Under the pieces are notes generated by a model. The model saw only the letters and a list, made by a program, of their open reading frames with translations, did not search any database and was not told the origin of the DNA. From Pseudarthrobacter sp. ATCC 49987 (GTDB lineage: Bacteria; Actinomycetota; Actinomycetes; Actinomycetales; Micrococcaceae), in contig NZ_JAABNS010000001.1 in the NCBI RefSeq assembly GCF_009928425.1, positions 1,240,001 through 1,304,000 on the forward strand: a stretch of DNA of 64,000 nt. Direction: 5' to 3'. Of this stretch, positions 1-64,000 are shown one piece after another. The stretch's first letter is position 1; each line of letters opens with the position of its first letter. Both the position numbers and the translations under genes were made by a program.

Positions 1-43
1 GACCCAACGTGAAGGACCTGTGGCGTTCACCAGGAGTGAATCA

Positions 44-403
44 ATGCACATTCTCGATTCCGTAGATGCAGCCTCGCTGCGCACCGATATTCCGGTCTTC
101 CGCGCGGGTGACACCCTCAAGGTTCACGTGAACATCATCGAAGGCAAGAACTCCCGTGTCCAGGTGTTCCAGGGCTTCGTCCTTGGCCGCCACGGCGACG
201 GACTGCGCGAAACCTTCAGCATCCGCAAGGTCTCCTTCGGCGTTGGCGTGGAGCGCAAGTTCCCGGTGCACTCCCCGATCATCGAGAAGATCGAGCTCGT
301 CTCAAAGGGTGACGTGCGCCGCGCCAAGCTGTACTACATGCGCAACCTGCGCGGCAAGGCCGCCAAGATCAAGGAAAAGCGCGACTTCCAGACCGCTAAG
401 TAA
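44..403 (+). CDS. rplS: 50S ribosomal protein L19
   Basis: This encodes ribosomal protein L19 of the large subunit, 119 residues, at the interface with the 30S subunit. The protein begins [17 protein letters not shown] and holds the conserved L19 core with [20 protein letters not shown] and [17 protein letters not shown]. An in-frame start exists at 20, but the ATG at 44 has a GGAG Shine-Dalgarno 7 nt upstream and matches the usual actinobacterial N-terminus. It stands directly upstream of lepB, as in Arthrobacter-type genomes. High confidence. Confidence 0.97.
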
Positions 404-514
404 GCCTTCCAGACGTCACCACAGGCTTCCACCGCGGGTCCACGGACCGTGTCCGGCCAGCGCCGGAGCATCCGCAACAGCGCTGTTCACGTCAAGCGTT
501 AGAGGATACGGACC

Positions 515-1195
515 ATGGAACAGACAAAACGCCAGCCCAGGAAACTCGGCTGGCGTTTTGTTTTGCTGGCCGTGGTGCTGGCCGTGCTCATCAGCGGCCT
601 GGTCCGCTCGCTATGGCTCGATGTCTACTACATCCCCTCCGCCTCGATGGAGCCGCTCTTCCGCGAAGGGGACAGGATCCTCGTGTCACGGACGGACTTC
701 CGCGCCGATCCGGCGGCACGTGGCGACATCGTCGTCTTCGACGGCCGCGGCTCCTTCGCCCCGCTGAACAGCGGCAACGGTCCTGTGCTGGACTTTCTGG
801 GCGGCGCCGGGCACTGGATCGGCCTTTCCGGCGGTGACAACACCTACATCAAACGCGTCATCGGCCTCCCCGGCGACCACGTGGTCTGCTGCGATGCCGG
901 CGGCCACCTCACAGTCAACGGCCAGCAAGTTGCGGAACCCTACCTCTATGCCGGTGACGTCCCGAGCGAGCTGAAATTCAGTGTGCTCGTTCCGCCCGGG
1001 CGGCTCTGGCTGATGGGCGACCACCGCTCCCTGTCCGCAGATTCCCGCAGTCTTTTGGGCGCCCCCGGCGGAGGCATGGTCCCGCAGGAGCGGGTGATCG
1101 GCAGGCCGGTACAGATCATCTGGCCGCTTGATAGATTTACAGCAGTAGCAAGGCCCTCCGGGGCCGCCACAACGACAGCGAAGAACGGACAGTAG
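515..1195 (+). CDS. lepB: Signal peptidase I (first copy)
   Basis: Membrane serine protease that removes signal peptides from secreted proteins. A single N-terminal transmembrane segment (about residues 14-31, [15 protein letters not shown]) precedes the catalytic serine in PSASMEP (S44). The lysine base lies in [11 protein letters not shown] (K113), followed by the GDHR-type box E motif [13 protein letters not shown]. The gene abuts the second signal peptidase, whose start codon follows its stop directly. A terminator-like hairpin lies inside its first codons. Two adjacent type I signal peptidases are common in Arthrobacter. Confidence 0.95.
526..564 (+). terminator. Terminator-like hairpin inside the 5' end of lepB
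   Basis: AAAACGCCAGCC (526-537) pairs perfectly with GGCTGGCGTTTT (548-559) around a 10-nt loop and is followed by TTTTGTTTTG. It has the form of an intrinsic terminator for rplS, yet it lies within codons 4-16 of the downstream lepB gene. It may act as an attenuator between the ribosomal gene and the signal peptidases. Confidence 0.55.
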
Positions 1196-2170
1196 ATGCC
1201 CGAGACCGGACCCCGGAATCCCGATCCGCAGGGGCAGGATCAGCCCCGGGTCACCTCCTCGGCGATCCCCGCCACGGAGCATGCCGCGGAGGCTGGATTC
1301 CGCACGGATCCCGGGCCCCTGGCCGGCGGCGGCTATCCGGCCACCCACGCCTATCCGACCTCGCAGCTGCCGCAGGCCCCGGCCCGGGATGTGCCGGCCG
1401 CAGCAACCCCGGACCGGGATGTGGCGGCTGCAGGCGGACCGGCCCATGCCGGGGGTACCTCCAAGCGTGTGCGCCGGGCCAGGGCCCAGGAACGCCACAG
1501 CCCGCTGTTCCTCTGGGTGAAGGAAGTGGCCACCGTGGTGCTCGTCGCCATTGTGCTGTCGTTCCTGATCAAGACCTTCCTGTTCCGGGCCTTCTACATT
1601 CCGTCAGAATCCATGGTCAACACCCTGGACGTGAACGACCGTATCTTCGTGAACCTCCTGGTCCCGGAACCCTTCGCCCTGGAACGCGGCGACGTCGTCG
1701 TGTTCAGGGACACCCAGGGCTGGCTGGTGCCTGCGGCGCAGAAGGCGGCCGGCCCCTTCACCTGGGTCCAGGACGGGCTGACGTTCATTGGGCTGCTCCC
1801 GGACAACTCGGAGCAGCACCTCGTCAAGCGCGTCGTCGGCCTGCCGGGCGACCATGTGGTCTGCTGCGACGCCGGCGGCCGGCTCATGGTCAACGGCGCG
1901 CCGCTGGACGAGTCCTACATCAACCCCGCCGAAGTGCCCCAGGTCCGCGAATTCGACGTTGTGGTCCCAGAAGGCAAGGTCTGGGTGATGGGCGACAACC
2001 GGAACCACTCCGCCGACTCCCGGGCCCACACAGACAGCAACGGCGGCTTCGTCAACATCGCCGACATCGAAGGCCGGGCCGCCGTCATTGCCTGGCCGCT
2101 GAACCGCATCGGCGCCCTGGACAACTACCCCGACGTCTTCCGCGGCGTGCCCGCCCCGGCCGGAAAGTAG
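1196..2170 (+). CDS. lepB: Signal peptidase I (second copy)
   Basis: A second type I signal peptidase, 324 residues. It has a long Pro/Ala-rich cytoplasmic N-terminus (residues 1-100) that the first copy lacks, then one transmembrane helix ([15 protein letters not shown]). The catalytic serine is in PSESM (S139), the lysine in [12 protein letters not shown] (K211), and box E is [14 protein letters not shown]. It starts immediately after the first copy's stop codon, so the two are co-transcribed and probably translationally coupled. The stretch [14 protein letters not shown] is shared by both proteins, consistent with tandem duplication. Confidence 0.95.
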
Positions 2171-2181
2171 CGGCTGCTGCC

Positions 2182-2853
2182 ATGTCCGACGCGCCCACCC
2201 TCGACTACGAGCGCCGCTTCCGAAGCTCCGGCGCACAGCTTGTCGCCGGCGTCGACGAGGTGGGCCGCGGCGCCCTCGCGGGACCCGTCAGCGTGGGAAT
2301 CGCGGTCGTGGACCTCCACCGGCTGACGCTGCTCGCCGACGTGCGGGACAGCAAGCTGCTCAAGGTGGCGGACCGTGAGCGGCTGGTCCCGCTGGTCCGG
2401 AGCTGGAGTGTGGCCTCCGCCGTCGGCCATGCATCGGCGAAAGAGATCGACGCCCTCGGCATCGTCGCCGCGCTCCGGCTCGCCGGCACGCGTGCCTGGC
2501 TGGCGGTCCTTGCAGCGGGGGTGACACCGGACGTCGTGCTGCTGGACGGCAGCCACAACTGGCTCTCACCGGAGACCCAGCCGTCCCTCTTCGACGCCGG
2601 CCCCGCGGAGCCGGGCTGCGACGCGCCCGTGCACACGCTGGTCAAAGCCGACATGCAGTGCCTGAGCGTTGCCGCAGCCTCCATCCTGGCCAAGGTGGAA
2701 CGCGACGGCATCATGCGCGAATTGCACAACGAATACCCGGCCTTCGGCTGGGACGTGAACAAGGGCTACGGCACCGCCACCCACAAGGACGCCCTCCGCA
2801 CCGCCGGGACCACGCCGTACCACCGTGTGAGCTGGCAGCTGCTCGCTGACTGA
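2182..2853 (+). CDS. rnhB: Ribonuclease HII
   Basis: Removes RNA from RNA/DNA hybrids and single ribonucleotides misincorporated into DNA. The N-terminal motif [15 protein letters not shown] carries the two acidic metal ligands (D25, E26). Further conserved parts are [15 protein letters not shown] with the third Asp, [22 protein letters not shown] with the fourth Asp, and the C-terminal [13 protein letters not shown]. Length (223) is normal. The gene follows lepB by 11 nt and precedes the DUF2469 gene, the standard actinobacterial order. Confidence 0.97.
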
Positions 2854-2952
2854 CATCCGGACCGTCCCGGACCGCACGGCAACCGGGTTGCCGGGGGTGC
2901 TGCGCGACGGGCCGTGGCTCGCGGGCCTCGCCGGATGGTGCAAGATGGAACC

Positions 2953-3279
2953 ATGAGTGCCGAGGACCTTGAAAACTATGAAACCGATATGGAGCTGCAG
3001 CTCTACCGCGAATACCGGGACGTTGTCGGGCTGTTCAGCTATGTGGTCGAGACCGAACGGCGTTTCTATTTGGCCAACCACGTTGACCTGCAGGCCCGCA
3101 GCGCCGACGGCGAGGTCTACTTCGACCTGACGCTGCAGGACGCCTGGGTCTGGGACGTCTACCGCTCCGCCCGCTTTGTCAAGAGCGTCCGGGTGATCAC
3201 GTTCAAGGACGTCAACGTCGAGGAACTCCCGCGCAACGAGGAGCTCGCGCTGCCCAAGGTCGGCGACCTGGGGAACTGA
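2953..3279 (+). CDS. DUF2469 family protein
   Basis: Conserved small acidic protein of unknown function found in nearly all actinobacteria between rnhB and yraN. The start at 2953 (MSAEDLENYETDMELQLYREYRDVV) matches the family N-terminus. The earlier in-frame start at 2914 would add 13 unconserved residues. The signature VETERRFYLANHV and FKDVNVEELPRN are visible. No catalytic motif is recognisable. Confidence 0.93.
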   Translation: MSAEDLENYETDMELQLYREYRDVVGLFSYVVETERRFYLANHVDLQARSADGEVYFDLTLQDAWVWDVYRSARFVKSVRVITFKDVNVEELPRNEELALPKVGDLGN

Positions 3280-3408
3280 TCATGTTTTCAGGGGGCTAGC
3301 AGGGGAGCGCCGGGCCACTCCTCCTCCACACCACCGTCCTGGCGTTGGCTATCCACATAGCGCCCTGACACTCTGGGCTGTCCTCCCGCGGCGCCGCACG
3401 CTGGTTAC

Positions 3409-3765
3409 ATGAGAGCAAAGGACGTGCTGGGCCGGCGCGGGGAAGAACTCGCGGCCGGATACCTCGAAGCCCAGGGCATGCGGATAGTGGACCGAAACTG
3501 GCGGTGTTCCGAGGGCGAAATCGACATTGTCGCCCTCGACGGCGACACGCTGGTCATCGCCGAAGTGAAAACGCGCAGGTCCCTCGCGTACGGGCATCCG
3601 TTCGAAGCTGTCGGCCTGGACAAGCTGGCGCGGCTGCACCGCCTGGCCTCAGCCTGGTGCCGTGACCATGACCTCCGGATGGCCCTGCGCCGGGTGGACG
3701 TCGTTTCCGTGCTCGACGACGGCATTGCGGACCCCCGCGTGGAACACCTCAGGGGGGTGGGGTAG
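3409..3765 (+). CDS. yraN: YraN family (UPF0102) nuclease-fold protein
   Basis: Small protein of the restriction-endonuclease-like fold, commonly encoded next to comM and dprA and thought to act in DNA processing. It shows the family pattern GRRGEELAAGYLEAQG, then a PD-(D/E)xK-like core with EIDIVALDGDTLVIAEVKTR (E...D...ExK). It is preceded by 129 bp of intergenic DNA (3280-3408) in which no clear element was seen. The stop codon is followed directly by the GTG start of comM. Confidence 0.92.
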   Translation: MRAKDVLGRRGEELAAGYLEAQGMRIVDRNWRCSEGEIDIVALDGDTLVIAEVKTRRSLAYGHPFEAVGLDKLARLHRLASAWCRDHDLRMALRRVDVVSVLDDGIADPRVEHLRGVG

Positions 3766-4706
3766 GTGGCGCTCGGCCGGACCTACTCGGTGGCCCTCGT
3801 GGGGCTGAACGGCTACATCGTTGAAGTGGAGGCCGACATCGGCCAGACCCTCCCGGCGTTTATCATCCTTGGGCTGCCCGACGCTTCGCTCAATGAGGCC
3901 AAGGAACGGATCCGCTCGGCGGCCCAGAACTCCGGCATTCCGCTGAGCCGCCGGAAGATCACGGCCAACCTCATTCCGGCCTCGTTGCCCAAACGCGGCT
4001 CAGGCTTCGACCTGGCAATCGCCATGGCCGCCCTGCTGGCCTCCAATGATGTCCGGTCGACCGGCCGGACTGTTTTTATCGCCGAACTCGGACTGGACGG
4101 CAGGCTGCGGCCTGTCCGCGGGGTCCTTCCCGCCGTCATGGCTGCGGTACGGGCAGGCTACGCCGACATTGTCGTGGCGCAGGCAAACGCTGCCGAAGCC
4201 CAACTCGTGCCCGGCGCCCGGGTGCAGGGCTACGCCACCCTGGCCCGCCTGGCCTTCGACTTCGGCGCTGATCCGCAGGAGCTGGCCCTGGACTTCGAGC
4301 CCGCGCCCGAGCCCGGCGGACCCGACGCCGGAACCGACGCGGTTTCCTTCATCCCACCGGACATGTGCGACGTCTCCGGGCAAGGGGACGCCCGGAGAGC
4401 GCTGGAAGTCGCGGCCGCCGGCGCGCACCATCTGTTGCTGACCGGCCCGCCGGGCGCGGGAAAAACGATGCTGGCCGAACGGCTTCCCGGACTCCTGCCT
4501 GACCTGGGCGACGCCGAGGCCATGGAGGTGACGGCCATCCATTCGCTCTGCTCGCTGACCTCAGCCTCACTTCAACTCGTGCGCAGGCCCCCGTATGAAA
4601 ACCCGCATCACACAGCCACGTCCGCTGCCATCATCGGAGGGGGCTCCGGACTGCCGCGGCCCGGCGCCGCATCACGGGCGCACCGCGGCGTGTTGTTCCT
4701 TGACGA
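3766..4706 (+). pseudogene. comM: comM, 5' fragment (split by prophage)
   Basis: N-terminal two-thirds of the Mg-chelatase-like AAA+ protein ComM/YifB, a hexameric helicase that promotes branch migration during natural transformation. The GTG start, the N-terminal domain (SVALVGLNGYIVEVEADI, GLPDASLNEAKERIRSA) and the Walker A motif LLTGPPGAGKTM (about residue 224) are intact. The frame runs into prophage sequence after the Walker B residues GVLFLDE at the heptamer TTGACGA, then stops at 4773 after unrelated residues. The missing part resumes at 63240. Joined at the core, the two pieces read ...LFLDE-APEYERRVLDAL with no frame break. Confidence 0.93.
4700..4706. other. attL core
   Basis: The heptamer TTGACGA is shared with attR and is the only sequence common to both ends. 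Left of it is comM (GTTGTTCC), right of it is phage DNA (AGCGTCAAGG). In the reconstructed attP the core lies in TTGACG-AAG-CGTCAA, an inverted repeat of the sort serine integrases bind. The small core fits a serine rather than a tyrosine integrase. Confidence 0.85.
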
Positions 4707-4780
4707 AGCGTCAAGGTCTATTGCACTCCACAAGAATAGCGCCTATCGAACTATTAGGCTATTCGTGCGATAGTCCTTTT

Positions 4781-4945
4781 ATGGCCTTAGGAATCATAGT
4801 CGTTTTCATCTTTTACACGCTTTTGACCGCTGCCCTAACAACGTGGTTTGGGCTTAGTGCGCAGGTCGCTGTCACAGTGCTCTTTATAGCTACAGTCGTG
4901 CTCGTTCTCGCGTTCCTGATAATCAACAGGATTAGAAACGGATAG
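4781..4945 (+). CDS. Small membrane protein, first gene of the element
   Basis: A 54-residue hydrophobic protein with two predicted transmembrane segments (IIVVFIFYTLLTAAL and VAVTVLFIATVVLVLAFLII) and a short basic tail (NRIRNG). It lies just inside attL. A longer in-frame ORF reads back through comM, but the ATG at 4781 is the natural start since everything before it belongs to comM or attP. No function is recognised. Size and position would suit a superinfection-exclusion or holin-like protein, but this is only a guess. Confidence 0.55.
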   Translation: MALGIIVVFIFYTLLTAALTTWFGLSAQVAVTVLFIATVVLVLAFLIINRIRNG

Positions 4946-4954
4946 TAGCCGTTC

Positions 4955-5074
4955 TTACTTCTTGCCTATTAGTGCGGCGATGGCCGAGAGAGTAGCTTTA
5001 TTCTTCACTCGAAGTGGAACCGAACTAGAGTCGGTGGACTTCTTCAGATAGTGAGCGATATTAAAGCCTTGCAT
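4955..5074 (-). CDS. Hypothetical 39-residue protein
   Basis: Encodes MQGFNIAHYLKKSTDS... ending in AALIGKK, a small basic protein. It is supported by a strong minus-strand promoter whose TATAAT box is only 10 nt before the ATG, leaving almost no leader. It diverges from the gene at 5187, so the two share the intergenic region 5075-5186. The position just inside attL and the small basic nature would fit an excisionase or recombination directionality factor, but no family motif is recognised. Confidence 0.5.
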   Translation of the reverse strand: MQGFNIAHYLKKSTDSSSVPLRVKNKATLSAIAALIGKK

Positions 5075-5083
5075 CTAATAACT

Positions 5084-5130
5084 ATTATACTCTTTATTGT
5101 TGACTTTATTAAGCCTTTGCCTCATAAATA
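5084..5130. promoter_or_regulatory. Divergent promoter region
   Basis: On the minus strand a TATAAT box (5084-5089) with TTAATA 17 nt upstream faces the 39-residue gene. On the plus strand TTGACT (5100-5105) is followed after 17 nt by CATAAA (5123-5128), within CATAAATAGGCGCA, and faces the gene at 5187. The -35 regions overlap, so the two promoters are likely to compete. Confidence 0.55.
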
Positions 5131-5186
5131 GGCGCAAGAAACATTAGCAACCGGCTTTTGTTTTGCACATTAGGAGCGTGATTGCA

Positions 5187-5486
5187 ATGGCTTTCAAGTC
5201 AATAAGGGTTTCTGACCTTACAGGGAAGGAACTTGCAGACGAAGATGTTGTAACCGTCGTCGTTCGATCAGAGAACAAGGTGTTCGACGCTTCGGCAGAA
5301 GAGCTGGCGTCCATCAAGCGCCTCGCCAACGTGGTTGAACTGGAACTCCGTCGGGCCAACGGCGAAACGGAGCAGGTCATCTGCACGCAGGCCGAGTTCG
5401 ACAAGGTGGTCAGCGCCGACGTCTTGGCGAAGGCAGATTCGACAAGAGGTAGAAGGACCGGATTTTCTCCGCTTCGATCGGCCTGA
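5187..5486 (+). CDS. Hypothetical protein, 99 residues
   Basis: A soluble protein starting MAFKSIRVSDLTGKEL. The ATG at 5187 is preceded by AGGAG at 5172-5176, and the alternative start at 5163 lacks this signal. The N-terminal 70 residues alternate charged and hydrophobic residues as in a small beta-rich domain, and the tail (STRGRRTGFSPLRS) is basic. No family is recognised. It is a monocistronic gene between a strong promoter and a very strong terminator, which suggests independent expression in the lysogen. Confidence 0.7.
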   Translation: MAFKSIRVSDLTGKELADEDVVTVVVRSENKVFDASAEELASIKRLANVVELELRRANGETEQVICTQAEFDKVVSADVLAKADSTRGRRTGFSPLRSA

Positions 5487-5531
5487 CATAGGAGGTGGTC
5501 TTCGTCTACGGTGAGCAATCACCACTAAAGC

Positions 5532-5580
5532 GACCCCTTCTTTGCGTTTTGAGTTTACTCACGCAAAGAAGGGGTCTTTT
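5532..5580. terminator. Bidirectional intrinsic terminator
   Basis: GACCCCTTCTTTGCGT (5532-5547) pairs perfectly over 16 bp with ACGCAAAGAAGGGGTC (5561-5576) and is followed by TTTTA. It separates the plus-strand gene at 5187 from the long convergent minus-strand operon. A second hairpin with AGCC and CAGT arms lies at about 5600-5623, just past the end of that operon. Confidence 0.85.
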
Positions 5581-5635
5581 ACTTGTCCTCAAAATGAAAG
5601 TAGCCCCAGTCTTTTGAACTGAGGCTCTTCCACGA

Positions 5636-6121
5636 TCAGGAAGCAGGAACAACACGTACTTGTGAAATCATCGCGTTCCGTTCCGCGTGTAGCAGGACAG
5701 AGGTGTACGCCTGTTCCCAGTCATCAAAGACGCGCTCGTGCTCTCGCCAAGCCATGTCCTCAAGTCGCTGTGCATGTACCTTGAAACGATCAGTCTCAAG
5801 AAACAGCATCACGTACCACTGAGGAACATCCTGTAGCTCGCCCTGTTCAGTGAGTGGACCGAGTAGAACTGAGTCACCTACTACTGCCTGCTTTCCCCTA
5901 CGAGAGGTTGCGTGGCACCAAAGCGCCAGCGTTGCTCGTCGGTTAGTCGGCAGATCGAGATAGGGCGCGCTCTCGTTGTGAAATAGCGATGCATCCGGCC
6001 GATTCATGGGGAACCGTTCACCTGTCCCGCCCAGCACATCTTCCAGCGCCTTGATGTCCGCGAAATCACAAACCTCAAGCGGCAGCTGGTTGTCGGCTGG
6101 TATCAACAGCGCCTTGGACAT
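5636..6121 (-). CDS. DUF3846 domain protein (distal copy)
   Basis: A 161-residue protein resembling DUF3846, a domain of unknown function widespread in actinophages and plasmids. The hallmark is the N-terminal IPADNQLPLEVCDFADIKALEDVLGG followed by a DLPTNRRATLALWCHA segment. It is a paralogue of the protein at 6914: both share NRRATL-W and end in VRVVPA. Its start lies 47 nt inside the ArdC-like gene, so the two are co-translated. It is the last gene of the early minus-strand operon. Confidence 0.72.
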   Translation of the reverse strand: MSKALLIPADNQLPLEVCDFADIKALEDVLGGTGERFPMNRPDASLFHNESAPYLDLPTNRRATLALWCHATSRRGKQAVVGDSVLLGPLTEQGELQDVPQWYVMLFLETDRFKVHAQRLEDMAWREHERVFDDWEQAYTSVLLHAERNAMISQVRVVPAS

Positions 6122-6908
6122 CTTCTTCCTCTCCTTCCGGCATTCCTGCCTTCACGATGCGGTCCGCGGTTGTAAAGACGCGGCGGATACTCGGCTCTTC
6201 CGGCTTCTGGTCTTTCAACCAGGACTGGATATACGCCCGGCTCTCGGCGGCGTCGAACTTGTCAGTGACACCTAGTTCGTTAAGAATCAGGTAAGCCGAT
6301 CCCTCAGCCTCAAATTCCTTGATGCCTCGATGGGATCGATACTCTTCCAGCTCGTCGGGGCTTGTGTGGCCGGCGACGATATGGCTGAGTTCGTGCTGCA
6401 GCGTTTTGAACGGGTAGACCGCGACCGGGTTGATCGCGAACTGCTTCCCAAGGCTGTAGCCCTGAGTGTTCCCGTCAATCAGGTCGTAACTGATCTGAGT
6501 AACGCTCAGCTTCCTGAGTGCCAGTTCTTTGCTCCAATGTGGCGGCTCGTACTCGGGTAGGTCGTCGCCGTCAGTCTCAGATACTCCGAACATTGACGGC
6601 ACCAGCTTGAAGCCAGACAGCCGCTTCTCTTCCTCACCTTCTCCCTTGCGTTCCTTGGGTTCCTTGCGGAACATCGGGACGTAGATAGCTTTGGCTTTAC
6701 TGCCCTTCTTGACCTGTCGGTTTAGTGTTAGCCAGCCCTTGTAGGTGTTCACTGGCTCCATGACGCCCTGCATCATCAGCAGTGCCTGGTTGCCCAGTGA
6801 GAACCTTCTAAAGCGGTTGTAGGTGTTGCCAGCCTGCCCAGGCAGCTCTAGGGCCGTCTTGAGTACGTCAGACCAGTGTGGAGGCGTTGTAAGCCGTTCC
6901 GTTGTCAC
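6075..6908 (-). CDS. ArdC-like antirestriction protein with zincin domain
   Basis: 277 residues. The N-terminal half matches the ArdC_N single-stranded-DNA-binding region (YNRFRRFSLGNQALLMMQG, GWLTLNRQVKKGSKA). The C-terminal half is a zincin-like metallopeptidase with the HExxH motif in LQHELSHIVAGH (about residue 170) and the downstream FEAEGSAYLILNELG. ArdC proteins bind single-stranded DNA and protect incoming plasmid or phage DNA from restriction. It sits between two DUF3846 paralogues in an overlapping operon. The family assignment is firm, but activity on this phage's hosts is inferred. Confidence 0.85.
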   Translation of the reverse strand: MTTERLTTPPHWSDVLKTALELPGQAGNTYNRFRRFSLGNQALLMMQGVMEPVNTYKGWLTLNRQVKKGSKAKAIYVPMFRKEPKERKGEGEEEKRLSGFKLVPSMFGVSETDGDDLPEYEPPHWSKELALRKLSVTQISYDLIDGNTQGYSLGKQFAINPVAVYPFKTLQHELSHIVAGHTSPDELEEYRSHRGIKEFEAEGSAYLILNELGVTDKFDAAESRAYIQSWLKDQKPEEPSIRRVFTTADRIVKAGMPEGEEEDVQGAVDTSRQPAAA

Positions 6909-6913
6909 TTGTA

Positions 6914-7414
6914 TCAGTCCTCTGCAGGAACGACGCGGACTCGCTGAACTGCTGTCCAGCTCTCGGCCTTGCCAAGTCCGTAGTTCGCCGCTTCAAAGTA
7001 ATCCTCGAAGCGGCGCTGGTTGCCGTTGAACTTGGTCGGGTGGTCGTAGGTCTGAAACTCGGCCTTGTAAGACTTCGTTTCAAACAGGAGCTTGGTGACA
7101 GCTTCCGGAACATCTGTTGAGTTGCCCTCTTCGTCGGGGTGTCCGACCATGAGAGCTTCGCCAACGATGACGTCCATGTGCCGAGCGCTCGGAAAGAGCA
7201 ACCACCACATGAGCGTTGCCCTGCGGTTGATGGACTGCTTTTCAAGCTTGCCTTCCTCGTTCACGAAGAACGTGGAGTGCAGCGGGCCGAGATCGATAGC
7301 CTGGATGAGGCCACCTACTGCGGCCTGCATGCCTGAAAGGTCGTTGACTTCTACTTTGTAAAGGGGTCGATCCTCATCGTGTGGGATTTGGATGGCGTGA
7401 ACCATGCCAATCAC
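6914..7414 (-). CDS. DUF3846 domain protein (proximal copy)
   Basis: 166 residues with the DUF3846 pattern: YKVEVNDLSGMQAAVGGLIQAIDL, then VNEEGKLEKQSINRRATLMWW. It is a paralogue of the protein at 5636 (shared NRRATL-W, VVG-A-L-G and the VRVVPA terminus). It is separated by 5 nt from the ArdC-like gene that follows it. The role is unknown. The strict flanking of an antirestriction gene by two copies hints at a shared task in protecting or processing entering DNA. Confidence 0.75.
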   Translation of the reverse strand: MIGMVHAIQIPHDEDRPLYKVEVNDLSGMQAAVGGLIQAIDLGPLHSTFFVNEEGKLEKQSINRRATLMWWLLFPSARHMDVIVGEALMVGHPDEEGNSTDVPEAVTKLLFETKSYKAEFQTYDHPTKFNGNQRRFEDYFEAANYGLGKAESWTAVQRVRVVPAED

Positions 7415-7437
7415 TTCCTTCTAATCGTGGGAATGTG

Positions 7438-7466
7438 CTCTGTGTCCGGAATTGGGCACAGAGTTC
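7438..7466. other. Hairpin between operon segments
   Basis: CTCTGTG(T)CC and GG(G)CACAGAG form an almost perfect 9-10 bp stem around AATT. It lies between the stop of the resolvase-like gene and the start of the proximal DUF3846 gene. There is no T-tract in either direction, so it looks more like an mRNA processing or attenuation element than a terminator. Confidence 0.4.
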
Positions 7467-7481
7467 ACCCCGCGATAAGGG

Positions 7482-8018
7482 CTACTTCTTCTCTTTCTTG
7501 ACCTTCTTGTTTGAGCAATAGGTGCAGGTCTTCACGAGACACTTCTTCTCGCCAGGGCTCACCATGTTGCCGCCACGACACTCACTCCACGTTGAGCGGA
7601 TCACGCCTGGCTTGATATCGGCTGGATCAATGACGATCCCGTTGCCGGTCATAAGAACCGGTTCTTTGAGGCGCTTGATCTCTACGCGGTGCTGTTGAGA
7701 CTCCGCTATGAGGTCGACAAGATCGCTGAAGCGAACGGTGGCGAGAACTTCATCGTCGGCCTGGAACACGAGCGTTGGGATGCGATTGAAGCTTGCGCCT
7801 GAGACCGTCTGCTTCCACCACTCGCGGAGCTTGATCGTCTTGTGGTTCTTGCATTCGATATCCAAGGGGGTGTCTTGATACCAATCTGAGAGGTCCATCT
7901 TCTGATGGGAGCCGGCCCCGCTGCGCTTGTCCCTGGATACTCGGGCTCCGAGCTTTCTCTGCAGCAGCTTGGCTACTTGCTTCTCTAGGGAGACGCCTTT
8001 GTCGGAGGAGACACTCAC
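7482..8018 (-). CDS. PD-(D/E)xK nuclease, Holliday-junction-resolvase-like
   Basis: 178 residues. The first 90 form a nuclease of the restriction-endonuclease fold as in Hjc-type resolvases: EKQVAKLLQRKLGARVSRDKRSGAG, KMDLSD, then the ExK motif in PLDIECKNHKT. The last 40 residues are a cysteine-rich basic tail (ECRGGN...CLVKTCTYCSNKKVKKEKK) that probably binds zinc and DNA. It is adjacent to the nucleotidyltransferase-like gene and in the same operon as the Rad52-like protein, so a role in resolving recombination intermediates is plausible. The exact subfamily is uncertain. Confidence 0.72.
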   Translation of the reverse strand: MSVSSDKGVSLEKQVAKLLQRKLGARVSRDKRSGAGSHQKMDLSDWYQDTPLDIECKNHKTIKLREWWKQTVSGASFNRIPTLVFQADDEVLATVRFSDLVDLIAESQQHRVEIKRLKEPVLMTGNGIVIDPADIKPGVIRSTWSECRGGNMVSPGEKKCLVKTCTYCSNKKVKKEKK

Positions 8019-8408
8019 CTAGTTGGTCTCCTGCTCTGCCGGTTTGTTGTCGGCATGATCGTTGAGACGGACACCAACGGTTGGTCGGAGTCCCATACAG
8101 TTCCGGATGCCGGTGTACTTCAAGTTGGCGTTCGTGCGCCTCTGAACCTGAAAGTCGATAGGGAGTCCTGTCGCTTGCTGTCCCCACAAGGAAACTGCGA
8201 TGCCCAGCATTTCAACATTCAAAAGGCTGTACAGCTGGTCAAACTTGTCGTCGTCAAGGATCATCCTTAGGTCTATGTCGCGGTAGTCGGGTCGTTCTAA
8301 CGACGAGCCAACCAGGTACGGATAGTCCCCAAAGATTTCCTGGACTGTCGCGCTGAAGTCGTCAACGAGCTGTTGTGCTGTGTGGAGCAAGTACGAAGAC
8401 CGACTCAT
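8019..8408 (-). CDS. Nucleotidyltransferase-fold protein
   Basis: 129 residues. YPYLVGSSLERPDYRDIDLRMIL fits the minimal nucleotidyltransferase pattern GS...DxD (here DID), with a third Asp in LPIDFQVQR. The ATG at 8408 overlaps the upstream gene's stop as ATGA, which fixes this start over the longer form. Similar short proteins occur in many actinophages and presumably transfer a nucleotide to an unknown target. Partner and substrate are unknown. Confidence 0.68.
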   Translation of the reverse strand: MSRSSYLLHTAQQLVDDFSATVQEIFGDYPYLVGSSLERPDYRDIDLRMILDDDKFDQLYSLLNVEMLGIAVSLWGQQATGLPIDFQVQRRTNANLKYTGIRNCMGLRPTVGVRLNDHADNKPAEQETN

Positions 8409-8653
8409 GCCTTGTCTCCCCATAGGGATTGCCGTAGCTCCATGACTTTGGAGTTCTTACCTAAGAGATGTTGCTGCATGCCCTCACCCCATGTCACCCA
8501 CTCGACTGTTGGTGGTGTTGGTTCCAGTTCTCCTATCACATACTTCTCAACTGCTTTCTTGATGGCCCTGACCTCTTCAGCCCCCATATCGCTAACGCCG
8601 CCTGAAGCCTTGAAGATAATGTCCGTCAGTTTTTTATCGAGCTCTGTAGGCAT
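8405..8653 (-). CDS. Hypothetical protein, 82 residues
   Basis: Starts MPTELDKKLTDIIFKASGG. The ATG at 8653 follows a perfect AAGGAGGTGAT ribosome binding site, so the longer upstream reading is discarded. The protein is helical, with an acidic centre (EEVRAIKKAVEKYVIGELEP). The ending shares an ATGA overlap with the nucleotidyltransferase-like gene, so the two are made together. No family is recognised. Confidence 0.72.
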   Translation of the reverse strand: MPTELDKKLTDIIFKASGGVSDMGAEEVRAIKKAVEKYVIGELEPTPPTVEWVTWGEGMQQHLLGKNSKVMELRQSLWGDKA

Positions 8654-8975
8654 ATCACCTCCTTTTAATGGTTTATTGTTTCGTGCTCTACCCAGTCTCA
8701 CCGGCAATCGGACACTACTCGGATTGTAGGTGAGACAAGGTGCACCAGGGTGGTGGCCCTGATGCAGTCGTTCGTGTAACAAGGAAAGTTCCCTGATAGA
8801 AAGAATTGAGAAAGGTGCGAAGTAGGCGAATTGAATCGTCTACCCATCCAATGCCGCAAGTGCTTGTGATCTTGGATGGAGCACGGTGCTGCTGGGAAAA
8901 CCAAACCAGCGCGGTCTTTGTCCACGAGATAACTTGGGAGAGTACCTATGGAGTGTGGACGGCGAGCACCGTATG
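8654..8975. other. Gene-poor stretch with an inverted repeat
   Basis: About 320 bp without a convincing gene on either strand. The ORFs that exist lack codon bias and ribosome sites. It contains the inverted repeat CCATCCAA / TTGGATGG (8843-8850 and 8872-8879) enclosing a smaller CAAG/CTTG hairpin. It may hold the promoter and leader for the genes that follow on the minus strand. Confidence 0.35.
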
Positions 8976-9116
8976 TTACTTGCTCTGTTTCTTCTTGCTG
9001 ATCCGTTTCCGGGTTGGCAAGAGGTCTTCTGAATCTAACTTTTCGAAGTACAGGTGTAGGTCGCTTAATTTACTAATAGCATCCTCCTGGCGCTCATTTT
9101 GATTGAACGGGATTAT
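8976..9116 (-). CDS. Possible 46-residue ORF without a canonical start
   Basis: The frame reads IIPFNQNERQEDAISKLSDL and continues to ...KRISKKKQSK. Its composition is that of a real small acidic/basic helical protein like its neighbours. After the in-frame TAA at 9119-9117 the first codon is ATA, and no ATG, GTG or TTG occurs before the middle of the ORF. It begins 4 nt after the stop of the upstream gene. It may use ATA by coupling, or may be a gene that has lost its start. Confidence 0.35.
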   Translation of the reverse strand: MIPFNQNERQEDAISKLSDLHLYFEKLDSEDLLPTRKRISKKKQSK

Positions 9117-9120
9117 TTAG

Positions 9121-9309
9121 TCAATGCTCTTCTTCTCGTATCTCATCGTTCACTCTTATTAGTTGAGCTATTAGCTCGTTGTATTCCTTAGTTGCCGAGC
9201 ACACCCTAGTTGCGGCTTCCCCGATGCGCCGAGCGAGCTCCTGGCGCTTCCAAAGGATCTCCTGCAGAGGTTGTGGCTGCGCTGGGATGTCGATGTACTC
9301 ATGCCGCAT
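9121..9309 (-). CDS. Hypothetical protein, 62 residues
   Basis: A short helical, probably coiled-coil protein (LQEILWKRQELARRIGEAATRV, AQLIRVNDEIREEEH). It lies in the overlapping chain of small early genes, 20 nt after the gene at 9330. No family is recognised. Confidence 0.6.
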   Translation of the reverse strand: MRHEYIDIPAQPQPLQEILWKRQELARRIGEAATRVCSATKEYNELIAQLIRVNDEIREEEH

Positions 9310-9329
9310 CTGCTTGCGCGTCCTGCGGT

Positions 9330-9569
9330 CTATACACCACGCAGCTCCATCTCGCTGAACACGTAGCCCAGGACTGTTTCGAGATCCTTGCGTTGCAGTG
9401 CTGTGAGGTCTGTCTGCTCTAGATCTAGGTAGTGCTCAGCCTTGGCGATCAGATCGACGGGACCGAGATCCTGGTAGTCGTCTAACCTTCGGGCCTCAAG
9501 CCGTAGCTCTAGCGACAGTGATGGCGTGACTTCTTTCTGCTTGGTATTGATGTTTACAACTTCTCCCAT
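9330..9569 (-). CDS. Hypothetical protein, 79 residues
   Basis: An acidic helical protein beginning MGEVVNINTKQKEVTP. The stretch DLIAKAEHYLDLEQTDLTALQRKDLETVLGYVFSE resembles the corresponding part of the next gene upstream (QLVQRYDRFHELDQEQLPAEQRQTVDFIIQALLG). The two look like diverged duplicates. It overlaps that gene by 16 nt. Function unknown. Confidence 0.68.
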   Translation of the reverse strand: MGEVVNINTKQKEVTPSLSLELRLEARRLDDYQDLGPVDLIAKAEHYLDLEQTDLTALQRKDLETVLGYVFSEMELRGV

Positions 9570-9871
9570 ACATTGGGTCCTCCTAATTGGTTAGTTTGTT
9601 GTGCTTCTTGCTCCAGCTGCTGCCGGAAGCTTGGGCTGATCTTGTACTCGATGCGGCCGAGCAGAGCTTGGATGATGAAGTCCACCGTTTGGCGCTGTTC
9701 GGCCGGAAGTTGTTCCTGGTCGAGCTCATGGAACCTGTCGTAGCGCTGGACCAGCTGTATCTCATCGAGTTCGTAGTATCGATCTATGGAAGCCGCTTCG
9801 CGTTTGATGGCAGCTGCACGATCTATGGAGTGCCTGAACTCATCGCGGACTGATATGAAGTGCTCACTCAT
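9554..9871 (-). CDS. Hypothetical protein, 105 residues
   Basis: A helical protein starting MSEHFISVRDEFRHSIDRA. Its middle part aligns with the smaller protein at 9330. Its first four residues and their codons (TGAGTGAGCACTTCA) are repeated at the start of the zincin gene immediately upstream, which suggests a small duplication at the translation start. It overlaps that gene by 4 nt. Confidence 0.68.
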   Translation of the reverse strand: MSEHFISVRDEFRHSIDRAAAIKREAASIDRYYELDEIQLVQRYDRFHELDQEQLPAEQRQTVDFIIQALLGRIEYKISPSFRQQLEQEAQQTNQLGGPNVWEKL

Positions 9872-10401
9872 ACCATCGCCTTTAGCCGACCGGCTTCAAT
9901 AATCGTCTCAGTAGCTTCGTAGATCCGATGCTTCAAGTTCTCAGTCGGTGTCCTGCCAGCGAGCCTGCGCCTCATGAGCAACTGAGTGTGGGGGACATCC
10001 ATCTGCTCTTCGACACCAAGATCGTGCATAAAGATGTAGGCCACACCGTCGGCGCCAAACTCTTTTAGACCGATGTCTTCAGTAATGTCTTCGTCGTGTC
10101 GAACGAAGGTGTGACCTAAGCAGATGTGTCCTAGCTCGTGTATGAGCGTATGAAATGGCCGTGGAGCCTTGGGATTGATACCAAACTCTTGGCCGCCACT
10201 GACGCCATAGGCTGATCGAGGATCTCCAAAGAACGGCACTTCTCGGATAGCGAGTGCAGCCAGGGCACGCTGCTTACTCCAACCTTCAGGCTCGACCATA
10301 GGTCGCTGACGATTCCAGTGTGGAAATAGTCGGCTCCTGCCGGGTGATGTTGATGCTTCTTCTAGAAGGCACTCCCAGTGTGGATTGAAGTGCTCACTCA
10401 C
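9868..10401 (-). CDS. Zincin-like metallopeptidase (ArdC C-terminal type)
   Basis: About 177 residues. The motif FHTLIHELGHICLGHT is a classic HExxH zinc site, followed by LKEFGADGVAYIFMHDLG, where E/D residues would complete the site. It resembles the C-terminal peptidase half of the ArdC-like protein at 6075 but lacks the single-strand-binding half. I prefer the GTG at 10401 (VSEHFNPHW) because it matches the MSEHF start of the next gene, but GTG at 10407 is possible. It overlaps both neighbours. Confidence 0.75.
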   Translation of the reverse strand: MSEHFNPHWECLLEEASTSPGRSRLFPHWNRQRPMVEPEGWSKQRALAALAIREVPFFGDPRSAYGVSGGQEFGINPKAPRPFHTLIHELGHICLGHTFVRHDEDITEDIGLKEFGADGVAYIFMHDLGVEEQMDVPHTQLLMRRRLAGRTPTENLKHRIYEATETIIEAGRLKAMV

Positions 10402-10651
10402 GATCACCAGCCTTGGCTTCTGAGAGAACGCGACGTACTTCGTAGAGCGCCGAGTTAAAGCCTTGTACAGAGAACAGTTCTAGTTCGTCGGTCACAGCCT
10501 CAGGTATCGCTTCCATAACAGCATCGAGTACGGCGTCCAGCTGTGCATCAGTAATATACGGAGAGGCCGTGATGAATGTGTTGTTCTTCAACGACGCCGG
10601 AAGCCGCTTCAACTTCAGGGCTCTCTTTAGGTTCTCTCGTAACTTGCTCAT
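10394..10651 (-). CDS. Hypothetical protein, 85 residues
   Basis: A basic N-terminus (SKLRENLKRALKLKRLPASLK) followed by an acidic helical body (DAQLDAVLDAVMEAIPEAVTDELELF). Its ATG is overlapped by the stop of the 16-codon ORF upstream (ATGA). Its end overlaps the zincin gene by 8 nt. No family is recognised. Confidence 0.65.
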   Translation of the reverse strand: MSKLRENLKRALKLKRLPASLKNNTFITASPYITDAQLDAVLDAVMEAIPEAVTDELELFSVQGFNSALYEVRRVLSEAKAGDRE

Positions 10652-10698
10652 ACCAAGAACTCGTCTAGTGATTCATAGATGTCTGGCTGATCGTTCAT
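10648..10698 (-). CDS. 16-residue ORF in the overlapping chain
   Basis: Encodes MNDQPDIYESLDEFLV. Its ATG overlaps the preceding gene's stop (ATGA at 10698-10695) and its own stop overlaps the next gene's ATG (ATGA at 10651-10648). It thus fills the gap between two genes exactly. This spacing suggests it is translated, at least to carry ribosomes to the next gene. Confidence 0.55.
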   Translation of the reverse strand: MNDQPDIYESLDEFLV

Positions 10699-10895
10699 TC
10701 TGAGGCCTTTGATGGCCTAGGCCTGTTGGACTCAGCCCGCAGCAGCGAGTCGATCTGTCCCTCATCAAGATACGGTTGAAATGTCTTTATAAGCTGCCTA
10801 AGTGCTTGGGTAAAGGCTAGATCTTTATGGTCATAGGTGTCTTGAGTTAGCTTGACTGCGTATGTGACCGTCATGCTCTTTTCTGTCTCGTTCAT
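10695..10895 (-). CDS. Hypothetical protein, 66 residues
   Basis: A small helical protein (MNETEKSMTVTYAVKLTQ...). It ends in ATGA with the 16-residue ORF and begins in a 4-nt overlap with the gene upstream. No family is recognised. Confidence 0.62.
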   Translation of the reverse strand: MNETEKSMTVTYAVKLTQDTYDHKDLAFTQALRQLIKTFQPYLDEGQIDSLLRAESNRPRPSKASE

Positions 10896-11143
10896 TCATG
10901 AATCCTCCATTTAGTTGGTTGTGGGCCGTAACCCAGGCTCAGGATCGCTTGTAAGAAATTAACCTCCCAGCGCATATCGCGCATGTAAGTTATTTGAACG
11001 ATCCTGAGCTTGAACGACGGAGCCTGTGGAAAAGTCTTTTGGTTGTCAACCCTCGCATAGTTGACAACCAGTGACTTTAATAGCTCTCGTAGGCTTCTTA
11101 TGCCATGAAGCACTTTGCTTGTCGAGTAGCGAACTTCCTTCAA
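10892..11143 (-). CDS. Hypothetical protein, 83 residues
   Basis: A basic protein (MKEVRYSTSKVLHGIRSL...). It is the first gene of this minus-strand chain and diverges from the plus-strand gene at 11184, leaving about 40 bp for regulation. No family is recognised. Confidence 0.6.
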   Translation of the reverse strand: MKEVRYSTSKVLHGIRSLRELLKSLVVNYARVDNQKTFPQAPSFKLRIVQITYMRDMRWEVNFLQAILSLGYGPQPTKWRIHE

Positions 11144-11183
11144 CTATGGTCTGACATAGTTTTTTGAGTGCTGACCTCTGTTG

Positions 11184-11618
11184 ATGGGTCCGAATTATGG
11201 GACGCAAAATGCTGATTGTGAGATCTGCGGTCTTTACGCGACGTGCATAGTTTGCTTAAGTAGCTGCACGATGTATGACGAAGACGAACGAATCATTGAA
11301 CTAGCAAGCGAGGTGCCGCGCAAAACAGCGTGGATGATCCAGGAAGAACTTGGTTCTTCTCGTTCGGTCCGTCGTATCCAGGAAATTATCAATGAGCGAC
11401 TTGGCCGGCGCCCGTCTCGTGCGAGCTTTGAACGCCGCGATGTGGTCCGTGACCGTGTGGTTGCTTATATGGAGTCTCAAGGCCTGAGCCGCTTCTGGTG
11501 TTATTCATGCCACCGCTACGATGCCGGTGGCTGCTTCATACATGAGCTGAATAAGAGCGATGACCTAGACTCACTAGTCTTTACGTGTCGGCACTGCGCG
11601 GCTCCAGCAGACCGCTAG
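11184..11618 (+). CDS. Putative zinc-binding, DNA-binding regulator
   Basis: 144 residues. A first cysteine pair set (CEIC...CIVC) is followed by a helical region that reads like a helix-turn-helix (RIIELASEVPRKTAWMIQEELGSSRSVRRIQEIINERLGRR). The C-terminus carries a second zinc ribbon (WCYSCHRYDAGGCF...FTCRHCAAP). It is the only plus-strand gene in this part of the early region and is followed immediately by the hexanucleotide array. A start at 11271 is possible, but it would remove the first cysteines. A regulatory role is inferred. Confidence 0.6.
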   Translation: MGPNYGTQNADCEICGLYATCIVCLSSCTMYDEDERIIELASEVPRKTAWMIQEELGSSRSVRRIQEIINERLGRRPSRASFERRDVVRDRVVAYMESQGLSRFWCYSCHRYDAGGCFIHELNKSDDLDSLVFTCRHCAAPADR

Positions 11619-11856
11619 TAGCCGTAGCCGTCGCCGTAGCCGTCGCCGTCGCCGTTGCCGTAGCCGTCGCCGTAGCCGTCGCCGTCGCCGTAGCCGTCGC
11701 CGTTGCCGTAGCCGTCGCCGTAGCCGTTGCCGTAGCCGTTGCCGTAGCCGTAGCCGTCGCCGTAGCCGTCGCCGTAGCCGTCGCCGTTGCCGTAGCCGTT
11801 GCCGTAGCCGTCGCCGTCGCCGTAGCCGTTGCCGTCGCCGTTGCCGTCGCCGTAGC
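11618..11856. repeat. Hexanucleotide array (GTNGCC), about 40 units
   Basis: An uninterrupted tandem array of GTAGCC, GTCGCC and GTTGCC units with only the third base varying, and never G at that position. It fills the gap between the convergent genes at 11184 and 11896. On the plus strand it would read Val-Ala repeats in frame. On the minus strand it would read Gly-Tyr/Asp/Asn. No other array of this kind was seen in the window. Confidence 0.95.
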
Positions 11857-11895
11857 GACCTACGGTCGATTGGGAATTCTCTCCTAAAGAGGAAA

Positions 11896-12228
11896 CTAGA
11901 CCAATTCGTTGTTCCACAAGTCCTCTTCTGCATTGAGAGTGGCAACTACCGTCAAACGGTGGAACTCAACACGTCCTGCTTTATCTAGTACGGTGTCTTC
12001 TTGCTTACCTTTGAGGGCAAGTTGGCCGAGGCCTTCCGTGGTACCCCAACGCCTAATGATGTAAGCGTTATCCAGAGCACAGTTGTCGCCGTCCTCACTC
12101 CAACGTCCAATGACGTTCCATCCCCGCTGTAAGATGACGATCTTAATATTTGAGTTGGTTGGCTCTTGTGAACCCTTAGCGACGTACTCGACGCCATCTA
12201 CAGTTATTGATTGTTTTGCTTTGCTCAT
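11896..12228 (-). CDS. Hypothetical protein, 110 residues
   Basis: A beta-rich soluble protein beginning MSKAKQSITVDGVEYVAKG. The text NIKIVILQRGWNVIGRWSEDGDNCALDNAYIIRRWGTTEGLGQLALKG is a typical phage-encoded small-domain pattern, but no named family is recognised. It overlaps the KGG gene by 4 nt (ATGA). Confidence 0.75.
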   Translation of the reverse strand: MSKAKQSITVDGVEYVAKGSQEPTNSNIKIVILQRGWNVIGRWSEDGDNCALDNAYIIRRWGTTEGLGQLALKGKQEDTVLDKAGRVEFHRLTVVATLNAEEDLWNNELV

Positions 12229-12491
12229 ATACTCTTCTTTCCTCGTAGCTTGTCTACGAATGTCTTATATTTATTGTCTTGCTCTATCACCTCTACTGGC
12301 GGCTTCTTTGTGCGTCTGCTTTTGCGACCACCCTTAGCCCCGGCAATGCGGGCAAGCTCAGGGTCAGCGGCGAATCCTCCGGTGTTTCCATTGGCTCCAC
12401 CCTTAGCCCCGATTCTGGCGTAGAAGTCAGCGCCGTGAAGTTCCTTATTTTTTTGAGCTGCAAGCTTGCCACCTTCAACTGTTCCTGCTAT
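12225..12491 (-). CDS. KGG-motif stress-type protein with an apparent ATA start
   Basis: 88 residues reading xAGTVEGGKLAAQKNKELHG, then DFYARIGAKGGANGNTGGFAADPELARIAGAKGGRKSRR. The two GAKGG motifs define the KGG (general stress protein) family, whose members as I remember them start M-A-G-T. The codon at the position of that Met is ATA (12491-12489), with an AAGGAG site 9 nt upstream. There is a stop two codons before it, and no ATG, GTG or TTG before about codon 68. Its stop overlaps the next gene's ATG. Confidence 0.72.
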   Translation of the reverse strand: MAGTVEGGKLAAQKNKELHGADFYARIGAKGGANGNTGGFAADPELARIAGAKGGRKSRRTKKPPVEVIEQDNKYKTFVDKLRGKKSI

Positions 12492-12524
12492 ATGCTATTT
12501 CTCCTTCCCCAATATCTTGTTTAG

Positions 12525-12560
12525 GGCTAGTTCAGCGTCTTGGGGGTTACTGAACTAGCC
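12525..12560 (-). other. Stem-loop upstream of the KGG gene
   Basis: GGCTAGTTCAG pairs perfectly with CTGAACTAGCC (11 bp) around a 14-nt loop. It sits between the end of the gene at 12603 and the ribosome binding site of the KGG gene. There is no U-tract, so an mRNA-stabilising or translational control element is likelier than a terminator. Confidence 0.5.
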
Positions 12561-12602
12561 GATGAATGTGCGCTTATGTGACTATATTTACAACGAAGGC
12601 TC

Positions 12603-13034
12603 CTACTTGTCCCTCTGGAACATCGCGAGAATACTTCGACTACGGCGGGCTTTCTGGATGCTTCTTTGTAGATCCGCTTGTTGGTATTCACGAATGGTTC
12701 CTGCTTGAACCTTCACGCGCGCCTCAAGGCGATCGGCACGGTCTTTGTGGGCGTCTCGTTCGCCCTTTACTGTCTCAAGCTGCGTCTGCATCTCCAGGAA
12801 GGCCTGAGCTTGTTCCTTAGTGAGGTTGCTGTCGAGTAGTCCATCGCTCTTGCGACGATCCCTGAGAGCCTGGTTGCTGGCTTGGTATGCAGGCCATGAC
12901 TTAGCGAGCTTGACTCGGCGGACGATTGATCCACCGCGGCCGTGCTGGTCCTGAACCTCTTTGGTTGAGAGTCCATTTTTGAGACTTGCCTTGATAGCCA
13001 GGAACTCCTGGCGAGTAACTTTATTGCGTGACAT
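12603..13034 (-). CDS. HTH plus coiled-coil protein
   Basis: 143 residues. The N-terminus (VTRQEFLAIKASLKNGLSTKEVQDQHGRGGSIVRRVKLAKSW) reads like a helix-turn-helix that senses or binds DNA. The rest is a long charged helix (MQTQLETVKGERDAHKDRADRLEARVKVQ) that should form a coiled coil. It overlaps the gene at 13034 by one base (TAATG type). It could be a nucleoid or replication accessory protein, but no family name can be given. Confidence 0.65.
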   Translation of the reverse strand: MSRNKVTRQEFLAIKASLKNGLSTKEVQDQHGRGGSIVRRVKLAKSWPAYQASNQALRDRRKSDGLLDSNLTKEQAQAFLEMQTQLETVKGERDAHKDRADRLEARVKVQAGTIREYQQADLQRSIQKARRSRSILAMFQRDK

Positions 13035-13315
13035 TATTTGGCATTCCTTGGTGGTAACTCCACCGTTACGTTATTTCCGTGCACCTCCTTGTACTTGGCG
13101 AGCTCTAGGAGCTCGTAGGCGATGCTGACGTTGTGTTTCTTGATTAGGTGACATTCATCTGGTGAGAGCGCCACAGTGTGGCAGAAGTCTTCTATAGCTT
13201 CAGCTATGCCAACGGGCATTTCACTTGCCAGGGCACGTATAGCTGCCGGCGACATGAGGCTGACCCTGTCGACGACTATGTCGATAGCGTGGTCTCTGGT
13301 ATCTGGACGCATCAT
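13034..13315 (-). CDS. Hypothetical protein, 93 residues
   Basis: A helical protein with an acidic middle (MPVGIAEAIEDFCHTVALSPDECHLIKKHN). It is joined by an ATGA overlap to the 30-residue ORF before it. No family is recognised. Confidence 0.65.
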   Translation of the reverse strand: MMRPDTRDHAIDIVVDRVSLMSPAAIRALASEMPVGIAEAIEDFCHTVALSPDECHLIKKHNVSIAYELLELAKYKEVHGNNVTVELPPRNAK

Positions 13316-13404
13316 GACGATGCCCCTGGTGGTCGTTGAGTTTCAATTATCAGGACGCCACGTTCGGCTTCCCTGACGATCTGTAGAACCGCGAAGATTT
13401 CCAT
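13312..13404 (-). CDS. Hypothetical 30-residue protein
   Basis: Encodes MEIFAVLQIVREAERGVLII and ten more residues. Its ATG overlaps the stop of the 40-residue gene as TGATG, and its stop overlaps the next ATG (ATGA). Position and overlaps support translation. Function unknown. Confidence 0.5.
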   Translation of the reverse strand: MEIFAVLQIVREAERGVLIIETQRPPGASS

Positions 13405-13526
13405 CACTCCGAATACTCCAAGTATCGTTCCTCTTGCTGCGCCCGTTCCTCTTGCTCGATCAATTGCTCACTCATGTCTATCTCGTCATCGAGACCACGG
13501 CTTATTTGGCTGTAGTAGGTGGCCAT
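13404..13526 (-). CDS. Hypothetical 40-residue protein
   Basis: Encodes MATYYSQISRGLDDEIDMSE and a strongly acidic helical tail rich in Glu and Gln (QEERAQQEERYLEYSE). It lies directly downstream of the Rad52-like gene, whose end it nearly touches, and overlaps the next ORF (TGATG). An accessory role in recombination is only a guess. Confidence 0.58.
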   Translation of the reverse strand: MATYYSQISRGLDDEIDMSEQLIEQEERAQQEERYLEYSE

Positions 13527-14291
13527 CTATACTTCCTCCATTTCTTGCTTCTTTGCTTCTAGTCGTTCGATGGCTTGCGCTGCTTGGACGTCGGTCAGGA
13601 TCGCTGCAAGCCATTTGTCCCGTTTATTCGGATCTGCCTTGATGGCGTTGTAGAGCGTCTTGATCTTGATGATCTGAGCGCCTGATGGAGGGTTGTCGAT
13701 AGCCGGCTCAGATGCTGGAGCTGTGCCAGTGATAAGAGCTGAGGCGGGCGGAGCTTTCTTTTCGTCGCCTGGCGCTCGAATCGGCAATGCCCAGTTCGGA
13801 AGCTTCGGTGGATTCCAGTAGCCTTTGACGTCAGGATCGCCTTGCTTGTTCTTTGGGTTCTTCCAGATCTGAATATAGTTTTCGCCTTCAGACTGGTAGA
13901 CGCTCTGGTAGACAGCTTCAAGGCTGTATAGATAGCGTCCGATACCCCACTGCACTGCTGCGCGCTTCATTGCGTTAGATAGACCGCCTTTGATTGGTTC
14001 GATATCTGAGTTGTCAGCTCCGTCCCACTTGGTGATCCATTCACCGTTTACACGGATAGAGAGGCCACACAGGATGCCACCGTTTGGTGAGGTGTCGAAC
14101 TGGTCTCGCCAGTTCTCCGGGCCTACAACATCGTCTAGGCGGTTCTGGACAGCACGGTTGTCGATATAGGCAATAACCTGTACCCAGCCGCTTTGACCCT
14201 TTACGCCTGAGCGTTGAACACGCCACTCGATGTCTTCTGGCTTGAATGGTGCTCGTAGTGCCTTGAGATCGAACGTTGCTACTTTGCTCAT
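13527..14291 (-). CDS. Rad52-like single-strand annealing protein
   Basis: 254 residues. The N-terminal 140 residues match the phage Rad52/22 family: DIEWRVQRSG, AYIDNRAVQNRLDDVVGPENWRDQF, WDGADNSDIEPIKGGLSNAMKRAAVQWGIGRYLY. Such proteins bind single-stranded DNA and anneal complementary strands, replacing RecT/Beta in many actinophages. The C-terminal third is Pro/Ala-rich, probably a flexible linker, ending in a helix. With the resolvase-like gene at 7482 it forms the phage recombination set. Confidence 0.87.
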   Translation of the reverse strand: MSKVATFDLKALRAPFKPEDIEWRVQRSGVKGQSGWVQVIAYIDNRAVQNRLDDVVGPENWRDQFDTSPNGGILCGLSIRVNGEWITKWDGADNSDIEPIKGGLSNAMKRAAVQWGIGRYLYSLEAVYQSVYQSEGENYIQIWKNPKNKQGDPDVKGYWNPPKLPNWALPIRAPGDEKKAPPASALITGTAPASEPAIDNPPSGAQIIKIKTLYNAIKADPNKRDKWLAAILTDVQAAQAIERLEAKKQEMEEV

Positions 14292-14500
14292 GTCTGTACC
14301 TCAGCGTTCAGCCTGAACTCGTCGACATACATATACTCTTTTAATCCACGACGTTCGTAGCCGATGCTGGTTTTGCCATCCCCAAGTTCGACAACCTCTA
14401 CCACCTCCACGGTGATTAGATCTGCTGTCTTTAGAGACGGGTATTCCCTAAACTGATACTTCTTGCCTACGGCTGGTGGCTCCATGTCCACACCGCTCAT
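14288..14500 (-). CDS. Hypothetical protein, 70 residues
   Basis: A small beta-rich acidic protein (ADLITVEVVEVVELGDGKTSIGYERRG). Both ends overlap neighbours by 4 nt (ATGA), upstream with the 39-residue ORF and downstream with the Rad52-like gene. This implies co-production with the annealing protein. Confidence 0.68.
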   Translation of the reverse strand: MSGVDMEPPAVGKKYQFREYPSLKTADLITVEVVEVVELGDGKTSIGYERRGLKEYMYVDEFRLNAEVQT

Positions 14501-14616
14501 ACGAGCTCCCGTCGCTTAGTTATGTACACCTCGCTCTGTAGGGCTATACGGCGTGCACGGATAGCCGAGAGCGTCTTAGCATGCGGATTGACCTGCTTTA
14601 GTCGTCTTGATTGCAT
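14497..14616 (-). CDS. Hypothetical 39-residue basic protein
   Basis: Encodes MQSRRLKQVNPHAKTLSAIR, then ARRIALQSEVYITKRRELV. Its first 14 codons lie inside the 3' end of the gene at 14576 in another frame, and its stop overlaps the next gene's ATG (ATGA). The high Arg/Lys content suggests nucleic-acid binding. Too short for family recognition. Confidence 0.55.
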   Translation of the reverse strand: MQSRRLKQVNPHAKTLSAIRARRIALQSEVYITKRRELV

Positions 14617-14860
14617 CAAGGTACTTCTTTCCATATCTGTTAGTCCTTTCCTTCTCTCGGAAGATTTGTCGTAGTTTTGTGTTGTTCTGGAGAGCTACGG
14701 TCGCCAGGATGTTCCCCTGGCTAGCTTTCGGTAGTCCACAGTCGATCCGCCACTGCTGGTATTCACGTACTGCCGGCACGAAGGCCGCTGGTACTGAGAT
14801 GCTCATCATCGTGTGCCTGATCTTCTTGGTTTGCTTGGGGTATATGTGGTCTTTGTCCAT
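14576..14860 (-). CDS. Hypothetical protein, first gene of the early operon
   Basis: 94 residues, basic at both ends. The region SVPAAFVPAVREYQQWRIDCGLPKASQGNILATVALQNNTKLRQIFREKE looks like a ribbon-helix or helical DNA-binding domain, but I cannot name a family. It is the promoter-proximal gene of the long minus-strand operon, about 80 nt downstream of the TTGAAC/CATAAT promoter, with an AAAGGAGGGATAT ribosome site. Confidence 0.65.
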   Translation of the reverse strand: MDKDHIYPKQTKKIRHTMMSISVPAAFVPAVREYQQWRIDCGLPKASQGNILATVALQNNTKLRQIFREKERTNRYGKKYLDAIKTTKAGQSAC

Positions 14861-14938
14861 ATCCCTCCTTTCTATTTGGTTGGTATTAGCCCGATTATAA
14901 ATATGCTCTGTGTGGGTAGTGCCCGTTTGCTAATGCTC

Positions 14939-14966
14939 ATTATGAATGAAAGTTTCAAATGTTCAA
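14939..14966 (-). promoter_or_regulatory. Early promoter, leftward
   Basis: On the minus strand TTGAAC (14966-14961) is followed after 16 nt by CATAAT (14944-14939). It shares ACTATTGAACATT with the rightward promoters at 15880, 18674 and 21952. It drives the long minus-strand operon starting at 14860. Confidence 0.65.
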
Positions 14967-15098
14967 TAGTTTTAGAGTTGTAGAAAAAACAATGCAACAT
15001 GCGGACAGATACGAAATAAGAGCCATGTGTTTGGATATGTGTCTGCCGAGTGTCTGACCACATACCAGATGACCGCTCCACCAGCGGAAACAGTGCGC

Positions 15099-15127
15099 TT
15101 GGGCGCCAGACTTACCTGTTCTATACT
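15099..15127 (+). promoter_or_regulatory. Promoter giving a probable leaderless mRNA
   Basis: TTGGGC (15099-15104), a 17-nt spacer and TATACT (15122-15127). The base 7 nt after the -10 box is the A of the ATG at 15134, so the transcript would start at the initiation codon. Leaderless messages are common in actinobacteria. Confidence 0.5.
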
Positions 15128-15133
15128 GCGACC

Positions 15134-15847
15134 ATGCGCCTCAGCAATCGCGATGCCGATATTTTGCACTCACTCGACCGATTCGGTCAGCTTTCGGCTG
15201 GTCATATTTGGCAGCTTCATTTTTCAGTCCTAAAGAGCAAGACTTCTTGGGACAATGTCGCCAAGAGACTTGTGCGGGATAAGTTCATCGTGCGCATGGG
15301 ACGACGCCAGGTACAGGGCGACGGTAAGGGGTCGGGGCCGGCTGTCTACCAACTCGGAGCCGTTGGCTGGCAATACCTTGGTAAGCGTGGAAAGTTCCGC
15401 CCTAGGTTTACCGCTATATCTGAGCATCGACTACGAGTGGCGGATGTGTTCGCCCAACTATGTGAGCGGGAGGATAGGGGAGAGATAAAGATACGGGGCT
15501 ACTACTGCGAGCCGGATACCCATATGCGCCTAGCCGGCGTCACCGTCCGCCCTGACTTCTTTGTAGAGCTGGAGTTGACGGATAAGAGCGAGCTCGTTTC
15601 TCTTTGGATAGAGGTAGACCGCGACAATGAAAGTCGCATAGAGATTGAAAAGAAGATCCGCGAGTACATAGCCGTATTCGATGGCGTGCGCCCTGGAGAG
15701 ATTGAGACCGTGCCTAGCGTGCTGTTCTTAGCCGAGACGGATATAGGGCTTCGTAACCTTCAAGGCTACATGCACGGCAAGCTAGGGGCGTATGAACACA
15801 TGTTTGAGTTGATGCATATAGAGGGATTTGCAAACAAGGTTAAGTAG
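15134..15847 (+). CDS. Replication-relaxation family protein
   Basis: 237 residues from the ATG at 15134 (MRLSNRDADILHSLDRFGQ). This matches the N-terminal winged-helix pattern of the replication-relaxation family (RxSxRDxxIL..L..F..LS..HI..LHF). The C-terminal part (VTVRPDFFVELELTDKSELVSLWIEVDRDNES) resembles a PD-(D/E)xK-like fold. The family is found on actinobacterial plasmids and integrative elements and is linked to plasmid replication. The upstream start at 15050 would place the promoter inside the gene. Its role in a phage is inferred to be replication control. Confidence 0.78.
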   Translation: MRLSNRDADILHSLDRFGQLSAGHIWQLHFSVLKSKTSWDNVAKRLVRDKFIVRMGRRQVQGDGKGSGPAVYQLGAVGWQYLGKRGKFRPRFTAISEHRLRVADVFAQLCEREDRGEIKIRGYYCEPDTHMRLAGVTVRPDFFVELELTDKSELVSLWIEVDRDNESRIEIEKKIREYIAVFDGVRPGEIETVPSVLFLAETDIGLRNLQGYMHGKLGAYEHMFELMHIEGFANKVK

Positions 15848-15879
15848 CAAAAACTACAACTTAACTGTGGTGAATACTA

Positions 15880-15908
15880 TTGAATATTCAAGCATAAAGG
15901 CGCATACT
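15880..15908 (+). promoter_or_regulatory. Early promoter, rightward (first)
   Basis: TTGAAT (15880-15885), 17-nt spacer, CATACT (15903-15908). The -35 region forms the perfect palindrome TTGAATATTCAA (15880-15891), a possible operator. It drives the operon from 15943. Confidence 0.65.
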
Positions 15909-15942
15909 GTTTATTAGAACAAAGCTAAACAGGAACAATAAG

Positions 15943-16413
15943 ATGAACCAAGAAATGCTGGCACAAGAAACCGAACTAATCGTACTAGATTGCACTTGCT
16001 ACGGAGCTTATGAAATTGAAAAGACTTCGTTCGGTGGTGAGTTAGAGTACATGCTCTACCTAGACGGTGCATTGGTTGGTGCTGCGGATACTTTGGGTGA
16101 AGGAATGGCACTAATAGATAGCTTAGTTGCTCAGGGGGTGCAGCACGCGTCGTTGTTGAAGCACGACCCTTCAAATAGGGGCGTCAAGTATTGTTCTATG
16201 TGCCAGACGATCAAGAAGCTTTCGGAGTTCTCTCCACACAGAAGTAAGCAATACGCCTTACCTAGAAGTCAGAACTTATGTAAGTCATGTAGTTCATTGA
16301 AGCGACGCTCCTACCCAAAGCACGGCGTACGATCATGCTGCGGTGTGCGGCACGGATTACTAGAAGTATGTGAGGTGCTTACGACATCTTTGCAGAAAAC
16401 GGTCACGACATGA
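15943..16413 (+). CDS. Zinc-finger protein, possibly a degraded HNH-type protein
   Basis: 156 residues. The N-terminal half is an acidic beta-rich domain. The centre holds KYCSMCQTIKKLSEFSPHRSKQ...NLCKSCSSLKRRSY, the paired CxxC arrangement seen at the front of many phage HNH/endonuclease VII-like proteins, but no HNH core follows. The tail (CCGVRHGLLEVCEVLTTSLQ) looks frame-disturbed. In the +1 frame nearby, CLRHLCRKRSRHEQSCRKCKQ continues a Cys/His-rich pattern into the next gene. A decayed or frameshifted gene is possible. Confidence 0.55.
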   Translation: MNQEMLAQETELIVLDCTCYGAYEIEKTSFGGELEYMLYLDGALVGAADTLGEGMALIDSLVAQGVQHASLLKHDPSNRGVKYCSMCQTIKKLSEFSPHRSKQYALPRSQNLCKSCSSLKRRSYPKHGVRSCCGVRHGLLEVCEVLTTSLQKTVTT

Positions 16414-16450
16414 GCAAAGCTGTCGTAAATGTAAGCAGGAACAATTGAAT

Positions 16451-16573
16451 ATGAGTAAAGAACAGATTTCGGACAAGATACTAGAAATCGCATCTCTATG
16501 GAACGATGAGACTTACAGCGATCTGAGCGGACTCGCAGACATGCTAGCCTCAGATATTTTGGGGTCACTGTAA
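16451..16573 (+). CDS. Hypothetical 40-residue protein
   Basis: Encodes MSKEQISDKILEIASLWNDE and a helical remainder. The longer in-frame reading to 16370 would begin inside the previous gene without a ribosome site, whereas AAGCAGGAACAATTGAAT precedes this ATG. Its stop overlaps the YopX-like gene start (TAATG). Confidence 0.6.
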   Translation: MSKEQISDKILEIASLWNDETYSDLSGLADMLASDILGSL

Positions 16574-16956
16574 TGAGAGAGATCAAATTTAGAGCATGGG
16601 ATAAGTTTCACGGAAAGATCGTTGACGGTATTGCAATGGGCATGGATGGGCAACTTATCGTGCACGGCTATCCAGAAGGCAACTTTGTTCTTCAGCAATA
16701 CACGGGCCTCAAAGACAAGAACGGCGTGGATATATACGAGGGCGACATACTTAGCCGTCCCGTCTTTCATTGGGGCATGGACGTCGAGCGTGACAGCGGT
16801 CTGGTCGAGTTTTTAGAAAAAACGGCCGCGTTTGTGACTGTGCACGAGAAGAAGTGGAAGATGCGGTTGGACGCTCTTGATAGCAAGTCGGACTACGAAG
16901 TAATCGGCAATATCTACGAAAACCCTGAGATGCTTGAGAAAGAAGGGCGAGCATGA
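16573..16956 (+). CDS. YopX family protein (first copy)
   Basis: 127 residues with the full YopX pattern: N-terminal REIKFRAWDK, central FVLQQYTGLKDKNGVDIYEGDIL, C-terminal DYEVIGNIYENPEML. YopX proteins are common in phages and form oligomers of unknown function. A second, divergent copy lies at 19356. Overlaps on both sides place it firmly in the rightward early operon. Confidence 0.88.
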   Translation: MREIKFRAWDKFHGKIVDGIAMGMDGQLIVHGYPEGNFVLQQYTGLKDKNGVDIYEGDILSRPVFHWGMDVERDSGLVEFLEKTAAFVTVHEKKWKMRLDALDSKSDYEVIGNIYENPEMLEKEGRA

Positions 16957-17240
16957 GCCGCGTTTCTCTGCCGTTGAAAAACGAGAAGATCCTAGAAGCT
17001 GCTGTTCGCTTAGTGGAGTTGCGCGGATGGGATAGAAAGACAGCTGCGGCCCGATATGCGGCGGCTGGAGGTGAAGTGAAAGAACAACATACTAGAGTTG
17101 ACGAGGAGCCTGTCGTTTTAGATGGAGATTTCTGGCGTTTGCTGATCAATCAAGCTAATTGGGAAGAGCAGGCCTCTGCCGTGTGGTCCACTTTCGACCC
17201 CGTCTGGAAAATGCGGCGCTATTTAGAGGCTTCGAAGTGA
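16953..17240 (+). CDS. Hypothetical protein, 95 residues
   Basis: A basic protein (NEKILEAAVRLVELRGWDRKTAAARYAAAGG) with a tryptophan-rich second half (DFWRLLINQANWEEQASAVWSTFDPVWKMRRYL). It starts in an ATGA overlap with the YopX-like gene and ends in GTGA with the next. No family is recognised. Confidence 0.68.
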   Translation: MSRVSLPLKNEKILEAAVRLVELRGWDRKTAAARYAAAGGEVKEQHTRVDEEPVVLDGDFWRLLINQANWEEQASAVWSTFDPVWKMRRYLEASK

Positions 17241-17446
17241 GCCGCTACCACACGTTGGACACTCACACAGGCGCAATAGTCCAAGAATCGAACTGGCTAC
17301 AATCTGAACAGACAAAGCCGTCTCACAAGCGCTCTCAGACACGTTCTGGCTCGTACTACCGACCAAGGCCATGGCGCGCCACACCAGAAGGCCGGCTCGC
17401 GATAGTCGGCATGAGCTGTCTTGTCCTCGGCATGATCCTTGGATAG
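17237..17446 (+). CDS. Small membrane protein, 69 residues
   Basis: The GTG at 17237 overlaps the previous stop (GTGA), which fixes the start. The body is basic and polar (KPSHKRSQTRSGSYYRPRPWRATPEGR) and the C-terminus is a single transmembrane helix (LAIVGMSCLVLGMILG). A tail-anchored phage protein of unknown function, last in its operon. Confidence 0.6.
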   Translation: MSRYHTLDTHTGAIVQESNWLQSEQTKPSHKRSQTRSGSYYRPRPWRATPEGRLAIVGMSCLVLGMILG

Positions 17447-17461
17447 CAGCAACGACAAACA

Positions 17462-17490
17462 AAAAGCCCTGGACGATGTCTAGGGCTTTT
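17462..17490. terminator. Bidirectional terminator
   Basis: AAAAGCCCT, then G GAC, pairs with GTC T AGGGCTTTT around GAT. The stem has T-runs on both sides. It ends the rightward operon and the leftward ORF at 17480. Confidence 0.85.
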
Positions 17491-17671
17491 GCGTTGGGGG
17501 AGCGTCTACTGCCAAAACGCTCTTGCGTGGCTTGATACCAGGCTTACCTATGATGAAGAAAGACTTGTGTTTTTTCAAGAGTTTTTGTCGCTCGGCGAAG
17601 GTTGGCTGGAAGTAGGGCACATCATTCGTAGGAACTGTGTAGATAACGTTTGTGAGTTTTAGAAGATCCAT
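17480..17671 (-). CDS. Possible small leftward protein, 63 residues
   Basis: Reads MDLLKLTNVIYTVPTNDVPY and ends ...SVLAVDAPPTQKP, with its stop inside the terminator stem. Amino-acid composition is protein-like, but the ribosome site is weak. No family is recognised. It would be expressed from the AT-rich region at 17.7 kb. Confidence 0.45.
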   Translation of the reverse strand: MDLLKLTNVIYTVPTNDVPYFQPTFAERQKLLKKHKSFFIIGKPGIKPRKSVLAVDAPPTQKP

Positions 17672-17689
17672 GCCGATGATTGTGAAGCA

Positions 17690-18180
17690 TGGGGCTCGTT
17701 TTTACCAGGACTTATCCACTGTTTTGTGATAGTTCTCCACAATATAAGTGCGCTTGGTCACCTATGAGCATTGACTTAAATCACATCATCGTCATAATGA
17801 TGAGTAACCGTTTGCCTTCTAGAACAAGGCTTTCGGGGGTATAAGAACAACGAAAAAGACACCGCTATGCGATGCCTTTTAGTTTGCCTTCTAGAACTGT
17901 ACTCATTATAACAGTTCTGGTTTCTTGTGCAAATACTTTTCAAGAACATAGTTCGTAGCCTATGAACAACTTGCAAGAAAAACTTGCAAGTTGTGGAAAA
18001 CTACTGGTGCAGCCCTCACAGGCTTGGTGAACCGTGACTAAATGTTGACTCACCTGACTTACTGACGGCTGAACTATTGATCTCCTTGTTGGAACAGATC
18101 CCAACTGGCAAGCCGTATGAAGATACGCGAGCTTTGGCAGGGAGTAAGAATAGCTTGTAATTGGTTTGTCTTGGTCTTGT
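17690..18180. other. Gene-free AT-rich region, candidate replication origin
   Basis: About 500 bp without a supported gene. It contains DnaA-box-like TTATCCACT (17712-17720) and TTGTGGAAA (17991-17999, reverse TTTCCACAA), TCTCCACAA near 17733, two copies of TTTGCCTTCTAGAAC (about 17812 and 17882), and the perfect 12-bp inverted repeat ACAACTTGCAAG / CTTGCAAGTTGT (17966-17994). The neighbours include a replication-relaxation gene. These features suit a phage origin or a plasmid-like replicon, but none is proof. Confidence 0.4.
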
Positions 18181-18212
18181 CCCTCAAGTAGTAGGGAGTG
18201 GGGGACTAGTGC

Positions 18213-18593
18213 CTAAGGGCGGAAGCTGAGGATGCCGGCCAGCAGCATCCATACAGACAACCCCATTACGATCAGCTTTATGACTGTGTCGAGGATGTCG
18301 CCCCATGGCCGCGAGGCCCTGTTCACAAGAGGTGCTATCCACTTTTGATATTTCACTACGAATAGGCTGAACAGACCCACGGCACCGGCGATGAAGCAAA
18401 TGCCGACTACTACCTGTGCAACGGGTGGAACTTGTAGGAGTCCATTTGCCACGGCCACCAAGTAGCCCATGGCGACGACCAAAGCGCCGGCAAGTGTCCG
18501 GCTCGCGACATCACGCCAGAACTTCTCGTCTCGCATCCACTCACCTGGCCACTGCCAGGGCTTGGACTTTTCCTCTACTTCTACTTCTGCCAT
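18213..18593 (-). CDS. Membrane protein with three to four transmembrane segments
   Basis: 126 residues. A charged, Trp-rich N-terminus (EVEEKSKPWQWPGEWMRDEKFWRD) is followed by hydrophobic segments at about residues 32-50, 56-80 and 101-122. The gene is richer in G+C than the surrounding phage genes and reads leftward alone between two rightward operons, which marks it as an acquired accessory gene. Function unknown. A phage-exclusion role is a guess. Confidence 0.68.
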   Translation of the reverse strand: MAEVEVEEKSKPWQWPGEWMRDEKFWRDVASRTLAGALVVAMGYLVAVANGLLQVPPVAQVVVGICFIAGAVGLFSLFVVKYQKWIAPLVNRASRPWGDILDTVIKLIVMGLSVWMLLAGILSFRP

Positions 18594-18673
18594 GGGATCA
18601 GGCTACCGTCTGGCAATCACGACCACGCAGCGCGACTCTCCATACTGTTGACTATTTCACACCAACAAAACTA

Positions 18674-18702
18674 TTGAACAATCAAGTGAATTGGCGCATA
18701 AT
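18674..18702 (+). promoter_or_regulatory. Early promoter, rightward (second)
   Basis: TTGAAC (18674-18679), 17-nt spacer, CATAAT (18697-18702), preceded by ACTA as at the other three sites of the family. It drives the operon starting at 18733. Confidence 0.7.
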
Positions 18703-18732
18703 CCCAACAGAAAACTAAGCAGGATAAACGCC

Positions 18733-18822
18733 ATGAAGAAACAGTCACTACAACAGTTTGAAGAAGGGATCACACTCGAAGATATTCGAGAGGTGCTGAT
18801 GGACGCGGGAGCTAAGTCATGA
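18733..18822 (+). CDS. Hypothetical 29-residue protein
   Basis: Encodes MKKQSLQQFEEGITLEDIRE and a short tail. It is the first ORF after the promoter at 18674, with an AGCAGGATAAACGCC leader, and its stop overlaps the next ATG (ATGA). Confidence 0.5.
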   Translation: MKKQSLQQFEEGITLEDIREVLMDAGAKS

Positions 18823-19196
18823 GTATCGCAGAGACATATCAAGGCAGGCGATTTTCAACAGATGAAGTAGCGGAAGCACGCAATGAGATTGACAAAGCCA
18901 TCAAAGATCTTGAGGGCATCAGCTACGAAACTGGTGAAGACTACCTACTACTGAAGTGGGGATCTCTAAAGAGCTGGAATCTACATAGTGAGAAAGCAAA
19001 GGACCTGCACAACCGCTATGTAGTCCTCGGCTCATCAGTGTCTGTCATGTCGCAGCAGGATACGACAGAACAGAAAGAACTCATCTGCAAAATGATTGAT
19101 GAGTGTGATGGCGTCATCCAGAACGATTGGGATGGCGACTATTACACGAAGCAACAGGCCAAGGATTACATAAACAAGTATGGAGCGAAGTCATGA
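18819..19196 (+). CDS. Hypothetical protein, 125 residues
   Basis: An acidic soluble helical protein (RRFSTDEVAEARNEIDKAIKDLEGISYETGEDY...). It overlaps the previous and following genes by 4 nt. No family is recognised. Confidence 0.68.
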   Translation: MSIAETYQGRRFSTDEVAEARNEIDKAIKDLEGISYETGEDYLLLKWGSLKSWNLHSEKAKDLHNRYVVLGSSVSVMSQQDTTEQKELICKMIDECDGVIQNDWDGDYYTKQQAKDYINKYGAKS

Positions 19197-19363
19197 CGCC
19201 AGCTCAACGCTTGACTCTAGCCTTTAACATCGCCGCCATGGCAATTCTTGGTTCCCACCTCGCAACTAAAGGCGACTTCTCTGGAATGACCGTCTGTGCG
19301 TTGGTGTGCATCAGCCTTCTACTGGTGGTGGCAGTCGATTCATGGGAGGCCAACCATGCGTAA
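19193..19363 (+). CDS. Small membrane protein, 56 residues
   Basis: The ATG at 19193 overlaps the previous stop (ATGA). Two hydrophobic segments (LAFNIAAMAILGSHLA and VCALVCISLLLVVAVDS) predict an integral membrane protein. Its stop lies inside the next gene's start. Unknown function. Confidence 0.65.
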   Translation: MTPAQRLTLAFNIAAMAILGSHLATKGDFSGMTVCALVCISLLLVVAVDSWEANHA

Positions 19364-19820
19364 GCCTCTCCTCATATCAGCAGTAACAGTCGCCGCCCTT
19401 GGCGCTGGAGCAAACCTCATGAACCACCCAATCAAGTTCGACTACGTCTACAGGAACCGTGACAAAGCTGGCACTATCCTCCACGAAGTAGTGACCCTAG
19501 ACGAGATCCAAACCGATGAGTTCGTGTACGACCTGCAGATTCTGGCCCGCCGGCTCTTTACCGGGCTTCAAGACATGACCGGAGCGGACATCTTCGACGG
19601 CGACCTTCTTGAGTACGTCTCGCCCTTTGAAGACGTTGAGGATGAGCTTCAGCGCGACACCTATGTCGTTGAGTGGCGTGGTCATGGCTTCTACGCTGCC
19701 TGGTTGAAGAACGGTATTCCTCAGTACCAGGGGATGGATGGCCTAATAGGTGCACACGAAGACATGCAGATTATCGGGAGCATCATCGATACTCCTGATC
19801 TGCTGGAGGCTAAGTCATGA
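19356..19820 (+). CDS. YopX-like protein (second, divergent copy)
   Basis: 154 residues from the ATG at 19356. The second half follows the YopX outline: MTGADIFDGDLLEYV, TYVVEWRGHGFYAAWL, then MQIIGSIIDTPDLLEAK, which parallels VIGNIYENPEML of the copy at 16573. The first 25 residues are hydrophobic like a signal or anchor (PLLISAVTVAALGAGANLM), unusual for this family. The YopX call is by pattern only. Confidence 0.62.
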   Translation: MRKPLLISAVTVAALGAGANLMNHPIKFDYVYRNRDKAGTILHEVVTLDEIQTDEFVYDLQILARRLFTGLQDMTGADIFDGDLLEYVSPFEDVEDELQRDTYVVEWRGHGFYAAWLKNGIPQYQGMDGLIGAHEDMQIIGSIIDTPDLLEAKS

Positions 19821-20137
19821 GCCACGATACCGAGCTATTTGAGCTATGTAAGGAAGTGTATAAGCGGACTGGGTGGATTGGCACTATCAACCTCATTAAT
19901 GACGAAGTCGGTGCGACGTTCATGGGGCCAATCGGGGCTAACACAGTACCTCTCTACACCTCCGACTACCTACTAGAGGAGCTACCGTGGGGGTATGGCG
20001 TTAGAAAATACCCCGAATATTACCTTGCGTTTAGCTGGGATAATGACAACCGCTATGTAGAATCAGAAACCCCTCTCAAAGCCCTCCTAAAGTTAACGAT
20101 AGCACTGCATGATGCAGGAGAACTAACCCATGCCTAA
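19817..20137 (+). CDS. Hypothetical protein, 106 residues
   Basis: Starts MSHDTELFELCKEVYKRTGW, with an aromatic-rich middle (YTSDYLLEELPWGYGVRKYPEYYLAFSWDNDN) and a C-terminal helix (PLKALLKLTIALHDAGEL). This shape is common among phage proteins annotated only as hypothetical. Overlaps on both sides. Confidence 0.7.
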   Translation: MSHDTELFELCKEVYKRTGWIGTINLINDEVGATFMGPIGANTVPLYTSDYLLEELPWGYGVRKYPEYYLAFSWDNDNRYVESETPLKALLKLTIALHDAGELTHA

Positions 20138-20552
20138 CCAATACGAAGACACCCAACAATGCGGACACCACGGATTGAACTGGGACGGCGAGGGCAACTG
20201 TATTACATGTGCTAGAGACAAGGTAGACAATTCTAATCTTCACGAAATCGTGGGAATTAAAACCAGCCAATACGAAGATAAAGAGCTGAGAGAGCAGATT
20301 ACACACATCGTAGGCGATTGCCAGTGCCATATGGACGTTGATGACTGTTATTGGTGGAGTAACCCAGGAGACGAGCAGCAAGCTACCGAAGCGATCATGG
20401 CACTCATCACCCAGAAACAGCTGGAAGCCCGAATAGACGGCATGCGCGAGATAATAGGCGAACTTGATGGTAGCGTCACAAGACTGTCAGACGGGCAACA
20501 CTTCGTTGCGAACAAATACATAGCCGAACTAAAGAAAGGACTCACATCATGA
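20130..20552 (+). CDS. Hypothetical protein with Cys/His cluster, 140 residues
   Basis: The N-terminus has a zinc-finger-like cluster (QCGHHGLNWDGEGNCITCARDK), then DCQCHMDVDDCYWW, and a helical C-terminus. It overlaps its neighbours by 8 and 4 nt. No family is recognised. Confidence 0.68.
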   Translation: MPNQYEDTQQCGHHGLNWDGEGNCITCARDKVDNSNLHEIVGIKTSQYEDKELREQITHIVGDCQCHMDVDDCYWWSNPGDEQQATEAIMALITQKQLEARIDGMREIIGELDGSVTRLSDGQHFVANKYIAELKKGLTS

Positions 20553-21046
20553 ACGTAGATAAAGAGCCTTTTATGTTTGGCAAGCAGGAAATCACCTGTG
20601 GTTACTGTAAAAAGACACTCCCGAGCAAGTATTGCAAGCGTCATTCGCCCAAGTCATCAGTCAAAAGAACACAAATGTACACACTAGAGCAAGTCAAAGC
20701 CCGTGAGCGAGCAGCAGAGATAGAAGCATACAACCATTATGAAGCAAAGTTTCAACCAACACTTGAAAGTGAGGTTCTTAAGGCAGAGGGGCGAGTACTG
20801 GATGAGTTGGAAGCATTAGTCGATATTGATAACCACTCTTGCTACGGCTGCTATGACTGCGGTAAAGGTGAGCGAAGAAAATGCGGGATAAAGCAAATCA
20901 AGCAAGCTATCACCACCAAACGCCAAGCACTTAAACAACAAGACTTGATTGACTTTGTAACTGACCCCGAAACCATCAAGCGTGCTGCCGAAGGTTCAAT
21001 GGAGAAGCGACGCCAAGCACTGAAAGAAGACAGAGGGAGCAACTAA
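20549..21046 (+). CDS. Hypothetical zinc-finger, helical protein, 165 residues
   Basis: N-terminal ITCGYCKKTLPSKYCKRH gives one Cys/His cluster. A long charged helix follows (QVKARERAAEIEAYNHYEAKF). A second cluster is CYGCYDCGKGERRKCG. The C-terminal helix is charged. It is the last gene of the operon and its stop codon lies in the terminator loop. Unknown function, possibly DNA-binding. Confidence 0.68.
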   Translation: MNVDKEPFMFGKQEITCGYCKKTLPSKYCKRHSPKSSVKRTQMYTLEQVKARERAAEIEAYNHYEAKFQPTLESEVLKAEGRVLDELEALVDIDNHSCYGCYDCGKGERRKCGIKQIKQAITTKRQALKQQDLIDFVTDPETIKRAAEGSMEKRRQALKEDRGSN

Positions 21047-21059
21047 GCTCCCTCTTTTT
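21033..21059 (+). terminator. Intrinsic terminator
   Basis: GAGGGAGC pairs with GCTCCCTC around AACTAA and is followed by TTTTT. It overlaps the stop codon of the gene at 20549. Confidence 0.92.
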
Positions 21060-21073
21060 GTATCCGCTTGATC

Positions 21074-21850
21074 TCACTCCGCAGAAGCTTTGGGCAACTT
21101 ATCCAGGAGCTTGCTGGTCACTTTGCCCGCGGCCACGCCGCTAGCCGGCCCGGCTATCCCCAGACCGCTCAAGAGCTGTCCGAATTCTTCGCTGTCCAAA
21201 CTGATGTTGACGACCCCCATGGTGACGTAGATGGCAACGATGGTTCCGATAAACCAGACGATCAGCTTGCGCTCTGCGGGGGAGAGGTCGATCAGGAATG
21301 GCTGGTCCTGGATGGCTGCTGCGACTTCAGGCTGCTGTTCAAGGAAATCCGCCGTGATGTCATCGAAGTCCTGGTCCACGAGCTCGCTGCGAAGCGACGT
21401 GGCTTGAGACAGTAGGCTCTGTGCGAATGAGCGTGTATCAATCGACTGTGCGAGGAAACCAGACACAGCGGCGACCGACTTCTGAAGCTCGGTACCGCCG
21501 CTAAAGAAGCCAGCCATCTGGAGGGCAGGGTAAATCTGACTCAGCCCCGGTTGTGCAAGCTGTCCAAACGACGCATAGCTATCCACCAGCTGCTTCGAAA
21601 TGGACGGCGATTGAACCATGCCGGCGATGAGCTTGCTGATCCCTGAGGTATCGAACGACTGGGCAATCATGGAGCCGATGCCCTTCGTGCTGTCGGCAAA
21701 CATGGGACCGATGAGCGAGTTAGTGCTTGGAGACCAGGCGTCGAGGAGCGCCTTGCTGATCCCCGAGGTAACAGCTGCCGTATCAAGTCCCAAGTTTAAG
21801 TAGGCGGTTTTCGCGGCGTGGTGAGCGCTGGTGGCGCCGTCATCAGTCAT
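21074..21850 (-). CDS. Accessory protein with C-terminal membrane segment
   Basis: 258 residues, richer in G+C than its neighbours and reading alone on the minus strand. The first 140 residues are Ser/Ala/Gly-rich with repeated ...SGISKxLLD / SGISKLIAG / PSISKQLVD phrases, which suggests an internal repeat. Residues about 190-215 (ERKLIVWFIGTIVAIYVTMGVVNI) form one transmembrane helix. The C-terminus is again Gly/Ala-rich. No family is recognised. Its isolation and composition mark it as an acquired cargo gene. Confidence 0.65.
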   Translation of the reverse strand: MTDDGATSAHHAAKTAYLNLGLDTAAVTSGISKALLDAWSPSTNSLIGPMFADSTKGIGSMIAQSFDTSGISKLIAGMVQSPSISKQLVDSYASFGQLAQPGLSQIYPALQMAGFFSGGTELQKSVAAVSGFLAQSIDTRSFAQSLLSQATSLRSELVDQDFDDITADFLEQQPEVAAAIQDQPFLIDLSPAERKLIVWFIGTIVAIYVTMGVVNISLDSEEFGQLLSGLGIAGPASGVAAGKVTSKLLDKLPKASAE

Positions 21851-21951
21851 GGTTCAACTCTACTGACAGCGGCCGACAATTTGAGCCCAGCGCCTTACGC
21901 CTTGATCAGCCCTAACTGAATGACGTTGCATATTCTACAACTTCAAAACTA

Positions 21952-21980
21952 TTGAACATTCAACCAAAATAGGTTAATAT
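21952..21980 (+). promoter_or_regulatory. Strong promoter upstream of the structured RNA
   Basis: TTGAAC (21952-21957), 17-nt spacer, TAATAT (21975-21980), within AAAACTATTGAACATTCAA. It is the best match of the four promoters in this family. Nothing coding follows for 790 bp, so it should produce the structured RNA described next. Confidence 0.75.
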
Positions 21981-21986
21981 CTAAAC

Positions 21987-22730
21987 ATGCCAAAAGCGCA
22001 GCGAATAAAGGCTGGACAGCAGCAGCGGCATACAGGGACTCGATAGTCCTTACCTGAATAACCCACCTAGTAGATCGTTCGATCCGATCCAAGACTCGAT
22101 AACGTAAGAGTCGAAATAGCGTCAAGGTGTTCGGGTAAAGGCTATTGAGCCGCACATTGAAAACTTGGTTATTCAGCCACGCAGGCGTATCAGGAAACTA
22201 ACTAATCTTTTCGAAAGGTTCTTTTGTTTTCAACTACCTGGTGCGCTGCCGTGGGCATATAAGTGGCGGAATAGGTAGACGCGTTATGAGAGTAAGACGT
22301 AAAAAACTTCCACCGTAATTACTTACTCATGCAGGGTGACTATACGAGAATGGTGGTGATAGCCGCCGAGGTGAACAGAGTCATTCAAAGACACTCGGCT
22401 CTCGTCAAATCCCTGCCTTATATGTTCAGCTAGTAGTAAAAGCCCAGTTATGCATGGTGACACCTGCTAGGGAGGCGCATAGTGCGGTCGTTCGCACGTT
22501 TACTACTAGCGCCATGTAGCTGCACAACATTGAAGGTAGCTGTGAGGGATGGCGCTAAAGCGCTGTTCAGGTGAAGCGGCAAGACGGAGCAGAAACTACC
22601 TGTACGCACACTGCCCTTGTAGTAGGGGTGCACATCAAAGTGGAAACCGTCTCATCCCTCTCACCTGCCTTCAGCTCTGTAGACCCAGTACTAGTCGTCG
22701 AGCCCACCCCGGCGGCTAGTACTGGCTTTA
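21987..22730 (+). ncRNA. Large structured non-coding RNA candidate
   Basis: About 745 nt with no ORF, following a near-consensus promoter and densely filled with long-range helices. They are 22035-22040/22045-22050; CTGAATAACC/GGTTATTCAG (22054-22063/22167-22176) enclosing GACTC/GAGTC and AATAGC/GCTATT; a tRNA-like domain (22255-22425); a perfect 12-bp helix GCTAGTAGTAAA/TTTACTACTAGC (22429-22440/22499-22510) enclosing GTGCG/CGCAC; a 17-of-19-bp helix (22532-22550/22654-22672) enclosing three hairpins; and a final 10-bp hairpin (22685-22694/22716-22725). Size, phage setting and complexity recall GOLLD or ROOL RNAs, but I cannot confirm either. Confidence 0.7.
22255..22425 (+). ncRNA. tRNA-Leu-like domain within the structured RNA
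   Basis: An acceptor-like helix (GCATATAAG 22255-22263 with CTTATATGT 22417-22425) is followed directly by a D-arm (22264-22283) nearly identical to tRNA-Leu (TGGCGGAAT then AGGTAGACGCG). A T-stem-like helix GCAGGG/CCCTGC (22331-22336/22411-22416) stacks on the acceptor, and TCAAATC precedes its 3' strand. The anticodon arm is replaced by ATGAG(AG)TAAG/CTTACTCAT, and a hairpin (CGAGA/TCTCG, GCCGAG/CTCGGC) sits in the T-loop position. CCACC (22310) can pair with GGTGG (22352). No CCA end is encoded and no working anticodon loop is seen, so it is a tRNA mimic or remnant. Confidence 0.55.
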
Positions 22731-22779
22731 TAGCCAACACAAACAAATAACGCCCTCTTGGGCAAAGGACACTACAACC

Positions 22780-23004
22780 ATGGCAACGAAGCCAGATAAC
22801 AACGAACTACGATCACAAGACTTCACACGTAATACGGTGGACCGCTCGACACTTATTCTGTCGATCATCCTGACAATTTTCGCCACGGCAGTCATCGTCA
22901 CCATCGCAAACTGGTTCTTATACACCAACATTCACTCGGCAGCCCGCCAGGCGGTCCACGCGGATATCCAACTCGTGTCAAAAGAGCAAGCGCGACAGCA
23001 ATAG
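22780..23004 (+). CDS. Small single-pass membrane protein (possible anchor of the lysozyme)
   Basis: 74 residues. A polar N-terminus (ATKPDNNELRSQDFTRNTVDRS) is followed by one transmembrane helix (TLILSIILTIFATAVIVTIANWFL) and a helical tail ending VSKEQARQQ. A GCCC/GGGC hairpin precedes its ribosome site. The lysozyme frame begins at its stop codon in the -1 frame, and the sequence TCA-AAA-G near its end could allow a -1 shift. It may therefore be both a free protein and the membrane anchor of a longer frameshift product. Confidence 0.68.
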   Translation: MATKPDNNELRSQDFTRNTVDRSTLILSIILTIFATAVIVTIANWFLYTNIHSAARQAVHADIQLVSKEQARQQ

Positions 23005-23408
23005 AAGCCGCCAGTCGCGTTCAAGAATCAAAGACGGCTCACATATCGGTTCAGACGGCTACGACGCCACAGGGCGCGCCAGAACAAGCGACAGCACATA
23101 TACAAGCGAGGGGCTGCGTACAGTATCGAGACTTGATCGCACAGTACGACTGGGATCTCGATACTGCCCTGGCCGTGTGTCAGGCAGAGAGCGGGGGACG
23201 GGCAAGCGCTCATAACCCCGCCAACAAGAACGGCAGCGACGACAAGGGGTTGTTTCAAGTCAACAGCGTGCACGTTGGCCGGCTGATCGGGGACCAAGAG
23301 CGGTTCAACCCAGCAGCAAACGTCGCAGCGGCCTATGCCATATACCAAGGCAGCGGCTGGCGAGCCTGGTCAGCTTTCAACAACGGAAGCTATAAGAAAT
23401 TTTTGTAA
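23001..23408 (+). CDS. Lysozyme-like transglycosylase domain
   Basis: The C-terminal 90 residues form a soluble lytic transglycosylase/lysozyme-like domain: YRDLIAQYDWDLDTALAVCQAESGG with the catalytic Glu, KGLFQVNSVH, FNPAANVAAAYAIYQGSGWRAWSAFNNGSYKKF. The first standard start (TTG, 23133) would cut into the first helix of the domain. The frame is open back to the previous gene's stop, where ATA overlaps TAG (23001-23004). Either a -1 frameshift from the upstream membrane protein or an unusual start is needed. It probably cuts peptidoglycan during DNA entry or transfer, since the endolysin is elsewhere. Confidence 0.72.
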   Translation: MEAASRVQESKTAHISVQTATTPQGAPEQATAHIQARGCVQYRDLIAQYDWDLDTALAVCQAESGGRASAHNPANKNGSDDKGLFQVNSVHVGRLIGDQERFNPAANVAAAYAIYQGSGWRAWSAFNNGSYKKFL

Positions 23409-23417
23409 GGAGGTGAT

Positions 23418-24098
23418 GTGCCCAAGTTCTACGTATACATAACAGACCGGCTTCACGATAGCGGTATTCTCGGATTCGGGCACGAGCGAGTATTCTCGGA
23501 GATTTACGATGCCGAGAGTAAGGATGAGGTCAAGAAACTCGTTCTCGAAGACTTTGATTACATGCCTAAAGTTCGCGAGAAGATGACAGCCAAGGTCCCA
23601 GAGACTGAGCGGTTCATAACTAGCATTCACGAACTCAATGACTACTGGCACAACATTTGGCTCACCACCCACATGTGCAAAGAATGTAGAAACCAGTACA
23701 CCAAGCTGGAGAAGAGTAAGTTTCGTACCGGAGGCTCAACGGAGTTCTGCTCTGCTGAGTGCCAAAAGCAGTTCAACATGCGCTTCGAAGTAGCGTCTGT
23801 CGATAGCTACAACTCAGCAACCGTGTACATGATTACTCATAGGCCTACCGGCAAGCGCTATATCGGTGTTACCACTCGGTGGATCATGCAGCGCTGGTGG
23901 GAGCACATCAAGGCAAAGAGCGGCTCGCCCTTCCATCAGCTTGTCCTGGCCAGCAGCATCACAGACTTCACGTTTGAGATCCTGGAAGTCTTCAAGCCGA
24001 GTGAGCACGATCCATATGCGCGAGAAGCCTTCTACATCAGCAAATACAATGCTGTCGAACTAGGACTAAATAGCGTGAGCGGCCACATGCAGGAGTGA
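23418..24098 (+). CDS. GIY-YIG endonuclease with zinc finger
   Basis: 226 residues with a GTG start just after AAGGAGGTGAT. Residues about 88-118 form a Cys4 finger (MCKECRNQY...FCSAECQKQF). The C-terminal half is a GIY-YIG nuclease: TVYMITHRPTGKRYIGVTTR, WWEHI, DFTFEILEVF, AREAFYISKYNAV. Such free-standing enzymes act as homing endonucleases in phages. It lies directly after the lysozyme-like gene, outside any intron, and may target related phages. Confidence 0.82.
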   Translation: MPKFYVYITDRLHDSGILGFGHERVFSEIYDAESKDEVKKLVLEDFDYMPKVREKMTAKVPETERFITSIHELNDYWHNIWLTTHMCKECRNQYTKLEKSKFRTGGSTEFCSAECQKQFNMRFEVASVDSYNSATVYMITHRPTGKRYIGVTTRWIMQRWWEHIKAKSGSPFHQLVLASSITDFTFEILEVFKPSEHDPYAREAFYISKYNAVELGLNSVSGHMQE

Positions 24099-24108
24099 GA
24101 TGGGCGAT

Positions 24109-24142
24109 CAAGACCAAGGCCATTCGAGAGCCTTGGTCTTTT
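24109..24142 (+). terminator. Intrinsic terminator
   Basis: AAGACCAAGGC (24109-24119) pairs with GCCTTGGTCTT (24130-24140) and is followed by TT. It separates the GIY-YIG gene from the convergent gene at 24150. Confidence 0.85.
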
Positions 24143-24149
24143 CGCTTGC

Positions 24150-24485
24150 CTACAGGCCGCTCGCACCCTTCCACTCTTCCGGCGTCACTCGCTTGATGCT
24201 TGATGAGTGCGCCCAGCCCATGTGGTACTTGCCAGAAGAGTCCAGCCATTCAATCAGGCCGTAGGTGTGCGTCCACCCCACAGCCTTACCGTAAATACCG
24301 CTCACGTACACCAGCGGCCGGCCATACTTCGGGAAGTCTCGGATTGGAGCTGGGTCATCAATCGGACGGCTCTCTTCGGCTTGAATCCGGGCAAACATGC
24401 GCTCAGAGTCGTCGGGAGTACCACGCTTGATCACCGCACAAGTATAGAACATACGTTCGAAGCAGAGATCGGGCTGGCACTGCAT
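24150..24485 (-). CDS. Hypothetical accessory protein, about 111 residues
   Basis: The C-terminal 60 residues (RPLVYVSGIYGKAVGWTHTYGLIEWLDSSGKYHMGWAHSSSIKRVTPEEW) look like a small SH3-like beta barrel. The N-terminus is Cys-containing and of unclear start: ATG at 24485 is chosen, and a longer form from 24521 is open. It is a single leftward gene convergent with the GIY-YIG gene and divergent from the gene at 24563. No family is recognised. Confidence 0.55.
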   Translation of the reverse strand: MQCQPDLCFERMFYTCAVIKRGTPDDSERMFARIQAEESRPIDDPAPIRDFPKYGRPLVYVSGIYGKAVGWTHTYGLIEWLDSSGKYHMGWAHSSSIKRVTPEEWKGASGL

Positions 24486-24562
24486 CAGTGTGGGTCGATC
24501 TTGATTGTCGGTGCCACTCACTACAGTGGAACCAAGAAGTCCGCAATATCAAGGGGGAACCG

Positions 24563-25513
24563 TTGTCCACAGTTGAATCACTCGTCCAGTCACCGTCAGG
24601 CCAGCGTCAGTTGCGCCTTATTGAAGTCCTGTCGGGACTCGAACCCGTAGACGATCATTATCAAGTAGACATCGAAGCCCTGGAGAAAGACCCCGAACAG
24701 TGGGGCTTCTCATCGTTGGCCCTAGCGGGTGACCTGGAAGCGATGAAGTCTTGGGGGTGGCTGGACTACTGGGAATCGTTGGAGGGTATCGGCTCCGTAT
24801 TGCTGAAGCAGCCTGGCCTCGACGCCGCCAACGGGTTCGGAGAACTCAAGTCGAACCGTAGCCGCCGTGCACAACACCTCCGTGATGCTGTACTCAACTG
24901 GCTATATGACCAGGACGTGAGCGGTGGTCATGTCTCGGGCATCAGCGACTTCTTGGAATCGGCCAGTAACCAGTACCTGGGCGATCCGTACTCGCAGGAT
25001 GAGCTTTACCGGGCAACCAAATGGCTTTTGGAAGAGGAATACATCAAGGGCCATAAAGCATCTGGTGGTGAGTTGATCCGACCGTCAGTTACCACCAAGG
25101 GCTCACGGATAGTAGAAGCTGAACAGTCAGTCAACCAAGCACTTACGTCGGCAGGACTCACCATGAACAACGTCACCATCACCGACTCCCAGTCGGTCAA
25201 CGTCGCCCTGCAAAGCTCAAACGTCACACAGTCCAACTCAATGACACAGGGTCAAGTCGAAGTAGTAGAGCGCATTCTTGGCTCTGTCCGTGCCATGGTG
25301 AACCCGTTGGTTCTCGGTGTCACTGAGGATGTAACCACCCAGGCTCAGATTGTCGCGAACGACGTCGAAGAAGAAATACACTCGTCGGCTCCGGACAGCG
25401 GCAAGGTAAAGGCGCTCCTTTTGAAGCTGGTAGACCATGCCGCCACCGGAACAGTCCAGGGTGGCATCGATGCCTTGAACGCCATGATGCAGCAGGGCAT
25501 CGCGGGGTTGTAG
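24563..25513 (+). CDS. Unknown accessory protein, possible defence effector
   Basis: 316 residues from a TTG start preceded by GGGGGA. The longer ORF from 24488 lacks a ribosome site. Residues about 80-200 resemble a winged-helix region (AQHLRDAVLNWLYDQDVSGGHVSGISDFL...LYRATKWLLEEEYIKG...VTTKGSRIVE). Then follows a Ser/Asn-rich repeat-like strand region (NNVTITDSQSVNVALQSSNVTQSN) and a helical C-terminus. It stands beside the restriction-modification and Pycsar genes and has similar composition. A defence function is inference only. Confidence 0.6.
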   Translation: MSTVESLVQSPSGQRQLRLIEVLSGLEPVDDHYQVDIEALEKDPEQWGFSSLALAGDLEAMKSWGWLDYWESLEGIGSVLLKQPGLDAANGFGELKSNRSRRAQHLRDAVLNWLYDQDVSGGHVSGISDFLESASNQYLGDPYSQDELYRATKWLLEEEYIKGHKASGGELIRPSVTTKGSRIVEAEQSVNQALTSAGLTMNNVTITDSQSVNVALQSSNVTQSNSMTQGQVEVVERILGSVRAMVNPLVLGVTEDVTTQAQIVANDVEEEIHSSAPDSGKVKALLLKLVDHAATGTVQGGIDALNAMMQQGIAGL

Positions 25514-25561
25514 ACGAAACCCTGGCTTAGAGACAAGGCACGCCGGATAGATCGACGAAGA

Positions 25562-25595
25562 CCCGCCGACAAGATTGGGGGAACGTGTCGGCGGG
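25562..25595. terminator. Hairpin between convergent genes
   Basis: CCCGCCGACA (25562-25571) pairs perfectly with TGTCGGCGGG (25586-25595). There is no U-tract, but GC-rich hairpins without long U-tracts are common terminators in actinobacteria. It lies between the gene at 24563 and the restriction-modification gene. Confidence 0.55.
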
Positions 25596-25642
25596 CCAGG
25601 ATCGAGTGTAGCGCAGCCGAACGGCTCGCCTGGTCTGCCGCG

Positions 25643-28492
25643 CTACAGAGACGAAACCAATTTGTAGTTACTGAATCTCGTGTTCGTCAGTCCCTTAGCG
25701 CCAGGCCCGCGAGCGTCTGACCCAAGTTCATGGACCTCTAGGTTGAGAGAGAACATCTGAGCGATTGGATCGAGGCTGGTCGAGAATTCAAACGCCTCAT
25801 AAACAGCGGCATCTAGCTCATCGTGGAGTTCTCTAAGCTTGCTTTTGCCAGCCGTCCTGAGCGAGTTGTATTGCTTGGCCAAACTAATTCCGTCGTTCAA
25901 GTACGCCGCCCTCAGATCCACGATTTCTGCCATGGCCCTGGCGACGCGCTCGACTGATTTCGGTGCGGGATTCTGGGGCCAGGCGAAGCTGTCGAAGACA
26001 GTCGTCGAAGTGTACCTAAGGCGGGTTTCCAGAGTGGAGCAGCGCTCCACAAGCCACTGCCTATGGAGTGTGGATTGAAGGATGCCCATCGAGTAGTCGT
26101 CATCGAACGCGAATGCTTGCGCCGAGTCACCAAGCCACAGCGATGAATCAACAAACGTGAAGACGGACATACGCTTGTCGCTCGCCACTCGAGTCACAGC
26201 GATGTACCTGTCCAGAGGTGCCACCGCGTCGAGCATGTCACCTCTGCGGTAGTTCAGCTGCCACCAACTATTTAGGAATCCCTGATGATGTTTGTTGACT
26301 CGGGCCTTCGGGTTGGCAATCAATACCTCAGCGTTGCGTTCGGCCTCTTCTTTGGCTCGTGATTCCTTGAGCGGAAGAACAAGATCCCGTAAATGGGCCA
26401 TCGCGGAGGGGTACTTGTTCCCTGCCTTGATGCTGTCCGATTCATCAATGTCAACAACCCACCGGATGGGACCGAGTTCGTGCAGGATCTCGTCGCCGCC
26501 AAGGAACGGGTGGACGACCGCCTGGGAATCAGCTATGAGGCGCTGGGCGACTTTCCGGTCCTCCTTCTCGATAATGAAGCCATCGGTGACGCCAGGCGTT
26601 TGACCTTGGAAGAAGACCTTGGGCTTCTTGTTTACAGCCAAAGAGTGTGCTTTACGCAGGTCAATTTCTGGTGAAAGAGAGGGTCCGACCTCAGGAAGTT
26701 CAAGCCTTACGTTGCCATCCTCAAGCCAAAGAACCCTGGACTCAGGAGACTTCACCGCGGGGTCTTCTTTCATCCAGTTCACGATCGAAACCGAGACGCC
26801 TGCTTCACCTGACCAAGGTTGAGTAGCCACAGCATCGGTGATGATTCCACCGTTGTCGACGATGTAGCCAAGCGATGATTCCCGAGATGCGTTCTGTCGA
26901 ATCGTGTTAGTAGCAACGAAGCCGGCCCGACCACCTGGAGCGAGTCGGTCATGTGCAAGAGGGAACCAATAGCAAACAAAGTCCGCAACACCCGCGACTT
27001 TCGGATGTGCTGCTGTCACCTTGTGTGTGTAGACAGCTCCGAGATCTTTCACCATCTTTCGCCGGCCAAGGTAAGGCGGATTGCCAACGATGGCATCAAC
27101 CTCTGGCCAGACAGTGAATAAGGCGTCGGCTTGCTTGATCGTCCCGTCAAGGTTGTCGAGTGGCAGGACGTTTGGCATGTCATGGAGCTCGTCGGAGCTC
27201 AGCTTCTTAGCCAACATCATGGTCACCTTCGCGATTTCTACCGCGAAGGGGTTGATGTCAAAGCCATAGAAGTGATCAGTGGCGATATAGGAGGCGCGGG
27301 CTTGCATTGAAAGGCCGCTTCGTCGCCGGTCAGCGATAAGGTCGTGCGCTTCCTTTTCGAGCCGTCGCAGTTCCCGATAAGCAACATAGAGGAAGTTCCC
27401 CGAGCCACAGGCTGGATCGAGAACTTTGAAGTTCGAAAGCGCGTACAGCTCTTTCTCAAGAGACTCGATGCTGCCTTTGGCGGCGTCAAGACGTTCGCGC
27501 CAGGGGGTGACGATAGTTGGGATGACAACTTTTGCTATGTCGGCAGGCGAGGTGAAGTGAGCGCCGCGCGCATGTCGCTCGCCGTCGTCCATAGAACCTT
27601 CGAACAAAGTACCGAAGATCTCCGGCCGGACGGCAAACCACTGCTCAGATGAGGCGGCTCGCATCAGATCTAGCTCACCATCCGTCAGCTCAATAGGCGT
27701 AATGTCGGCAAACAGTCCGCCATTGAAATACGGGGTGCCTTTGTAGTGGCCGCCCGGAGTGATCCCCGGTGTATTCATCTCCCTGAACAGTCCGAAGATG
27801 GAGTCGTAGGCATCAGTGCCATTCTTGGCATCCAATAGCAGGCGCGTGAAGGTGTCCGACGGGATAAGGCCGATATCTTCGCTGAACATTGCCATGACGG
27901 ACTGCAAGCAGAATCGTTGAGCCACTGCGCGCTCGACCCCGCGGTCGTGCAGCGAGACAAATACATTGGCTACCTTGGCGGCTGCTTCACGAGTCACCTG
28001 AACTAGATCATTCTTGAAGATCGGTTCGACGGCCACAGGGTTCATGAAGGCTAGAACGCTGCTGCGATGGGGAAGATCCTTGAGGGTCACCTTGTCGACG
28101 GGTTCGTCGATCTGTGTCTCGAAGTCATACACCCAGAACTCATCAAAATTGCAGAGCACGACGTAGCGCGGCCGATTTGGAACGGCCAGCATCCAGTAGT
28201 CAAACGCTTGCCGGAAATGACGCGACAGATCCTGGCCAGCCTTTTTCATCTCGATCAGCACATGGGGCTTCCACATCAAATCAGCGAAGGACGTACCTTT
28301 GCTGTCCAGCTTCTTGATCCGCTGCTCAAGTGTTGCGCCGGCCTCACGAAGTCCATCATGTCCGAACGCTTGAAATAGGCGTTCACAGAAAATCTGAGCC
28401 TCGCCCTTCTCATCGCCCTTTAGTGACTGCATCCGGTAATTGAAGAGCGCCTCAAGGTTTCGGCGCAGATCGTCCGGCGACAGGTTTGCCAT
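25643..28492 (-). CDS. Type IIG restriction-modification enzyme (MmeI-like)
   Basis: 949 residues from the ATG at 28492 (MANLSPDDLRRNLEALF), which follows GGGGG. The longer ORF from 28534 lacks a site. The N-terminus holds a PD-(D/E)xK nuclease (FADLMWKPHVLIEMKKAG). The centre is an N6-adenine methyltransferase with the SAM motif VLDPACGSGNFLYVAYRELRRLE and the catalytic VGNPPYLG. The C-terminal half should recognise the target sequence and ends with DPIAQMF. Such single-chain enzymes cut and methylate DNA. Located beside Pycsar, it is prophage-borne defence against other phages. Confidence 0.88.
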   Translation of the reverse strand: MANLSPDDLRRNLEALFNYRMQSLKGDEKGEAQIFCERLFQAFGHDGLREAGATLEQRIKKLDSKGTSFADLMWKPHVLIEMKKAGQDLSRHFRQAFDYWMLAVPNRPRYVVLCNFDEFWVYDFETQIDEPVDKVTLKDLPHRSSVLAFMNPVAVEPIFKNDLVQVTREAAAKVANVFVSLHDRGVERAVAQRFCLQSVMAMFSEDIGLIPSDTFTRLLLDAKNGTDAYDSIFGLFREMNTPGITPGGHYKGTPYFNGGLFADITPIELTDGELDLMRAASSEQWFAVRPEIFGTLFEGSMDDGERHARGAHFTSPADIAKVVIPTIVTPWRERLDAAKGSIESLEKELYALSNFKVLDPACGSGNFLYVAYRELRRLEKEAHDLIADRRRSGLSMQARASYIATDHFYGFDINPFAVEIAKVTMMLAKKLSSDELHDMPNVLPLDNLDGTIKQADALFTVWPEVDAIVGNPPYLGRRKMVKDLGAVYTHKVTAAHPKVAGVADFVCYWFPLAHDRLAPGGRAGFVATNTIRQNASRESSLGYIVDNGGIITDAVATQPWSGEAGVSVSIVNWMKEDPAVKSPESRVLWLEDGNVRLELPEVGPSLSPEIDLRKAHSLAVNKKPKVFFQGQTPGVTDGFIIEKEDRKVAQRLIADSQAVVHPFLGGDEILHELGPIRWVVDIDESDSIKAGNKYPSAMAHLRDLVLPLKESRAKEEAERNAEVLIANPKARVNKHHQGFLNSWWQLNYRRGDMLDAVAPLDRYIAVTRVASDKRMSVFTFVDSSLWLGDSAQAFAFDDDYSMGILQSTLHRQWLVERCSTLETRLRYTSTTVFDSFAWPQNPAPKSVERVARAMAEIVDLRAAYLNDGISLAKQYNSLRTAGKSKLRELHDELDAAVYEAFEFSTSLDPIAQMFSLNLEVHELGSDARGPGAKGLTNTRFSNYKLVSSL

Positions 28493-28606
28493 GAATGATG
28501 ACCCCCAGTAGATGTGATTGCCCCGTGGTGGCAAGAGTGCTTCAGACTCATCCTACGGTTTGGGAGTCACCATCATTCTTGGGACACGACCCCGCAGCGG
28601 GATCGA

Positions 28607-29110
28607 CTAGAAGCTCTGGATTAGGCCGCAAGCTACGAGAAGTGCTCCGCCGATCCCACCAAGTGTCATGGACCACTGCACCCAGCGGTGCTTCTGCCAT
28701 GCAATATCAGCCATGGCAACGATCTGTCGGGTTATCACTGGGAGGATTTCACGCTCTTTGAGGGCAGTCGCTAGGTCGTCGCTCTCCCAGTACTGCGCGT
28801 GGCCAAAGTAGATGTAGTTCTCGCTACTAGCTTTGTGCAGACCAGTACCCTTGAGGCGCGGCCGGACGACGACAAGCGCGAAAAAGGCACCAGCGCCCAG
28901 TGACAGCAAACCGAGCCAGTAGAAGAGCGGCACTATCCCTGACGGCAGGTCTGAGAAGAGCCTGCCGTCCGCCGAGAGAGCAACCGTGGTCGCTATGATC
29001 GCGGATTCAAGGGCGAAGGCAAACGAGGCTTTCGTGTCTACCTTGCCCGTCCAGTCCACTTGGGCCGCGTGGATCTTCCAGGCGTTGTCGATGGCATCCT
29101 CGTGGATCAT
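28607..29110 (-). CDS. Pycsar effector, transmembrane (PycTM)
   Basis: 167 residues starting MIHEDAIDNAWKIHAAQ. Its ATG overlaps the cyclase stop as ATGA, fixing the start over the longer reading. Two hydrophobic pairs (FALESAIIATTVALS, GIVPLFYWLGLLSLGAGAFFALVVV) and a C-terminal helix (WSMTLGGIGGALLVACGL) match the PycTM effector. In characterised systems it senses cUMP or cCMP and permeabilises the membrane. The VDWTGKVDTKASFAF segment is typical of the domain. It is paired with the cyclase at 29107. Confidence 0.82.
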   Translation of the reverse strand: MIHEDAIDNAWKIHAAQVDWTGKVDTKASFAFALESAIIATTVALSADGRLFSDLPSGIVPLFYWLGLLSLGAGAFFALVVVRPRLKGTGLHKASSENYIYFGHAQYWESDDLATALKEREILPVITRQIVAMADIAWQKHRWVQWSMTLGGIGGALLVACGLIQSF

Positions 29111-29820
29111 GAAATTATCCATCCCCAGTCTGAGTAGCGCACCAGCTCTGATCTTCCGCCGCCAATGTCCATACGCGACGCCGAAGACCACATGGACTTT
29201 CCCGAGCTAGAGATGCAGACACTAGCGGCGGCTTCTATCCACACCCTGTCAGTTATGAAAGTACGGTGTCCTTTTAGATCGCTCAGCTTGGCAGCGATAT
29301 TAGGGGCATCTCCGATGGATACCAGGTCGTTGTTGTTCCTGACGCCAGCCCTCGCGATCAGTGCCCACCCGTAGTCGATTCCGGTTCGGTGGCTAAGTTG
29401 CCACTTATCCTCTTTGTACTCGTCGACGGCGAGGCGGAGGCTCGGACGCACAACATTCTCAACAGCCCACTTGATCTCCAGAGCAGCCTTCACAGCTTTC
29501 GTGGCGCCCTCGTCACCTATGAAGATTGACATAACCCGGTCACCGTCGTAACTGCGAATCTCCCCGCCGTGATGCCTGAGGATGCGGGTTGCAGTGGTGA
29601 GGAATGACTTGATGATCTTGGCTGAGGTCTCGTCAGTATGGAACCTGGTCAAGCCGGTGGAATTGGCCATGTCTGTGTACAGGTAGACGGCCTCTAGGTA
29701 GACGCCGCCGTTGCTCAGCTTCACTGAATCCGACGTTGGAACAGTCGTCCCGTACCGGGTGTCCATTTCCATGAACACGATGTCGTCGACCGCGTTCTCC
29801 AGGTCGTTCTTTCTCCCCAT
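29107..29820 (-). CDS. Pycsar nucleotide cyclase (PycC)
   Basis: 237 residues from the ATG at 29820 after AGGGGAAG. It is a class III cyclase: YLEAVYLYTDMANSTGLT carries the first metal-binding Asp, and GGEIRSYDGDRVMSIFIG the second. IDYGWALIARAG and LVSIGDAPNIAAKLSDL are later conserved parts. In Pycsar systems this enzyme makes cUMP or cCMP on phage infection. The neighbouring membrane effector makes this assignment strong. Which pyrimidine is used cannot be read from the sequence here. Confidence 0.85.
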   Translation of the reverse strand: MGRKNDLENAVDDIVFMEMDTRYGTTVPTSDSVKLSNGGVYLEAVYLYTDMANSTGLTRFHTDETSAKIIKSFLTTATRILRHHGGEIRSYDGDRVMSIFIGDEGATKAVKAALEIKWAVENVVRPSLRLAVDEYKEDKWQLSHRTGIDYGWALIARAGVRNNNDLVSIGDAPNIAAKLSDLKGHRTFITDRVWIEAAASVCISSSGKSMWSSASRMDIGGGRSELVRYSDWGWIIS

Positions 29821-29920
29821 GCTTCCCCTCAAGTAGATCTCGACTCAACCTTACCGACGGGGGCTGACAATCTTGGGTCTTTTAAAATCACGGCGTCTGT
29901 GCATAAATAGAGGCACAAAT

Positions 29921-30475
29921 ATGGCAGACCCAAAAACACCAGACACACCAGAAGAATTAGACAAGGGCGGACGACCGCTCAAGTTCCAAAGCGCTAGTGA
30001 GCTTCGCCAGAAGCTAGAAGCTTACTTTAGTGATTGTGATCCACACGTTGCTGAGCGGTTGATCATGAAGACTCGGGTGGACGGCAGCACATACACTGCG
30101 ACCGAAGAATACATCACTCTCAAGAAGCCCTACACGATTAATGGGCTCTGTCTTGCGCTCAAAACCACACGCGATGTCATTCTGGACTACGAGAGCGGCA
30201 AGTACGACGAAAAGGCCACCGACTTCGATGCGGCGAGAGAGACAGCCGACAGGTTTTCCAACGTACTAAAAGAGGCGAAGATGCGTCTCATCGCCGAAAC
30301 AGAGAGTCGTATCCTCAGCGGCGATACCCCTGCTGCTGCCGGCATCTTCTGGATGACAAACGTAGACAAGAAGAACTGGAAGGCCCGCCAGGAAATCGAT
30401 CACACCACTGGTGGCCAGCCTATGCAGGCGCTTGTGGAGATCGTCCGTAGTGGGGACCAACCAAGTACGGATTAA
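29921..30475 (+). CDS. Terminase small subunit
   Basis: 184 residues. The start at 29921 (MADPKTPDTPEELDKGGRPLKF) lies after CATAAATAGAGGCA. It holds a DNA-binding helical region (INGLCLALKTTRDVILDYESGKYDE) and a C-terminal region (GIFWMTNVDKKNWKARQE) seen in phage small terminases that recognise the packaging site. It overlaps the large subunit gene, the usual arrangement. Confidence 0.85.
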   Translation: MADPKTPDTPEELDKGGRPLKFQSASELRQKLEAYFSDCDPHVAERLIMKTRVDGSTYTATEEYITLKKPYTINGLCLALKTTRDVILDYESGKYDEKATDFDAARETADRFSNVLKEAKMRLIAETESRILSGDTPAAAGIFWMTNVDKKNWKARQEIDHTTGGQPMQALVEIVRSGDQPSTD

Positions 30476-32645
30476 GTTCCTCGAAGAATACGAGGAGCTC
30501 TTCAATGAGTCTTGGCGCAACATCGTCTTCTACGGTGGCCGTGGCTGTTTTTCGGGTGCCACTTTAGTTGCGACTCAAGACGGTCATATGCCAATTGCCG
30601 ATATAAAGACCGGCGATATTGTTTGGTCAATGGGCGCGGTGGGAGACGTTGAACTAAAAGAAGTGACTGATATTCACCGCTTTGATGTGGACTTTGACCC
30701 TAAACCTATATTAGAATTTAATATAGAAAAGGAATTAATCAAAGCAACATATGACCACAAGTTCTACCACAAAGGAAAATGGGTTCCACTCTATAAGCTT
30801 GCCTGGGGAGCGATGGCTCCCAGCCAAAGGGTTCACCTCAAATTATTATGCAAGCAATATGGGCAGACTCTTGACGACGAAGTACAAGGGTGGCTACAAG
30901 ACAGTCGTATTACATCCGGCGCGCGACATGAATGGGTATCTCCGGACCGTGATGAACGGGCATACAATCAAAGTTCACCGTGTTGTTGCCTCGACTTGGA
31001 TTCGGAATCCGCTCAACAAGTCGACTGTCAACCACATCAATGCAGTCAAAGACGACAATCAAATATCCAACTTGGAATGGTCAACCAAAGAGGAACAGAC
31101 TGCTCATGCAATTGCCAATGGCCTGATGAAGACACTCAGGGGCGAGGCCGCCACGCAGTCGATCCTCAACGACAAATTGGTGAGGCGCATCCGTCAGTTG
31201 AAACACGACGATCCGACGCTGTCGTCTACCAAGATAGCTGCCATGTTGCCAGTGAAGGTAACGCACTATGCAGTCAAGGATGTCCTAGCTGGCCGCAGCT
31301 GGAAGCACGTTGTTTAGAACCATCGTCAATCCATGGTGTGTCGGTCTTACCGTCTGAAGTCAGCTACGACATCACTGTCGCGGACAATCACAACTATTTC
31401 GTCACCGAGAGCAACTACCTAGCGCACAACTCGGGTAAATCACAGCACGTCGCCCTGGCACTGATCCTTCGTGGCCGGCAGAAGCAGCTGCGAATCCTCT
31501 GTACCCGCGAGTTGCAGAACACCATCGCTGACTCGGTACACAAGCTCTTATCCGACATCATCAACAACAACGGCTTCACTGACTACGAGATCACCGACAA
31601 AACAATCAGAAACACTCTCACTGGCACTGAGTTCATCTTCAAAGGTCTGCGGCATAACTCCACTGAGATCAAGTCAATGGAGGGTATCGACATCTGTTGG
31701 GTTGAAGAAAGTCAAAGCATTAGCGAGTCGAGCCTCAAGCTACTCATCCCAACGATTCGTAAGCCTGGTAGCCAGCTGATCTACACGTTCAACCGCATGA
31801 ACGAGCTGGACCCTGTCTATGTGCGTTACTGCAAGACAGAGCGTGTTCGTACCTATGTACGCAAGGTCAACTACGACGTTCTGGAACAAGCCGGCCTTTT
31901 CCCAGCCGAGCTGCGTGAAGAGATGGAAGCAGACAAAGCAGTGTCCCTGGATCTGTACGCTCACGTCTGGCTCGGCGAACCAGTTGCACAAGGCGACAAC
32001 GCTATTCTCAGCCGACAAGCCATCCTGGGGGCTATGGAGCGCACCGTTGACGATGAGGGTGCTGTCGAAGTGGGTGTCGACGTTGCTCGCATGGGTAACG
32101 ACCGCACGGTGATGACCATGCGCAAAGGGCTCAAGGAGGTCGAGGCCAGGTCGTACACGAAGCTACGAACAACGGAGGTCTGCGACAAGATTGAACAGTT
32201 CATCGACTATGACAAGAGCGTGTTGGTCAAAGTTGACGATACTGGTGTTGGCTCGGGCGTCACTGACGACATGATCAAGCGCGGTTACCGCGTCATGGCA
32301 ATCAACTTTGGCGCCAAAGCATCAGACCCCGACAAGTACCCGAACCTCATCAGCGAAGCCTGGTTCTACTTAGCCAGCATCATCGAGACGATAAGCATCG
32401 AGATGGACGACGATCTGCTCATGGAGCTGTCGAGCCGCCAATGGAAGATGGATTCAAAGGGCCGGCGTGCTGTCGAGAGCAAGGACGACTACAAGAAGCG
32501 CGGATTTAGGTCACCGGACAAGGCAGACGCGTTGATCATGTGTTTCTATAACAACGCTATTGGTCCGTTCGAATACACTCCCGAGGATAGGTCTAATGCC
32601 TTTGGTGGTGGCATCACATCGGGATTGTTAAACACTCGGTTCTAG
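30450..32645 (+). CDS. Terminase large subunit with intein
   Basis: Packaging ATPase and nuclease. From the GTG at 30450 (GGAGA 9 nt upstream) the precursor has 731 residues, or 744 from GTG at 30411. The Walker A motif GGRG-SGKS is split by an intein (30546-31430). Downstream are the Walker B segment GIDICWVEES and the RNase H-like nuclease part beginning VGVDVARMGNDRT, with later acidic residues KVDDTGVGSG and SPDKADALIMCF. After splicing it would be about 436 residues, the normal size. Activity depends on splicing because the P-loop is broken. Confidence 0.92.
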   Translation: MGTNQVRIKFLEEYEELFNESWRNIVFYGGRGCFSGATLVATQDGHMPIADIKTGDIVWSMGAVGDVELKEVTDIHRFDVDFDPKPILEFNIEKELIKATYDHKFYHKGKWVPLYKLAWGAMAPSQRVHLKLLCKQYGQTLDDEVQGWLQDSRITSGARHEWVSPDRDERAYNQSSPCCCLDLDSESAQQVDCQPHQCSQRRQSNIQLGMVNQRGTDCSCNCQWPDEDTQGRGRHAVDPQRQIGEAHPSVETRRSDAVVYQDSCHVASEGNALCSQGCPSWPQLEARCLEPSSIHGVSVLPSEVSYDITVADNHNYFVTESNYLAHNSGKSQHVALALILRGRQKQLRILCTRELQNTIADSVHKLLSDIINNNGFTDYEITDKTIRNTLTGTEFIFKGLRHNSTEIKSMEGIDICWVEESQSISESSLKLLIPTIRKPGSQLIYTFNRMNELDPVYVRYCKTERVRTYVRKVNYDVLEQAGLFPAELREEMEADKAVSLDLYAHVWLGEPVAQGDNAILSRQAILGAMERTVDDEGAVEVGVDVARMGNDRTVMTMRKGLKEVEARSYTKLRTTEVCDKIEQFIDYDKSVLVKVDDTGVGSGVTDDMIKRGYRVMAINFGAKASDPDKYPNLISEAWFYLASIIETISIEMDDDLLMELSSRQWKMDSKGRRAVESKDDYKKRGFRSPDKADALIMCFYNNAIGPFEYTPEDRSNAFGGGITSGLLNTRF
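30546..31430 (+). other. Intein in the terminase P-loop
   Basis: 295 residues in the terminase frame. It begins with Cys1 (CFSGATLVATQDGHMPI, block A), has a block B (LIKATYDHKFYHKGKW) and ends in blocks F and G (YDITVADNHNYFVTESNYLAHN) followed by Ser+1. Between residues about 95 and 255 the terminase-frame sequence is low-quality (Cys/Gln/Ser-rich, no homology pattern), because that DNA encodes an HNH protein in a shifted frame. The intein frame stays open throughout. Confidence 0.9.
30751..31317 (+). CDS. HNH homing endonuclease nested out of frame in the terminase intein
   Basis: 188 residues in the +1 frame relative to the intein, wholly inside it. After a short leader it shows a NUMOD4-like motif (GERWLPAKGFTSNYYASNMGRL) and an HNH core (KVHRVVASTWIRNP, STVNHINAVKDDNQISNLEWST, EEQTAHA). 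The C-terminal DNA-binding helices are LVRRIRQLKHDD and STKIAAML. The start is unsure, since no good ribosome site precedes 30751. It would cut intein-free terminase genes and so spread the intein. Confidence 0.85.
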   Translation: MTTSSTTKENGFHSISLPGERWLPAKGFTSNYYASNMGRLLTTKYKGGYKTVVLHPARDMNGYLRTVMNGHTIKVHRVVASTWIRNPLNKSTVNHINAVKDDNQISNLEWSTKEEQTAHAIANGLMKTLRGEAATQSILNDKLVRRIRQLKHDDPTLSSTKIAAMLPVKVTHYAVKDVLAGRSWKHVV

Positions 32646-32661
32646 TTTATATTGCAAGTAG

Positions 32662-34587
32662 ATGGCCAGTAATTCTACAAAGAAAAAGAAACTAATAGTC
32701 AGCCCAGAAATGGGTGACTCTGGAACACATATTTTCCATGGCGTTATTACTGGTGAAGAGTACAACTTCAACCTGTCCGGCCGCAAAGCTCTCAAGGTAT
32801 GGGAAGAGATGCGCCGCTCCGATGCGAGCGTTGGAGCATCACTCAAGGCGATCAAATACCCGATCAAGGCAACTAAGTTCTTCGCTGCTCCGGCATCTGA
32901 GGACGAGGCAGATATCGAAGTTTCTAACTTTGTGCACTGGAACCTATTTAGCCGGCTCAAGTGGAAGAAAGTCCTGGGGGAGATCCTCACCTACCTAGAG
33001 ATGGGTTACGCCATCTTCGAGATGGTGTTTGAGGTTGAAGACGTCGACGGCGTAGAGCGCATCGTGCTCACCAAACTGGGCTTCCGTAAACAGACTGGCC
33101 TTGAATCCTGGCAAGCGGGTCCGGATACTCCAGGCATCACCTTCCGGAAATCTGACGGTAAGAGTGTCGCGATCCCGCTAGAGAAGCTGATCGTATTCAC
33201 CAACGAGCAAGAGGGCGACAACTACGAGGGCGTCAGTATCCTCCGTACTGCCTACAAGCACTGGTACTACGTGGATAAGTTCGACCAGATCGACGCTGTA
33301 GGTCATGAGCGCCACTCTCTCGGCGTACCGAAGATCAAGTACCCGCGGACGGCAACCGACGCTGAGCGTGAAGCAGCGCGCAACGTCGTGCGCAATCTCC
33401 GTGCCAATGAAGAGTCGTTTATCGAGGAGCCAGAAGGCTGGGATATCAACTTCATGGACATGCAGGCGCACAGCCTCAAAGACATTGGTCCTAGCCGCGA
33501 TCATCATGACCGCCAGATCACCAAGAACGTACTGGCCCAGTTCTTGGAGCTTGGTTCAAGCGGTGCGAGCGGTGCGCGTTCAGTGAGCGAAGACCAGCAC
33601 ATCCTGCTCAACCAATCTATTGAATCTGTACTCGACTACATTGCAGACACCCTTGGCTATGTCGTGAAGACCCTCGTGGACCTCAACTTCACCGTCGACC
33701 AATACCCGACGCTCGCACATGGCGACGTCAACCAGAAGGATGTCTCTGCTCTAGCCGGCGCCGTTGAGAAGTTCGTGAAGTCTGGCGTTATCACTCCTAC
33801 TGAAGCCGATGAAGACCACATACGCCAGCTAATCGAGTTCCCAAAGCTGAGCGATGAAGACAAGAAGGAACGCAGTAATGCCAAGGCCGAGACGAAGAAG
33901 GTGGCTGCGGATGTTCGCAAGACATCTGCTGGCGTGGTTGCTCAGGTAAGTTCACAAGACTTCCCAGGCCTGTACGACGGCACAGGTGTCGACCCTAGCG
34001 ATATGGGCTGCATCATGCTGGACACAGAACTCTTGGACGTGCAGTCACACGTTGAAGACGCCGCTAATGACCTGGTGGTCAAGGAAGGCTGGGGAGATGG
34101 AGCTGTCGCTGAATCAGAAGCCCATGTCACTCTGCTCTACGGACTCCTCGAAAACGGCAACATCTGGAAGGACAAAGTCGATACAGTGCTCGATGGCTGG
34201 AGTGCTGACTCAGTAACGATTGAAGAGGTTGGCTACTTTGACCTAGGCGAGAGCTTCGCGATCGTGGCTCACATTGAGAAGTCTCCTGAACTCATTGATG
34301 GCCATGAGCGACTGACGCTCCTACCTCACATCCAGACTTTCAGTGAATACAAGCCGCACCTGACTCTCGCCTACGTAAAACACGATCAGGCAACGGCAGA
34401 TAAATGGGTTGCTGCTCTAGGCGCTCAGTACAACGGCAAGACTCTCAAGACCACGGGTATCAACTACGGCGACCTTCCTGACGGCGATGGCGTTCCTAAA
34501 GAGGCCAACGCACTCAAGAGCCTGGCTGGCAAAGTCTCAGCATCACTAACGAGGCTTCTCTATGGCGACAAGAGCAGAACTTCTTAG
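32662..34587 (+). CDS. Portal protein fused to a 2H phosphoesterase domain
   Basis: 641 residues. Residues 1 to about 420 match the Mu gp29-like (DUF935) portal family: HGVITGEEYNFNLSGRKALKVWEEMRRSDASVGASLKAIKYPI, NYEGVSILRTAYKHWYYVDKFDQIDAVGHERHSLG, LGSSGASGARSVSEDQ. Residues about 455-640 form a second domain with the two motifs of the 2H phosphoesterase (2'-5' RNA ligase-like) fold, HVTL at 488-491 and HLTL at 566-569. A charged, Ala/Lys-rich linker joins them. The added domain is not needed for a portal and may be cut off or displayed in the head. Confidence 0.88.
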   Translation: MASNSTKKKKLIVSPEMGDSGTHIFHGVITGEEYNFNLSGRKALKVWEEMRRSDASVGASLKAIKYPIKATKFFAAPASEDEADIEVSNFVHWNLFSRLKWKKVLGEILTYLEMGYAIFEMVFEVEDVDGVERIVLTKLGFRKQTGLESWQAGPDTPGITFRKSDGKSVAIPLEKLIVFTNEQEGDNYEGVSILRTAYKHWYYVDKFDQIDAVGHERHSLGVPKIKYPRTATDAEREAARNVVRNLRANEESFIEEPEGWDINFMDMQAHSLKDIGPSRDHHDRQITKNVLAQFLELGSSGASGARSVSEDQHILLNQSIESVLDYIADTLGYVVKTLVDLNFTVDQYPTLAHGDVNQKDVSALAGAVEKFVKSGVITPTEADEDHIRQLIEFPKLSDEDKKERSNAKAETKKVAADVRKTSAGVVAQVSSQDFPGLYDGTGVDPSDMGCIMLDTELLDVQSHVEDAANDLVVKEGWGDGAVAESEAHVTLLYGLLENGNIWKDKVDTVLDGWSADSVTIEEVGYFDLGESFAIVAHIEKSPELIDGHERLTLLPHIQTFSEYKPHLTLAYVKHDQATADKWVAALGAQYNGKTLKTTGINYGDLPDGDGVPKEANALKSLAGKVSASLTRLLYGDKSRTS

Positions 34588-35371
34588 GGCACGCGAAGAG
34601 CTGCATATAGCCATCCACGCAGCCGAGGAGTGGCAGGAAAGCTATAAGGCGAACACGGACACGTTCCGACAGCTACTGGCACTTGAGGCACGCTTAGAAA
34701 CAGCCTCAGGCGAATACTTGCATGAGCTTGCTACGCGAGCGCAGGGCTACGTTGATTGGTCCCGACTACCTGAGCCGATCAAGGCAGACAACGGGCCGGT
34801 GCTCAACAATGACGATCCAGTCTGGAAAGCCGAAGAAGTCATACTGACTGCTGCCATCATCGACATCATCACTGACCTAGTGGCCACGGGAGCCGTAGCA
34901 GGTGAAGCCCTATACGGATATCCAGCAGGCTATGCCGCCATGGAGTACGCCACGCTTGACGTGGCAATTCAGAATGCAGCTCGTTGGCATACGGCGAAGC
35001 TGGTCTCGCGGGTTACGGACACGAGCCGCGACCTAATCCGCCAGGCAGTGGCCAAGAGCATCGCCATGGGGGAGAACGTCCACGAAGCCAGACTCCGAAT
35101 CTTAGAAGTCATCGATAACCCGATACGCGCCGAACTCATTGCCCAGACAGAGCCAGTCAACGCCTACCAAACAGGGCTCAAGCACTACGCCAAGCAGACA
35201 GGTGCCAAGACAAAGACTTGGGACGGCCTCAGCGGTGCGTGCAAGATCTGCTCCCCACTTATTGGCAAAACGATATCCATGGACGAACTTTTCCTATTAC
35301 CTAATGGACAAGAAATAGATAGGCCGGCAGGGCACCCACGCTGCCGTTGCAGTCTGATTTACAACTATTAG
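34562..35371 (+). CDS. Minor head protein, Mu gpF-like
   Basis: 269 residues. A helical N-terminus is followed by the SPP1 gp7/Mu F-type domain: ARLRILEVIDNPIRAELIAQTEPVNAYQTG, and the metal-binding C-terminus ACKICSPLIGKT...PAGHPRCRCSLIY. It starts inside the portal gene's end (26-nt overlap). Proteins of this family sit in the procapsid near the portal and may be ejected with the DNA. Confidence 0.85.
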   Translation: MATRAELLRAREELHIAIHAAEEWQESYKANTDTFRQLLALEARLETASGEYLHELATRAQGYVDWSRLPEPIKADNGPVLNNDDPVWKAEEVILTAAIIDIITDLVATGAVAGEALYGYPAGYAAMEYATLDVAIQNAARWHTAKLVSRVTDTSRDLIRQAVAKSIAMGENVHEARLRILEVIDNPIRAELIAQTEPVNAYQTGLKHYAKQTGAKTKTWDGLSGACKICSPLIGKTISMDELFLLPNGQEIDRPAGHPRCRCSLIYNY

Positions 35372-35420
35372 GAATAATCCCTATTGACTTCTATAGCCAT
35401 ATTTAAGACATTAAGGACAT

Positions 35421-36671
35421 ATGGCAATAAAAGCATTTCACAACCTAGTAAAAATTAGCGCAGATTCACAAGGCAATGCGCCTAAGACTATTGAGCTACT
35501 TCGAACCGGTACATGGAACACTCCATGGCACGGCGAGTTTGAAATCACTCCCGATGACATTCAGCAATTCGTCATCAACGCTAACCAGGGTGTTGGTCTC
35601 GTAGAAGCAGACCCAAAGATTCCTCTGAACTACGGCCATGACTCGTGGGACAAGGCAGCCGGATGGATGCCTAAGCTCTACGCCAGTGAAGACGGCGCAG
35701 CACTCCTCGCTGATCCTGAATGGACTCCAGCCGCTGAACAGGCGATCAAAGACGGTGAGTGGAAATACATCTCTCCAGAATTCAACCCTCGCTCTTACCC
35801 ATGGGAAGACCCAGAGCAAGAGTACAACTTTGTCAGCAACGTGCTCACGGGTGCTGCACTTACCAACATCCCTCTTTTCAAGAAACTGAAGCCAATCACG
35901 GCGTCGCGTTTGCCCAACAAGAAAGTGAAGGCGAGTGCCGCTGGCAACAGTGAGAAAAATAACGAAGGAGAACACATGACGTTAGAAGATATTCGCGCCA
36001 AGCAAGTTGCCGACCTTACGGAAGATGAGAAATCATTCCTGGCCGAGCACAAAGCGGACCTGACAGCTGAAGAGCTGACTGCGTTCGGACTAGAAGCTGA
36101 CGATGAAGCTAAAGCAGCTGCCGAGAAAGAAGCAGCCGACAAAGCAGCTGCGGAAGAAGCAGAAAAGGCTGATGCCGATGCTAAGGCCGCCGAAGAGGCA
36201 AAGGCAACTGAGGAAGCAGCCAAGATCGAAGCAAGTGCCAAACCAGTCACTATCAACGCTGATCGCCTAGCCAAGCTTGAAGCGGACGCAGCAGCTGGCC
36301 GTGAGGCATCTCAGAAGCTTCAACAGAGCGAAGCAAGCGCATTCGCATCAGCTCGTATCACAGCTGGCCAGATCAAGAGCGGTCAGAAAGACCAATTGGT
36401 CAAGATCTTGCTCGCCTCTCGCGGCGACGATCGCAAAACACTGGAGACGTTCCTCGCAGCGCTTCCAGAGAACAAGCTCGTCACTAACGGCGAGATCGGT
36501 GACGGCGGAGCTGCGGTAGTAGCTGACGCTGGCCAGGTTGTGCATGAGCGGGTCCAGAAAGTTCTGGCCGACGCCCGCACAGCAGGCAAGCCAAAGTCAT
36601 ATGCCGACGCTCGTAAAGAGGTGCTCGACGCCGACGAAACACTAAAAGATCAGCTCAAGGAGGAGCAATAA
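35421..36671 (+). CDS. Head maturation protease/scaffold, Mu gpI-like
   Basis: 416 residues. Residues 1-180 resemble the Mu I-protein protease domain (IELLRTGTWNTPWHGEFEITPDDIQQFVINANQG, PLNYGHDSWDKAAGWM, YISPEFNPRSYPW). Residues about 186-290 are an Ala/Glu/Lys coiled coil typical of scaffolding, followed by a basic C-terminus. An internal ribosome site and ATG at 35976 would give the scaffold part alone, as in Mu gpI/gpZ. Confidence 0.83.
   Translation: MAIKAFHNLVKISADSQGNAPKTIELLRTGTWNTPWHGEFEITPDDIQQFVINANQGVGLVEADPKIPLNYGHDSWDKAAGWMPKLYASEDGAALLADPEWTPAAEQAIKDGEWKYISPEFNPRSYPWEDPEQEYNFVSNVLTGAALTNIPLFKKLKPITASRLPNKKVKASAAGNSEKNNEGEHMTLEDIRAKQVADLTEDEKSFLAEHKADLTAEELTAFGLEADDEAKAAAEKEAADKAAAEEAEKADADAKAAEEAKATEEAAKIEASAKPVTINADRLAKLEADAAAGREASQKLQQSEASAFASARITAGQIKSGQKDQLVKILLASRGDDRKTLETFLAALPENKLVTNGEIGDGGAAVVADAGQVVHERVQKVLADARTAGKPKSYADARKEVLDADETLKDQLKEEQ
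35976..36671 (+). CDS. Nested scaffold protein (internal start)
   Basis: ATG at 35976 (MTLEDIRAKQVADLTEDEKS) is in frame with the protease gene and has AAGGAG 5 nt upstream, in a region where the long protein changes from protease to coiled coil. It would make a 231-residue scaffold. Internal initiation of scaffolds is well known (lambda C/Nu3, Mu I/Z). Here it is inferred from the ribosome site. Confidence 0.6.
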   Translation: MTLEDIRAKQVADLTEDEKSFLAEHKADLTAEELTAFGLEADDEAKAAAEKEAADKAAAEEAEKADADAKAAEEAKATEEAAKIEASAKPVTINADRLAKLEADAAAGREASQKLQQSEASAFASARITAGQIKSGQKDQLVKILLASRGDDRKTLETFLAALPENKLVTNGEIGDGGAAVVADAGQVVHERVQKVLADARTAGKPKSYADARKEVLDADETLKDQLKEEQ

Positions 36672-36672
36672 C

Positions 36673-37047
36673 ATGGCAACATTCCAACCAGGTGAACGCT
36701 ACAGCGCAACGGCTGCTGTAGACCTCACCGGCAAGAAATATCACATCGTCAAACTCGACGCTAACGGCAAGGTAGTACTCGCAACAGCAGCTACTGACGC
36801 CATCATCGGTGTCCTGGACAACGCACCAGTCGCCGGCCGCACAGCCGACGTCGTGCTGCTCAACGGAACCGGCACATTCAAGGTGAAAATCGCAGCTAAC
36901 ACTGCCAAAGACGCATACATCACCACTGACGCTAACGGCCAAGCTGTAGTCACTGCTACCGCGGGCAACCGTGTCATTGGTCGACTGGTCCGTGCAGGCT
37001 CAGCTGGCGCAATCGCCGAATATATCAAACTAAACGAAAAGTTCTAA
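36673..37047 (+). CDS. Head decoration protein
   Basis: 124 residues, all-beta and Ala/Val/Thr-rich (MATFQPGERYSATAAVDLTG, TDAIIGVLDNAPVAGRTADVVLLNGTGTFKVKIAANTAKDAYI). It resembles the DUF2190-type capsid cement family and sits in the standard slot between protease and major capsid protein. Confidence 0.78.
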   Translation: MATFQPGERYSATAAVDLTGKKYHIVKLDANGKVVLATAATDAIIGVLDNAPVAGRTADVVLLNGTGTFKVKIAANTAKDAYITTDANGQAVVTATAGNRVIGRLVRAGSAGAIAEYIKLNEKF

Positions 37048-37063
37048 GGAAGGCATAACTGAT

Positions 37064-38002
37064 ATGGCCAATCAACCAACTTACGTCGATCAAGCGCTCA
37101 CAAATGTCGCTAACGCGTGGTTCAACGATCAAGAAGACTTCATCGCTGAGAAGCTATTCCCAGTGGTGCCAGTCACCAAACCAACATTCCTAATCCCAGA
37201 GTTCGGCAAGGAGAATCTCCAACTGCCAGCTAACTCTGTGCGCACCGGCCTCTCAAAGGCTAAGAGCATCTCGCAGACTCGTTCATACAAGAACGCTCAG
37301 CCGCTTGAAGAGCACGCTCTCTCGGGTTACGTCACGAAAGAGGACTACAAACTCACTGACGATCCATTCAACCCTGAGTCAGATGAAACTGAGAACGTCT
37401 TGTCTGTTATGGCTCTCGTCGATGAGAAGTCACTTGCTGACAAGCTAACCAACACTGCCGTCATCACTAACAACCGCACCCTTACAGGTACAAGCCGTTG
37501 GTCTGACTACGCTAACTCGAATCCGTTCGAAGACATAAAAACAGCAGTTACTTCTAGCAAGTTCCTGAAGTACAACACAATGGCATTTAGCCGTGAAGGT
37601 TACCTTTCACTTATCAGCCACCCAGACATCTTGGACCGCCTCAAATGGGCCCAGGGTGGTGCTGTAAGCCTTGAACAGCTCAAGCAACTGTTTGGTCCGT
37701 TCGGCATCAAGAACATCTACATCGGACAGGCTAGCGCCAACTTCGGTGAAGAAGGTCTCGCTGATGACATCAGGAACATTTGGGGTAACGACGTTCTCTT
37801 TGGCTACGTAACTGACAAACCAAGCCGCAAAAGCGTCAACGGTGGTTACAAATTCCAACTCAAAGACGCTCGTGAAGTCACCAAAGAATCGATCAACAAC
37901 CCATCTCACACAGAAATTGTGGTCGCTGACTACTACAACTACGAGATGATCATGGCCGACGCTTGGTACCTACTAAAGGACGCGTTCGCGACGGGAGCTT
38001 AG
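37064..38002 (+). CDS. Major capsid protein
   Basis: 312 residues. The N-terminus (YVDQALTNVANAWFNDQEDFIAEKLFPVVPVTKPT) and the later YNTMAFSREGYLSLISHPDILDRLKWAQGG resemble major capsid proteins of Mu-like and related siphoviruses. Position after decoration and before the head-completion genes supports it. The fold is presumed HK97-like. No cleavage site was identified. Confidence 0.8.
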   Translation: MANQPTYVDQALTNVANAWFNDQEDFIAEKLFPVVPVTKPTFLIPEFGKENLQLPANSVRTGLSKAKSISQTRSYKNAQPLEEHALSGYVTKEDYKLTDDPFNPESDETENVLSVMALVDEKSLADKLTNTAVITNNRTLTGTSRWSDYANSNPFEDIKTAVTSSKFLKYNTMAFSREGYLSLISHPDILDRLKWAQGGAVSLEQLKQLFGPFGIKNIYIGQASANFGEEGLADDIRNIWGNDVLFGYVTDKPSRKSVNGGYKFQLKDAREVTKESINNPSHTEIVVADYYNYEMIMADAWYLLKDAFATGA

Positions 38003-38006
38003 TCGT

Positions 38007-38273
38007 ATGGCTAGTGGAATTAGCAAAATCAAGTACATGGTAGGGGCAATCGCTCCTACCAACCTGAAGACCATAGCAGTCACTGTAAACGCAGCCGCAA
38101 CCAGCGGAACAGCAACGGTGAAAGCCGGCGTCAAGATTCTCGGCATCTTGCCAGCAGGCAACCAGGATCAGTTTGTCGACAACGTGGCGCTAAGCGGTAC
38201 AACCCTCACGGTTACCCTCGGCGCTGCTGCAACGACAGCGAATCAATACAACGTAACTGTTCTCGAGGTATAG
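38007..38273 (+). CDS. Hypothetical head-region beta protein, 88 residues
   Basis: An all-beta, Thr/Ala-rich protein (LKTIAVTVNAAATSGTATVKAGVKILGILPAGNQ, VDNVALSGTTLTVTLGAAATTANQYNVTVLEV). Composition and place suggest a minor head or head-fibre component. No family is recognised. Confidence 0.68.
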   Translation: MASGISKIKYMVGAIAPTNLKTIAVTVNAAATSGTATVKAGVKILGILPAGNQDQFVDNVALSGTTLTVTLGAAATTANQYNVTVLEV

Positions 38274-38275
38274 CC

Positions 38276-38692
38276 ATGGCAGACACAGTAAAAGGTACAG
38301 CCAAGAGCGAGATCAAGCTTGACGGCGTGATCTACAAAGCAGGGGAGACCCTCGAAGCTCCGAAGGCGACGATCGAGCGATTGATCCATATCGGTGTAGT
38401 TGAAGATCCAGCAGTCAAGGAAGCGGCAGAAGATGCTGCCAAAGCCGAGACGGCAGCAGCTGAAGCAAAGGCTAAGGCGATCACAGACGAAGCAACCGTT
38501 GAAGCTGACAAGACCCTTGCAGCAGCTGAAGCAAAGGCTAAGGATGTGACCGAAACTGCCCTTGCGGAAGCAACGACAGCAGCTGAGAAGCTGATTGCCG
38601 ATGCGAAAGCTCAAGCAGAGAAGATCCTAAAAGATGCACAGGAAGCCGCTAAGAAGGCTCCTGAGACAAAGACGACCACTGCTTCGAAATAG
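38276..38692 (+). CDS. Ala/Lys/Glu-rich coiled-coil protein
   Basis: 138 residues. The first 45 form a small domain (IKLDGVIYKAGETLEAPKATIERLIHIGVVEDP) like the N-terminus of some phage head proteins. The rest is one long helix of A/E/K/T residues with near-repeats (AAAEAKAKAITDEATVEADKT / AAAEAKAKDVTETALAEATT). It probably forms a rod or trimer on the capsid. It ends the first head operon before a terminator. Confidence 0.7.
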   Translation: MADTVKGTAKSEIKLDGVIYKAGETLEAPKATIERLIHIGVVEDPAVKEAAEDAAKAETAAAEAKAKAITDEATVEADKTLAAAEAKAKDVTETALAEATTAAEKLIADAKAQAEKILKDAQEAAKKAPETKTTTASK

Positions 38693-38717
38693 AAGTTAGA
38701 ACGTCACACAGCTATTG

Positions 38718-38743
38718 AGAGCGCCTAAAACGGGCGCTCTTTC
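38718..38743 (+). terminator. Intrinsic terminator in the head module
   Basis: AGAGCGCC (38718-38725) pairs with GGCGCTCT (38733-38740), loop TAAAACG, followed by TTTCTATT. Confidence 0.85.
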
Positions 38744-38812
38744 TATTAGGCCTATTCTATTAGTTACCTATTCGTGCAATTATGGAAATAGAACTTAAAC
38801 AGGAACCATTGA

Positions 38813-39535
38813 ATGGGCGTAACAGTAACAGGAACAATTACCACGCAAAACTTAAATCCGACTACGGGTACGGCAACCCCCGGATCATTCGTCAAACTAG
38901 CGGACAAGAGCTCATCGACTTATAGGGAGCCGGTGGACAGTGTTTCGGTCCAGGTCACGGGGACGTATACCGGAGTTCTGACACCACAAGTCTCCAACGA
39001 CGGTGCAACGTGGGTAGCGGTCGGGCCGGATATGGTCTTCAACTTCAATACTGGGGTTTATAGCGAAACTATTGCCTCAGCGGCGGTCGGGGTATTCCTG
39101 GTCACCGTGGGCGGGGCTAAGTATTTCCGTATTAGCGCCGATGCAGTGGTGACGGGCTCAGCAACCGTCACGATCAACGCAGCCAATGACACTAGATCCG
39201 CGGGCGTCACCGGATCATTTACCCTTCGCGACAAGATCGCCGGTGAAGACCTCTTGAACGACGTTCTAAAAGCTGAAGACCGTTCTTCTTACGTCAACAC
39301 AACGGCAAGCGTGCTTGTGAAGACTGGCGCAGGCCGGCTCAAGGGTATCTTCGTAGCGTCTGGTACAACTCCAACGATCAAATTATGGGATAGCACAACT
39401 GCGGCTAGCACTGTCCTTATAAACACCTTCACACCAGCAGTGGGCACTTACTACGCATTTCCATCCGTGGAGTTTGCAACCGGCCTCTTCATCACAGTAA
39501 GCGGTACTATCGACTGCACCGTGTTCTTCAAGTAG
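38813..39535 (+). CDS. Structural protein with immunoglobulin-like beta repeats
   Basis: 240 residues, Thr/Val/Ser-rich and all-beta. The first half (SVSVQVTGTYTGVLTPQVSNDGATWVAV...ETIASAAVGVFLVTVGGAKYFRISADAVVTGSATVTI) resembles virion decoration or fibre modules. The second half begins RDKIAGEDLLNDVLKAEDR. It is the first gene after the terminator, with a likely own promoter near 38790. Probably a capsid fibre or adhesin. Confidence 0.65.
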   Translation: MGVTVTGTITTQNLNPTTGTATPGSFVKLADKSSSTYREPVDSVSVQVTGTYTGVLTPQVSNDGATWVAVGPDMVFNFNTGVYSETIASAAVGVFLVTVGGAKYFRISADAVVTGSATVTINAANDTRSAGVTGSFTLRDKIAGEDLLNDVLKAEDRSSYVNTTASVLVKTGAGRLKGIFVASGTTPTIKLWDSTTAASTVLINTFTPAVGTYYAFPSVEFATGLFITVSGTIDCTVFFK

Positions 39536-39542
39536 GTAATCC

Positions 39543-40178
39543 ATGGCAACTAGACGACCTATTTGGGAAAACTTACAGAAGAACGGCGACTTTGAACTAG
39601 CTCCTACTTTCGTGGCGCCGACGACGAGTACCAGCGTGTTTATCACTGGGACTGCCACAGGCTCCGCTAGTAACGATGCCTATACATGGGCGACTAATAA
39701 GGGCGGCACTGGTCAGGCCATGTTCGACACTGCCGAGAAGTACTCGGGTAACTACTCAATGAAGGTATCCACACTAGCGGCTGGCTCATTCATGTACGCT
39801 CGTGCGGTCCCAGGCACAGCTACGAACCAAAAGTTGCGACTCAACGCCATTACGGTTGCTCCAAACACTTCCTACACTGTCGAGTTTTGGATGAAGACCA
39901 ACCTTGTGAGTGGCGCTAGCGCATCAGGTGCCCGCTTGGCTGTTGTCCAGTACAACGGCGCTGCCACGGCTCTTACCACTGTCCTTTCAACCGCAGTCAT
40001 TACGACTACAGGCTGGACTAAGTACTCCTTCAACTTCACCACACAAGCCACTTGTAACTTCATTGAACTTCAGTGTCGAGTAACGGGTAACGATGGCGCG
40101 GCCACTCTCATCATGGATGGCTGGTTCGATGACATCAGCGTGAAACCAACTACCCAGACGGTACGCCTCGCCATATGA
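39543..40178 (+). CDS. Carbohydrate-binding-module-like structural protein
   Basis: 211 residues. NLQKNGDFELAPTFVAP, YSGNYSMKVSTLAAGSF, TVAPNTSYTVEFWMKTNL and CNFIELQCRVTG...IMDGWFDDISVKPT follow the outline of family 4/9/22-like carbohydrate-binding jelly rolls. It sits between two other surface-type genes and overlaps the next by 4 nt. A role in binding host glycans is inferred. Confidence 0.7.
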   Translation: MATRRPIWENLQKNGDFELAPTFVAPTTSTSVFITGTATGSASNDAYTWATNKGGTGQAMFDTAEKYSGNYSMKVSTLAAGSFMYARAVPGTATNQKLRLNAITVAPNTSYTVEFWMKTNLVSGASASGARLAVVQYNGAATALTTVLSTAVITTTGWTKYSFNFTTQATCNFIELQCRVTGNDGAATLIMDGWFDDISVKPTTQTVRLAI

Positions 40179-41260
40179 GCTTAAGCCGACTATCTGTAGC
40201 AGGCTCCGCAGAAGTTGTGCCACTCAAGAGCAAGATGTCGGGCATTGTGATGGAGCGAGCCAACGGCGACATCCTGACAGCGACCAGCAGCCCGTTTGCT
40301 ATTCATAAGTCCATAGACGGGGGAGTGACATGGGTGCAGAAGTTCTCAGAGGCACACCCTAACCGCAATGCTCGTTTGAACTTCGAAGACTCCCGCGGCT
40401 ACCTGTTCTTCGGTACGGCTCTCACGAACAACGCTGCAACGATTGCCCGTTCAATTGATGGGGGTGAAACCTTCGTCACAGTGCTCACCCTTGAATCAGA
40501 CTCAGCTTGGTACATGATCGAGCGTGACAACGGGGATCTCTACGTGAACGAATACAACTCGTCTAACACAGCGATGTTTGCCTACAACGTATGGAAGTCA
40601 GTCAACGGCGGCGCAGCTTGGACCAAGTTCTACACTCACCCTCCAGGGCCTGACCCAAGCAACCTGACGAACCGGACCATCCGCCACTTCCACATGCTCT
40701 GGCGCGACACGAGCGATCAGATGTATTTGTCTATGGCTCACGGGCTGGAGACAGGCGCATACCTTCTGAACAACGATGGCACCCTGGGCGCGAACATCGG
40801 TGACTATCCAACTACAGGTGGCGCGTCGAAAGGTGGAGGGCTCACTGCCTTTGCTCAAGCGGACAACGGAGACATATTCCTAACTCCTGACAACTATCCT
40901 TCATGTGTGTACAAGTACCAGCCGGCCTCTCCAACAGTTGAAGGCAAGCTTCTGAACGTTCACGATGTGGCTAGTAAGTACGGAACAAGCAGAGAGTCGT
41001 TCATCCTGGGCATGAGCAAGGGTCGTTACGGTGTGCTCTACGCACTAGGCAACGGCACGTCAGCCAACAGGACGTTCCTACTTATCAGCGGAGATGACGG
41101 AGCTACATGGAAGTACGTGGCCTATACGAGTGAAGGCACCCGCCCAACCTTCGTATCGGTTAGTCGTTCTTCTATCCCTCGCATCCACATTGACCAGGGC
41201 ATCAACCGGCCATTCGTGACACTTCCTGACTATACGAAGCAACAGGCCATGAATCTTTAG
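40175..41260 (+). CDS. Beta-propeller (sialidase-like BNR repeat) protein
   Basis: 361 residues with at least four Asp-box motifs: SIDGGVTW, SIDGGETF, SVNGGAAW and SGDDGATW, spaced as in six-bladed sialidase propellers. No catalytic Arg triad or nucleophile could be assigned, so it may bind rather than cleave. Encoded in the head module with two other glycan-type proteins, it is likely part of a surface fibre. Confidence 0.75.
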   Translation: MSLSRLSVAGSAEVVPLKSKMSGIVMERANGDILTATSSPFAIHKSIDGGVTWVQKFSEAHPNRNARLNFEDSRGYLFFGTALTNNAATIARSIDGGETFVTVLTLESDSAWYMIERDNGDLYVNEYNSSNTAMFAYNVWKSVNGGAAWTKFYTHPPGPDPSNLTNRTIRHFHMLWRDTSDQMYLSMAHGLETGAYLLNNDGTLGANIGDYPTTGGASKGGGLTAFAQADNGDIFLTPDNYPSCVYKYQPASPTVEGKLLNVHDVASKYGTSRESFILGMSKGRYGVLYALGNGTSANRTFLLISGDDGATWKYVAYTSEGTRPTFVSVSRSSIPRIHIDQGINRPFVTLPDYTKQQAMNL

Positions 41261-41277
41261 GCTGAACCGGCCATGAC

Positions 41278-41308
41278 AAAGACCTCTCAACTATGAGGGG
41301 TCTTTTAA
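41278..41308 (+). terminator. Intrinsic terminator
   Basis: AAAGACCTCTC and GAGGGGTCTTT form a stem around AACTAT and are followed by TAATTG. It ends the surface-protein group. Confidence 0.8.
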
Positions 41309-42010
41309 TTGTTGGTGTGCAGTGTTTAAATGAAGACATATATGAGCACAACCCTACGAATCGATTCCTTCAACGAGATAAACGTCCTAGAGCGAACTGA
41401 ACTCAGCTCGGATTATGTAGCAGCTTCAACCGTGCTTACCGTACGGAGCACCCAGGGATTCGCAATAGGCCAATCCATTTACGTGGGCCAACCATCGCGT
41501 GAAGGCTGCGAGAAGGGCGTCATTGCGTCTTTGAGTGGTGAGACGACTATCAACCTGTCCGCCGCACTCAAGCTGCCACACACGCGCTATGAGCCTGTCA
41601 CAGCCGTACTTGGCGACTCGATCCATATCTATCGTGCCTCGAATGTTGACGGCGCCGTTCCAGCCGACAACCAGTTCACCGTTCTGACAACTCGTACAAT
41701 CGATCCTGACCAGGCTTCGACCTACTACCAAGACTCAACGGGCTCTAGTGCCTTCTGGTATCGCTACACGTACTTCAATCCGATCTCCAATGTAGAGACG
41801 CCACTGATTTACTTCGACGCATGGCGCGGAGATGACTTTGCGCATTACGCTTCCCTAGCTGAGATCCGGAAGGAAGCTGGATTTGAAAAGGCCTACAACC
41901 TTCCCGACAGCGACGTCGAGCTGCAGCGCCGCAATGCTGAATCGGAGATCAACGCGTCTTTGAGTGGGGGACTGCTGAAGGTTTAGTTGACAGCTGGGGT
42001 TGATAATTTC

Positions 42011-42889
42011 TTACGCGGCTGAGGCCGCGTTTTTTATTGTCTCAAACTCGATTGGTGTCAGCCGTCCGAGGGCACGTTGACGGCGTTTGCGGTGGTAGCT
42101 GCGCTCGATCCAGGTCGTGATGGCCAGCCGGAGCTCGGCCCGGGTCTCCCATCGTTTCCGGTTCAGGACGTTCTTTTGCAGCAGGGAGAAGAACGATTCC
42201 ATCGCTGCATTGTCACCGCATGCCCCTACCCGGCCCATCGATCCGTTCAGGCCGTAGGTGTTCAGGGCCAGGACGAACTTTCTGGATCTGAACTGGGACC
42301 CTCTGTCCGAGTGGACCACCGTGCCCGCCGGTTTCCTGAGGGCCACGGCGTGGTCCAGGGCGGCGACGGCCAGGGACGCTTTCATCCGCCCGTCCATCGA
42401 GTACCCGACGATCCGGTTTGAGTGAAGGTCCTTGATCGCGCACAGGTACAGCTTGCCCTCCCCGGTGTGGTGCTCGGTGATGTCCGTGAGCCATTTCCGG
42501 TTCGGTGCCGTGGCGCTGAAGTCCCGTTCGACGAGGTCATCGTGGACCGGCGGGCCGGCCTTGAGCCCTGACCGGCGCCGGCGGTGGATCACCGAGAGGA
42601 TGCCGTTCTCCGAGCACAGCCGCCAGATCCGGCGTTCACTGGCCCCAGGGCCGGGACCGGCGTTGATCTCATCGGCGATGAACCGGTATCCGAAGGCAGG
42701 ATCGTCCCGGTGGTGATCGATGGCGGCGTTGATCAGATGCGCTTCTTCCCAGTCCCGGGCCGGGACGGGATTGGCGGCCCACTGGTAGTAGGCCTGTCTG
42801 GAGAAATTCAGTACCCGGCAGGACACTGCCACGGGAACCCGGATCGGGGCGTCCCTGGCAGCCAGCTCGCGGACCAGCGGGTACATCAT
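42011..42889 (-). CDS. IS3-family transposase, orfB (copy 1)
   Basis: 292-residue integrase-core protein. The DDE residues are visible in RKWLTDITEH, TVVHSDRGSQF and NAAMESFFSLLQKN, with the usual IS3 C-terminus YHRKRRQRALGRLTPIEFE. It is normally made as the orfAB fusion through the A7 frameshift. Confidence 0.92.
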   Translation of the reverse strand: MMYPLVRELAARDAPIRVPVAVSCRVLNFSRQAYYQWAANPVPARDWEEAHLINAAIDHHRDDPAFGYRFIADEINAGPGPGASERRIWRLCSENGILSVIHRRRRSGLKAGPPVHDDLVERDFSATAPNRKWLTDITEHHTGEGKLYLCAIKDLHSNRIVGYSMDGRMKASLAVAALDHAVALRKPAGTVVHSDRGSQFRSRKFVLALNTYGLNGSMGRVGACGDNAAMESFFSLLQKNVLNRKRWETRAELRLAITTWIERSYHRKRRQRALGRLTPIEFETIKNAASAA

Positions 42890-43203
42890 TTTTTTGGGTT
42901 GATGTCCCGGGACAAGTAGGCCACGGCACGGCGCATGACTTCGGCTTCCTGTTCCAGGAGCCGGATGCGTTTGTTGGCCTCCCGCAACTTCGCGGCGTCA
43001 TCGGACACCGCCCCGGACTTCACGCCGTCTTCTCTGTCGGCGATCTTCATCCAGCGGTGCAGGGCAGCGGGCGAGACACCGAAGTCCTTGGCGATCTGGA
43101 TGATGGGCGCTTCGCCCTTGCGGGCAACCGCGACGACATCGCGGCGGAATTCTTCGGGAAAGGCTTTGGGCATGATGAACATCCTTCCACCCGCAAGGAT
43201 CAA
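42886..43203 (-). CDS. IS3-family transposase, orfA (copy 1)
   Basis: 105-residue helix-turn-helix protein (AFPEEFRRDVVAVARKGEAPIIQIAKDFGVSPAALHRWMKIADRED) with a leucine-zipper-like tail (LREANKRIRLLEQEAEVMRRA). It ends at AAA AAA TGA within a run of seven A, the slippery site A-AAA-AAA, where a -1 shift joins it to orfB. Confidence 0.92.
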   Translation of the reverse strand: MILAGGRMFIMPKAFPEEFRRDVVAVARKGEAPIIQIAKDFGVSPAALHRWMKIADREDGVKSGAVSDDAAKLREANKRIRLLEQEAEVMRRAVAYLSRDINPKK

Positions 43204-43526
43204 ATCCTCACAGGCAAAGTGTCAATCAAACCTTCAGCAGTCCCTGGTGCCTATACGGTCCCCTTCGCTCCCGTGCCCGCCATCATTCGTACTCTCACTA
43301 TCCAGCTGGCCGCAGCGATGCTCTTGGTTCACGCCTACGGAGAGACAGCCGGCAACAGGCAGAAGCTCAAGGATGCACGAGCTGCTATCGAGGGATACAA
43401 GACGAGATCCTCTGTATTGACGGATGATGATGGGATCTCACTCACGACTTCCAACGGTGTCACCGGCTACCCAGGCGATCCGAGTGACGACGCGCCAAGG
43501 TTCTTCCGTATGGGGGACACGTTCTA

Positions 43527-43976
43527 GTGACCTACGTCATCACAGTCCAGGGCGACGACGAACTGATTCAACGGCTCAAGAAGTTCGGAGTATCCGTTCT
43601 AGACCTCAGCGCTTCAATGGATAAGACGGGCCGCTACTTGACAGGATTCTTCTCTGGCGAGGTGTTCGCCTCTCGTGGAGGAATCATCGGTAGACCATGG
43701 CCGGCGCTCCACTCGAACTATGCAGCTTTTAAGGCTCGTACGTTCCCTGGTCGTCCACCACTAATCCGTAGCGGATTGATGAACCGTTCTTTCAAGCACA
43801 AGTCAACCAAGCTGTCCGCGAGCTTGTGGAATGAAGCGGAATATTTCAAGTACCACCAGGATGGCCGCGGTGTTCCTGAGCGCGTGATGATGCTTGTGGA
43901 TGACCGGCGTGAGCGGATGGTAGTCCAGTTCGTTGCTGACGACATTGCCGGGAAGATGAGTACCTCAGGTGTCTAG
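43527..43976 (+). CDS. Virion morphogenesis protein (tail completion)
   Basis: 149 residues from a GTG start. The sequence (YVITVQGDDELIQRLKKFGVSVLDLSASMDKTGRYLTGFFSGEVFASRGG, GRPWPALHSNYAAFKARTFPGRPPLIRSGLMNRSF) matches the Mu gpG-like virion morphogenesis family. That family connects head and tail. It begins at the stop of the IS-split adaptor gene. Confidence 0.82.
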   Translation: MTYVITVQGDDELIQRLKKFGVSVLDLSASMDKTGRYLTGFFSGEVFASRGGIIGRPWPALHSNYAAFKARTFPGRPPLIRSGLMNRSFKHKSTKLSASLWNEAEYFKYHQDGRGVPERVMMLVDDRRERMVVQFVADDIAGKMSTSGV

Positions 43977-44469
43977 CCAGTATGAAGACAACGTGCAACG
44001 CATGCTGCACCTGATGAAGGACACATTCGCTGATACCTTCGCTACCTATTACGACGGCGATCCTGAAGCTATCCCTACGTTCAACTTACCCGCGTTGATC
44101 GTCACTCAAACAAGCGACGAGACTCAAGAGGGAGCTATAGGACAAGATGATGTCTCAGATAGCCTCACGATAAAGGTTGTCTTCAACAAGCGCGACGACT
44201 GGGACGGCGATAAGGTCAATCCTCTCAACATGACGGAGCGCAAGATTCGCGACTTGGTAAGTAAGCGAGACCCGCTTACTGGAAACTACGATCCAAAGAC
44301 TGTAAAAGGGGCCATCAGAGCTCATGCCTTGGACGGAATAATAGCAGTCGCTAACAACATGAACGTCCAGTATGGAATCAATCCTCGAACGGCAGGTGAG
44401 CACCTCGCTGACCTGACTGCAGAAGGACATGTATCGTTCACTATCCAGTACTGCGTCAACGTGTATTAG
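43969..44469 (+). CDS. Tail terminator-like protein
   Basis: 166 residues (YEDNVQRMLHLMKDTFADTFATYYDGDPEAIPTFNLPALIVTQTSDETQ...DSLTIKVVFNKRDDW). Size, alternating helix-strand content and position after the morphogenesis gene and before the tail tube fit a tail terminator/neck protein. Overlaps the previous gene by 8 nt. Confidence 0.65.
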   Translation: MSSQYEDNVQRMLHLMKDTFADTFATYYDGDPEAIPTFNLPALIVTQTSDETQEGAIGQDDVSDSLTIKVVFNKRDDWDGDKVNPLNMTERKIRDLVSKRDPLTGNYDPKTVKGAIRAHALDGIIAVANNMNVQYGINPRTAGEHLADLTAEGHVSFTIQYCVNVY

Positions 44470-44514
44470 GTCATTGCACTTTTAAAAGTGTGATGTTTGT
44501 CTTACATTAAGGAC

Positions 44515-44688
44515 ATGGCAAAGAATAAAGAAATCGATCTAACCGACGAAGCTTCTGAAAAAGGCACTAAGCGGCAATACTTCTTCCCGACAGAGGGCAA
44601 GAGCGTTGAAGCTGAGGATTTGGCAGAGGCTGTCGAGATACTAAACGAAGCAAAGAAAGAACAAGAGGTAGGTGATGGCAACAGGTAG
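44515..44688 (+). CDS. Hypothetical 57-residue protein
   Basis: A very charged small protein (MAKNKEIDLTDEASEKGTKRQYFFPTEGKSVEAEDLAEAVEILNEAKKEQEV). The ATG at 44515 follows ACATTAAGGAC, the same leader as at the protease gene (ACATTAAGGACAT). It lies before the tail tube gene and overlaps it by 14 nt. Confidence 0.65.
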   Translation: MAKNKEIDLTDEASEKGTKRQYFFPTEGKSVEAEDLAEAVEILNEAKKEQEVGDGNR

Positions 44689-45634
44689 TCCCTTTATTGG
44701 ACGCAAAGAAGGCGTCGGTCTTGGTATTGAAACAACACCAGGAACATCAGTAGCGCCGAGTACATGGCTCAGGTGGCTTGATCAGGACATTCAAAACAAA
44801 GTCACGATCATCGAGAGCGATAGCGCCATGGGCGTTGTTGAGAAGATCGCTGACAGCGCGATAGTTGAGCGATGGGCCGAAGGTACTCTCGCTGGCAAAG
44901 TCTCTGATGAATCTATCGGGTACTTCCTACTTGGCATGTTCGGGACTGTCTCGACAGGCACCGTTTCAGCCGGTATTTACCCTCACACGTTCTCTGTGAA
45001 CCAGACCAGCGTGCCAAAAGCGCTAACCATCTGTCACGTCACACCACTCAAGACTGAGCGTCACTCGTACGGCGTCATCGACAGCTTAGAGCTCAATGCT
45101 GAAGCAGGTGCATGGGTCCAAGTAAGTGCGGCTGTCAAAGCTCGTACAGGCGTTACTGCCTCGGATGTTCCGGCCACCACGACTGAGAAAGAGTTCACGA
45201 GTAAGCAGATCACCTTCAAGACAGCAGCCAACGTTGCAGGTCTAGGCGCTGCGCCAGTTCTGACCGTCAAGAGCGTGAAGCTTGCATTCGAGCGAGGATC
45301 AACACCTTACTTCGCACTCGGAACTGATGATGTGCCTGAGTTTGACCGCGATGTGTTCGAAGCCAAAGGGGAGTTCGTCTTGCGCTACCAGGACACCCAA
45401 GTTGAGACTGACTTCCTGGCCAACGCCATCAAGGCGATGGAGCTCAAGATGACCAACGGCACGTCGATCCTGACGCTCACCGCTAGCAAGGTCCGTACCC
45501 GCGACCTAGCTAAGTCATCTGACAAAGACGGCATCGTCACTCAAACAGTCCAGTTCTATTGTGAGTTCGATCCGACTGTTAACTCGGCAATCGTTCCACT
45601 CTTGAATAACGCAAAGGTTTCCTACGTAGCATAG
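44675..45634 (+). CDS. Major tail tube protein
   Basis: 319 residues (ATGSPFIGRKEGVGLGIETTPGTSVAPSTWLRWLDQDIQNKVTIIESDSAMG...). The beta-rich composition and repeated GxVSxG-type strands are usual for siphovirus tail tubes. Its place before the frameshifted chaperone and tape measure genes is decisive. The GTG three bases earlier is an alternative start. Confidence 0.82.
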   Translation: MATGSPFIGRKEGVGLGIETTPGTSVAPSTWLRWLDQDIQNKVTIIESDSAMGVVEKIADSAIVERWAEGTLAGKVSDESIGYFLLGMFGTVSTGTVSAGIYPHTFSVNQTSVPKALTICHVTPLKTERHSYGVIDSLELNAEAGAWVQVSAAVKARTGVTASDVPATTTEKEFTSKQITFKTAANVAGLGAAPVLTVKSVKLAFERGSTPYFALGTDDVPEFDRDVFEAKGEFVLRYQDTQVETDFLANAIKAMELKMTNGTSILTLTASKVRTRDLAKSSDKDGIVTQTVQFYCEFDPTVNSAIVPLLNNAKVSYVA

Positions 45635-45697
45635 AACCTAATTGCAAATAGTATTCTCTCCTGCTTAAATACCAACAGTAAATAAGCAGGAGATTTT

Positions 45698-46117
45698 ATG
45701 TCTGAACCAAAACGCATTGTAAGCATCAAGAAGTCATCACTAGAGGGCCTGAGCCACGAGTGGGGTGATGAATGCTATGCCTACATCACTCCAGCTACTT
45801 ATGAAGAGATGCTTGAAGTCAACGAGCTGAACACTGCTGAGCTCACTCAGCGCGAGCAGGTCAACTTTCAGCTGGAACAGGTGAAGAAGCACTTCGTCAG
45901 CGGCAAGATTAAAGTGTTCAACGGTACTGAGTTCGAACTGGCTGACATGACCGCAGAAGACGCAGTCGCGACTATCGCGATTGCTGACAAGATATATGCC
46001 GACATAATTGGTTTCGAACTGGACCCAAAAGATTTGCGCAAGGCAGCTCAGGAGAACGCCTTGCAAGTGAAAAGCGAGAGCACTACAGAGACTTCCTCGT
46101 CAGAGACTTCAGAGTAG
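45698..46117 (+). CDS. Tail assembly chaperone, short form
   Basis: 139 residues, acidic C-terminus (SESTTETSSSETSE). GDECYAYITPATYEEMLEVNELNTAELTQREQVNFQLEQVKKHFVSG and AVATIAIADKIYADIIGFELD fit the G-type chaperone that coats the tape measure protein. It lies between tail tube and tape measure and is followed by an overlapping frame with no own ribosome site, the classic G/GT arrangement. Confidence 0.85.
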   Translation: MSEPKRIVSIKKSSLEGLSHEWGDECYAYITPATYEEMLEVNELNTAELTQREQVNFQLEQVKKHFVSGKIKVFNGTEFELADMTAEDAVATIAIADKIYADIIGFELDPKDLRKAAQENALQVKSESTTETSSSETSE

Positions 46118-46296
46118 GCATCCCTAACGCGGTGGTAATGGAAGTAATGCTCTTCCGTTACCAGGAACGCATGCACCTAGGTTATGAAGAGGTTACTAAG
46201 AAAACTCCTTGGGCTGAGATAGAGCGCGCCTTTTACATATGGTCACTTGATAGTGAGCGTGATAAATTAGAAACAGATAGGCAAAAGAAGATATAA
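46028..46296 (+). CDS. Tail assembly chaperone, -1 frameshift extension
   Basis: In the -1 frame the reading is open from CCA-AAA-G (46025-46031) through RFAQGSSGERLASEKREHYR, then DFLVRDFRVGIPNAVVMEVMLFRYQERMHLGYEEVTKKTPWAEIERAFYIW...RQKKI. The last 70 residues are clearly coding. Slippage of AAA back by one base keeps full pairing. The fusion is the GT form needed to recruit the tail tube. Its stop overlaps TATAAATA (46292-46299). Confidence 0.8.
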
Positions 46297-46318
46297 ATAC
46301 TTCATAACTAAATACTGC

Positions 46319-48415
46319 ATGGCAAACCCGATTTCCATTCTCATCCAAGCTAAAGACGCCGCATCAGGGACGATTAGGTCAGTTGGCGAGAGCATCGATG
46401 AGATGGGCAATAAGTCCAGTGCAGGCTCGAAGAAGGTTGACTCACTAGGCCAAAGAACCGCCGCTCTGGTCGGCGTAGCTGCCGCGGCCGGCGCTGGCGT
46501 CTATTCACTTACCTCCGTCATCGGTGACGCTAAAGACGCGGCAAGCAGCTATCAGAACGCCATGGCTGGCCTTGTCTCCATAGCTGGTCACTTCGGCGTC
46601 AGTCAGACCGCCGCAACTAAGGCCGCTAAAGAACTGGCGCGTGATGGTCTCATGACTGTCACTGAAAGTGCCAAAGGCCTCAAGAACCTCCTTGCCAGTG
46701 GATTCAATCTAGAGCAGTCCATCGTCCTCATGAATCGCTTTAAGGACAGCGCAGCATTCAACCGTCAAGCATCCCTGGGCTTCGGAGAAGCGATAGCCAG
46801 TGCCACAGAGGGTATCAAGAATGGCAACAGCATCCTGGTGGACAACGCGGGTGTCACCAAAAACCTAAGCATGATCCTTACTGAGGCTGGATTTAGCGCT
46901 CAAGATCTTATGAAAGCCACAACGGATGCTGGCGTCCGCCAAGCCCTGTTTAACGGGATCGTCAAAGAGACGGCACCTATGCTCGGCAACGCGGCATCAC
47001 TGGCTAAGCAATTTGCAGGAGAAGAAGCCAAGGCAAGTGCTGAAACTATAACGCTGAAGACCAAGCTGGGAGAGGCCCTTCAACCAGCGCTCCTTTCACT
47101 GATGAAGGCTTGGACGCCGGTTCTAACAGGTGTCAGGGAATGGGTAACTGCAAATCCTCAATTAGCCGCTGGCTTGGTGATAGGTACAGCACTCTTCTTC
47201 GGTCTGGCTGCTGCCGTTGGTGCAGTCGGAATAGCAATGATCGCGATCGCCCCTCTGGTCGCTGTAGTAGGTGGTCCGGTCCTCGCTCTGATCATGGGGA
47301 TAGGTCTAGCTGTTTCAGTTGCAGCCGGCCTCATTCTCGCTAACTGGGGCGAGGTCTCCAGCTTCCTAAAGACAACCTTCGACTGGATAGGCAAGGCTTT
47401 CATCGGTCTTGTCAACGGCACAGTGGACTTCGCACAGAGCTCGTCAGACGCTGTTCTCGCTATACCTAAGGCATTTGAAGACGCTGGTAAGGCAATAGCT
47501 GCTAAATGGGCTGAGACTACATCTTGGGTGGCAAAGACAGCCAGGGATCTCTGGGACAGCATAGGGCGAGCATTCCAGACTGGTGTCCAGCAAACAGTTC
47601 AGTTCTTCCAGCAGCTCCCGATGGCAATCGCATATGGGCTGGGCTACATCGCCGGAGCCTTGACCGGTTTCGTTACTGTGGCCGTCCCTGCCTTCATAAC
47701 CGGAGTGATTAACTGGTTCGCTCAGTTGCCAGGAGCAATCGGTGGCTTCGTCCAAGGGGTCTACGTGGCCGTCACGAATTGGTTTGCTCAAATTCCTGGT
47801 GCCGTTACTGGCTCTGTGGCATCTATGTATGGCGGCGTTGTCTTTTGGTTCGCGAATACTAGCAGCGCGGTCGGCAACAGTGTTTCGAGCCTCATTACCA
47901 ACGTCATCAACTGGTTCAATCTGCTGCCTGGGCGAGTTGGCTCGGCTGTCGCTTCTCTTTGGTCGAGCGTCGTTGGTGGACTGATCAACTTCAAGGACAG
48001 CTTCATCAAGTGGGCTCAGCAGGTGATTGATTCCGTAGTCGGCGTCTTCAACTCGCTGCCACAGAAGATCAACGAGGCGGTCGGCAAAGCAGTCAACTCA
48101 GCCAAGAACTTCATGGGCGACGTAGGTAACAACATCTCTAAGGGCTTTCAATCTGGCGTTGGTGCGTTCAATGGACACAAGAACGCGCTAGGGACGAACT
48201 TCGCTCGTGGGGGAAGAACGCTTGTCGGTGAGATGGGTCCAGAGATCATAGACCTCCCTCAGGGCTCCAAGGTGATGCCGGCCTACCGGACTAGACAGGA
48301 AGGTTCAGGTGGAGGTGGCCCTACGGTTGTCATCCAGAACATGAACGTCAACAACGGGGAGAACCCACGCAGAATATTTGAAGAAATAGGGTTCGCCCTG
48401 GAGCTCGCATCGTGA
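46319..48415 (+). CDS. Tape measure protein
   Basis: 698 residues, setting tail length. It starts NPISILIQAKDAASGTIRSVGESIDEMGNKS, with an N-terminal coiled coil. The centre holds hydrophobic segments (ALFFGLAAAVGAVGIAMIAIAPLVAVVGGPVLALIMGIGLAVSVAAGLILANW). A repeated module xxNWFAQLPGAIG / VTNWFAQIPGAVT / INWFNLLPGRVG lies at about 460-560. The C-terminus ends RRIFEEIGFALELAS. Rather short, implying a short tail. Confidence 0.93.
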   Translation: MANPISILIQAKDAASGTIRSVGESIDEMGNKSSAGSKKVDSLGQRTAALVGVAAAAGAGVYSLTSVIGDAKDAASSYQNAMAGLVSIAGHFGVSQTAATKAAKELARDGLMTVTESAKGLKNLLASGFNLEQSIVLMNRFKDSAAFNRQASLGFGEAIASATEGIKNGNSILVDNAGVTKNLSMILTEAGFSAQDLMKATTDAGVRQALFNGIVKETAPMLGNAASLAKQFAGEEAKASAETITLKTKLGEALQPALLSLMKAWTPVLTGVREWVTANPQLAAGLVIGTALFFGLAAAVGAVGIAMIAIAPLVAVVGGPVLALIMGIGLAVSVAAGLILANWGEVSSFLKTTFDWIGKAFIGLVNGTVDFAQSSSDAVLAIPKAFEDAGKAIAAKWAETTSWVAKTARDLWDSIGRAFQTGVQQTVQFFQQLPMAIAYGLGYIAGALTGFVTVAVPAFITGVINWFAQLPGAIGGFVQGVYVAVTNWFAQIPGAVTGSVASMYGGVVFWFANTSSAVGNSVSSLITNVINWFNLLPGRVGSAVASLWSSVVGGLINFKDSFIKWAQQVIDSVVGVFNSLPQKINEAVGKAVNSAKNFMGDVGNNISKGFQSGVGAFNGHKNALGTNFARGGRTLVGEMGPEIIDLPQGSKVMPAYRTRQEGSGGGGPTVVIQNMNVNNGENPRRIFEEIGFALELAS

Positions 48416-49263
48416 AAATTTGGCTTAATGACTACCTTCTAAACGACTCGACCAACCGCACGTATCTGCGTGAACCAATCGAGGGCCTAGAACTACCGGG
48501 TATCCGTACAAGTGATGGCATGCGATCAGGGCAATCAGGCAGCTACACAGGCGCTCAGTTCTACGACGCAAGGTTCCTGACGCTTCAAGGGCACATCTTC
48601 TCGGACACGATTGCAGTGGCTAAGCAGAAGCGCCGTGAGATCCAAGCAGCACTGCCTCTGTACCCGACTCCAATAGTCGTCCGTATCCAAGATGATGATG
48701 GCTACATCTACGTGTTCAGCGCGCAACTCCGTGACTTCAAGATGCCGCTCACCCAGTCGAACTTCAAGCACGTCTTCAAGATCGAACTCAAGGCCGATGA
48801 TCCGACCATCTTTGATGACACTGCCGGCACAGCTTTGACTGCCACCATCATGAAGCCAATCTCAGGCGGTATGCAGTTCACAGATACGAGCCCACAGTTT
48901 GGCTCCACGTTCTATTTCTCTGCAGGTCAGCCTATAAGCACGGTGATCAACACCAGCAACGTCACCGTCTACCCGGTCATCACCATCACAGGTAAGACAA
49001 CCAATCCAGTCCTGACGAACAAGACGACGGGTCAAGTCTGGTCACTGGCTGGCTACTCGGTAGCGACAGACTCAGTGACAGCGATCGACATGTACAACCA
49101 CACCGTCAAGTTAAACGGCGGCAGCGTATTTTCATACATTCCACTCACTGCTGAGTGGTGGGGCTTTGCTCCTGGTCCTAACGAGATCCTTCTAGCAAGC
49201 GATCTGGACAGCGATGTAAAGACGGCAACAATTACATGGCGACCTGGAGTCATGGGGATCTAA
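48412..49263 (+). CDS. Distal tail protein
   Basis: 283 residues from GTG (KIWLNDYLLNDSTNRTYLREPIEGLELPGIRTSDGMRSGQSGSYTGAQFYDARFLTLQGHIFSDT). This fits the siphovirus Dit-like tail family that caps the tail tube. It overlaps the tape measure stop (GTGA) and touches the next gene (TAATG). Confidence 0.82.
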   Translation: MKIWLNDYLLNDSTNRTYLREPIEGLELPGIRTSDGMRSGQSGSYTGAQFYDARFLTLQGHIFSDTIAVAKQKRREIQAALPLYPTPIVVRIQDDDGYIYVFSAQLRDFKMPLTQSNFKHVFKIELKADDPTIFDDTAGTALTATIMKPISGGMQFTDTSPQFGSTFYFSAGQPISTVINTSNVTVYPVITITGKTTNPVLTNKTTGQVWSLAGYSVATDSVTAIDMYNHTVKLNGGSVFSYIPLTAEWWGFAPGPNEILLASDLDSDVKTATITWRPGVMGI

Positions 49264-50375
49264 TGGCGTACTCGACGAAGTACACCGTCGAGCTGTGGAC
49301 GAAGAGCGGACTCCGCATCTGCGAGATAACTCACTTGGTTCAGAATCTCTCCTGGGCGGAAGAGCGGAACGAAGCAGAGTCGCTTCAGTTCAGCATGGAT
49401 CTAGATGCCTTCGAAACGTACATGATCGACAAGGTGGGAGCGGACCCTGTCAGCAACTTCCGTGAAGGCCAAACAGAGATCAAGGTCAAGGAGAACGGCG
49501 AGTATCTGTTTGGTACTCAGCTCTACTACGCACCGATCAATCTCAACAACGATGGATCGGCCACAATCAGCGTCCAAGCAACCGGCTATCTCAACTTCTT
49601 CAAAGACCGTTACCCAGATCCAACCATTAGCTACAGCGGCATTGAGTCAGTAGAGATCTTCTATGACCTCATCAGGAAGGCTCAGTTAGCGACGTACGGG
49701 AATTATGGCATCATCATTCCTGCCAGCGGCTACTACGTCACAGGCAAGCTTAGAGACCGTTCCTTTGAGCAATTCACCAGCTCGACCAAACTCAACTTGC
49801 AGCGGCTCACAAACTTGGTTGATGGAAACTTCGACTTCAAGATCCTTGCAGACAAGACCGTGATGACCTACGCAGCCATTGGTTCACCGCGTACTGACTT
49901 CAAGCTGGTCTTCGATAGAAAGAACTTCCGCTCATCAATTGATTCGGCAAAGCTAAACAGGGGAGCCAACAACCTCTACAACCAAGTGATTGGCATCGGA
50001 TCTGGCTTCGGCAAGGATCAGCTCGCCTCGACTAAAAATGATCTGCCATCTCAAAATGAGTTTGGGCTCAGGCAATTAGCTACTCAGTTCAACGAAGTGA
50101 AGGTCCAGAGCACCCTAGATGAGAACACTCAGGCACGACTCGACAGAGTGAAGAGTCTCCTTCGAATGCCACAGGTGACTGTCTCCGCGGCTGACCTTCC
50201 AGCCGTACGAGTAGATGTTGGCGACATCATTCCTCTTCAGTTCACCGGACGAGCACTGTTAGAAGACCTGACAGGTGTATACCGAGTGGAGCGTAAAGAG
50301 TGCAACGTAGACGAAAACCATTTCCTCAAAGAGGTGAAGTTCTACTTCGAGAAGACGGGGGAGTACACCGTCTAA
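49263..50375 (+). CDS. Tail tip/baseplate hub protein
   Basis: 370 residues from the ATG at 49263 (AYSTKYTVELWTKSGLRICEITHLVQNLSWAEERNEAESLQFSMDLDAF). It resembles the siphovirus Gp37-like hub family, with the later VFDRKNFRSSIDSAKLNRGANNLYNQVIGIG and the C-terminal VDVGDIIPLQFTGRALLEDLTGVYRVERKE. It follows the distal tail gene directly. Confidence 0.8.
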   Translation: MAYSTKYTVELWTKSGLRICEITHLVQNLSWAEERNEAESLQFSMDLDAFETYMIDKVGADPVSNFREGQTEIKVKENGEYLFGTQLYYAPINLNNDGSATISVQATGYLNFFKDRYPDPTISYSGIESVEIFYDLIRKAQLATYGNYGIIIPASGYYVTGKLRDRSFEQFTSSTKLNLQRLTNLVDGNFDFKILADKTVMTYAAIGSPRTDFKLVFDRKNFRSSIDSAKLNRGANNLYNQVIGIGSGFGKDQLASTKNDLPSQNEFGLRQLATQFNEVKVQSTLDENTQARLDRVKSLLRMPQVTVSAADLPAVRVDVGDIIPLQFTGRALLEDLTGVYRVERKECNVDENHFLKEVKFYFEKTGEYTV

Positions 50376-50896
50376 TGGCCGGGACGCTCAACCAACTGCC
50401 TGAGATGGCCTTACTGAACGGTATCCGCAACGCGCGGCAGGTTGGCGCTGAATTGAAGGCAGCTCAGCGTATGAGCGGTGCTAGTAACCAGCTCAACTAC
50501 GAGATCAAGACAACGAACACTTGGGATCGGACAGATACAGTCACCGCCGCCACCTCAACGCAGATGACGCTCGAAGTTACGATGACCTGCGATAAGACCC
50601 AGCCGTGGCCTGAGGCACTGCTCTACCTAGACATCCGGGCGAACGGCACCGGGGACGCAAACAAATTCACGTACCTCATTGGCACGTACGGTGGTACTAC
50701 CTACAACGGTGCCCTTGGCTGGTCAGATGGCACCAACGTCATCACAAGCGGCACGATGAATCGAAACTTCGACAACGCAACGGTGATCTTTGTCTGGACG
50801 GTCAATTTCTTCTACAAGGGCACCATCACCTATTACGCCAAGCCAGCTATCCGGGCGTCGTGCGGCGGCACGTTGACGTTGACGAGGACTCTCTAA
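50375..50896 (+). CDS. Tail-associated hypothetical protein, 173 residues
   Basis: The ATG at 50375 overlaps the previous stop (TAATG). A short helical N-terminus (ALLNGIRNARQVGAELKAAQRMSG) precedes a beta-rich body (TMTCDKTQPWPEALLYLDIRANGTG). Its second half is Gly/Thr-rich like a fibre domain. Chained to the next gene by TAATG. Confidence 0.68.
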   Translation: MAGTLNQLPEMALLNGIRNARQVGAELKAAQRMSGASNQLNYEIKTTNTWDRTDTVTAATSTQMTLEVTMTCDKTQPWPEALLYLDIRANGTGDANKFTYLIGTYGGTTYNGALGWSDGTNVITSGTMNRNFDNATVIFVWTVNFFYKGTITYYAKPAIRASCGGTLTLTRTL

Positions 50897-51372
50897 TGGG
50901 AGTGACCAACTTCGACAACCTGATTGAGAATCAAGTCGTTTCAACACTTCGAGACGCTGCTCAGACAATGAACGAGCGCAAGGCCGTCCAACGTGTCGGC
51001 GGTTCGAGCGTTCGCTACTATCGGACTGATAGTCCAGGTGCCTGGCTGTGGACCGGCCGGCTCGATACCCAGTCTTTACAGAGTTCGACCACAGGATTCG
51101 CGCGATTCACAGTGGTGTTCACATCGAGCACAAGTGCTGCCTTTATGTCGTCGTGCGTTGCCGACGTCGAGAGTAGTAGCGATGGGATCACATGGGCACC
51201 CCAGGACGCTCCCTTCAATTGGTTCCTCCAGGACGCCGGGGTTGTCAACGCTGAGCCGTATAAAGCCAAGTATGAGCTGAGCCTGCAAGGCCCCTACAAC
51301 GAATACCGACGGTTCAAGGTGCAAGCGCTCACTTCTGACCCGGTATCTATCAACGCTGTGAGGATTCTGTAG
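50896..51372 (+). CDS. Tail-associated hypothetical protein, 158 residues
   Basis: A protein of alternating strands (RYYRTDSPGAWLWTGRLDTQSLQSSTTGFARFTVVFTSS) starting at the TAATG junction. It ends in TAGTG with the next gene. The DFDNLIENQVVSTLRDAAQTMN N-terminus parallels the preceding protein's (helical start then beta body), suggesting a duplicated small tail protein. Confidence 0.66.
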   Translation: MGVTNFDNLIENQVVSTLRDAAQTMNERKAVQRVGGSSVRYYRTDSPGAWLWTGRLDTQSLQSSTTGFARFTVVFTSSTSAAFMSSCVADVESSSDGITWAPQDAPFNWFLQDAGVVNAEPYKAKYELSLQGPYNEYRRFKVQALTSDPVSINAVRIL

Positions 51373-51791
51373 TGAGTGTGCTCGACTCACTTCCCGATGG
51401 TTCGATAAGTCGCCTCGTGCGCGAAGTTGAAACGGCACAGAAGGAGATCAAGGCACCTCAGACTATTGGCAGCTCTGGTGTATTGATGGGTATTACGATC
51501 AGCCAGGCTGCCGCTGACATCACGGTCCCTGCCGGCGATGGCCGAGCCATTCTTCTGCAATATACACCTTCAGACTTGAGCTTTGGTGGAGGGTTAATAT
51601 ACCGCGCGTACGAAAGCGTAAATGGAAGTTCTTCTTACAGCGAGATCTTTCTCCAGTATCGACTTCGGGTGGGTTTGGATGGTATCCAGTCGTGGAGAAT
51701 ACCAACATTCAATCAGGGTCTCCCGGAGAAAACTTATAAGTTCCTATTTATTGGCATTGGGTCTGGTACATTCACAGCAAATTTAATATAG
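51372..51791 (+). CDS. Tail-associated hypothetical protein, 139 residues
   Basis: GTG start overlapping the previous st op codon. The N-terminus (VLDSLPDGSISRLVREVETAQKEIKAPQTIGSSG) is a helical trimer-like segment often seen at the root of tail fibres. The rest is a small beta domain. Third in a series of similar small tail-tip proteins. Confidence 0.66.
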   Translation: MSVLDSLPDGSISRLVREVETAQKEIKAPQTIGSSGVLMGITISQAAADITVPAGDGRAILLQYTPSDLSFGGGLIYRAYESVNGSSSYSEIFLQYRLRVGLDGIQSWRIPTFNQGLPEKTYKFLFIGIGSGTFTANLI

Positions 51792-51819
51792 TAGGCCTAT
51801 AAGGGGCCAATAAACAAAG

Positions 51820-52905
51820 ATGTACGACAACTTCAAACTACTCAACTACAGCAACTCGTTAGTATCGCCGGAGTTATACGCTCGTCATCAGTCCAAACTC
51901 TTCACTGGCAACGTCGTTAACGGCCTGCTTGTCATCCCTAAGACCGGTCTTATAGTCACTCTGCCAACTGGCAATGGATTCATCCCGTATGGCTCAGGTG
52001 CTACCGCGTCAAACCGTGAGTTCAGCCTCGTTGTAGACTTCGACATCACTCTAGACACCGCCGACGCAAGTAATCCTCGTATCGATCTAATCGTGATCTA
52101 CGCAGACCTTGCTGTGACCCTTCCTGGAGGAACACCGGGCGTTGCCAACTTAGACGGTCCTGGTGTTGTGAAGGCGACCTTTGTAAAAGGCACTCCAAAC
52201 GCTAGTCCTGTAGAACCAACAGTCGGAGCAATCCAGACGAAGATCGGCGCAGCTAATCCGTACATCATCGTTGCTGAGGTGAGGGTTGATGCATTAGTCA
52301 CTACTATCGCGGCGAATAAGATTACGGATAGGCGAGTGCTGGTGGGTCCGGTGAGATTGTCAGCCGGTACCGTTAATACGGCTACTATTGCGGATGCAAA
52401 CGTGACAACTGCCAAAATAGCTGACGCTAGTGTTACCTATACTAAAATGAATTACGCAACCATCCCTCTAGGGCAACTTAGTTTTAACTCTTATGGTACG
52501 GCAGGGGGGGTTGTTGTCACCGGTACGTTAGTAGTTCCATTTAATAAATTCACAACCAACTCAAGTACGCAGATAACGCAATCGGGTGGGCAGAATATGC
52601 TTCTCTCACAAGCGGGCTGGTATGAACTTCTTTTTAACGCGAACGTCACTGATGGTGCTGGTACTTTACAATACGTCCCGTACATTCAGTACTCCACCGA
52701 TAGCACAACATGGTATGAAGCCTCACCGCTGTTACATAATATAACTGCGATAAACGCCCGTGGTTCATCAATGGCCACCGATATTTTCTTGCCAGCAAAT
52801 ACCTATGTCCGTGCAGTCATCTTTACGACTGGTGCGTTGCGATTCGCCGCCGCATCCGCTTTCACTGAACCCCAAATGTCATTAACGGTTAAGCGAATTG
52901 GCTAA
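51820..52905 (+). CDS. Receptor-binding tail fibre protein
   Basis: 361 residues. The N-terminal module (YDNFKLLNYSNSLVSPELYARHQSKLFTGNVVNGLLV, FIPYGSGATASNREFSLVVDFDITLDTADASNPRIDLIVIYAD) is typical for baseplate-anchored fibres. A short repeat NTATIADANVTTAKIADASVTYTKM at about 190-215 forms the shaft. The C-terminal 140 residues form a C1q/TNF-like head (GWYELLFNANVTDGAGTLQYVPYIQYSTD) that probably binds the host. Confidence 0.8.
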   Translation: MYDNFKLLNYSNSLVSPELYARHQSKLFTGNVVNGLLVIPKTGLIVTLPTGNGFIPYGSGATASNREFSLVVDFDITLDTADASNPRIDLIVIYADLAVTLPGGTPGVANLDGPGVVKATFVKGTPNASPVEPTVGAIQTKIGAANPYIIVAEVRVDALVTTIAANKITDRRVLVGPVRLSAGTVNTATIADANVTTAKIADASVTYTKMNYATIPLGQLSFNSYGTAGGVVVTGTLVVPFNKFTTNSSTQITQSGGQNMLLSQAGWYELLFNANVTDGAGTLQYVPYIQYSTDSTTWYEASPLLHNITAINARGSSMATDIFLPANTYVRAVIFTTGALRFAAASAFTEPQMSLTVKRIG

Positions 52906-52917
52906 GGAAAACCACCA

Positions 52918-52974
52918 TGAGCCACAAGCCAAAAACAACCATCAAGGAGACGGAAGAGGTGAGTCGTGCATGAT
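52918..52974 (+). CDS. Possible 18-residue ORF
   Basis: Encodes MSHKPKTTIKETEEVSRA, preceded by AAGGAAAACCACC and overlapping the next gene's GTG. It may serve only to couple translation. Confidence 0.35.
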
Positions 52975-53274
52975 CCCGACTCACCTGTTAAGCGCCATGA
53001 ACTCGAACGCGTGGCCGAGCATCTTGAGATGTACCAAGAGCGCAACCTTGAGGACAATAAGGAGATAAAGCAACTACTCAAAGACGTCGGCGCATCTATC
53101 CGCGCCAATACTGATGAGATCAAGAAGAGCTATGTCAGCAATGACCGGCTTGAAATCCGCCTCGCTCCACACGAAACCATCCGCAAGTTCTTCTGGTGGG
53201 TGGCTGGTGGCATGGGGATCATGTTCCTCGCCACGTTGTACCAGCTTCTCATCAACGGAGTGAAGTCGTTGTGA
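52966..53274 (+). CDS. Membrane protein of the lysis region, 102 residues
   Basis: GTG start after GGAAGAGGTGA. A long charged coiled coil (HELERVAEHLEMYQERNLEDNKEIKQLLKDVGASIRANTDEIKKS) is followed by one transmembrane helix (FFWWVAGGMGIMFLATLYQLLI). This layout (DUF1515/YqiJ-like helical rod with C-terminal anchor) is frequent near phage endolysins and may be a spanin- or holin-type component. Overlaps the next gene (GTGA). Confidence 0.65.
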   Translation: MHDPDSPVKRHELERVAEHLEMYQERNLEDNKEIKQLLKDVGASIRANTDEIKKSYVSNDRLEIRLAPHETIRKFFWWVAGGMGIMFLATLYQLLINGVKSL

Positions 53275-53924
53275 AGCTTTACCGTAAAGGAATGCTGCGA
53301 GCGGCTATAAGTGCTGCCATCATCGTCGTAGTCCTGCTGATAGTCGGCGGCAACGTCTTCGTGACGAACCAACTCATCGAGCGTAATCAGCCAGCGGTCA
53401 GCATCACGCCCGGTTCACCTACAAAAGGGGATAAAGGTGAAAAGGGAGATAAGGGCGACCGCCCAACTGCCCAAGAAGTACAGCAGGCTGTGACTGACTA
53501 CTGCACATCCACAGGAGTGTGTGAAGGTAGCAGACCATCTACTGAGGATGTCTTCGCTGCTGTGGCTAAGTTCTGTGAGAACAATGCCTGTCGCGGTAAT
53601 GATGGAGCAGCCGGATTAGACGGCCAAAATGCGCCGCTTGTGACTACCGAACAAATAGCTTCAGTCGTAAACACTTACTGTTCAGACGGGCGCTGTCGTG
53701 GTGCTGACGGCATCAATGGCTTAGATGGAAAAGACGGCGTTGTCATCCCGATGGTATGGGCCTGCGTGTTGCGCTCTGATGAGACTACCCCAGCTCCACT
53801 TATGACGAAGCAGTATGAGAGCTGGAAGTACGCTAACGAGCCTGACGAAGCCTATCGCGACCAGTTTGAGCTATCGCCTGGACAAAAATGTGTTGATCCA
53901 GTTGATCTGAGGGACGCAGCATGA
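53271..53924 (+). CDS. Membrane-anchored collagen-like protein with three Cys repeats
   Basis: 217 residues from the GTG at 53271. One N-terminal transmembrane helix (AAISAAIIVVVLLIVGGNVFV) is followed by Gly-x-y runs (GDKGEKGDKGD, GNDGAAGLDGQN, GADGINGLDGKDG). Between them are three copies of a 25-residue unit: TAQEVQQAVTDYCTSTGVC, STEDVFAAVAKFCENNAC and TTEQIASVVNTYCSDGRC. Each has two cysteines that could form a disulfide outside the membrane. It sits just before the endolysin. Its function is unknown. Confidence 0.72.
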   Translation: MKLYRKGMLRAAISAAIIVVVLLIVGGNVFVTNQLIERNQPAVSITPGSPTKGDKGEKGDKGDRPTAQEVQQAVTDYCTSTGVCEGSRPSTEDVFAAVAKFCENNACRGNDGAAGLDGQNAPLVTTEQIASVVNTYCSDGRCRGADGINGLDGKDGVVIPMVWACVLRSDETTPAPLMTKQYESWKYANEPDEAYRDQFELSPGQKCVDPVDLRDAA

Positions 53925-54622
53925 GATGGCCGCTGAAAGACTTCTGGATAAGCCAGGGGTACAGCGCAGGGCATCAAGCGAACGACCTAGCCGCTAACCA
54001 GGGCGTGCCGATCTATGCACCAGAGTCCGGCGTCGTGACTGCCGTGAACAATAACCCGGCATCTTACTTCGGTGGCAACTACGTGAAGATGCGGGGCGAC
54101 TCAGGAAACGTGTACTACATGGGCCATAACTCGAAGAACCATGTGGGCAAAGACGCGCGCGTTGCTGAAGGTCAGCACATTGCTGATGTCGGCATGACAG
54201 GAACGGCAACCGGACCGCATATTCATTTTCAAATTGAGAAGGGCGGGAAGTTGCTCGACCCAAGTGTCGTAATGAAAAACAAGGTCACATCACAAGGAGG
54301 AGAAGCAATGATACAAGATACAGACAACGAATACGGGCGCTGGCACAAACTTGGATACCAGATACGAGGCCGTAACCTCACTCGCGAAGAATTTCGCAAG
54401 TCAGCAGTCGGTAGGACATGGCTAACCGCGCTAGAAATATTGTCCGATAACACTGAATCTGACACAGCGACTCACGCACAGGAGATTGGACAGGTGGCGA
54501 TCCGCGACGATTGGGCGGGTCAAATATACGGACTCATCGACCAGCTCAAGGCGATGCCACAAAACACCAGCGAATCAGAGAAGAAACTACAAACCATTAA
54601 AGATGCGCTTGGCATCAAGTAA
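53921..54622 (+). CDS. M23-family endolysin
   Basis: 233 residues. A LytM/M23 peptidase forms the first 125: WISQGYSAGHQANDLAANQGVPIYAPESGVVTAV supplies HxxxD, and ATGPHIHFQIEKGG the HxH zinc ligands. It should cut peptide cross-links of peptidoglycan. The C-terminal 100 residues are helical and may bind the wall. There is no signal peptide, so release depends on the adjacent holin. Confidence 0.88.
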   Translation: MRWPLKDFWISQGYSAGHQANDLAANQGVPIYAPESGVVTAVNNNPASYFGGNYVKMRGDSGNVYYMGHNSKNHVGKDARVAEGQHIADVGMTGTATGPHIHFQIEKGGKLLDPSVVMKNKVTSQGGEAMIQDTDNEYGRWHKLGYQIRGRNLTREEFRKSAVGRTWLTALEILSDNTESDTATHAQEIGQVAIRDDWAGQIYGLIDQLKAMPQNTSESEKKLQTIKDALGIK

Positions 54623-54630
54623 GGAGAAAT

Positions 54631-54867
54631 ATGACACCAATCACTAAATCACAAGCAGTAAAGATCCTAAAAGCTCTCGCCTACTCTTTCGTATCAGGCT
54701 TCATTGGAGTCCTGGTTCTAGTTGGTGCAGACTTCATCAACGCAGCAACGACCGGTCAAGCTACAGTCGTCAATCTCGTGACGGCTCTCATAGGTGCTGC
54801 GGTCATCGGCGGCATCAACGCAGTGTTCGTTACGATCAAGCAACTGCTCACACCATCGAATACATAG
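54631..54867 (+). CDS. Holin
   Basis: 78 residues with two transmembrane segments (FVSGFIGVLVLVGADFI and VVNLVTALIGAAVIGGINAVFVTI) and a short charged N-terminus. Directly follows the endolysin with an AAGGAGAAAT site. This gene pair is the usual lysis cassette. Confidence 0.8.
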   Translation: MTPITKSQAVKILKALAYSFVSGFIGVLVLVGADFINAATTGQATVVNLVTALIGAAVIGGINAVFVTIKQLLTPSNT

Positions 54868-54931
54868 CATAATTGCCTGCTAGGAAGCTACCAGACGATT
54901 CCTAAGCCAAAAGACGATTATTGACCCACCT

Positions 54932-54963
54932 AAGACCTACAGCGTTGCTGTGGGTCTTTTTAG
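54932..54963 (+). terminator. Intrinsic terminator after the lysis cassette
   Basis: AAGACCTACAGC (54932-54943) pairs with GCTGTGGGTCTT (54947-54958, one G-T pair) and is followed by TTT. It ends the late structural operon. Confidence 0.9.
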
Positions 54964-54979
54964 CGCGTAGTCTTCAAAT

Positions 54980-55312
54980 ATGGCCAAAGAAACGAAAATC
55001 ATAATCCGCGATGACATCGACGGCTCTGAAGACGCAAAGTCTTACAAGTTCGGCTGGGGAGATGACCAGTACGAGATCGACTTGAGTGATAAGAACGCCA
55101 AGAAGCTCACGGATTTTCTAAACGAGTACATCAACGTTGCTGCTAAGGTGACTGCCCGCTTGCCGCGTTCAAGTGGATCATCCTCAGCTCCTAAGAGCAA
55201 TAAAGAGTATCTGGCAAAGGTTAGAGCCTGGGCGGCAGATAACGGGATTGAAGTGTCTTCAAGGGGTAGGGTGGCGCAGTCAGTCGTTGACGCCTACGAA
55301 AAGGCAAACTAG
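54980..55312 (+). CDS. lsr2: Lsr2-like nucleoid protein
   Basis: 110 residues. The N-terminal dimerisation domain (MAKETKIIIRDDIDGSEDAKSYKFGWGDDQYEIDLSDKNAKKLTDFL) and the C-terminal AT-hook-like DNA-binding domain (KEYLAKVRAWAADNGIEVSSRGRVAQSVVDAYEKA) are complete. The usual RGR minor-groove motif is present in SSRGRVA. Lsr2 is the actinobacterial H-NS analogue that silences AT-rich foreign DNA. A phage copy could help silence its own genes or antagonise the host protein. Monocistronic between two strong terminators. Confidence 0.92.
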   Translation: MAKETKIIIRDDIDGSEDAKSYKFGWGDDQYEIDLSDKNAKKLTDFLNEYINVAAKVTARLPRSSGSSSAPKSNKEYLAKVRAWAADNGIEVSSRGRVAQSVVDAYEKAN

Positions 55313-55320
55313 GCCTCGAT

Positions 55321-55360
55321 GAAGAAAGCCCCGTCTCGAAGGTGAGACGGGGCTTTCTTC
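55321..55360. terminator. Bidirectional terminator
   Basis: GAAGAAAGCCCCGTCTC (55321-55337) pairs with GAGACGGGGCTTTCTTC (55344-55360), a 17-bp perfect stem that serves both lsr2 and the convergent VirD4-like gene. Confidence 0.92.
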
Positions 55361-58300
55361 ATTCGCCATGGTCGACTCTCCGCCTACCCATATGGGGGTG
55401 ACGTTTAGTCTCATCAACGCGAGCTCGTCGTCGGTTGTCGATGTCCTGATGCACTTTGGCGATAGGCGTCCCGTGCTTGATGGCGGATAGGTGAACTGCC
55501 CTATCCGCGGTTCCTGTAGACGGAAATGGAGCCAACGCGGTGAAGGTCACCGGATCACCAGTGCCTCGCTCGTTGGCTATCCAGGCAATGGCGTCGTACT
55601 TCTTGAGGGCGGTGATGTCAGTCTCTGTGACATGAGATGACCCGATGGAGTTGAGCCACATACGAGCTTCTTTAGCCGTGCTTTCAAACAGCACCTTTGT
55701 GCCGGTGTTGTTGAGGATGGCTGAGCGCGTGTTTTTGTCGATCTTGTCGCTATCGTCCATGAACTGCGTCGATGTAGTCAGCGTGAACTTGTGCTTGCGG
55801 CCGCGAGCCAGGATGTCATCTAGTCCTACATCAATTTTTGTCATCTGCTGCAACTCGTCGAGGTACACGAAGTTGTTCCTGTCCGGAGTGAGGTTCTGTG
55901 CTTCCGTCCAGAGGGCTTGGAATAGCAGTGTGCCGAGGAGGCCGGCTGTGTCTTCGGGCAGGCCAGCAAGGTTGACCAGAAGGATCTTGTTGCCAAGCAG
56001 CACGTCCTTGATGTTGAAGCCAGACTGCGATTGCCCAAGTATGTTGTGAATCTCTGGACGGCTATTGAGCTGCCAGAGGCGATCATAGAGAGGCTGTGAC
56101 CTCATGCGCCGTTCTTCTTCTTTGAGGTTCATCCAGTCCTCCATGAAGAACTTGATTTGCCGATCCTTCACAGAGTTCACGACTGACCTAGCCCATGTGA
56201 CCTCTTCCGGTGTCCGCGGCCTAAGTAGAGGGAGGAGATCAATCAGCGTGGCGTTGCCATACTCAATAAGCGAATAGAGCCCGTGATGGATCAGCTCACG
56301 GGTCCAAACGCCTTTGCTGTCGGGATAGAGCTGCTGGAACAAGGCAGATACCTGATCCACCACCATGTGAGCATTGCCCTGGTCGAGGATATTGAAGCCC
56401 ACCGGATTGTCCACGGACTCACTGACGTTCAGGATGACCACGTCATCGAGCCGCTCGAAAGGGACGTAGTTGAGTGCACGGTTGAACAGCGTCTCGGGTG
56501 AGTTGCTGTTACTGGCGTCAATGATGACTACGCCGTAGCCCTTGGCCATGTCCTGAGCCGCAGAGTTGGCAAGCAGTACGGATTTGCCCGTATTATGGTT
56601 TATGAGCCCGCAAGCCAAATAGTTCTCATAATAGGGAACATGGAAATCAAAGTAAGTTTCGTCCTCTTCCTGTTTTACCTGCCATATTGTATTCTTAAAA
56701 TAAGAATTAAATGGGAGATTATGTTTTGTCAAGGACCAGTGACGAAAAGGTGCAAAGGATTCTCGAACTAGCGAGAGCGGTAAAAGGGACCGGGAATATA
56801 GCGCGAATAGTGGGTGTGCAGTCGAATACGGTAACGGCAATTTCTTCAAGACACGGCGTGAAAGTCGAGCCAGCCGTCCTATCCCGATGGACTGAAACCA
56901 TGATCGACGAAGCCGTTCGCCTGTATGAGGCGGGCCATAACGCGTATCAGGTGAGCAAGATGATGAACCGTGGTTATCGTCAGACGAACCAGTATCTCGC
57001 GAACCGCGGCGTAGAACTTCGCGGTAAAGGAAGCCCCGGAGCCAAGAACTATTTTTGGCGGTCTGGTCGCCGTGTGGATAAGGATGGATACATTCTTGTG
57101 TACTCGCCAGACCATCCACACAGGACGTCCGCGAATGCAGTCCGAGAGCATCGCCTGGTGATGGAGAAACTGATCGGCCGCTATCTGGAGCCTCATGAGG
57201 TCGTGGATCATAGGAATGGGGATAAGGGTGATAACCGACCTCAAAACCTTCGGCTTTTTTCATCAAACGCTGAGCATCTCGCTGCAACCTTGAAAGGGCG
57301 CGTCCCGAAATGGTCGGAAGAGGGACGCGTGCGCCTGGCTGCTGCGAATAGAGTTCTTCGACTTCGACGTAGGATGATCCGTTCCATACGCGATGGTGGC
57401 CTGTTACCACAACGGAGCTCTCACCGTTGTCTAGCCGATACATGCCCTCTTTTTGAAACTGGACAGGCGGCTCGGCGTGCGCGACAACGAGCTGTCGCTC
57501 GTGCATGGCGAAAACGTAGAAAGGAGCAGCGTCTTCAAACCGCTGCCTAACTGTTCGCGTTAGTCCGGTAACCGGATCATAGATCGGCGTATCTCCGCGG
57601 AGGCATCCAGATTTGCCGCCGATATGTGCGTGAAGGATCTCTTTGTCACCGTACCCCTGGGCGATGCGGCGGCCCTTCTGGCTGGTGTGGTTGCTCGTAC
57701 CAAGGACACGGCCGATTCGTGCGATTTCTTCCGTCGCGAAGAATTGTCGACCCTGCATGCGGGGGAGTCCTGGAATAGATGGTGTTCCAAGAGGGAAGCC
57801 GGCAAGTGCCGCGAGTTCGAGGACATTGAGCAGCGAAGGTAGTCGCCAGGGCGTCGAAGCGTTGTTTACTGCGTCCTGGTGAATGTCGATGTCACCTAGA
57901 GGCTTCTTGGCGACTAGCCATGCGTTCTGACTATTAGCTGTTTTCATACCCTTGAAGATGCCGTCAGTGAGGAACCGCGCTCTACCGTCAGTCTTGGCTT
58001 GAGCTGCAACACGAGCAATTACCTCATAGCAGTCGTAGTCGAGCTTCTTGCGCCGATCCTCAACTTCTTCACGGCTGGCCGTCCGACCCAGCATTTCAGA
58101 CACAATGCCGTGCCTAGTTGAAATGACAGGATGCTCGGTCGACGGTTTCCGCTGGAGCCCTGCCGGTGCAATGACCCACTGAAGAACTGCCGCTTCGCCG
58201 TGCCCAAGAGCATGGGCCAAATTCGTCAGGATGTCCTTTGAGATTATCTCTGGTGTGTTGACGTTGAGAGTGCGTGTGCTGTCTGACAGTACGATTTCTT

Positions 58301-58616
58301 CGACATGCGTCCATGCCATACGCGGCCGTGATAAGTCGTCTTCTATGACGCTGCCGGGGATCTGGTGCCGTATCTGGCTCGTGACCTGTTCGGCAAACTG
58401 CCAGGGAACTAGCAAGCGAAACTCTATGCTTCCCTTCAGTGCCCACGCTTCAAGTACGAGACTCGGGCGACCCATGATGAAAGTGAATGAGCCAAGAGGC
58501 AGCGTGGTGTGGATGACACGAAACATAGCTTGTACTGCGTCTATGGGCAGCTCGCCAGGAAACCTAACGATGTAGGCCTTGCGTTCTTTGTCATACTCGA
58601 ACTGTGACTTAATCAT
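55359..58616 (-). CDS. VirD4/TraG-like ATPase with intein
   Basis: 1085-residue precursor, about 747 after splicing. The N-terminal 330 residues contain FRLLVPWQFAEQVTSQIRHQIPGSVIEDD and PLGDIDIHQDAVNNASTPWRLPS, as in type IV secretion coupling proteins. The Walker A motif GGKSG-TGKSVLLANS is split by an intein at residues 338-675. Walker B is NNFVYLDELQQM (about residue 918), then RGRKHKFTLTTSTQF and ILNNTGTKVLFE. It should be a hexameric DNA-pumping ATPase. An IS element lies 2 bp upstream of its ATG and separates it from its GGGAGGG ribosome site. Confidence 0.85.
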   Translation of the reverse strand: MIKSQFEYDKERKAYIVRFPGELPIDAVQAMFRVIHTTLPLGSFTFIMGRPSLVLEAWALKGSIEFRLLVPWQFAEQVTSQIRHQIPGSVIEDDLSRPRMAWTHVEEIVLSDSTRTLNVNTPEIISKDILTNLAHALGHGEAAVLQWVIAPAGLQRKPSTEHPVISTRHGIVSEMLGRTASREEVEDRRKKLDYDCYEVIARVAAQAKTDGRARFLTDGIFKGMKTANSQNAWLVAKKPLGDIDIHQDAVNNASTPWRLPSLLNVLELAALAGFPLGTPSIPGLPRMQGRQFFATEEIARIGRVLGTSNHTSQKGRRIAQGYGDKEILHAHIGGKSGCLRGDTPIYDPVTGLTRTVRQRFEDAAPFYVFAMHERQLVVAHAEPPVQFQKEGMYRLDNGESSVVVTGHHRVWNGSSYVEVEELYSQQPGARVPLPTISGRALSRLQRDAQRLMKKAEGFEVGYHPYPHSYDPRPHEAPDSGRSVSPSPGDALGLHSRTSCVDGLASTQECIHPYPHGDQTAKNSSWLRGFLYREVLRRGSRDTGSSDDNHGSSSCSPDTRYGPPHTGERLRRSWFQSIGIGRLARLSRRVLKKLPLPYSTAHPLFALYSRSLLPLSLVRESFAPFRHWSLTKHNLPFNSYFKNTIWQVKQEEDETYFDFHVPYYENYLACGLINHNTGKSVLLANSAAQDMAKGYGVVIIDASNSNSPETLFNRALNYVPFERLDDVVILNVSESVDNPVGFNILDQGNAHMVVDQVSALFQQLYPDSKGVWTRELIHHGLYSLIEYGNATLIDLLPLLRPRTPEEVTWARSVVNSVKDRQIKFFMEDWMNLKEEERRMRSQPLYDRLWQLNSRPEIHNILGQSQSGFNIKDVLLGNKILLVNLAGLPEDTAGLLGTLLFQALWTEAQNLTPDRNNFVYLDELQQMTKIDVGLDDILARGRKHKFTLTTSTQFMDDSDKIDKNTRSAILNNTGTKVLFESTAKEARMWLNSIGSSHVTETDITALKKYDAIAWIANERGTGDPVTFTALAPFPSTGTADRAVHLSAIKHGTPIAKVHQDIDNRRRARVDETKRHPHMGRRRVDHGE
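56592..57605 (-). other. Intein in the VirD4-like ATPase P-loop
   Basis: 338 residues in the ATPase frame. It begins Cys1 (CLRGDTPIYDPVTGLTRTV, block A) and carries block B (NGESSVVVTGHHRVWNGSSYVEVEELY). It ends in blocks F and G (DETYFDFHVPYYENYLACGLINHN) before Thr+1. The central part reads as improbable protein (RRGSRDTGSSDDNHGSSSCSPDTRY) because the opposite strand there encodes an HNH endonuclease. The frame nevertheless contains no stop. Confidence 0.9.
56711..57550 (+). CDS. HNH homing endonuclease antisense within the intein
   Basis: 279-residue ORF on the strand opposite to the intein and entirely inside it. The N-terminal 100 residues look like two DNA-binding helical repeats (IARIVGVQSNTVTAISSRHGVKVEP and MIDEAVRLYEAGHNAYQVSKMMNRG). 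Then follow an HNH_3 core (VREHRLVMEKLIGRYLEPHEVVDHRNGDKGDNRPQNLRLFSSNAEHLAATLKG). The last 80 residues are Arg-rich and lie opposite the intein's N-terminal splicing blocks, so they may be read-through of a shared region. It should promote homing of this intein. Confidence 0.85.
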   Translation: MGDYVLSRTSDEKVQRILELARAVKGTGNIARIVGVQSNTVTAISSRHGVKVEPAVLSRWTETMIDEAVRLYEAGHNAYQVSKMMNRGYRQTNQYLANRGVELRGKGSPGAKNYFWRSGRRVDKDGYILVYSPDHPHRTSANAVREHRLVMEKLIGRYLEPHEVVDHRNGDKGDNRPQNLRLFSSNAEHLAATLKGRVPKWSEEGRVRLAAANRVLRLRRRMIRSIRDGGLLPQRSSHRCLADTCPLFETGQAARRARQRAVARAWRKRRKEQRLQTAA

Positions 58617-58661
58617 TCGGGACTGCTGAAGGTTTAGTTGACAGCTGGGGTTGATAATTTC

Positions 58662-59540
58662 TTACGCGGCTGAGGCCGCGTTTTTTATTGTCTCAAACTC
58701 GATTGGTGTCAGCCGTCCGAGGGCACGTTGACGGCGTTTGCGGTGGTAGCTGCGCTCGATCCAGGTCGTGATGGCCAGCCGGAGCTCGGCCCGGGTCTCC
58801 CATCGTTTCCGGTTCAGGACGTTCTTTTGCAGCAGGGAGAAGAACGATTCCATCGCTGCATTGTCACCGCATGCCCCTACCCGGCCCATCGATCCGTTCA
58901 GGCCGTAGGTGTTCAGGGCCAGGACGAACTTTCTGGATCTGAACTGGGACCCTCTGTCCGAGTGGACCACCGTGCCCGCCGGTTTCCTGAGGGCCACGGC
59001 GTGGTCCAGGGCGGCGACGGCCAGGGACGCTTTCATCCGCCCGTCCATCGAGTACCCGACGATCCGGTTTGAGTGAAGGTCCTTGATCGCGCACAGGTAC
59101 AGCTTGCCCTCCCCGGTGTGGTGCTCGGTGATGTCCGTGAGCCATTTCCGGTTCGGTGCCGTGGCGCTGAAGTCCCGTTCGACGAGGTCATCGTGGACCG
59201 GCGGGCCGGCCTTGAGCCCTGACCGGCGCCGGCGGTGGATCACCGAGAGGATGCCGTTCTCCGAGCACAGCCGCCAGATCCGGCGTTCACTGGCCCCAGG
59301 GCCGGGACCGGCGTTGATCTCATCGGCGATGAACCGGTATCCGAAGGCAGGATCGTCCCGGTGGTGATCGATGGCGGCGTTGATCAGATGCGCTTCTTCC
59401 CAGTCCCGGGCCGGGACGGGATTGGCGGCCCACTGGTAGTAGGCCTGTCTGGAGAAATTCAGTACCCGGCAGGACACTGCCACGGGAACCCGGATCGGGG
59501 CGTCCCTGGCAGCCAGCTCGCGGACCAGCGGGTACATCAT
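58662..59540 (-). CDS. IS3-family transposase, orfB (copy 2)
   Basis: Identical to orfB at 42011, with the same DDE residues (TDITEH, HSDRGSQ, AAMESFF). Intact, so either copy could mobilise both. Confidence 0.92.
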   Translation of the reverse strand: MMYPLVRELAARDAPIRVPVAVSCRVLNFSRQAYYQWAANPVPARDWEEAHLINAAIDHHRDDPAFGYRFIADEINAGPGPGASERRIWRLCSENGILSVIHRRRRSGLKAGPPVHDDLVERDFSATAPNRKWLTDITEHHTGEGKLYLCAIKDLHSNRIVGYSMDGRMKASLAVAALDHAVALRKPAGTVVHSDRGSQFRSRKFVLALNTYGLNGSMGRVGACGDNAAMESFFSLLQKNVLNRKRWETRAELRLAITTWIERSYHRKRRQRALGRLTPIEFETIKNAASAA

Positions 59541-59854
59541 TTTTTTGGGTTGATGTCCCGGGACAAGTAGGCCACGGCACGGCGCATGACTTCGGCTTCC
59601 TGTTCCAGGAGCCGGATGCGTTTGTTGGCCTCCCGCAACTTCGCGGCGTCATCGGACACCGCCCCGGACTTCACGCCGTCTTCTCTGTCGGCGATCTTCA
59701 TCCAGCGGTGCAGGGCAGCGGGCGAGACACCGAAGTCCTTGGCGATCTGGATGATGGGCGCTTCGCCCTTGCGGGCAACCGCGACGACATCGCGGCGGAA
59801 TTCTTCGGGAAAGGCTTTGGGCATGATGAACATCCTTCCACCCGCAAGGATCAA
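59537..59854 (-). CDS. IS3-family transposase, orfA (copy 2)
   Basis: Identical in sequence to orfA at 42886: helix-turn-helix and leucine-zipper regions followed by the A7 frameshift site. Confidence 0.92.
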   Translation of the reverse strand: MILAGGRMFIMPKAFPEEFRRDVVAVARKGEAPIIQIAKDFGVSPAALHRWMKIADREDGVKSGAVSDDAAKLREANKRIRLLEQEAEVMRRAVAYLSRDINPKK

Positions 59855-59940
59855 ATCCTCACAGGCAAAGTGTCAATCAAACCTTCAGCAGTCCCTTCCC
59901 ATCAAACCCTCCCAAGTTGGTGGATTGAATTTAGGTGAAG

Positions 59941-59987
59941 AAAAAGCCACGTCATGCCACTTTTACTTTGACACAACGTGACTTTTT
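59941..59987. terminator. Bidirectional terminator
   Basis: AAAAAG-C-CACGT (59941-59952) pairs with ACGTG-A-CTTTTT (59976-59987), one mismatch, T-runs on both strands. It lies between the small membrane genes and the VirD4-like gene, so the latter needs its own promoter in 59896-59940, now cut off by the IS. Confidence 0.75.
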
Positions 59988-59994
59988 CGACTAG

Positions 59995-60183
59995 CTAACG
60001 ACGACGTCCTGAGATTGCCTTCGCAGCCACAATGAGAAGCCAAAGGATGATCGCTGCCGCCACGTATGGGCTGATGATTGTCCAGATCCCGCCAGCAACG
60101 TATGCCATGGCGTCGCCGAATGCTTGGTTCACTTGATCGCCGGTTACTGCCGGTACGAAAAAAGACCTCATCGATCCCACCAC
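59995..60183 (-). CDS. Small membrane protein, pilin- or coat-like size
   Basis: 62 residues: a polar helix (AVTGDQVNQAFGDAMAYVAGG), one transmembrane helix (TIISPYVAAAIILWLLIVAAK) and a basic end (AISGRRR). This short amphipathic-hydrophobic-basic layout is shared by filamentous-phage coat proteins and some T4SS pilins, but I see no sequence match to either. Last of four small genes upstream of the VirD4-like ATPase. Confidence 0.62.
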   Translation of the reverse strand: MVGSMRSFFVPAVTGDQVNQAFGDAMAYVAGGIWTIISPYVAAAIILWLLIVAAKAISGRRR

Positions 60184-60407
60184 TTCTTGACGTCGGCGCC
60201 CGCGCCCTTGAACTGACCCTCGTAGAACCTGTAGACCGCCCTGGTGTGCCTTGCCTGCTTACGGTTCTGGTGCATGACGGCCCACGCAAGCCAAGCCAGA
60301 AGAAGGAACATGATGATCAGGAATATGAAGACTCCTGTAAGCATCGCCATTCCTTCGATGTCGGACATGGTTTCGACCGATCCTGCGACTGCTGTTGTGA
60401 TACTCAT
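60168..60407 (-). CDS. Small membrane protein, 79 residues
   Basis: One transmembrane helix (AMLTGVFIFLIIMFLLLAWLAWAVM) with a basic cytoplasmic tail (HQNRKQARHTRAVYRFYEGQFKGAGADVKKWWDR). It overlaps the next gene by 16 nt. TCTAAATAATCC lies upstream of its start. Unknown function within the ATPase gene group. Confidence 0.65.
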   Translation of the reverse strand: MSITTAVAGSVETMSDIEGMAMLTGVFIFLIIMFLLLAWLAWAVMHQNRKQARHTRAVYRFYEGQFKGAGADVKKWWDR

Positions 60408-60437
60408 TTCTGTCTACCCTTCTCTTAACTGGATTAT

Positions 60438-60650
60438 TTAGACGGTCCCGCGCAAGCGGTGATAGCGACTAGCAGCTTTATTCATGAGCTGCTTCGTTTG
60501 ATAGATGTCCTTAGCCAAATCCGAAGCGTGACGTTGTCGGGGGCTAACTCTTTTTGGTTCGTCCTTGATGACCAGATCAAGAATCGTCACTACCCCGTGG
60601 TACGCGGCAATACCAAGGCCCATGCACACGATGAGCAGTGTGATGTTCAT
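60438..60650 (-). CDS. Small membrane protein, 70 residues
   Basis: N-terminal hydrophobic helix (ITLLIVCMGLGIAAYHGVVTILDLVI) and basic C-terminal helix (RQRHASDLAKDIYQTKQLMNKAASRYHRLRG). Abuts the gene at 60651. Unknown function. Confidence 0.62.
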   Translation of the reverse strand: MNITLLIVCMGLGIAAYHGVVTILDLVIKDEPKRVSPRQRHASDLAKDIYQTKQLMNKAASRYHRLRGTV

Positions 60651-60965
60651 TTAGAATCCCCACTTAGACTGCGTGGGGGACTGGCCGCCGTTGAGACGCG
60701 TCGCAGTCCTCTCGATGAAGGCCATCTGGAGCGGAGCCAGCAGATGGTTTAGCGTCTCGTCGTCGCCGGCCAGCTCTCGTCGATATGAATCAACCTCAAT
60801 TGCCCTATCCATGCAGTGCTTAGTGAGATGAGCATCGCCTTCAGTGACGAACGCGCGGTACTTGAGAACATCGCGGTATTCAGTGGCCGCTAGCTCGATC
60901 TCAGACGGCTTCTTCCTGCTGTTGTCTTCTTCGCCAGTCAAGAGGCGAACCAGTGCATTGGTCAT
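60651..60965 (-). CDS. Soluble helical protein, 104 residues
   Basis: Mostly helical (KKPSEIELAATEYRDVLKYRAFVTEGDAHLTKHCMDRAIEVDSYRRELAGDDETLNHLL), ending in a short polar tail. First gene of the minus-strand set that leads to the VirD4-like ATPase and divergent from the regulator-like gene at 61121. No family is recognised. Confidence 0.66.
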   Translation of the reverse strand: MTNALVRLLTGEEDNSRKKPSEIELAATEYRDVLKYRAFVTEGDAHLTKHCMDRAIEVDSYRRELAGDDETLNHLLAPLQMAFIERTATRLNGGQSPTQSKWGF

Positions 60966-61120
60966 TGCGACTCCTTAGGTGGGGTGGTGCCCGAGTTGGG
61001 CGTACTTCCACACTGGGACACGAAGAGCAGGAAATCAGCAGATGTATGTACGTTGTCAGGCGACACTTTAGAGTTGGGCGCAATGCTAGACACGACAACT
61101 TAGCGACACGGGGGACCAAG

Positions 61121-61711
61121 ATGATGACGGTCGATCAGTTAGTAAAGGCGTTTCAGGAGCTACGCCGCGATAGGGGGGTTACCGCAGCTAAGTTGCAGCA
61201 TCGACCTGATCTGTTGGCGGAGTTCAACATAGAGACGGGTGCCGAGTTCATCAGCTTCCTCGAAGAGACGACCATCCCCGTCATGAACGATCCCAAGTGC
61301 AAAGCCGCTCTGGTGGCCCTGGCGATTGGCTTCGAGCCTCTGAAGGACTTGAAGACAAGGCGACTCCACCACGCGGGAGTCGAGTCTGAAGCGTTTGGCG
61401 ACGTTCAACAGAACATCCGTCGCCACGAAGACGAAGGCTTTAAAGAGATCGCTCTACTCTTACTGGACAGGGGCCAGAAGCGCCTTGATACGCGCAATCT
61501 TTATGAGCGAGTCGACGAGCTTGAAATGGCCGTGCGTCACTTGTCCACGATTATTAGGGAGTTGCTACAGTATGCCCCGTTCTCCGACGAGGACAAAGTG
61601 ACGCTGACGGCGAGGATTGATCGGTATCCAGAAGCATTGAAGCGGCCTCTTCGGCCAAGAGAAGTACCCTTGATAGGTGATGAAACTATTATTTTGACGC
61701 CTAAGAATTAG
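61121..61711 (+). CDS. Possible regulator, 196 residues
   Basis: The ATG at 61121 follows GGGGGACCAAG. The longer frame back to 60953 lacks a ribosome site. The N-terminus (TVDQLVKAFQELRRDRGVTAAKLQHRPDLLAEFNIETGAEFISFLEETT) resembles a helix-turn-helix start, followed by LVALAIGFEPLKDLKTRRLHHAGVE. The C-terminal half is a coiled coil plus tail (LYERVDELEMAVRHLSTIIRELL). It diverges from the small-membrane operon and converges with the integrase (3-nt gap). It may be the lysogeny regulator, but this is not proven. Confidence 0.6.
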   Translation: MMTVDQLVKAFQELRRDRGVTAAKLQHRPDLLAEFNIETGAEFISFLEETTIPVMNDPKCKAALVALAIGFEPLKDLKTRRLHHAGVESEAFGDVQQNIRRHEDEGFKEIALLLLDRGQKRLDTRNLYERVDELEMAVRHLSTIIRELLQYAPFSDEDKVTLTARIDRYPEALKRPLRPREVPLIGDETIILTPKN

Positions 61712-61714
61712 GAG

Positions 61715-63178
61715 TTAGGCCTTCCATTCAATACGAATTAACGAACAGTCAAACCGATACTGTCTCCATTTCGGGAAGCCTTGTCCTTTAATGCGCGGAT
61801 CAATCAGTACTTTGTCGATGAGCGCATCCACTAACTGACGACGCCACATGAGATCGGCCTTATCCCAAGCCTCTTTGACGGTCTGACCTGCTGGAATGTT
61901 GGCGAGCGTTGTCTTACTCGACTTTTTGTCTAGCTCACGTCCTAGCGCATCTAAACGTGCTTGGGCGGTGGTTTTAGCCGTCTTGTATTCGCTGAAGGTC
62001 ATCTCGCCTGTGGAGTAGAGGTTCAAGATTTCCTGCAGGCGTTGTGCTTGGTCGTCACGTTCACGCATGAGTTGCTTGAGTGCTGGTGTGGCTGACCTTG
62101 TGCCCTCGATCAGTTCACCGAGTTCCGGCGTATCAAGGCGGTACATGATGCAGTCGATTACCAGTTCCTCGACGGGAGCTTGGCGTCGCTTTACTCCACC
62201 ACAACCAACCTCGCCGCGGGTGTCGTCAAACTTACGGCAGTTGAAAGCTGGCTGATAGTTGCCCTGCCTATCCTGCGCGCTGATGATGTTCATCCGATTG
62301 CCACACTGGCCACAGAAGACAAAGCCCTTCAGTAGGTGCTTCCGTGTATATGAGCGTGATCCATAGAGGGCAGTGCCGCGCTTGATAGCTATTTGCAGGT
62401 CATCCCAAGTGTCCTGGGTAATGAGTGGTGGCCACTGCGCTGGATACTCATTCTCGTTGTGGACGCGGATAGAAATATTGCGGGGCCTGACGGCGACGTT
62501 GCGGACATTGATGGCGGTCCACTTCTTACCCTTAGCTGTCGGAATGCCGCGTTCAACAAGATCTAGGGCGATGCTGCGCCACGAGTCGCCACCTATGAAG
62601 CGATCAATAACTTCACGGACTATGGCGGCTTCGTGCTCGATGATGCTCATGCCGTTCTGCTCATAGCCGTATGCCCTATTACCTCCTGACGGTTTACCCG
62701 ATTTGGCGGCTTGTAGCTTCGATGCCTTCACTCGGTCCGTAGATGTCTCCACCTCATAAGATGCCCAGGCAGCTAGCGTCTTCGCCGTGGCTCGTCCGGC
62801 TGGTGTCGTCAGATCAAAGTAGCCGGCCATGACTGTGTGAGTCGGGACTGTATGCGGCTGGCAGACATCGATGTACTTCTCAAGGTCTATCGTTCGCCGT
62901 AGTAGGCGGTCCTGATGCCAGACAATAACTGCATCGACTTCGCCCTGACGCACGGCTTTTAGAAGGGCCTCATATCCTGGACGATGTTTGCCGCTGAACG
63001 CTGACAGGTCGTTATCGCTGTATACGCCGTCAACCGTCATACCTAGGCGTGTAGCCAAGTCGCGGCAGTCTGCTTCCTGACGCTCCACTCCAAGCCCTGC
63101 ACCTGTGCGGTCCTTGCTGATTCTGGCGTAAATGGCGCAACGAAGACGCCCTTGAGTGAGGGTTTTGGCGGATTGCAT
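61715..63178 (-). CDS. int: Large serine integrase
   Basis: 487 residues. The catalytic domain starts LRCAIYARISKDRTG with the nucleophile at S21, followed by VERQEADC, YSDNDLSAFSGKHRPGYEALL and VIVWHQDRLLRR. The recombinase domain begins KSGKPSGGNRAYGYEQNG. A zinc ribbon FCGQCGNRM...CRKFDDTRGEVGCGG is in place, then a coiled coil (LKQLMRERDDQAQRLQEILNLYS). It lies beside attR, as usual, and should recombine attP with the comM attB. Confidence 0.95.
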   Translation of the reverse strand: MQSAKTLTQGRLRCAIYARISKDRTGAGLGVERQEADCRDLATRLGMTVDGVYSDNDLSAFSGKHRPGYEALLKAVRQGEVDAVIVWHQDRLLRRTIDLEKYIDVCQPHTVPTHTVMAGYFDLTTPAGRATAKTLAAWASYEVETSTDRVKASKLQAAKSGKPSGGNRAYGYEQNGMSIIEHEAAIVREVIDRFIGGDSWRSIALDLVERGIPTAKGKKWTAINVRNVAVRPRNISIRVHNENEYPAQWPPLITQDTWDDLQIAIKRGTALYGSRSYTRKHLLKGFVFCGQCGNRMNIISAQDRQGNYQPAFNCRKFDDTRGEVGCGGVKRRQAPVEELVIDCIMYRLDTPELGELIEGTRSATPALKQLMRERDDQAQRLQEILNLYSTGEMTFSEYKTAKTTAQARLDALGRELDKKSSKTTLANIPAGQTVKEAWDKADLMWRRQLVDALIDKVLIDPRIKGQGFPKWRQYRFDCSLIRIEWKA

Positions 63179-63232
63179 AAATATTTCCTTCTGTGAATAA
63201 CTATACAGAAACGTGGTGTATTATGCAATGTT

Positions 63233-63239
63233 TTGACGA
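63233..63239. other. attR core
   Basis: TTGACGA, matching the attL core. The phage side is TATGCAATGT and the host side GGCTCCTGAA, which continues comM. The integrase start codon is 55 bp away. Confidence 0.85.
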
Positions 63240-63846
63240 GGCTCCTGAATACGAGCGCCGGGTCCTTGATGCGCTCCGGCAGCCGCTGGAGAGCGGAGAG
63301 CTCGTACTTCACCGGTCGGCGGGAACAGCGGCGTACCCTGCCCGCTTCCAGCTTGTCCTTGCGGCCAACCCGTGCCCCTGCGGCAAGGCCACGGGCAAGG
63401 GGGTCGACTGCATCTGCACCCCCACAATGCGCCGGCGGTATCTGGCCCGGATGTCCGGGCCGCTGCTGGACAGGGTCGACATCCAGCTGCAGGTCGAACG
63501 CGTGTCGCTGGCCGACTTTGGCCGGCCAGGGGCGGAAGAGGACACCGCAACCATTGCGTCCCGCGTCCGGGCCGCACGGGAGCGCCAGCTCGGTCGGCTG
63601 CTGCCGTTCGGGATGGAGACCAACGCCCAGGTGCCGGGGCGCGTGCTGCGGGGTGCCCTGCGGCTCGGCGCCCCCACCACCCGGATCCTGGACCATGCCC
63701 TGGAGCGTGGGGTGCTGACGGCCCGCGGCTACGACCGCGTGTTGCGCCTCGCGTGGACCCTGGCGGATTTGGCCCTCCGTGACGTCCCGGCGGCAGATGA
63801 CATCGGATTGGCGCTCAACCTCCGGCAGGCGGCTGTCGCCGCGTAG
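63240..63846 (+). pseudogene. comM: comM, 3' fragment
   Basis: C-terminal third of ComM: APEYERRVLDALRQPLESGELVLHRSAGTAAYPARFQLVLAANPCPCG, RYLARMSGPLLDRVDIQLQVERV with the arginine-finger region, and the C-terminal Mg-chelatase domain (RGYDRVLRLAWTLADLALRDVPAADDIGLALNLRQAAV). The TTG at 63193 that opens the frame is in phage DNA and not a real start. With the 5' fragment at 3766 it forms the complete host gene. Confidence 0.93.
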
Positions 63847-63919
63847 TAGAAACACCCGACTGTCGCCGCCGCGAAACTGGGGCGCCGCCACCAAAGCCGG
63901 CCCGTGAAAGGACAACACC

Positions 63920-64000
63920 ATGACAGAGAGCGAACGGACCGCACGGGCAGCGTTATCCCGGCTGTTTGAGCCGCAGGACGCCGCCGGCCTCGCGCTCGTG
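63920..64000 (+). CDS. dprA: DNA processing protein DprA, start only
   Basis: The ATG at 63920 follows GAAAGGACAACACC. The visible protein is MTESERTARAALSRLFEPQD and a few more residues, the usual N-terminus of DprA in Arthrobacter relatives. DprA loads RecA onto incoming single-stranded DNA. Its place after comM is standard. It is cut by the window edge. Confidence 0.82.
   Translation, partial: MTESERTARAALSRLFEPQDAAGLALV

What the first reader, a model, noticed from the sequence alone, without database searches (positions are those of the whole stretch)
56592..57605. Homing endonuclease encoded antisense inside an intein
The intein of the VirD4-like ATPase (minus strand) is open over 338 codons, with good splicing blocks at both ends. 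The opposite strand of its middle carries a 279-codon ORF with a clear HNH_3 core. Homing endonucleases of large inteins are normally in frame with the splicing domains. Here the same DNA must keep the intein frame open on one strand and code an enzyme on the other.
Basis: partly seen in the sequence, partly recalled or inferred. Interest (0 to 1): 0.95.

Follow-up and report, generated by a model that had tools for sequence, protein, structure and literature searches.

The report
Mobile intein with antisense DNA-cutting gene
A self-splicing protein insert in a bacterial ATPase carries the gene for its probable DNA-cutting enzyme on the opposite DNA strand of the same stretch, and the same two-strand arrangement turns up in many phages, so one piece of DNA appears to be read as two proteins in opposite directions.

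Summary
Confirmed. The intein (56592-57605, minus, 338 codons) splits the Walker A motif (GKSG|TGKS) of a VirD4/TraG-like ATPase; a relative 81% identical has that motif uninterrupted. A 279-codon HNH_3 gene lies antisense inside it (56711-57550).

It is not a one-off. Of 116 viral-contig loci with close HNH relatives, 112 lie antisense in one continuous host frame, all in the same codon phase; 110 of these match intein profiles on both sides. Embedded HNH genes show 0 host-phase stops against 430 expected from synonymous shuffles; free-standing relatives show 169 against 184. In 15 of 15 independent pairs, changes peak at the HNH wobble position inside the overlap and at the host wobble position in the C-extein. 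Ribosome-binding signals are enriched at HNH starts. Pseudoalteromonas phages PHS3 and AL form a near-identical occupied/empty allele pair.

Best explanation: a mobile intein whose homing endonuclease is a separate antisense gene. Splicing, cleavage and antisense expression are untested. Ten searches of an open-access library found antisense homing genes in group I introns and a hidden same-gene HNH in phage methylases, none in inteins.

The parts
55359..58616 (-). VirD4/TraG-like P-loop ATPase gene that holds the intein
   Evidence: ORF; TraG-D_C weak; homologue L008 81% identical over the C-extein
57606..58616 (-). N-extein, ending ...HIGGKSG
56592..57605 (-). Intein, 338 aa, C1 to N338
   Evidence: empty site in L008
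57351..57605 (-). N-terminal splicing part (first 85 aa; C1 and block B VTGHH)
56592..56717 (-). C-terminal splicing part (last 42 aa; YFDFHVPYYENYLACGLINHN)
55359..56591 (-). C-extein, starting TGKSVLL, with the stop codon
56711..57550 (+). Antisense HNH endonuclease gene, 279 codons plus stop, wholly inside the intein; starts 119 nt from the intein's C end
57149..57268 (+). HNH_3 core (HNH residues 147-186)
   Evidence: invariant residues
56894..57037 (+). Helix-turn-helix-like part (HNH residues 62-109)
   Evidence: weak: NF040595 E=4.1e-8, 33.2 bits against a 140 cut-off; HTH_58 E=0.016
56674..56701 (+). Promoter-like hexamers upstream of the HNH start (TTTACC, 16 nt, TAAAAT)
   Evidence: 3 sites in the region against a mean of 1.2 (sd 1.1) in shuffles, not significant

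Best explanation
This is a mobile intein whose homing endonuclease is a separate gene on the opposite strand of the same DNA. The minus strand is translated straight through: N-extein, N-terminal splicing part, a free linker (the antisense reading of the HNH gene), C-terminal splicing part, C-extein; the two splicing parts then remove the 338 aa and restore the P-loop ATPase. The plus strand is transcribed separately and translated, from a start about 120 nt inside the intein's C-terminal end, into an HTH-HNH nuclease. The nuclease cuts intein-free alleles at or near the P-loop site, and repair copies the whole intein, with the antisense gene inside it, into the cut allele. Host-frame openness is held by selection on the ATPase or terminase; the HNH sequence by selection on the nuclease. 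Shown (mostly in relatives): both frames, fixed phase, stop avoidance, codon-position selection, start-site ribosome-binding signal, natural empty and occupied alleles. Inferred: splicing, cleavage and its specificity, antisense transcription, homing.
For: Architecture: 112 of 116 viral loci antisense in one host frame in the same phase, 110 with intein profile hits on both sides, 2 on one side; 5 of 5 named cases (window, phages Taid, PHS3, Abuela, Setonix). Stops: embedded 112 genes, 15,427 codons, 0 observed against 429.8 expected; free 46 genes, 4,161 codons, 169 against 184.3. After removal of near-duplicates: 53 open genes, 0 against 217.9 (one, L033, is not in an intein). Selection: 15 of 15 pairs; overlapped middle at host positions 1/2/3 .076/.225/.064, C-extein .116/.072/.395. 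Start: Shine-Dalgarno match of 4 or more bases at the first start in 29 of 55 loci against 100 of 446 internal starts, Fisher p=5.5e-6; start offset median 122 nt, 66 of 80 within 110-149 nt, counting starts at least 80 nt inside. Splicing residues C1, block B His and N338 invariant in 43 inteins. Alleles: L008; PHS3 against AL: C-extein 98.7% identical, flanks 98-100% identical for 500 nt upstream and 100% for 200 nt downstream, nearest differences at -1 and -4.
Against: No expression, splicing or cleavage data. The window's own intein has no close relative (apart from G000, 1 of 198 same-genus genomes gave a hit, E=9.9e-5 with 8 stops inside), so codon-position selection is not shown in the window itself. 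The window's HNH start has only a weak Shine-Dalgarno match (TAAG) and an insignificant promoter match; 26 of 55 loci lack a match of 4 or more. Co-inheritance is only moderate: splicing part against HNH r=0.51, but the C-part alone gives 0.27, the N-part DNA often overlaps the HNH gene, and HNH against extein gives 0.45. In L038 and L158 the host frame is broken. Structure prediction was never available (15 tries, machine busy).
Confidence: 0.87

Rival explanations
1. The antisense HNH ORF, or the host frame opposite it, is a chance mirror ORF and only one strand is meaningful.
For: Long antisense ORFs can arise from codon bias (general knowledge); two of 46 free genes examined show chance long frames in another phase (L133, L139).
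Against: HNH_3 E=1.1e-10; 0 stops against 429.8 expected in embedded genes but near the expected number in free relatives; wobble peaks switch between overlap and C-extein in 15 of 15 pairs; invariant splicing residues.
Confidence: 0.02
2. It is a split intein: the host protein is made in two pieces separated by an independent HNH gene, as in the 'fractured genes' of phage metagenomes (recalled; the paper is not held).
For: L158 has an N-half ending in a stop, a C-half with its own ATG after GAGGT, and the antisense HNH between; L038 has an N-half ending soon after block B. The PHS3 record annotates terminase and HNH as separate genes.
Against: In the window and 112 of 116 viral loci the frame is continuous, with 0 stops against 429.8 expected in 112 genes. 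In the two split candidates the host phase holds 4 stops each, against 2.3 and 3.6 expected.
Confidence: 0.05
3. A free-standing phage HNH gene landed in a mini-intein by accident; the nuclease no longer serves intein mobility and is merely tolerated.
For: HNH relatives also occur outside inteins (40 of 47 genome loci lack an antisense intein frame); a mini-intein without HNH exists (L017); the cleavage site is unknown.
Against: The HNH core is intact in the loci checked and under purifying selection; the gene starts at a near-fixed place and stops inside the intein in 77 of 78 loci; occupied and empty alleles differ beside the insertion as co-conversion would leave them.
Confidence: 0.05
4. 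A group I intron with an antisense homing gene rather than an intein.
For: Antisense homing genes are known in nuclear group I introns (PMC9548176, passages).
Against: No Rfam intron hit at E up to 1 in 56300-57900; the one hit is mir-194 at 0.39, below its gathering score. The frame is open with splicing residues conserved.
Confidence: 0.01

Closest known systems
Large inteins with an in-frame homing endonuclease domain, e.g. P-loop terminase inteins of mycobacteriophages (PMC5050341, passages)
   Same: Splicing domain, insertion at a conserved ATPase P-loop of phage terminase, nuclease placed between the N and C splicing parts, sporadic presence with empty alleles.
   Different: The nuclease is not fused in frame: it is a separate gene on the opposite strand, and the intein's own frame there is an S/R/L/P-rich stretch.
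ShiLan-type hidden HNH insertion in phage DNA methylases (PMC11855218; outline and abstract, passages, sections 3.6 and 4.3)
   Same: HNH homing gene hidden out of frame in a host gene whose own frame stays open.
   Different: [quoted passage not shown] here it is antisense, inside an intein.
Antisense homing endonuclease genes in nuclear group I introns, e.g. I-DsqI (PMC9548176, passages) and Porphyra introns (PMC2585584, passages)
   Same: Homing gene on the strand opposite the splicing element; I-DsqI is expressed in vivo.
   Different: The intron is spliced as RNA, so the other strand need not be an open protein frame; here both strands are coding.
Split inteins with an intervening endonuclease gene ('fractured genes'; recalled, not held)
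   Same: A free endonuclease gene between intein halves; L158 looks like this.
   Different: The window's frame is continuous.
DnaB-type mini-inteins (PDB 4o1r, 1mi8)
   Same: Best profile matches among solved chains (5.3e-23, 1.8e-21).
   Different: Mini-inteins of 142 and 158 residues, too short to hold an endonuclease insertion.

Membership tests
Intein (protein-splicing element) | N-terminal Cys/Ser, block B His, C-terminal Asn (usually His-Asn) followed by Cys/Ser/Thr | tested here: met
   C1, TGHH, HN|T in the window; C1, block B His and N338 invariant in 43 inteins
Intein (protein-splicing element) | Match to a splicing-domain profile | tested here: met
   Window alone sub-threshold (17.7 of 35.8 bits); 30 of 42 host proteins match Intein_splicing at E<=0.001; family profile hits a DnaB-type mini-intein at 5.3e-23
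Intein (protein-splicing element) | In-frame insertion in a conserved site with a precise empty homologue | tested here: met
   L008 GKSGTGKS; for PHS3, phage AL WGGAGSGKS
Intein (protein-splicing element) | Excises itself and joins the exteins | not testable with these tools
   Needs expression
HNH homing endonuclease | HNH_3 profile and conserved core residues | tested here: met
   41.4 bits against 24.8; 18 invariant columns in 40 sequences
HNH homing endonuclease | Cuts the empty allele and drives its conversion | not testable with these tools
   Only indirect: PHS3/AL alleles with differences at -1 and -4
Large intein with in-frame endonuclease domain | Nuclease encoded in the intein's own frame | tested here: not met
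   No endonuclease family in the host-frame protein at E<=0.1 in Pfam; the HNH is antisense
ShiLan-type hidden HNH insertion | Out-of-frame HNH in an insertion without splicing domains | tested here: not met
   Antisense, with splicing parts
Group I intron with antisense homing gene | Group I ribozyme core | tested here: not met
   No Rfam intron hit at E up to 1
Split intein / fractured gene | N and C halves in separate genes | tested here: not met
   Continuous 338-codon frame; candidate split relative L158

The most novel reading that the evidence does not exclude
A widespread and overlooked class of mobile inteins, at P-loops of phage terminases and other ATPases and helicases, encodes its homing endonuclease on the antisense strand in one fixed codon phase. 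Two proteins are thereby written on opposite strands over about 200 codons: host wobble faces HNH position 2, HNH wobble faces host position 2. The arrangement uncouples nuclease expression from the host gene, and loss of the continuous frame turns such inteins into natural split inteins with a gene between the halves (L158).
Probability: 0.6. Interest if true: 0.95.

Novelty: new variant of a known kind. Interest (0 to 1): 0.9.

Why it matters
Homing inteins are described as fusions of a splicing domain and an in-frame nuclease (general knowledge; PMC5050341 and PMC11855218 passages). Here the two are encoded on opposite strands of one stretch, in more than a hundred related loci, in terminases, a clamp-loader-like ATPase, Strawberry-notch and SNF2-type helicases and TraG-like proteins. 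That gives a large natural data set for antisense overlapping genes with clean evolutionary tests. It explains mis-annotation: the PHS3 record starts its terminase inside the intein's C-terminal end, and the HNH of Taid and Abuela is not annotated. It makes an origin of split inteins with intervening nucleases testable (L158), and it offers a natural occupied/empty allele pair, phages PHS3 and AL on Pseudoalteromonas marina, for a homing assay.

Tried and rejected
Chance antisense ORF: rejected by shuffles and free-standing controls. Group I intron: no hit. Split intein for the window: rejected, but L158 and L038 look split. My first impression that 7 of 81 loci had a broken HNH (note) was wrong: in those 7, and in L153 and L175, the stops lie outside the HNH core, in the tail beyond the natural stop or in an N-terminal stretch of the match. 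L130, an antisense HNH in a DNA methylase frame without intein profile hits, is not counted as an intein but is among the 112 'embedded' genes. A window-specific codon-position test was not possible: no close relative. Of the other phage HNH relatives I opened four (L020, L021, L022, L023): the annotated neighbours lie on the strand of the HNH match, and none had an intein antisense to it.

Limits of the counts: keep only the 80 best of 536 and 589 confirmed hits, so 112 of 116 is the share among the closest HNH relatives, not among all HNH genes; in the genome collection it is 6 of 47 (plus L130). Near-identical loci are included (83 loci reduce to 58 at 90% identity), so some 'held-out' loci are close copies of training ones. 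One search dropped L051, L054 and L088, and every locus with a stop or N in the match. L060 (host frame cut by the contig end), L038, L158 and L111 fell into the 'free' group. L012-L015 and L016 (same contig as L058) were not in the census. Host Pfam used 42 host proteins, A4 and A5 40 and 43 sequences, 51. L017 was entered in A5 with about 9 extein residues too many. Distances only; no trees were built. The in-house start filter ignores starts less than 80 nt inside the intein; in seven loci (L029, L040, L078, L082, L086, L087, L100) the first possible start lies outside the intein. Plasmid and phage searches with the intein itself found nothing.

Full report
OBSERVATION. The minus-strand gene 55359-58616 encodes a 1085-residue P-loop ATPase, and plus-strand ORF 56711-57550 encodes 279 residues. 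The intein is 56592-57605 (338 aa, C1 to N338) and stop-free. It lies inside Walker A...IGGKSG | intein | TGKSVLL.... A homologue 81% identical over the C-extein, L008 from IMG/VR, reads HIAGKSGTGKSVLL without interruption, which fixes both boundaries. The plus-strand ORF matches Pfam HNH_3 at 1.1e-10 and PHROG HNH families down to 2.3e-30. The host-frame protein shows no endonuclease domain in Pfam at E up to 0.1. The host is VirD4/TraG-like by weak matches only. The genome is 4.4 Mb in 3 contigs. Of 198 same-genus genomes, only the window's own and one other, with a weak hit full of stops (E=9.9e-5), matched the intein.

IS IT CHANCE? With the HNH protein fixed and codons shuffled among synonyms, the window's host frame should hold 8.04 stops; it holds 0, and none of 2000 shuffles was open.

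RELATIVES. A search with the intein N-domain found two terminase inteins in viral contigs: L016, which also carries an antisense HNH, and L017, a mini-intein with none. Two cultured phages from the HNH search, Pectobacterium phage Taid and Pseudoalteromonas phage PHS3, have the same arrangement in terminase. An alignment of four HNH proteins then fetched 80 viral loci; in 78 of 80 an antisense frame spans the HNH match. A wider alignment brought 34 further viral loci and 47 genome loci. Final census, with profiles of the N and C splicing parts built from 51 of the sequences: of 116 viral loci (80 + 34 + L009 and L010), 112 have the antisense host frame in the same phase, 110 with both N and C hits and 2 with one (L057, N side missing; L153, whose C block was seen by motif). 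Named cases: 5 of 5 (window, Taid, PHS3, Abuela, Setonix). Genomes: 6 of 47 with both hits (Opitutae, Polaromonas sp. CG9_12, two Acidobacteria, a Deltaproteobacterium, an actinobacterium; titles), and L130 with a same-phase frame but no intein hit. Among 50,697 phage records the PHS3 HNH matches 9 over at least 80% of its length: PHS3 and eight Pectobacterium/Dickeya phages; of those eight I opened three.

PHASE. In the first set 80 of 81 antisense frames had host codon position 1 opposite HNH position 1; the exception, L033, is not an intein. In this phase host wobble faces HNH position 2 and HNH wobble faces host position 2, so selection on the two proteins can be told apart.

STOPS. Embedded genes: 112 genes, 15,427 codons, 0 stops in the host phase against 429.8 expected; the other two antisense phases show 724 and 484 (expected 667.5 and 484; the last is fixed by the design of the shuffle). 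Free-standing relatives: 46 genes, 4,161 codons, 169 against 184.3. Non-redundant set: 53 genes with the phase open, 0 against 217.9 (includes L033).

SELECTION. In 15 independent pairs (one search gave the same picture with 17 pairs and coarser zones) substitution rates at host positions 1/2/3 were .116/.072/.395 in C-exteins (5177 codons).153/.069/.375 in N-exteins (1017).104/.065/.287 in splicing parts outside the HNH (1312).076/.225/.064 in the overlapped middle (2606), and .135/.117/.204 where HNH overlaps splicing parts (554). The middle peaks at HNH position 3 in 15 of 15 pairs; the C-extein peaks at host position 3 in 15 of 15. Alignment was by the host protein, which if anything works against this result. 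The antisense HNH is therefore a protein under purifying selection, while the intein's middle is free except for being stop-free. In the window that middle is S, R, L and P rich.

TRANSLATION START. The first start codon at least 80 nt inside the intein lies a median 122 nt from its C end, 66 of 80 within 110-149 nt (the window 119). Shine-Dalgarno matches of 4 or more bases precede it in 29 of 55 non-redundant loci against 100 of 446 internal starts (p=5.5e-6); L050 has a full TAAGGAGGT. The window's own signal is weak (TAAG), and a promoter-like pair at 56674-56701 is not significant.

ANATOMY. The HNH stop lies inside the intein in 77 of 78 loci; in L093 it passes the N end by 47 nt. The splicing residues C1, block B His and N338 are invariant in 43 inteins. 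The best profile match among solved chains is a DnaB-type mini-intein. Hosts in a sample of 42: Terminase_6N in 19, Terminase_3 in 6, TraG-D_C in 2, DNA polymerase III delta subunit in 1, AAA in 1; also Strawberry-notch helicases (L107, L183) and a helicase with an SNF2 match (L108).

MOBILITY. Splicing-part distances correlate with HNH distances (Spearman 0.51) more than with C-extein distances (0.26); but HNH against extein is 0.45, and the C-part alone against HNH only 0.27, while the N-part often shares DNA with the HNH gene, so co-inheritance is supported only moderately (51 sequences). Similar inteins sit in dissimilar terminases (L019 and L094: 59% identity in the splicing part, 16% in the C-extein). 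PHS3 and phage AL are both recorded from Pseudoalteromonas marina; AL's terminase (98.7% identical) has an intact WGGAGSGKS, and the PHS3 HNH has no match in AL. Flanks are 98-100% identical for 500 nt upstream and 100% for 200 nt downstream, and the nearest differences lie 1 and 4 nt upstream of the insertion. This fits recent homing with local co-conversion; it does not prove it.

EXCEPTIONS. L158 has an N-half ending in a stop, a C-half with its own ATG, and the antisense HNH between: a candidate split intein in what looks by eye like an AAA ATPase (no family scan). L038 shows the N-half only (contig end). L111 is the other end of the contig that holds L107. In L038 and L158 the host phase holds 4 stops each, against 2.3 and 3.6 expected, as expected once the frame is released. 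L061 is free-standing apart from a weak, misplaced hit.

KNOWN WORK. Ten searches of the open-access library gave no paper that, in the titles and abstract starts listed or the passages I read, describes an antisense homing gene in an intein. Nearest: the hidden HNH of PMC11855218 (outline and abstract, passages, two sections), antisense homing genes in group I introns (PMC9548176, PMC2585584: passages), terminase inteins (PMC5050341: passages). PMC6293099, PMC6669764, PMC12768974, PMC2988022 and PMC5418858 were checked by passages only. Subscription papers and preprints were not searchable, so an earlier report cannot be excluded.

VERDICT. The finding is real and belongs to a widespread arrangement in which the probable homing nuclease of an intein is an antisense gene in a fixed phase. 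Genetics and biochemistry are untested.

Noticed in passing
L158 2964-4970: Candidate natural split intein with the antisense HNH gene between the halves and GAGGT before the ATG of the C-half.
   Followed up: partly
L130 1523-4489: Antisense HNH inside an N6/N4 DNA methylase frame with no intein profile hit: perhaps an antisense counterpart of the ShiLan-type insertion.
   Followed up: no
window 58662-59854: IS3-like pair of ORFs (integrase core) on the minus strand, ending 46 bp from the ATPase start codon; it may affect expression of the gene.
   Followed up: no
[quoted passage not shown] the frame is open through both.
   Followed up: yes
L107 and L183: Frames of more than 2800 codons (Strawberry-notch helicase, polyvalent-protein domain) interrupted by the same kind of intein.
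   Followed up: partly
L146 (Rubrobacteraceae MAG) 1-3600: A 1200-codon plus-strand frame with several intein N-domain hits, next to an HNH match on the same strand.
   Followed up: no
window 56691-56707: AT-rich inverted repeat ATTCTTA-AAA-TAAGAAT just before the HNH start codon; possible regulatory site.
   Followed up: no
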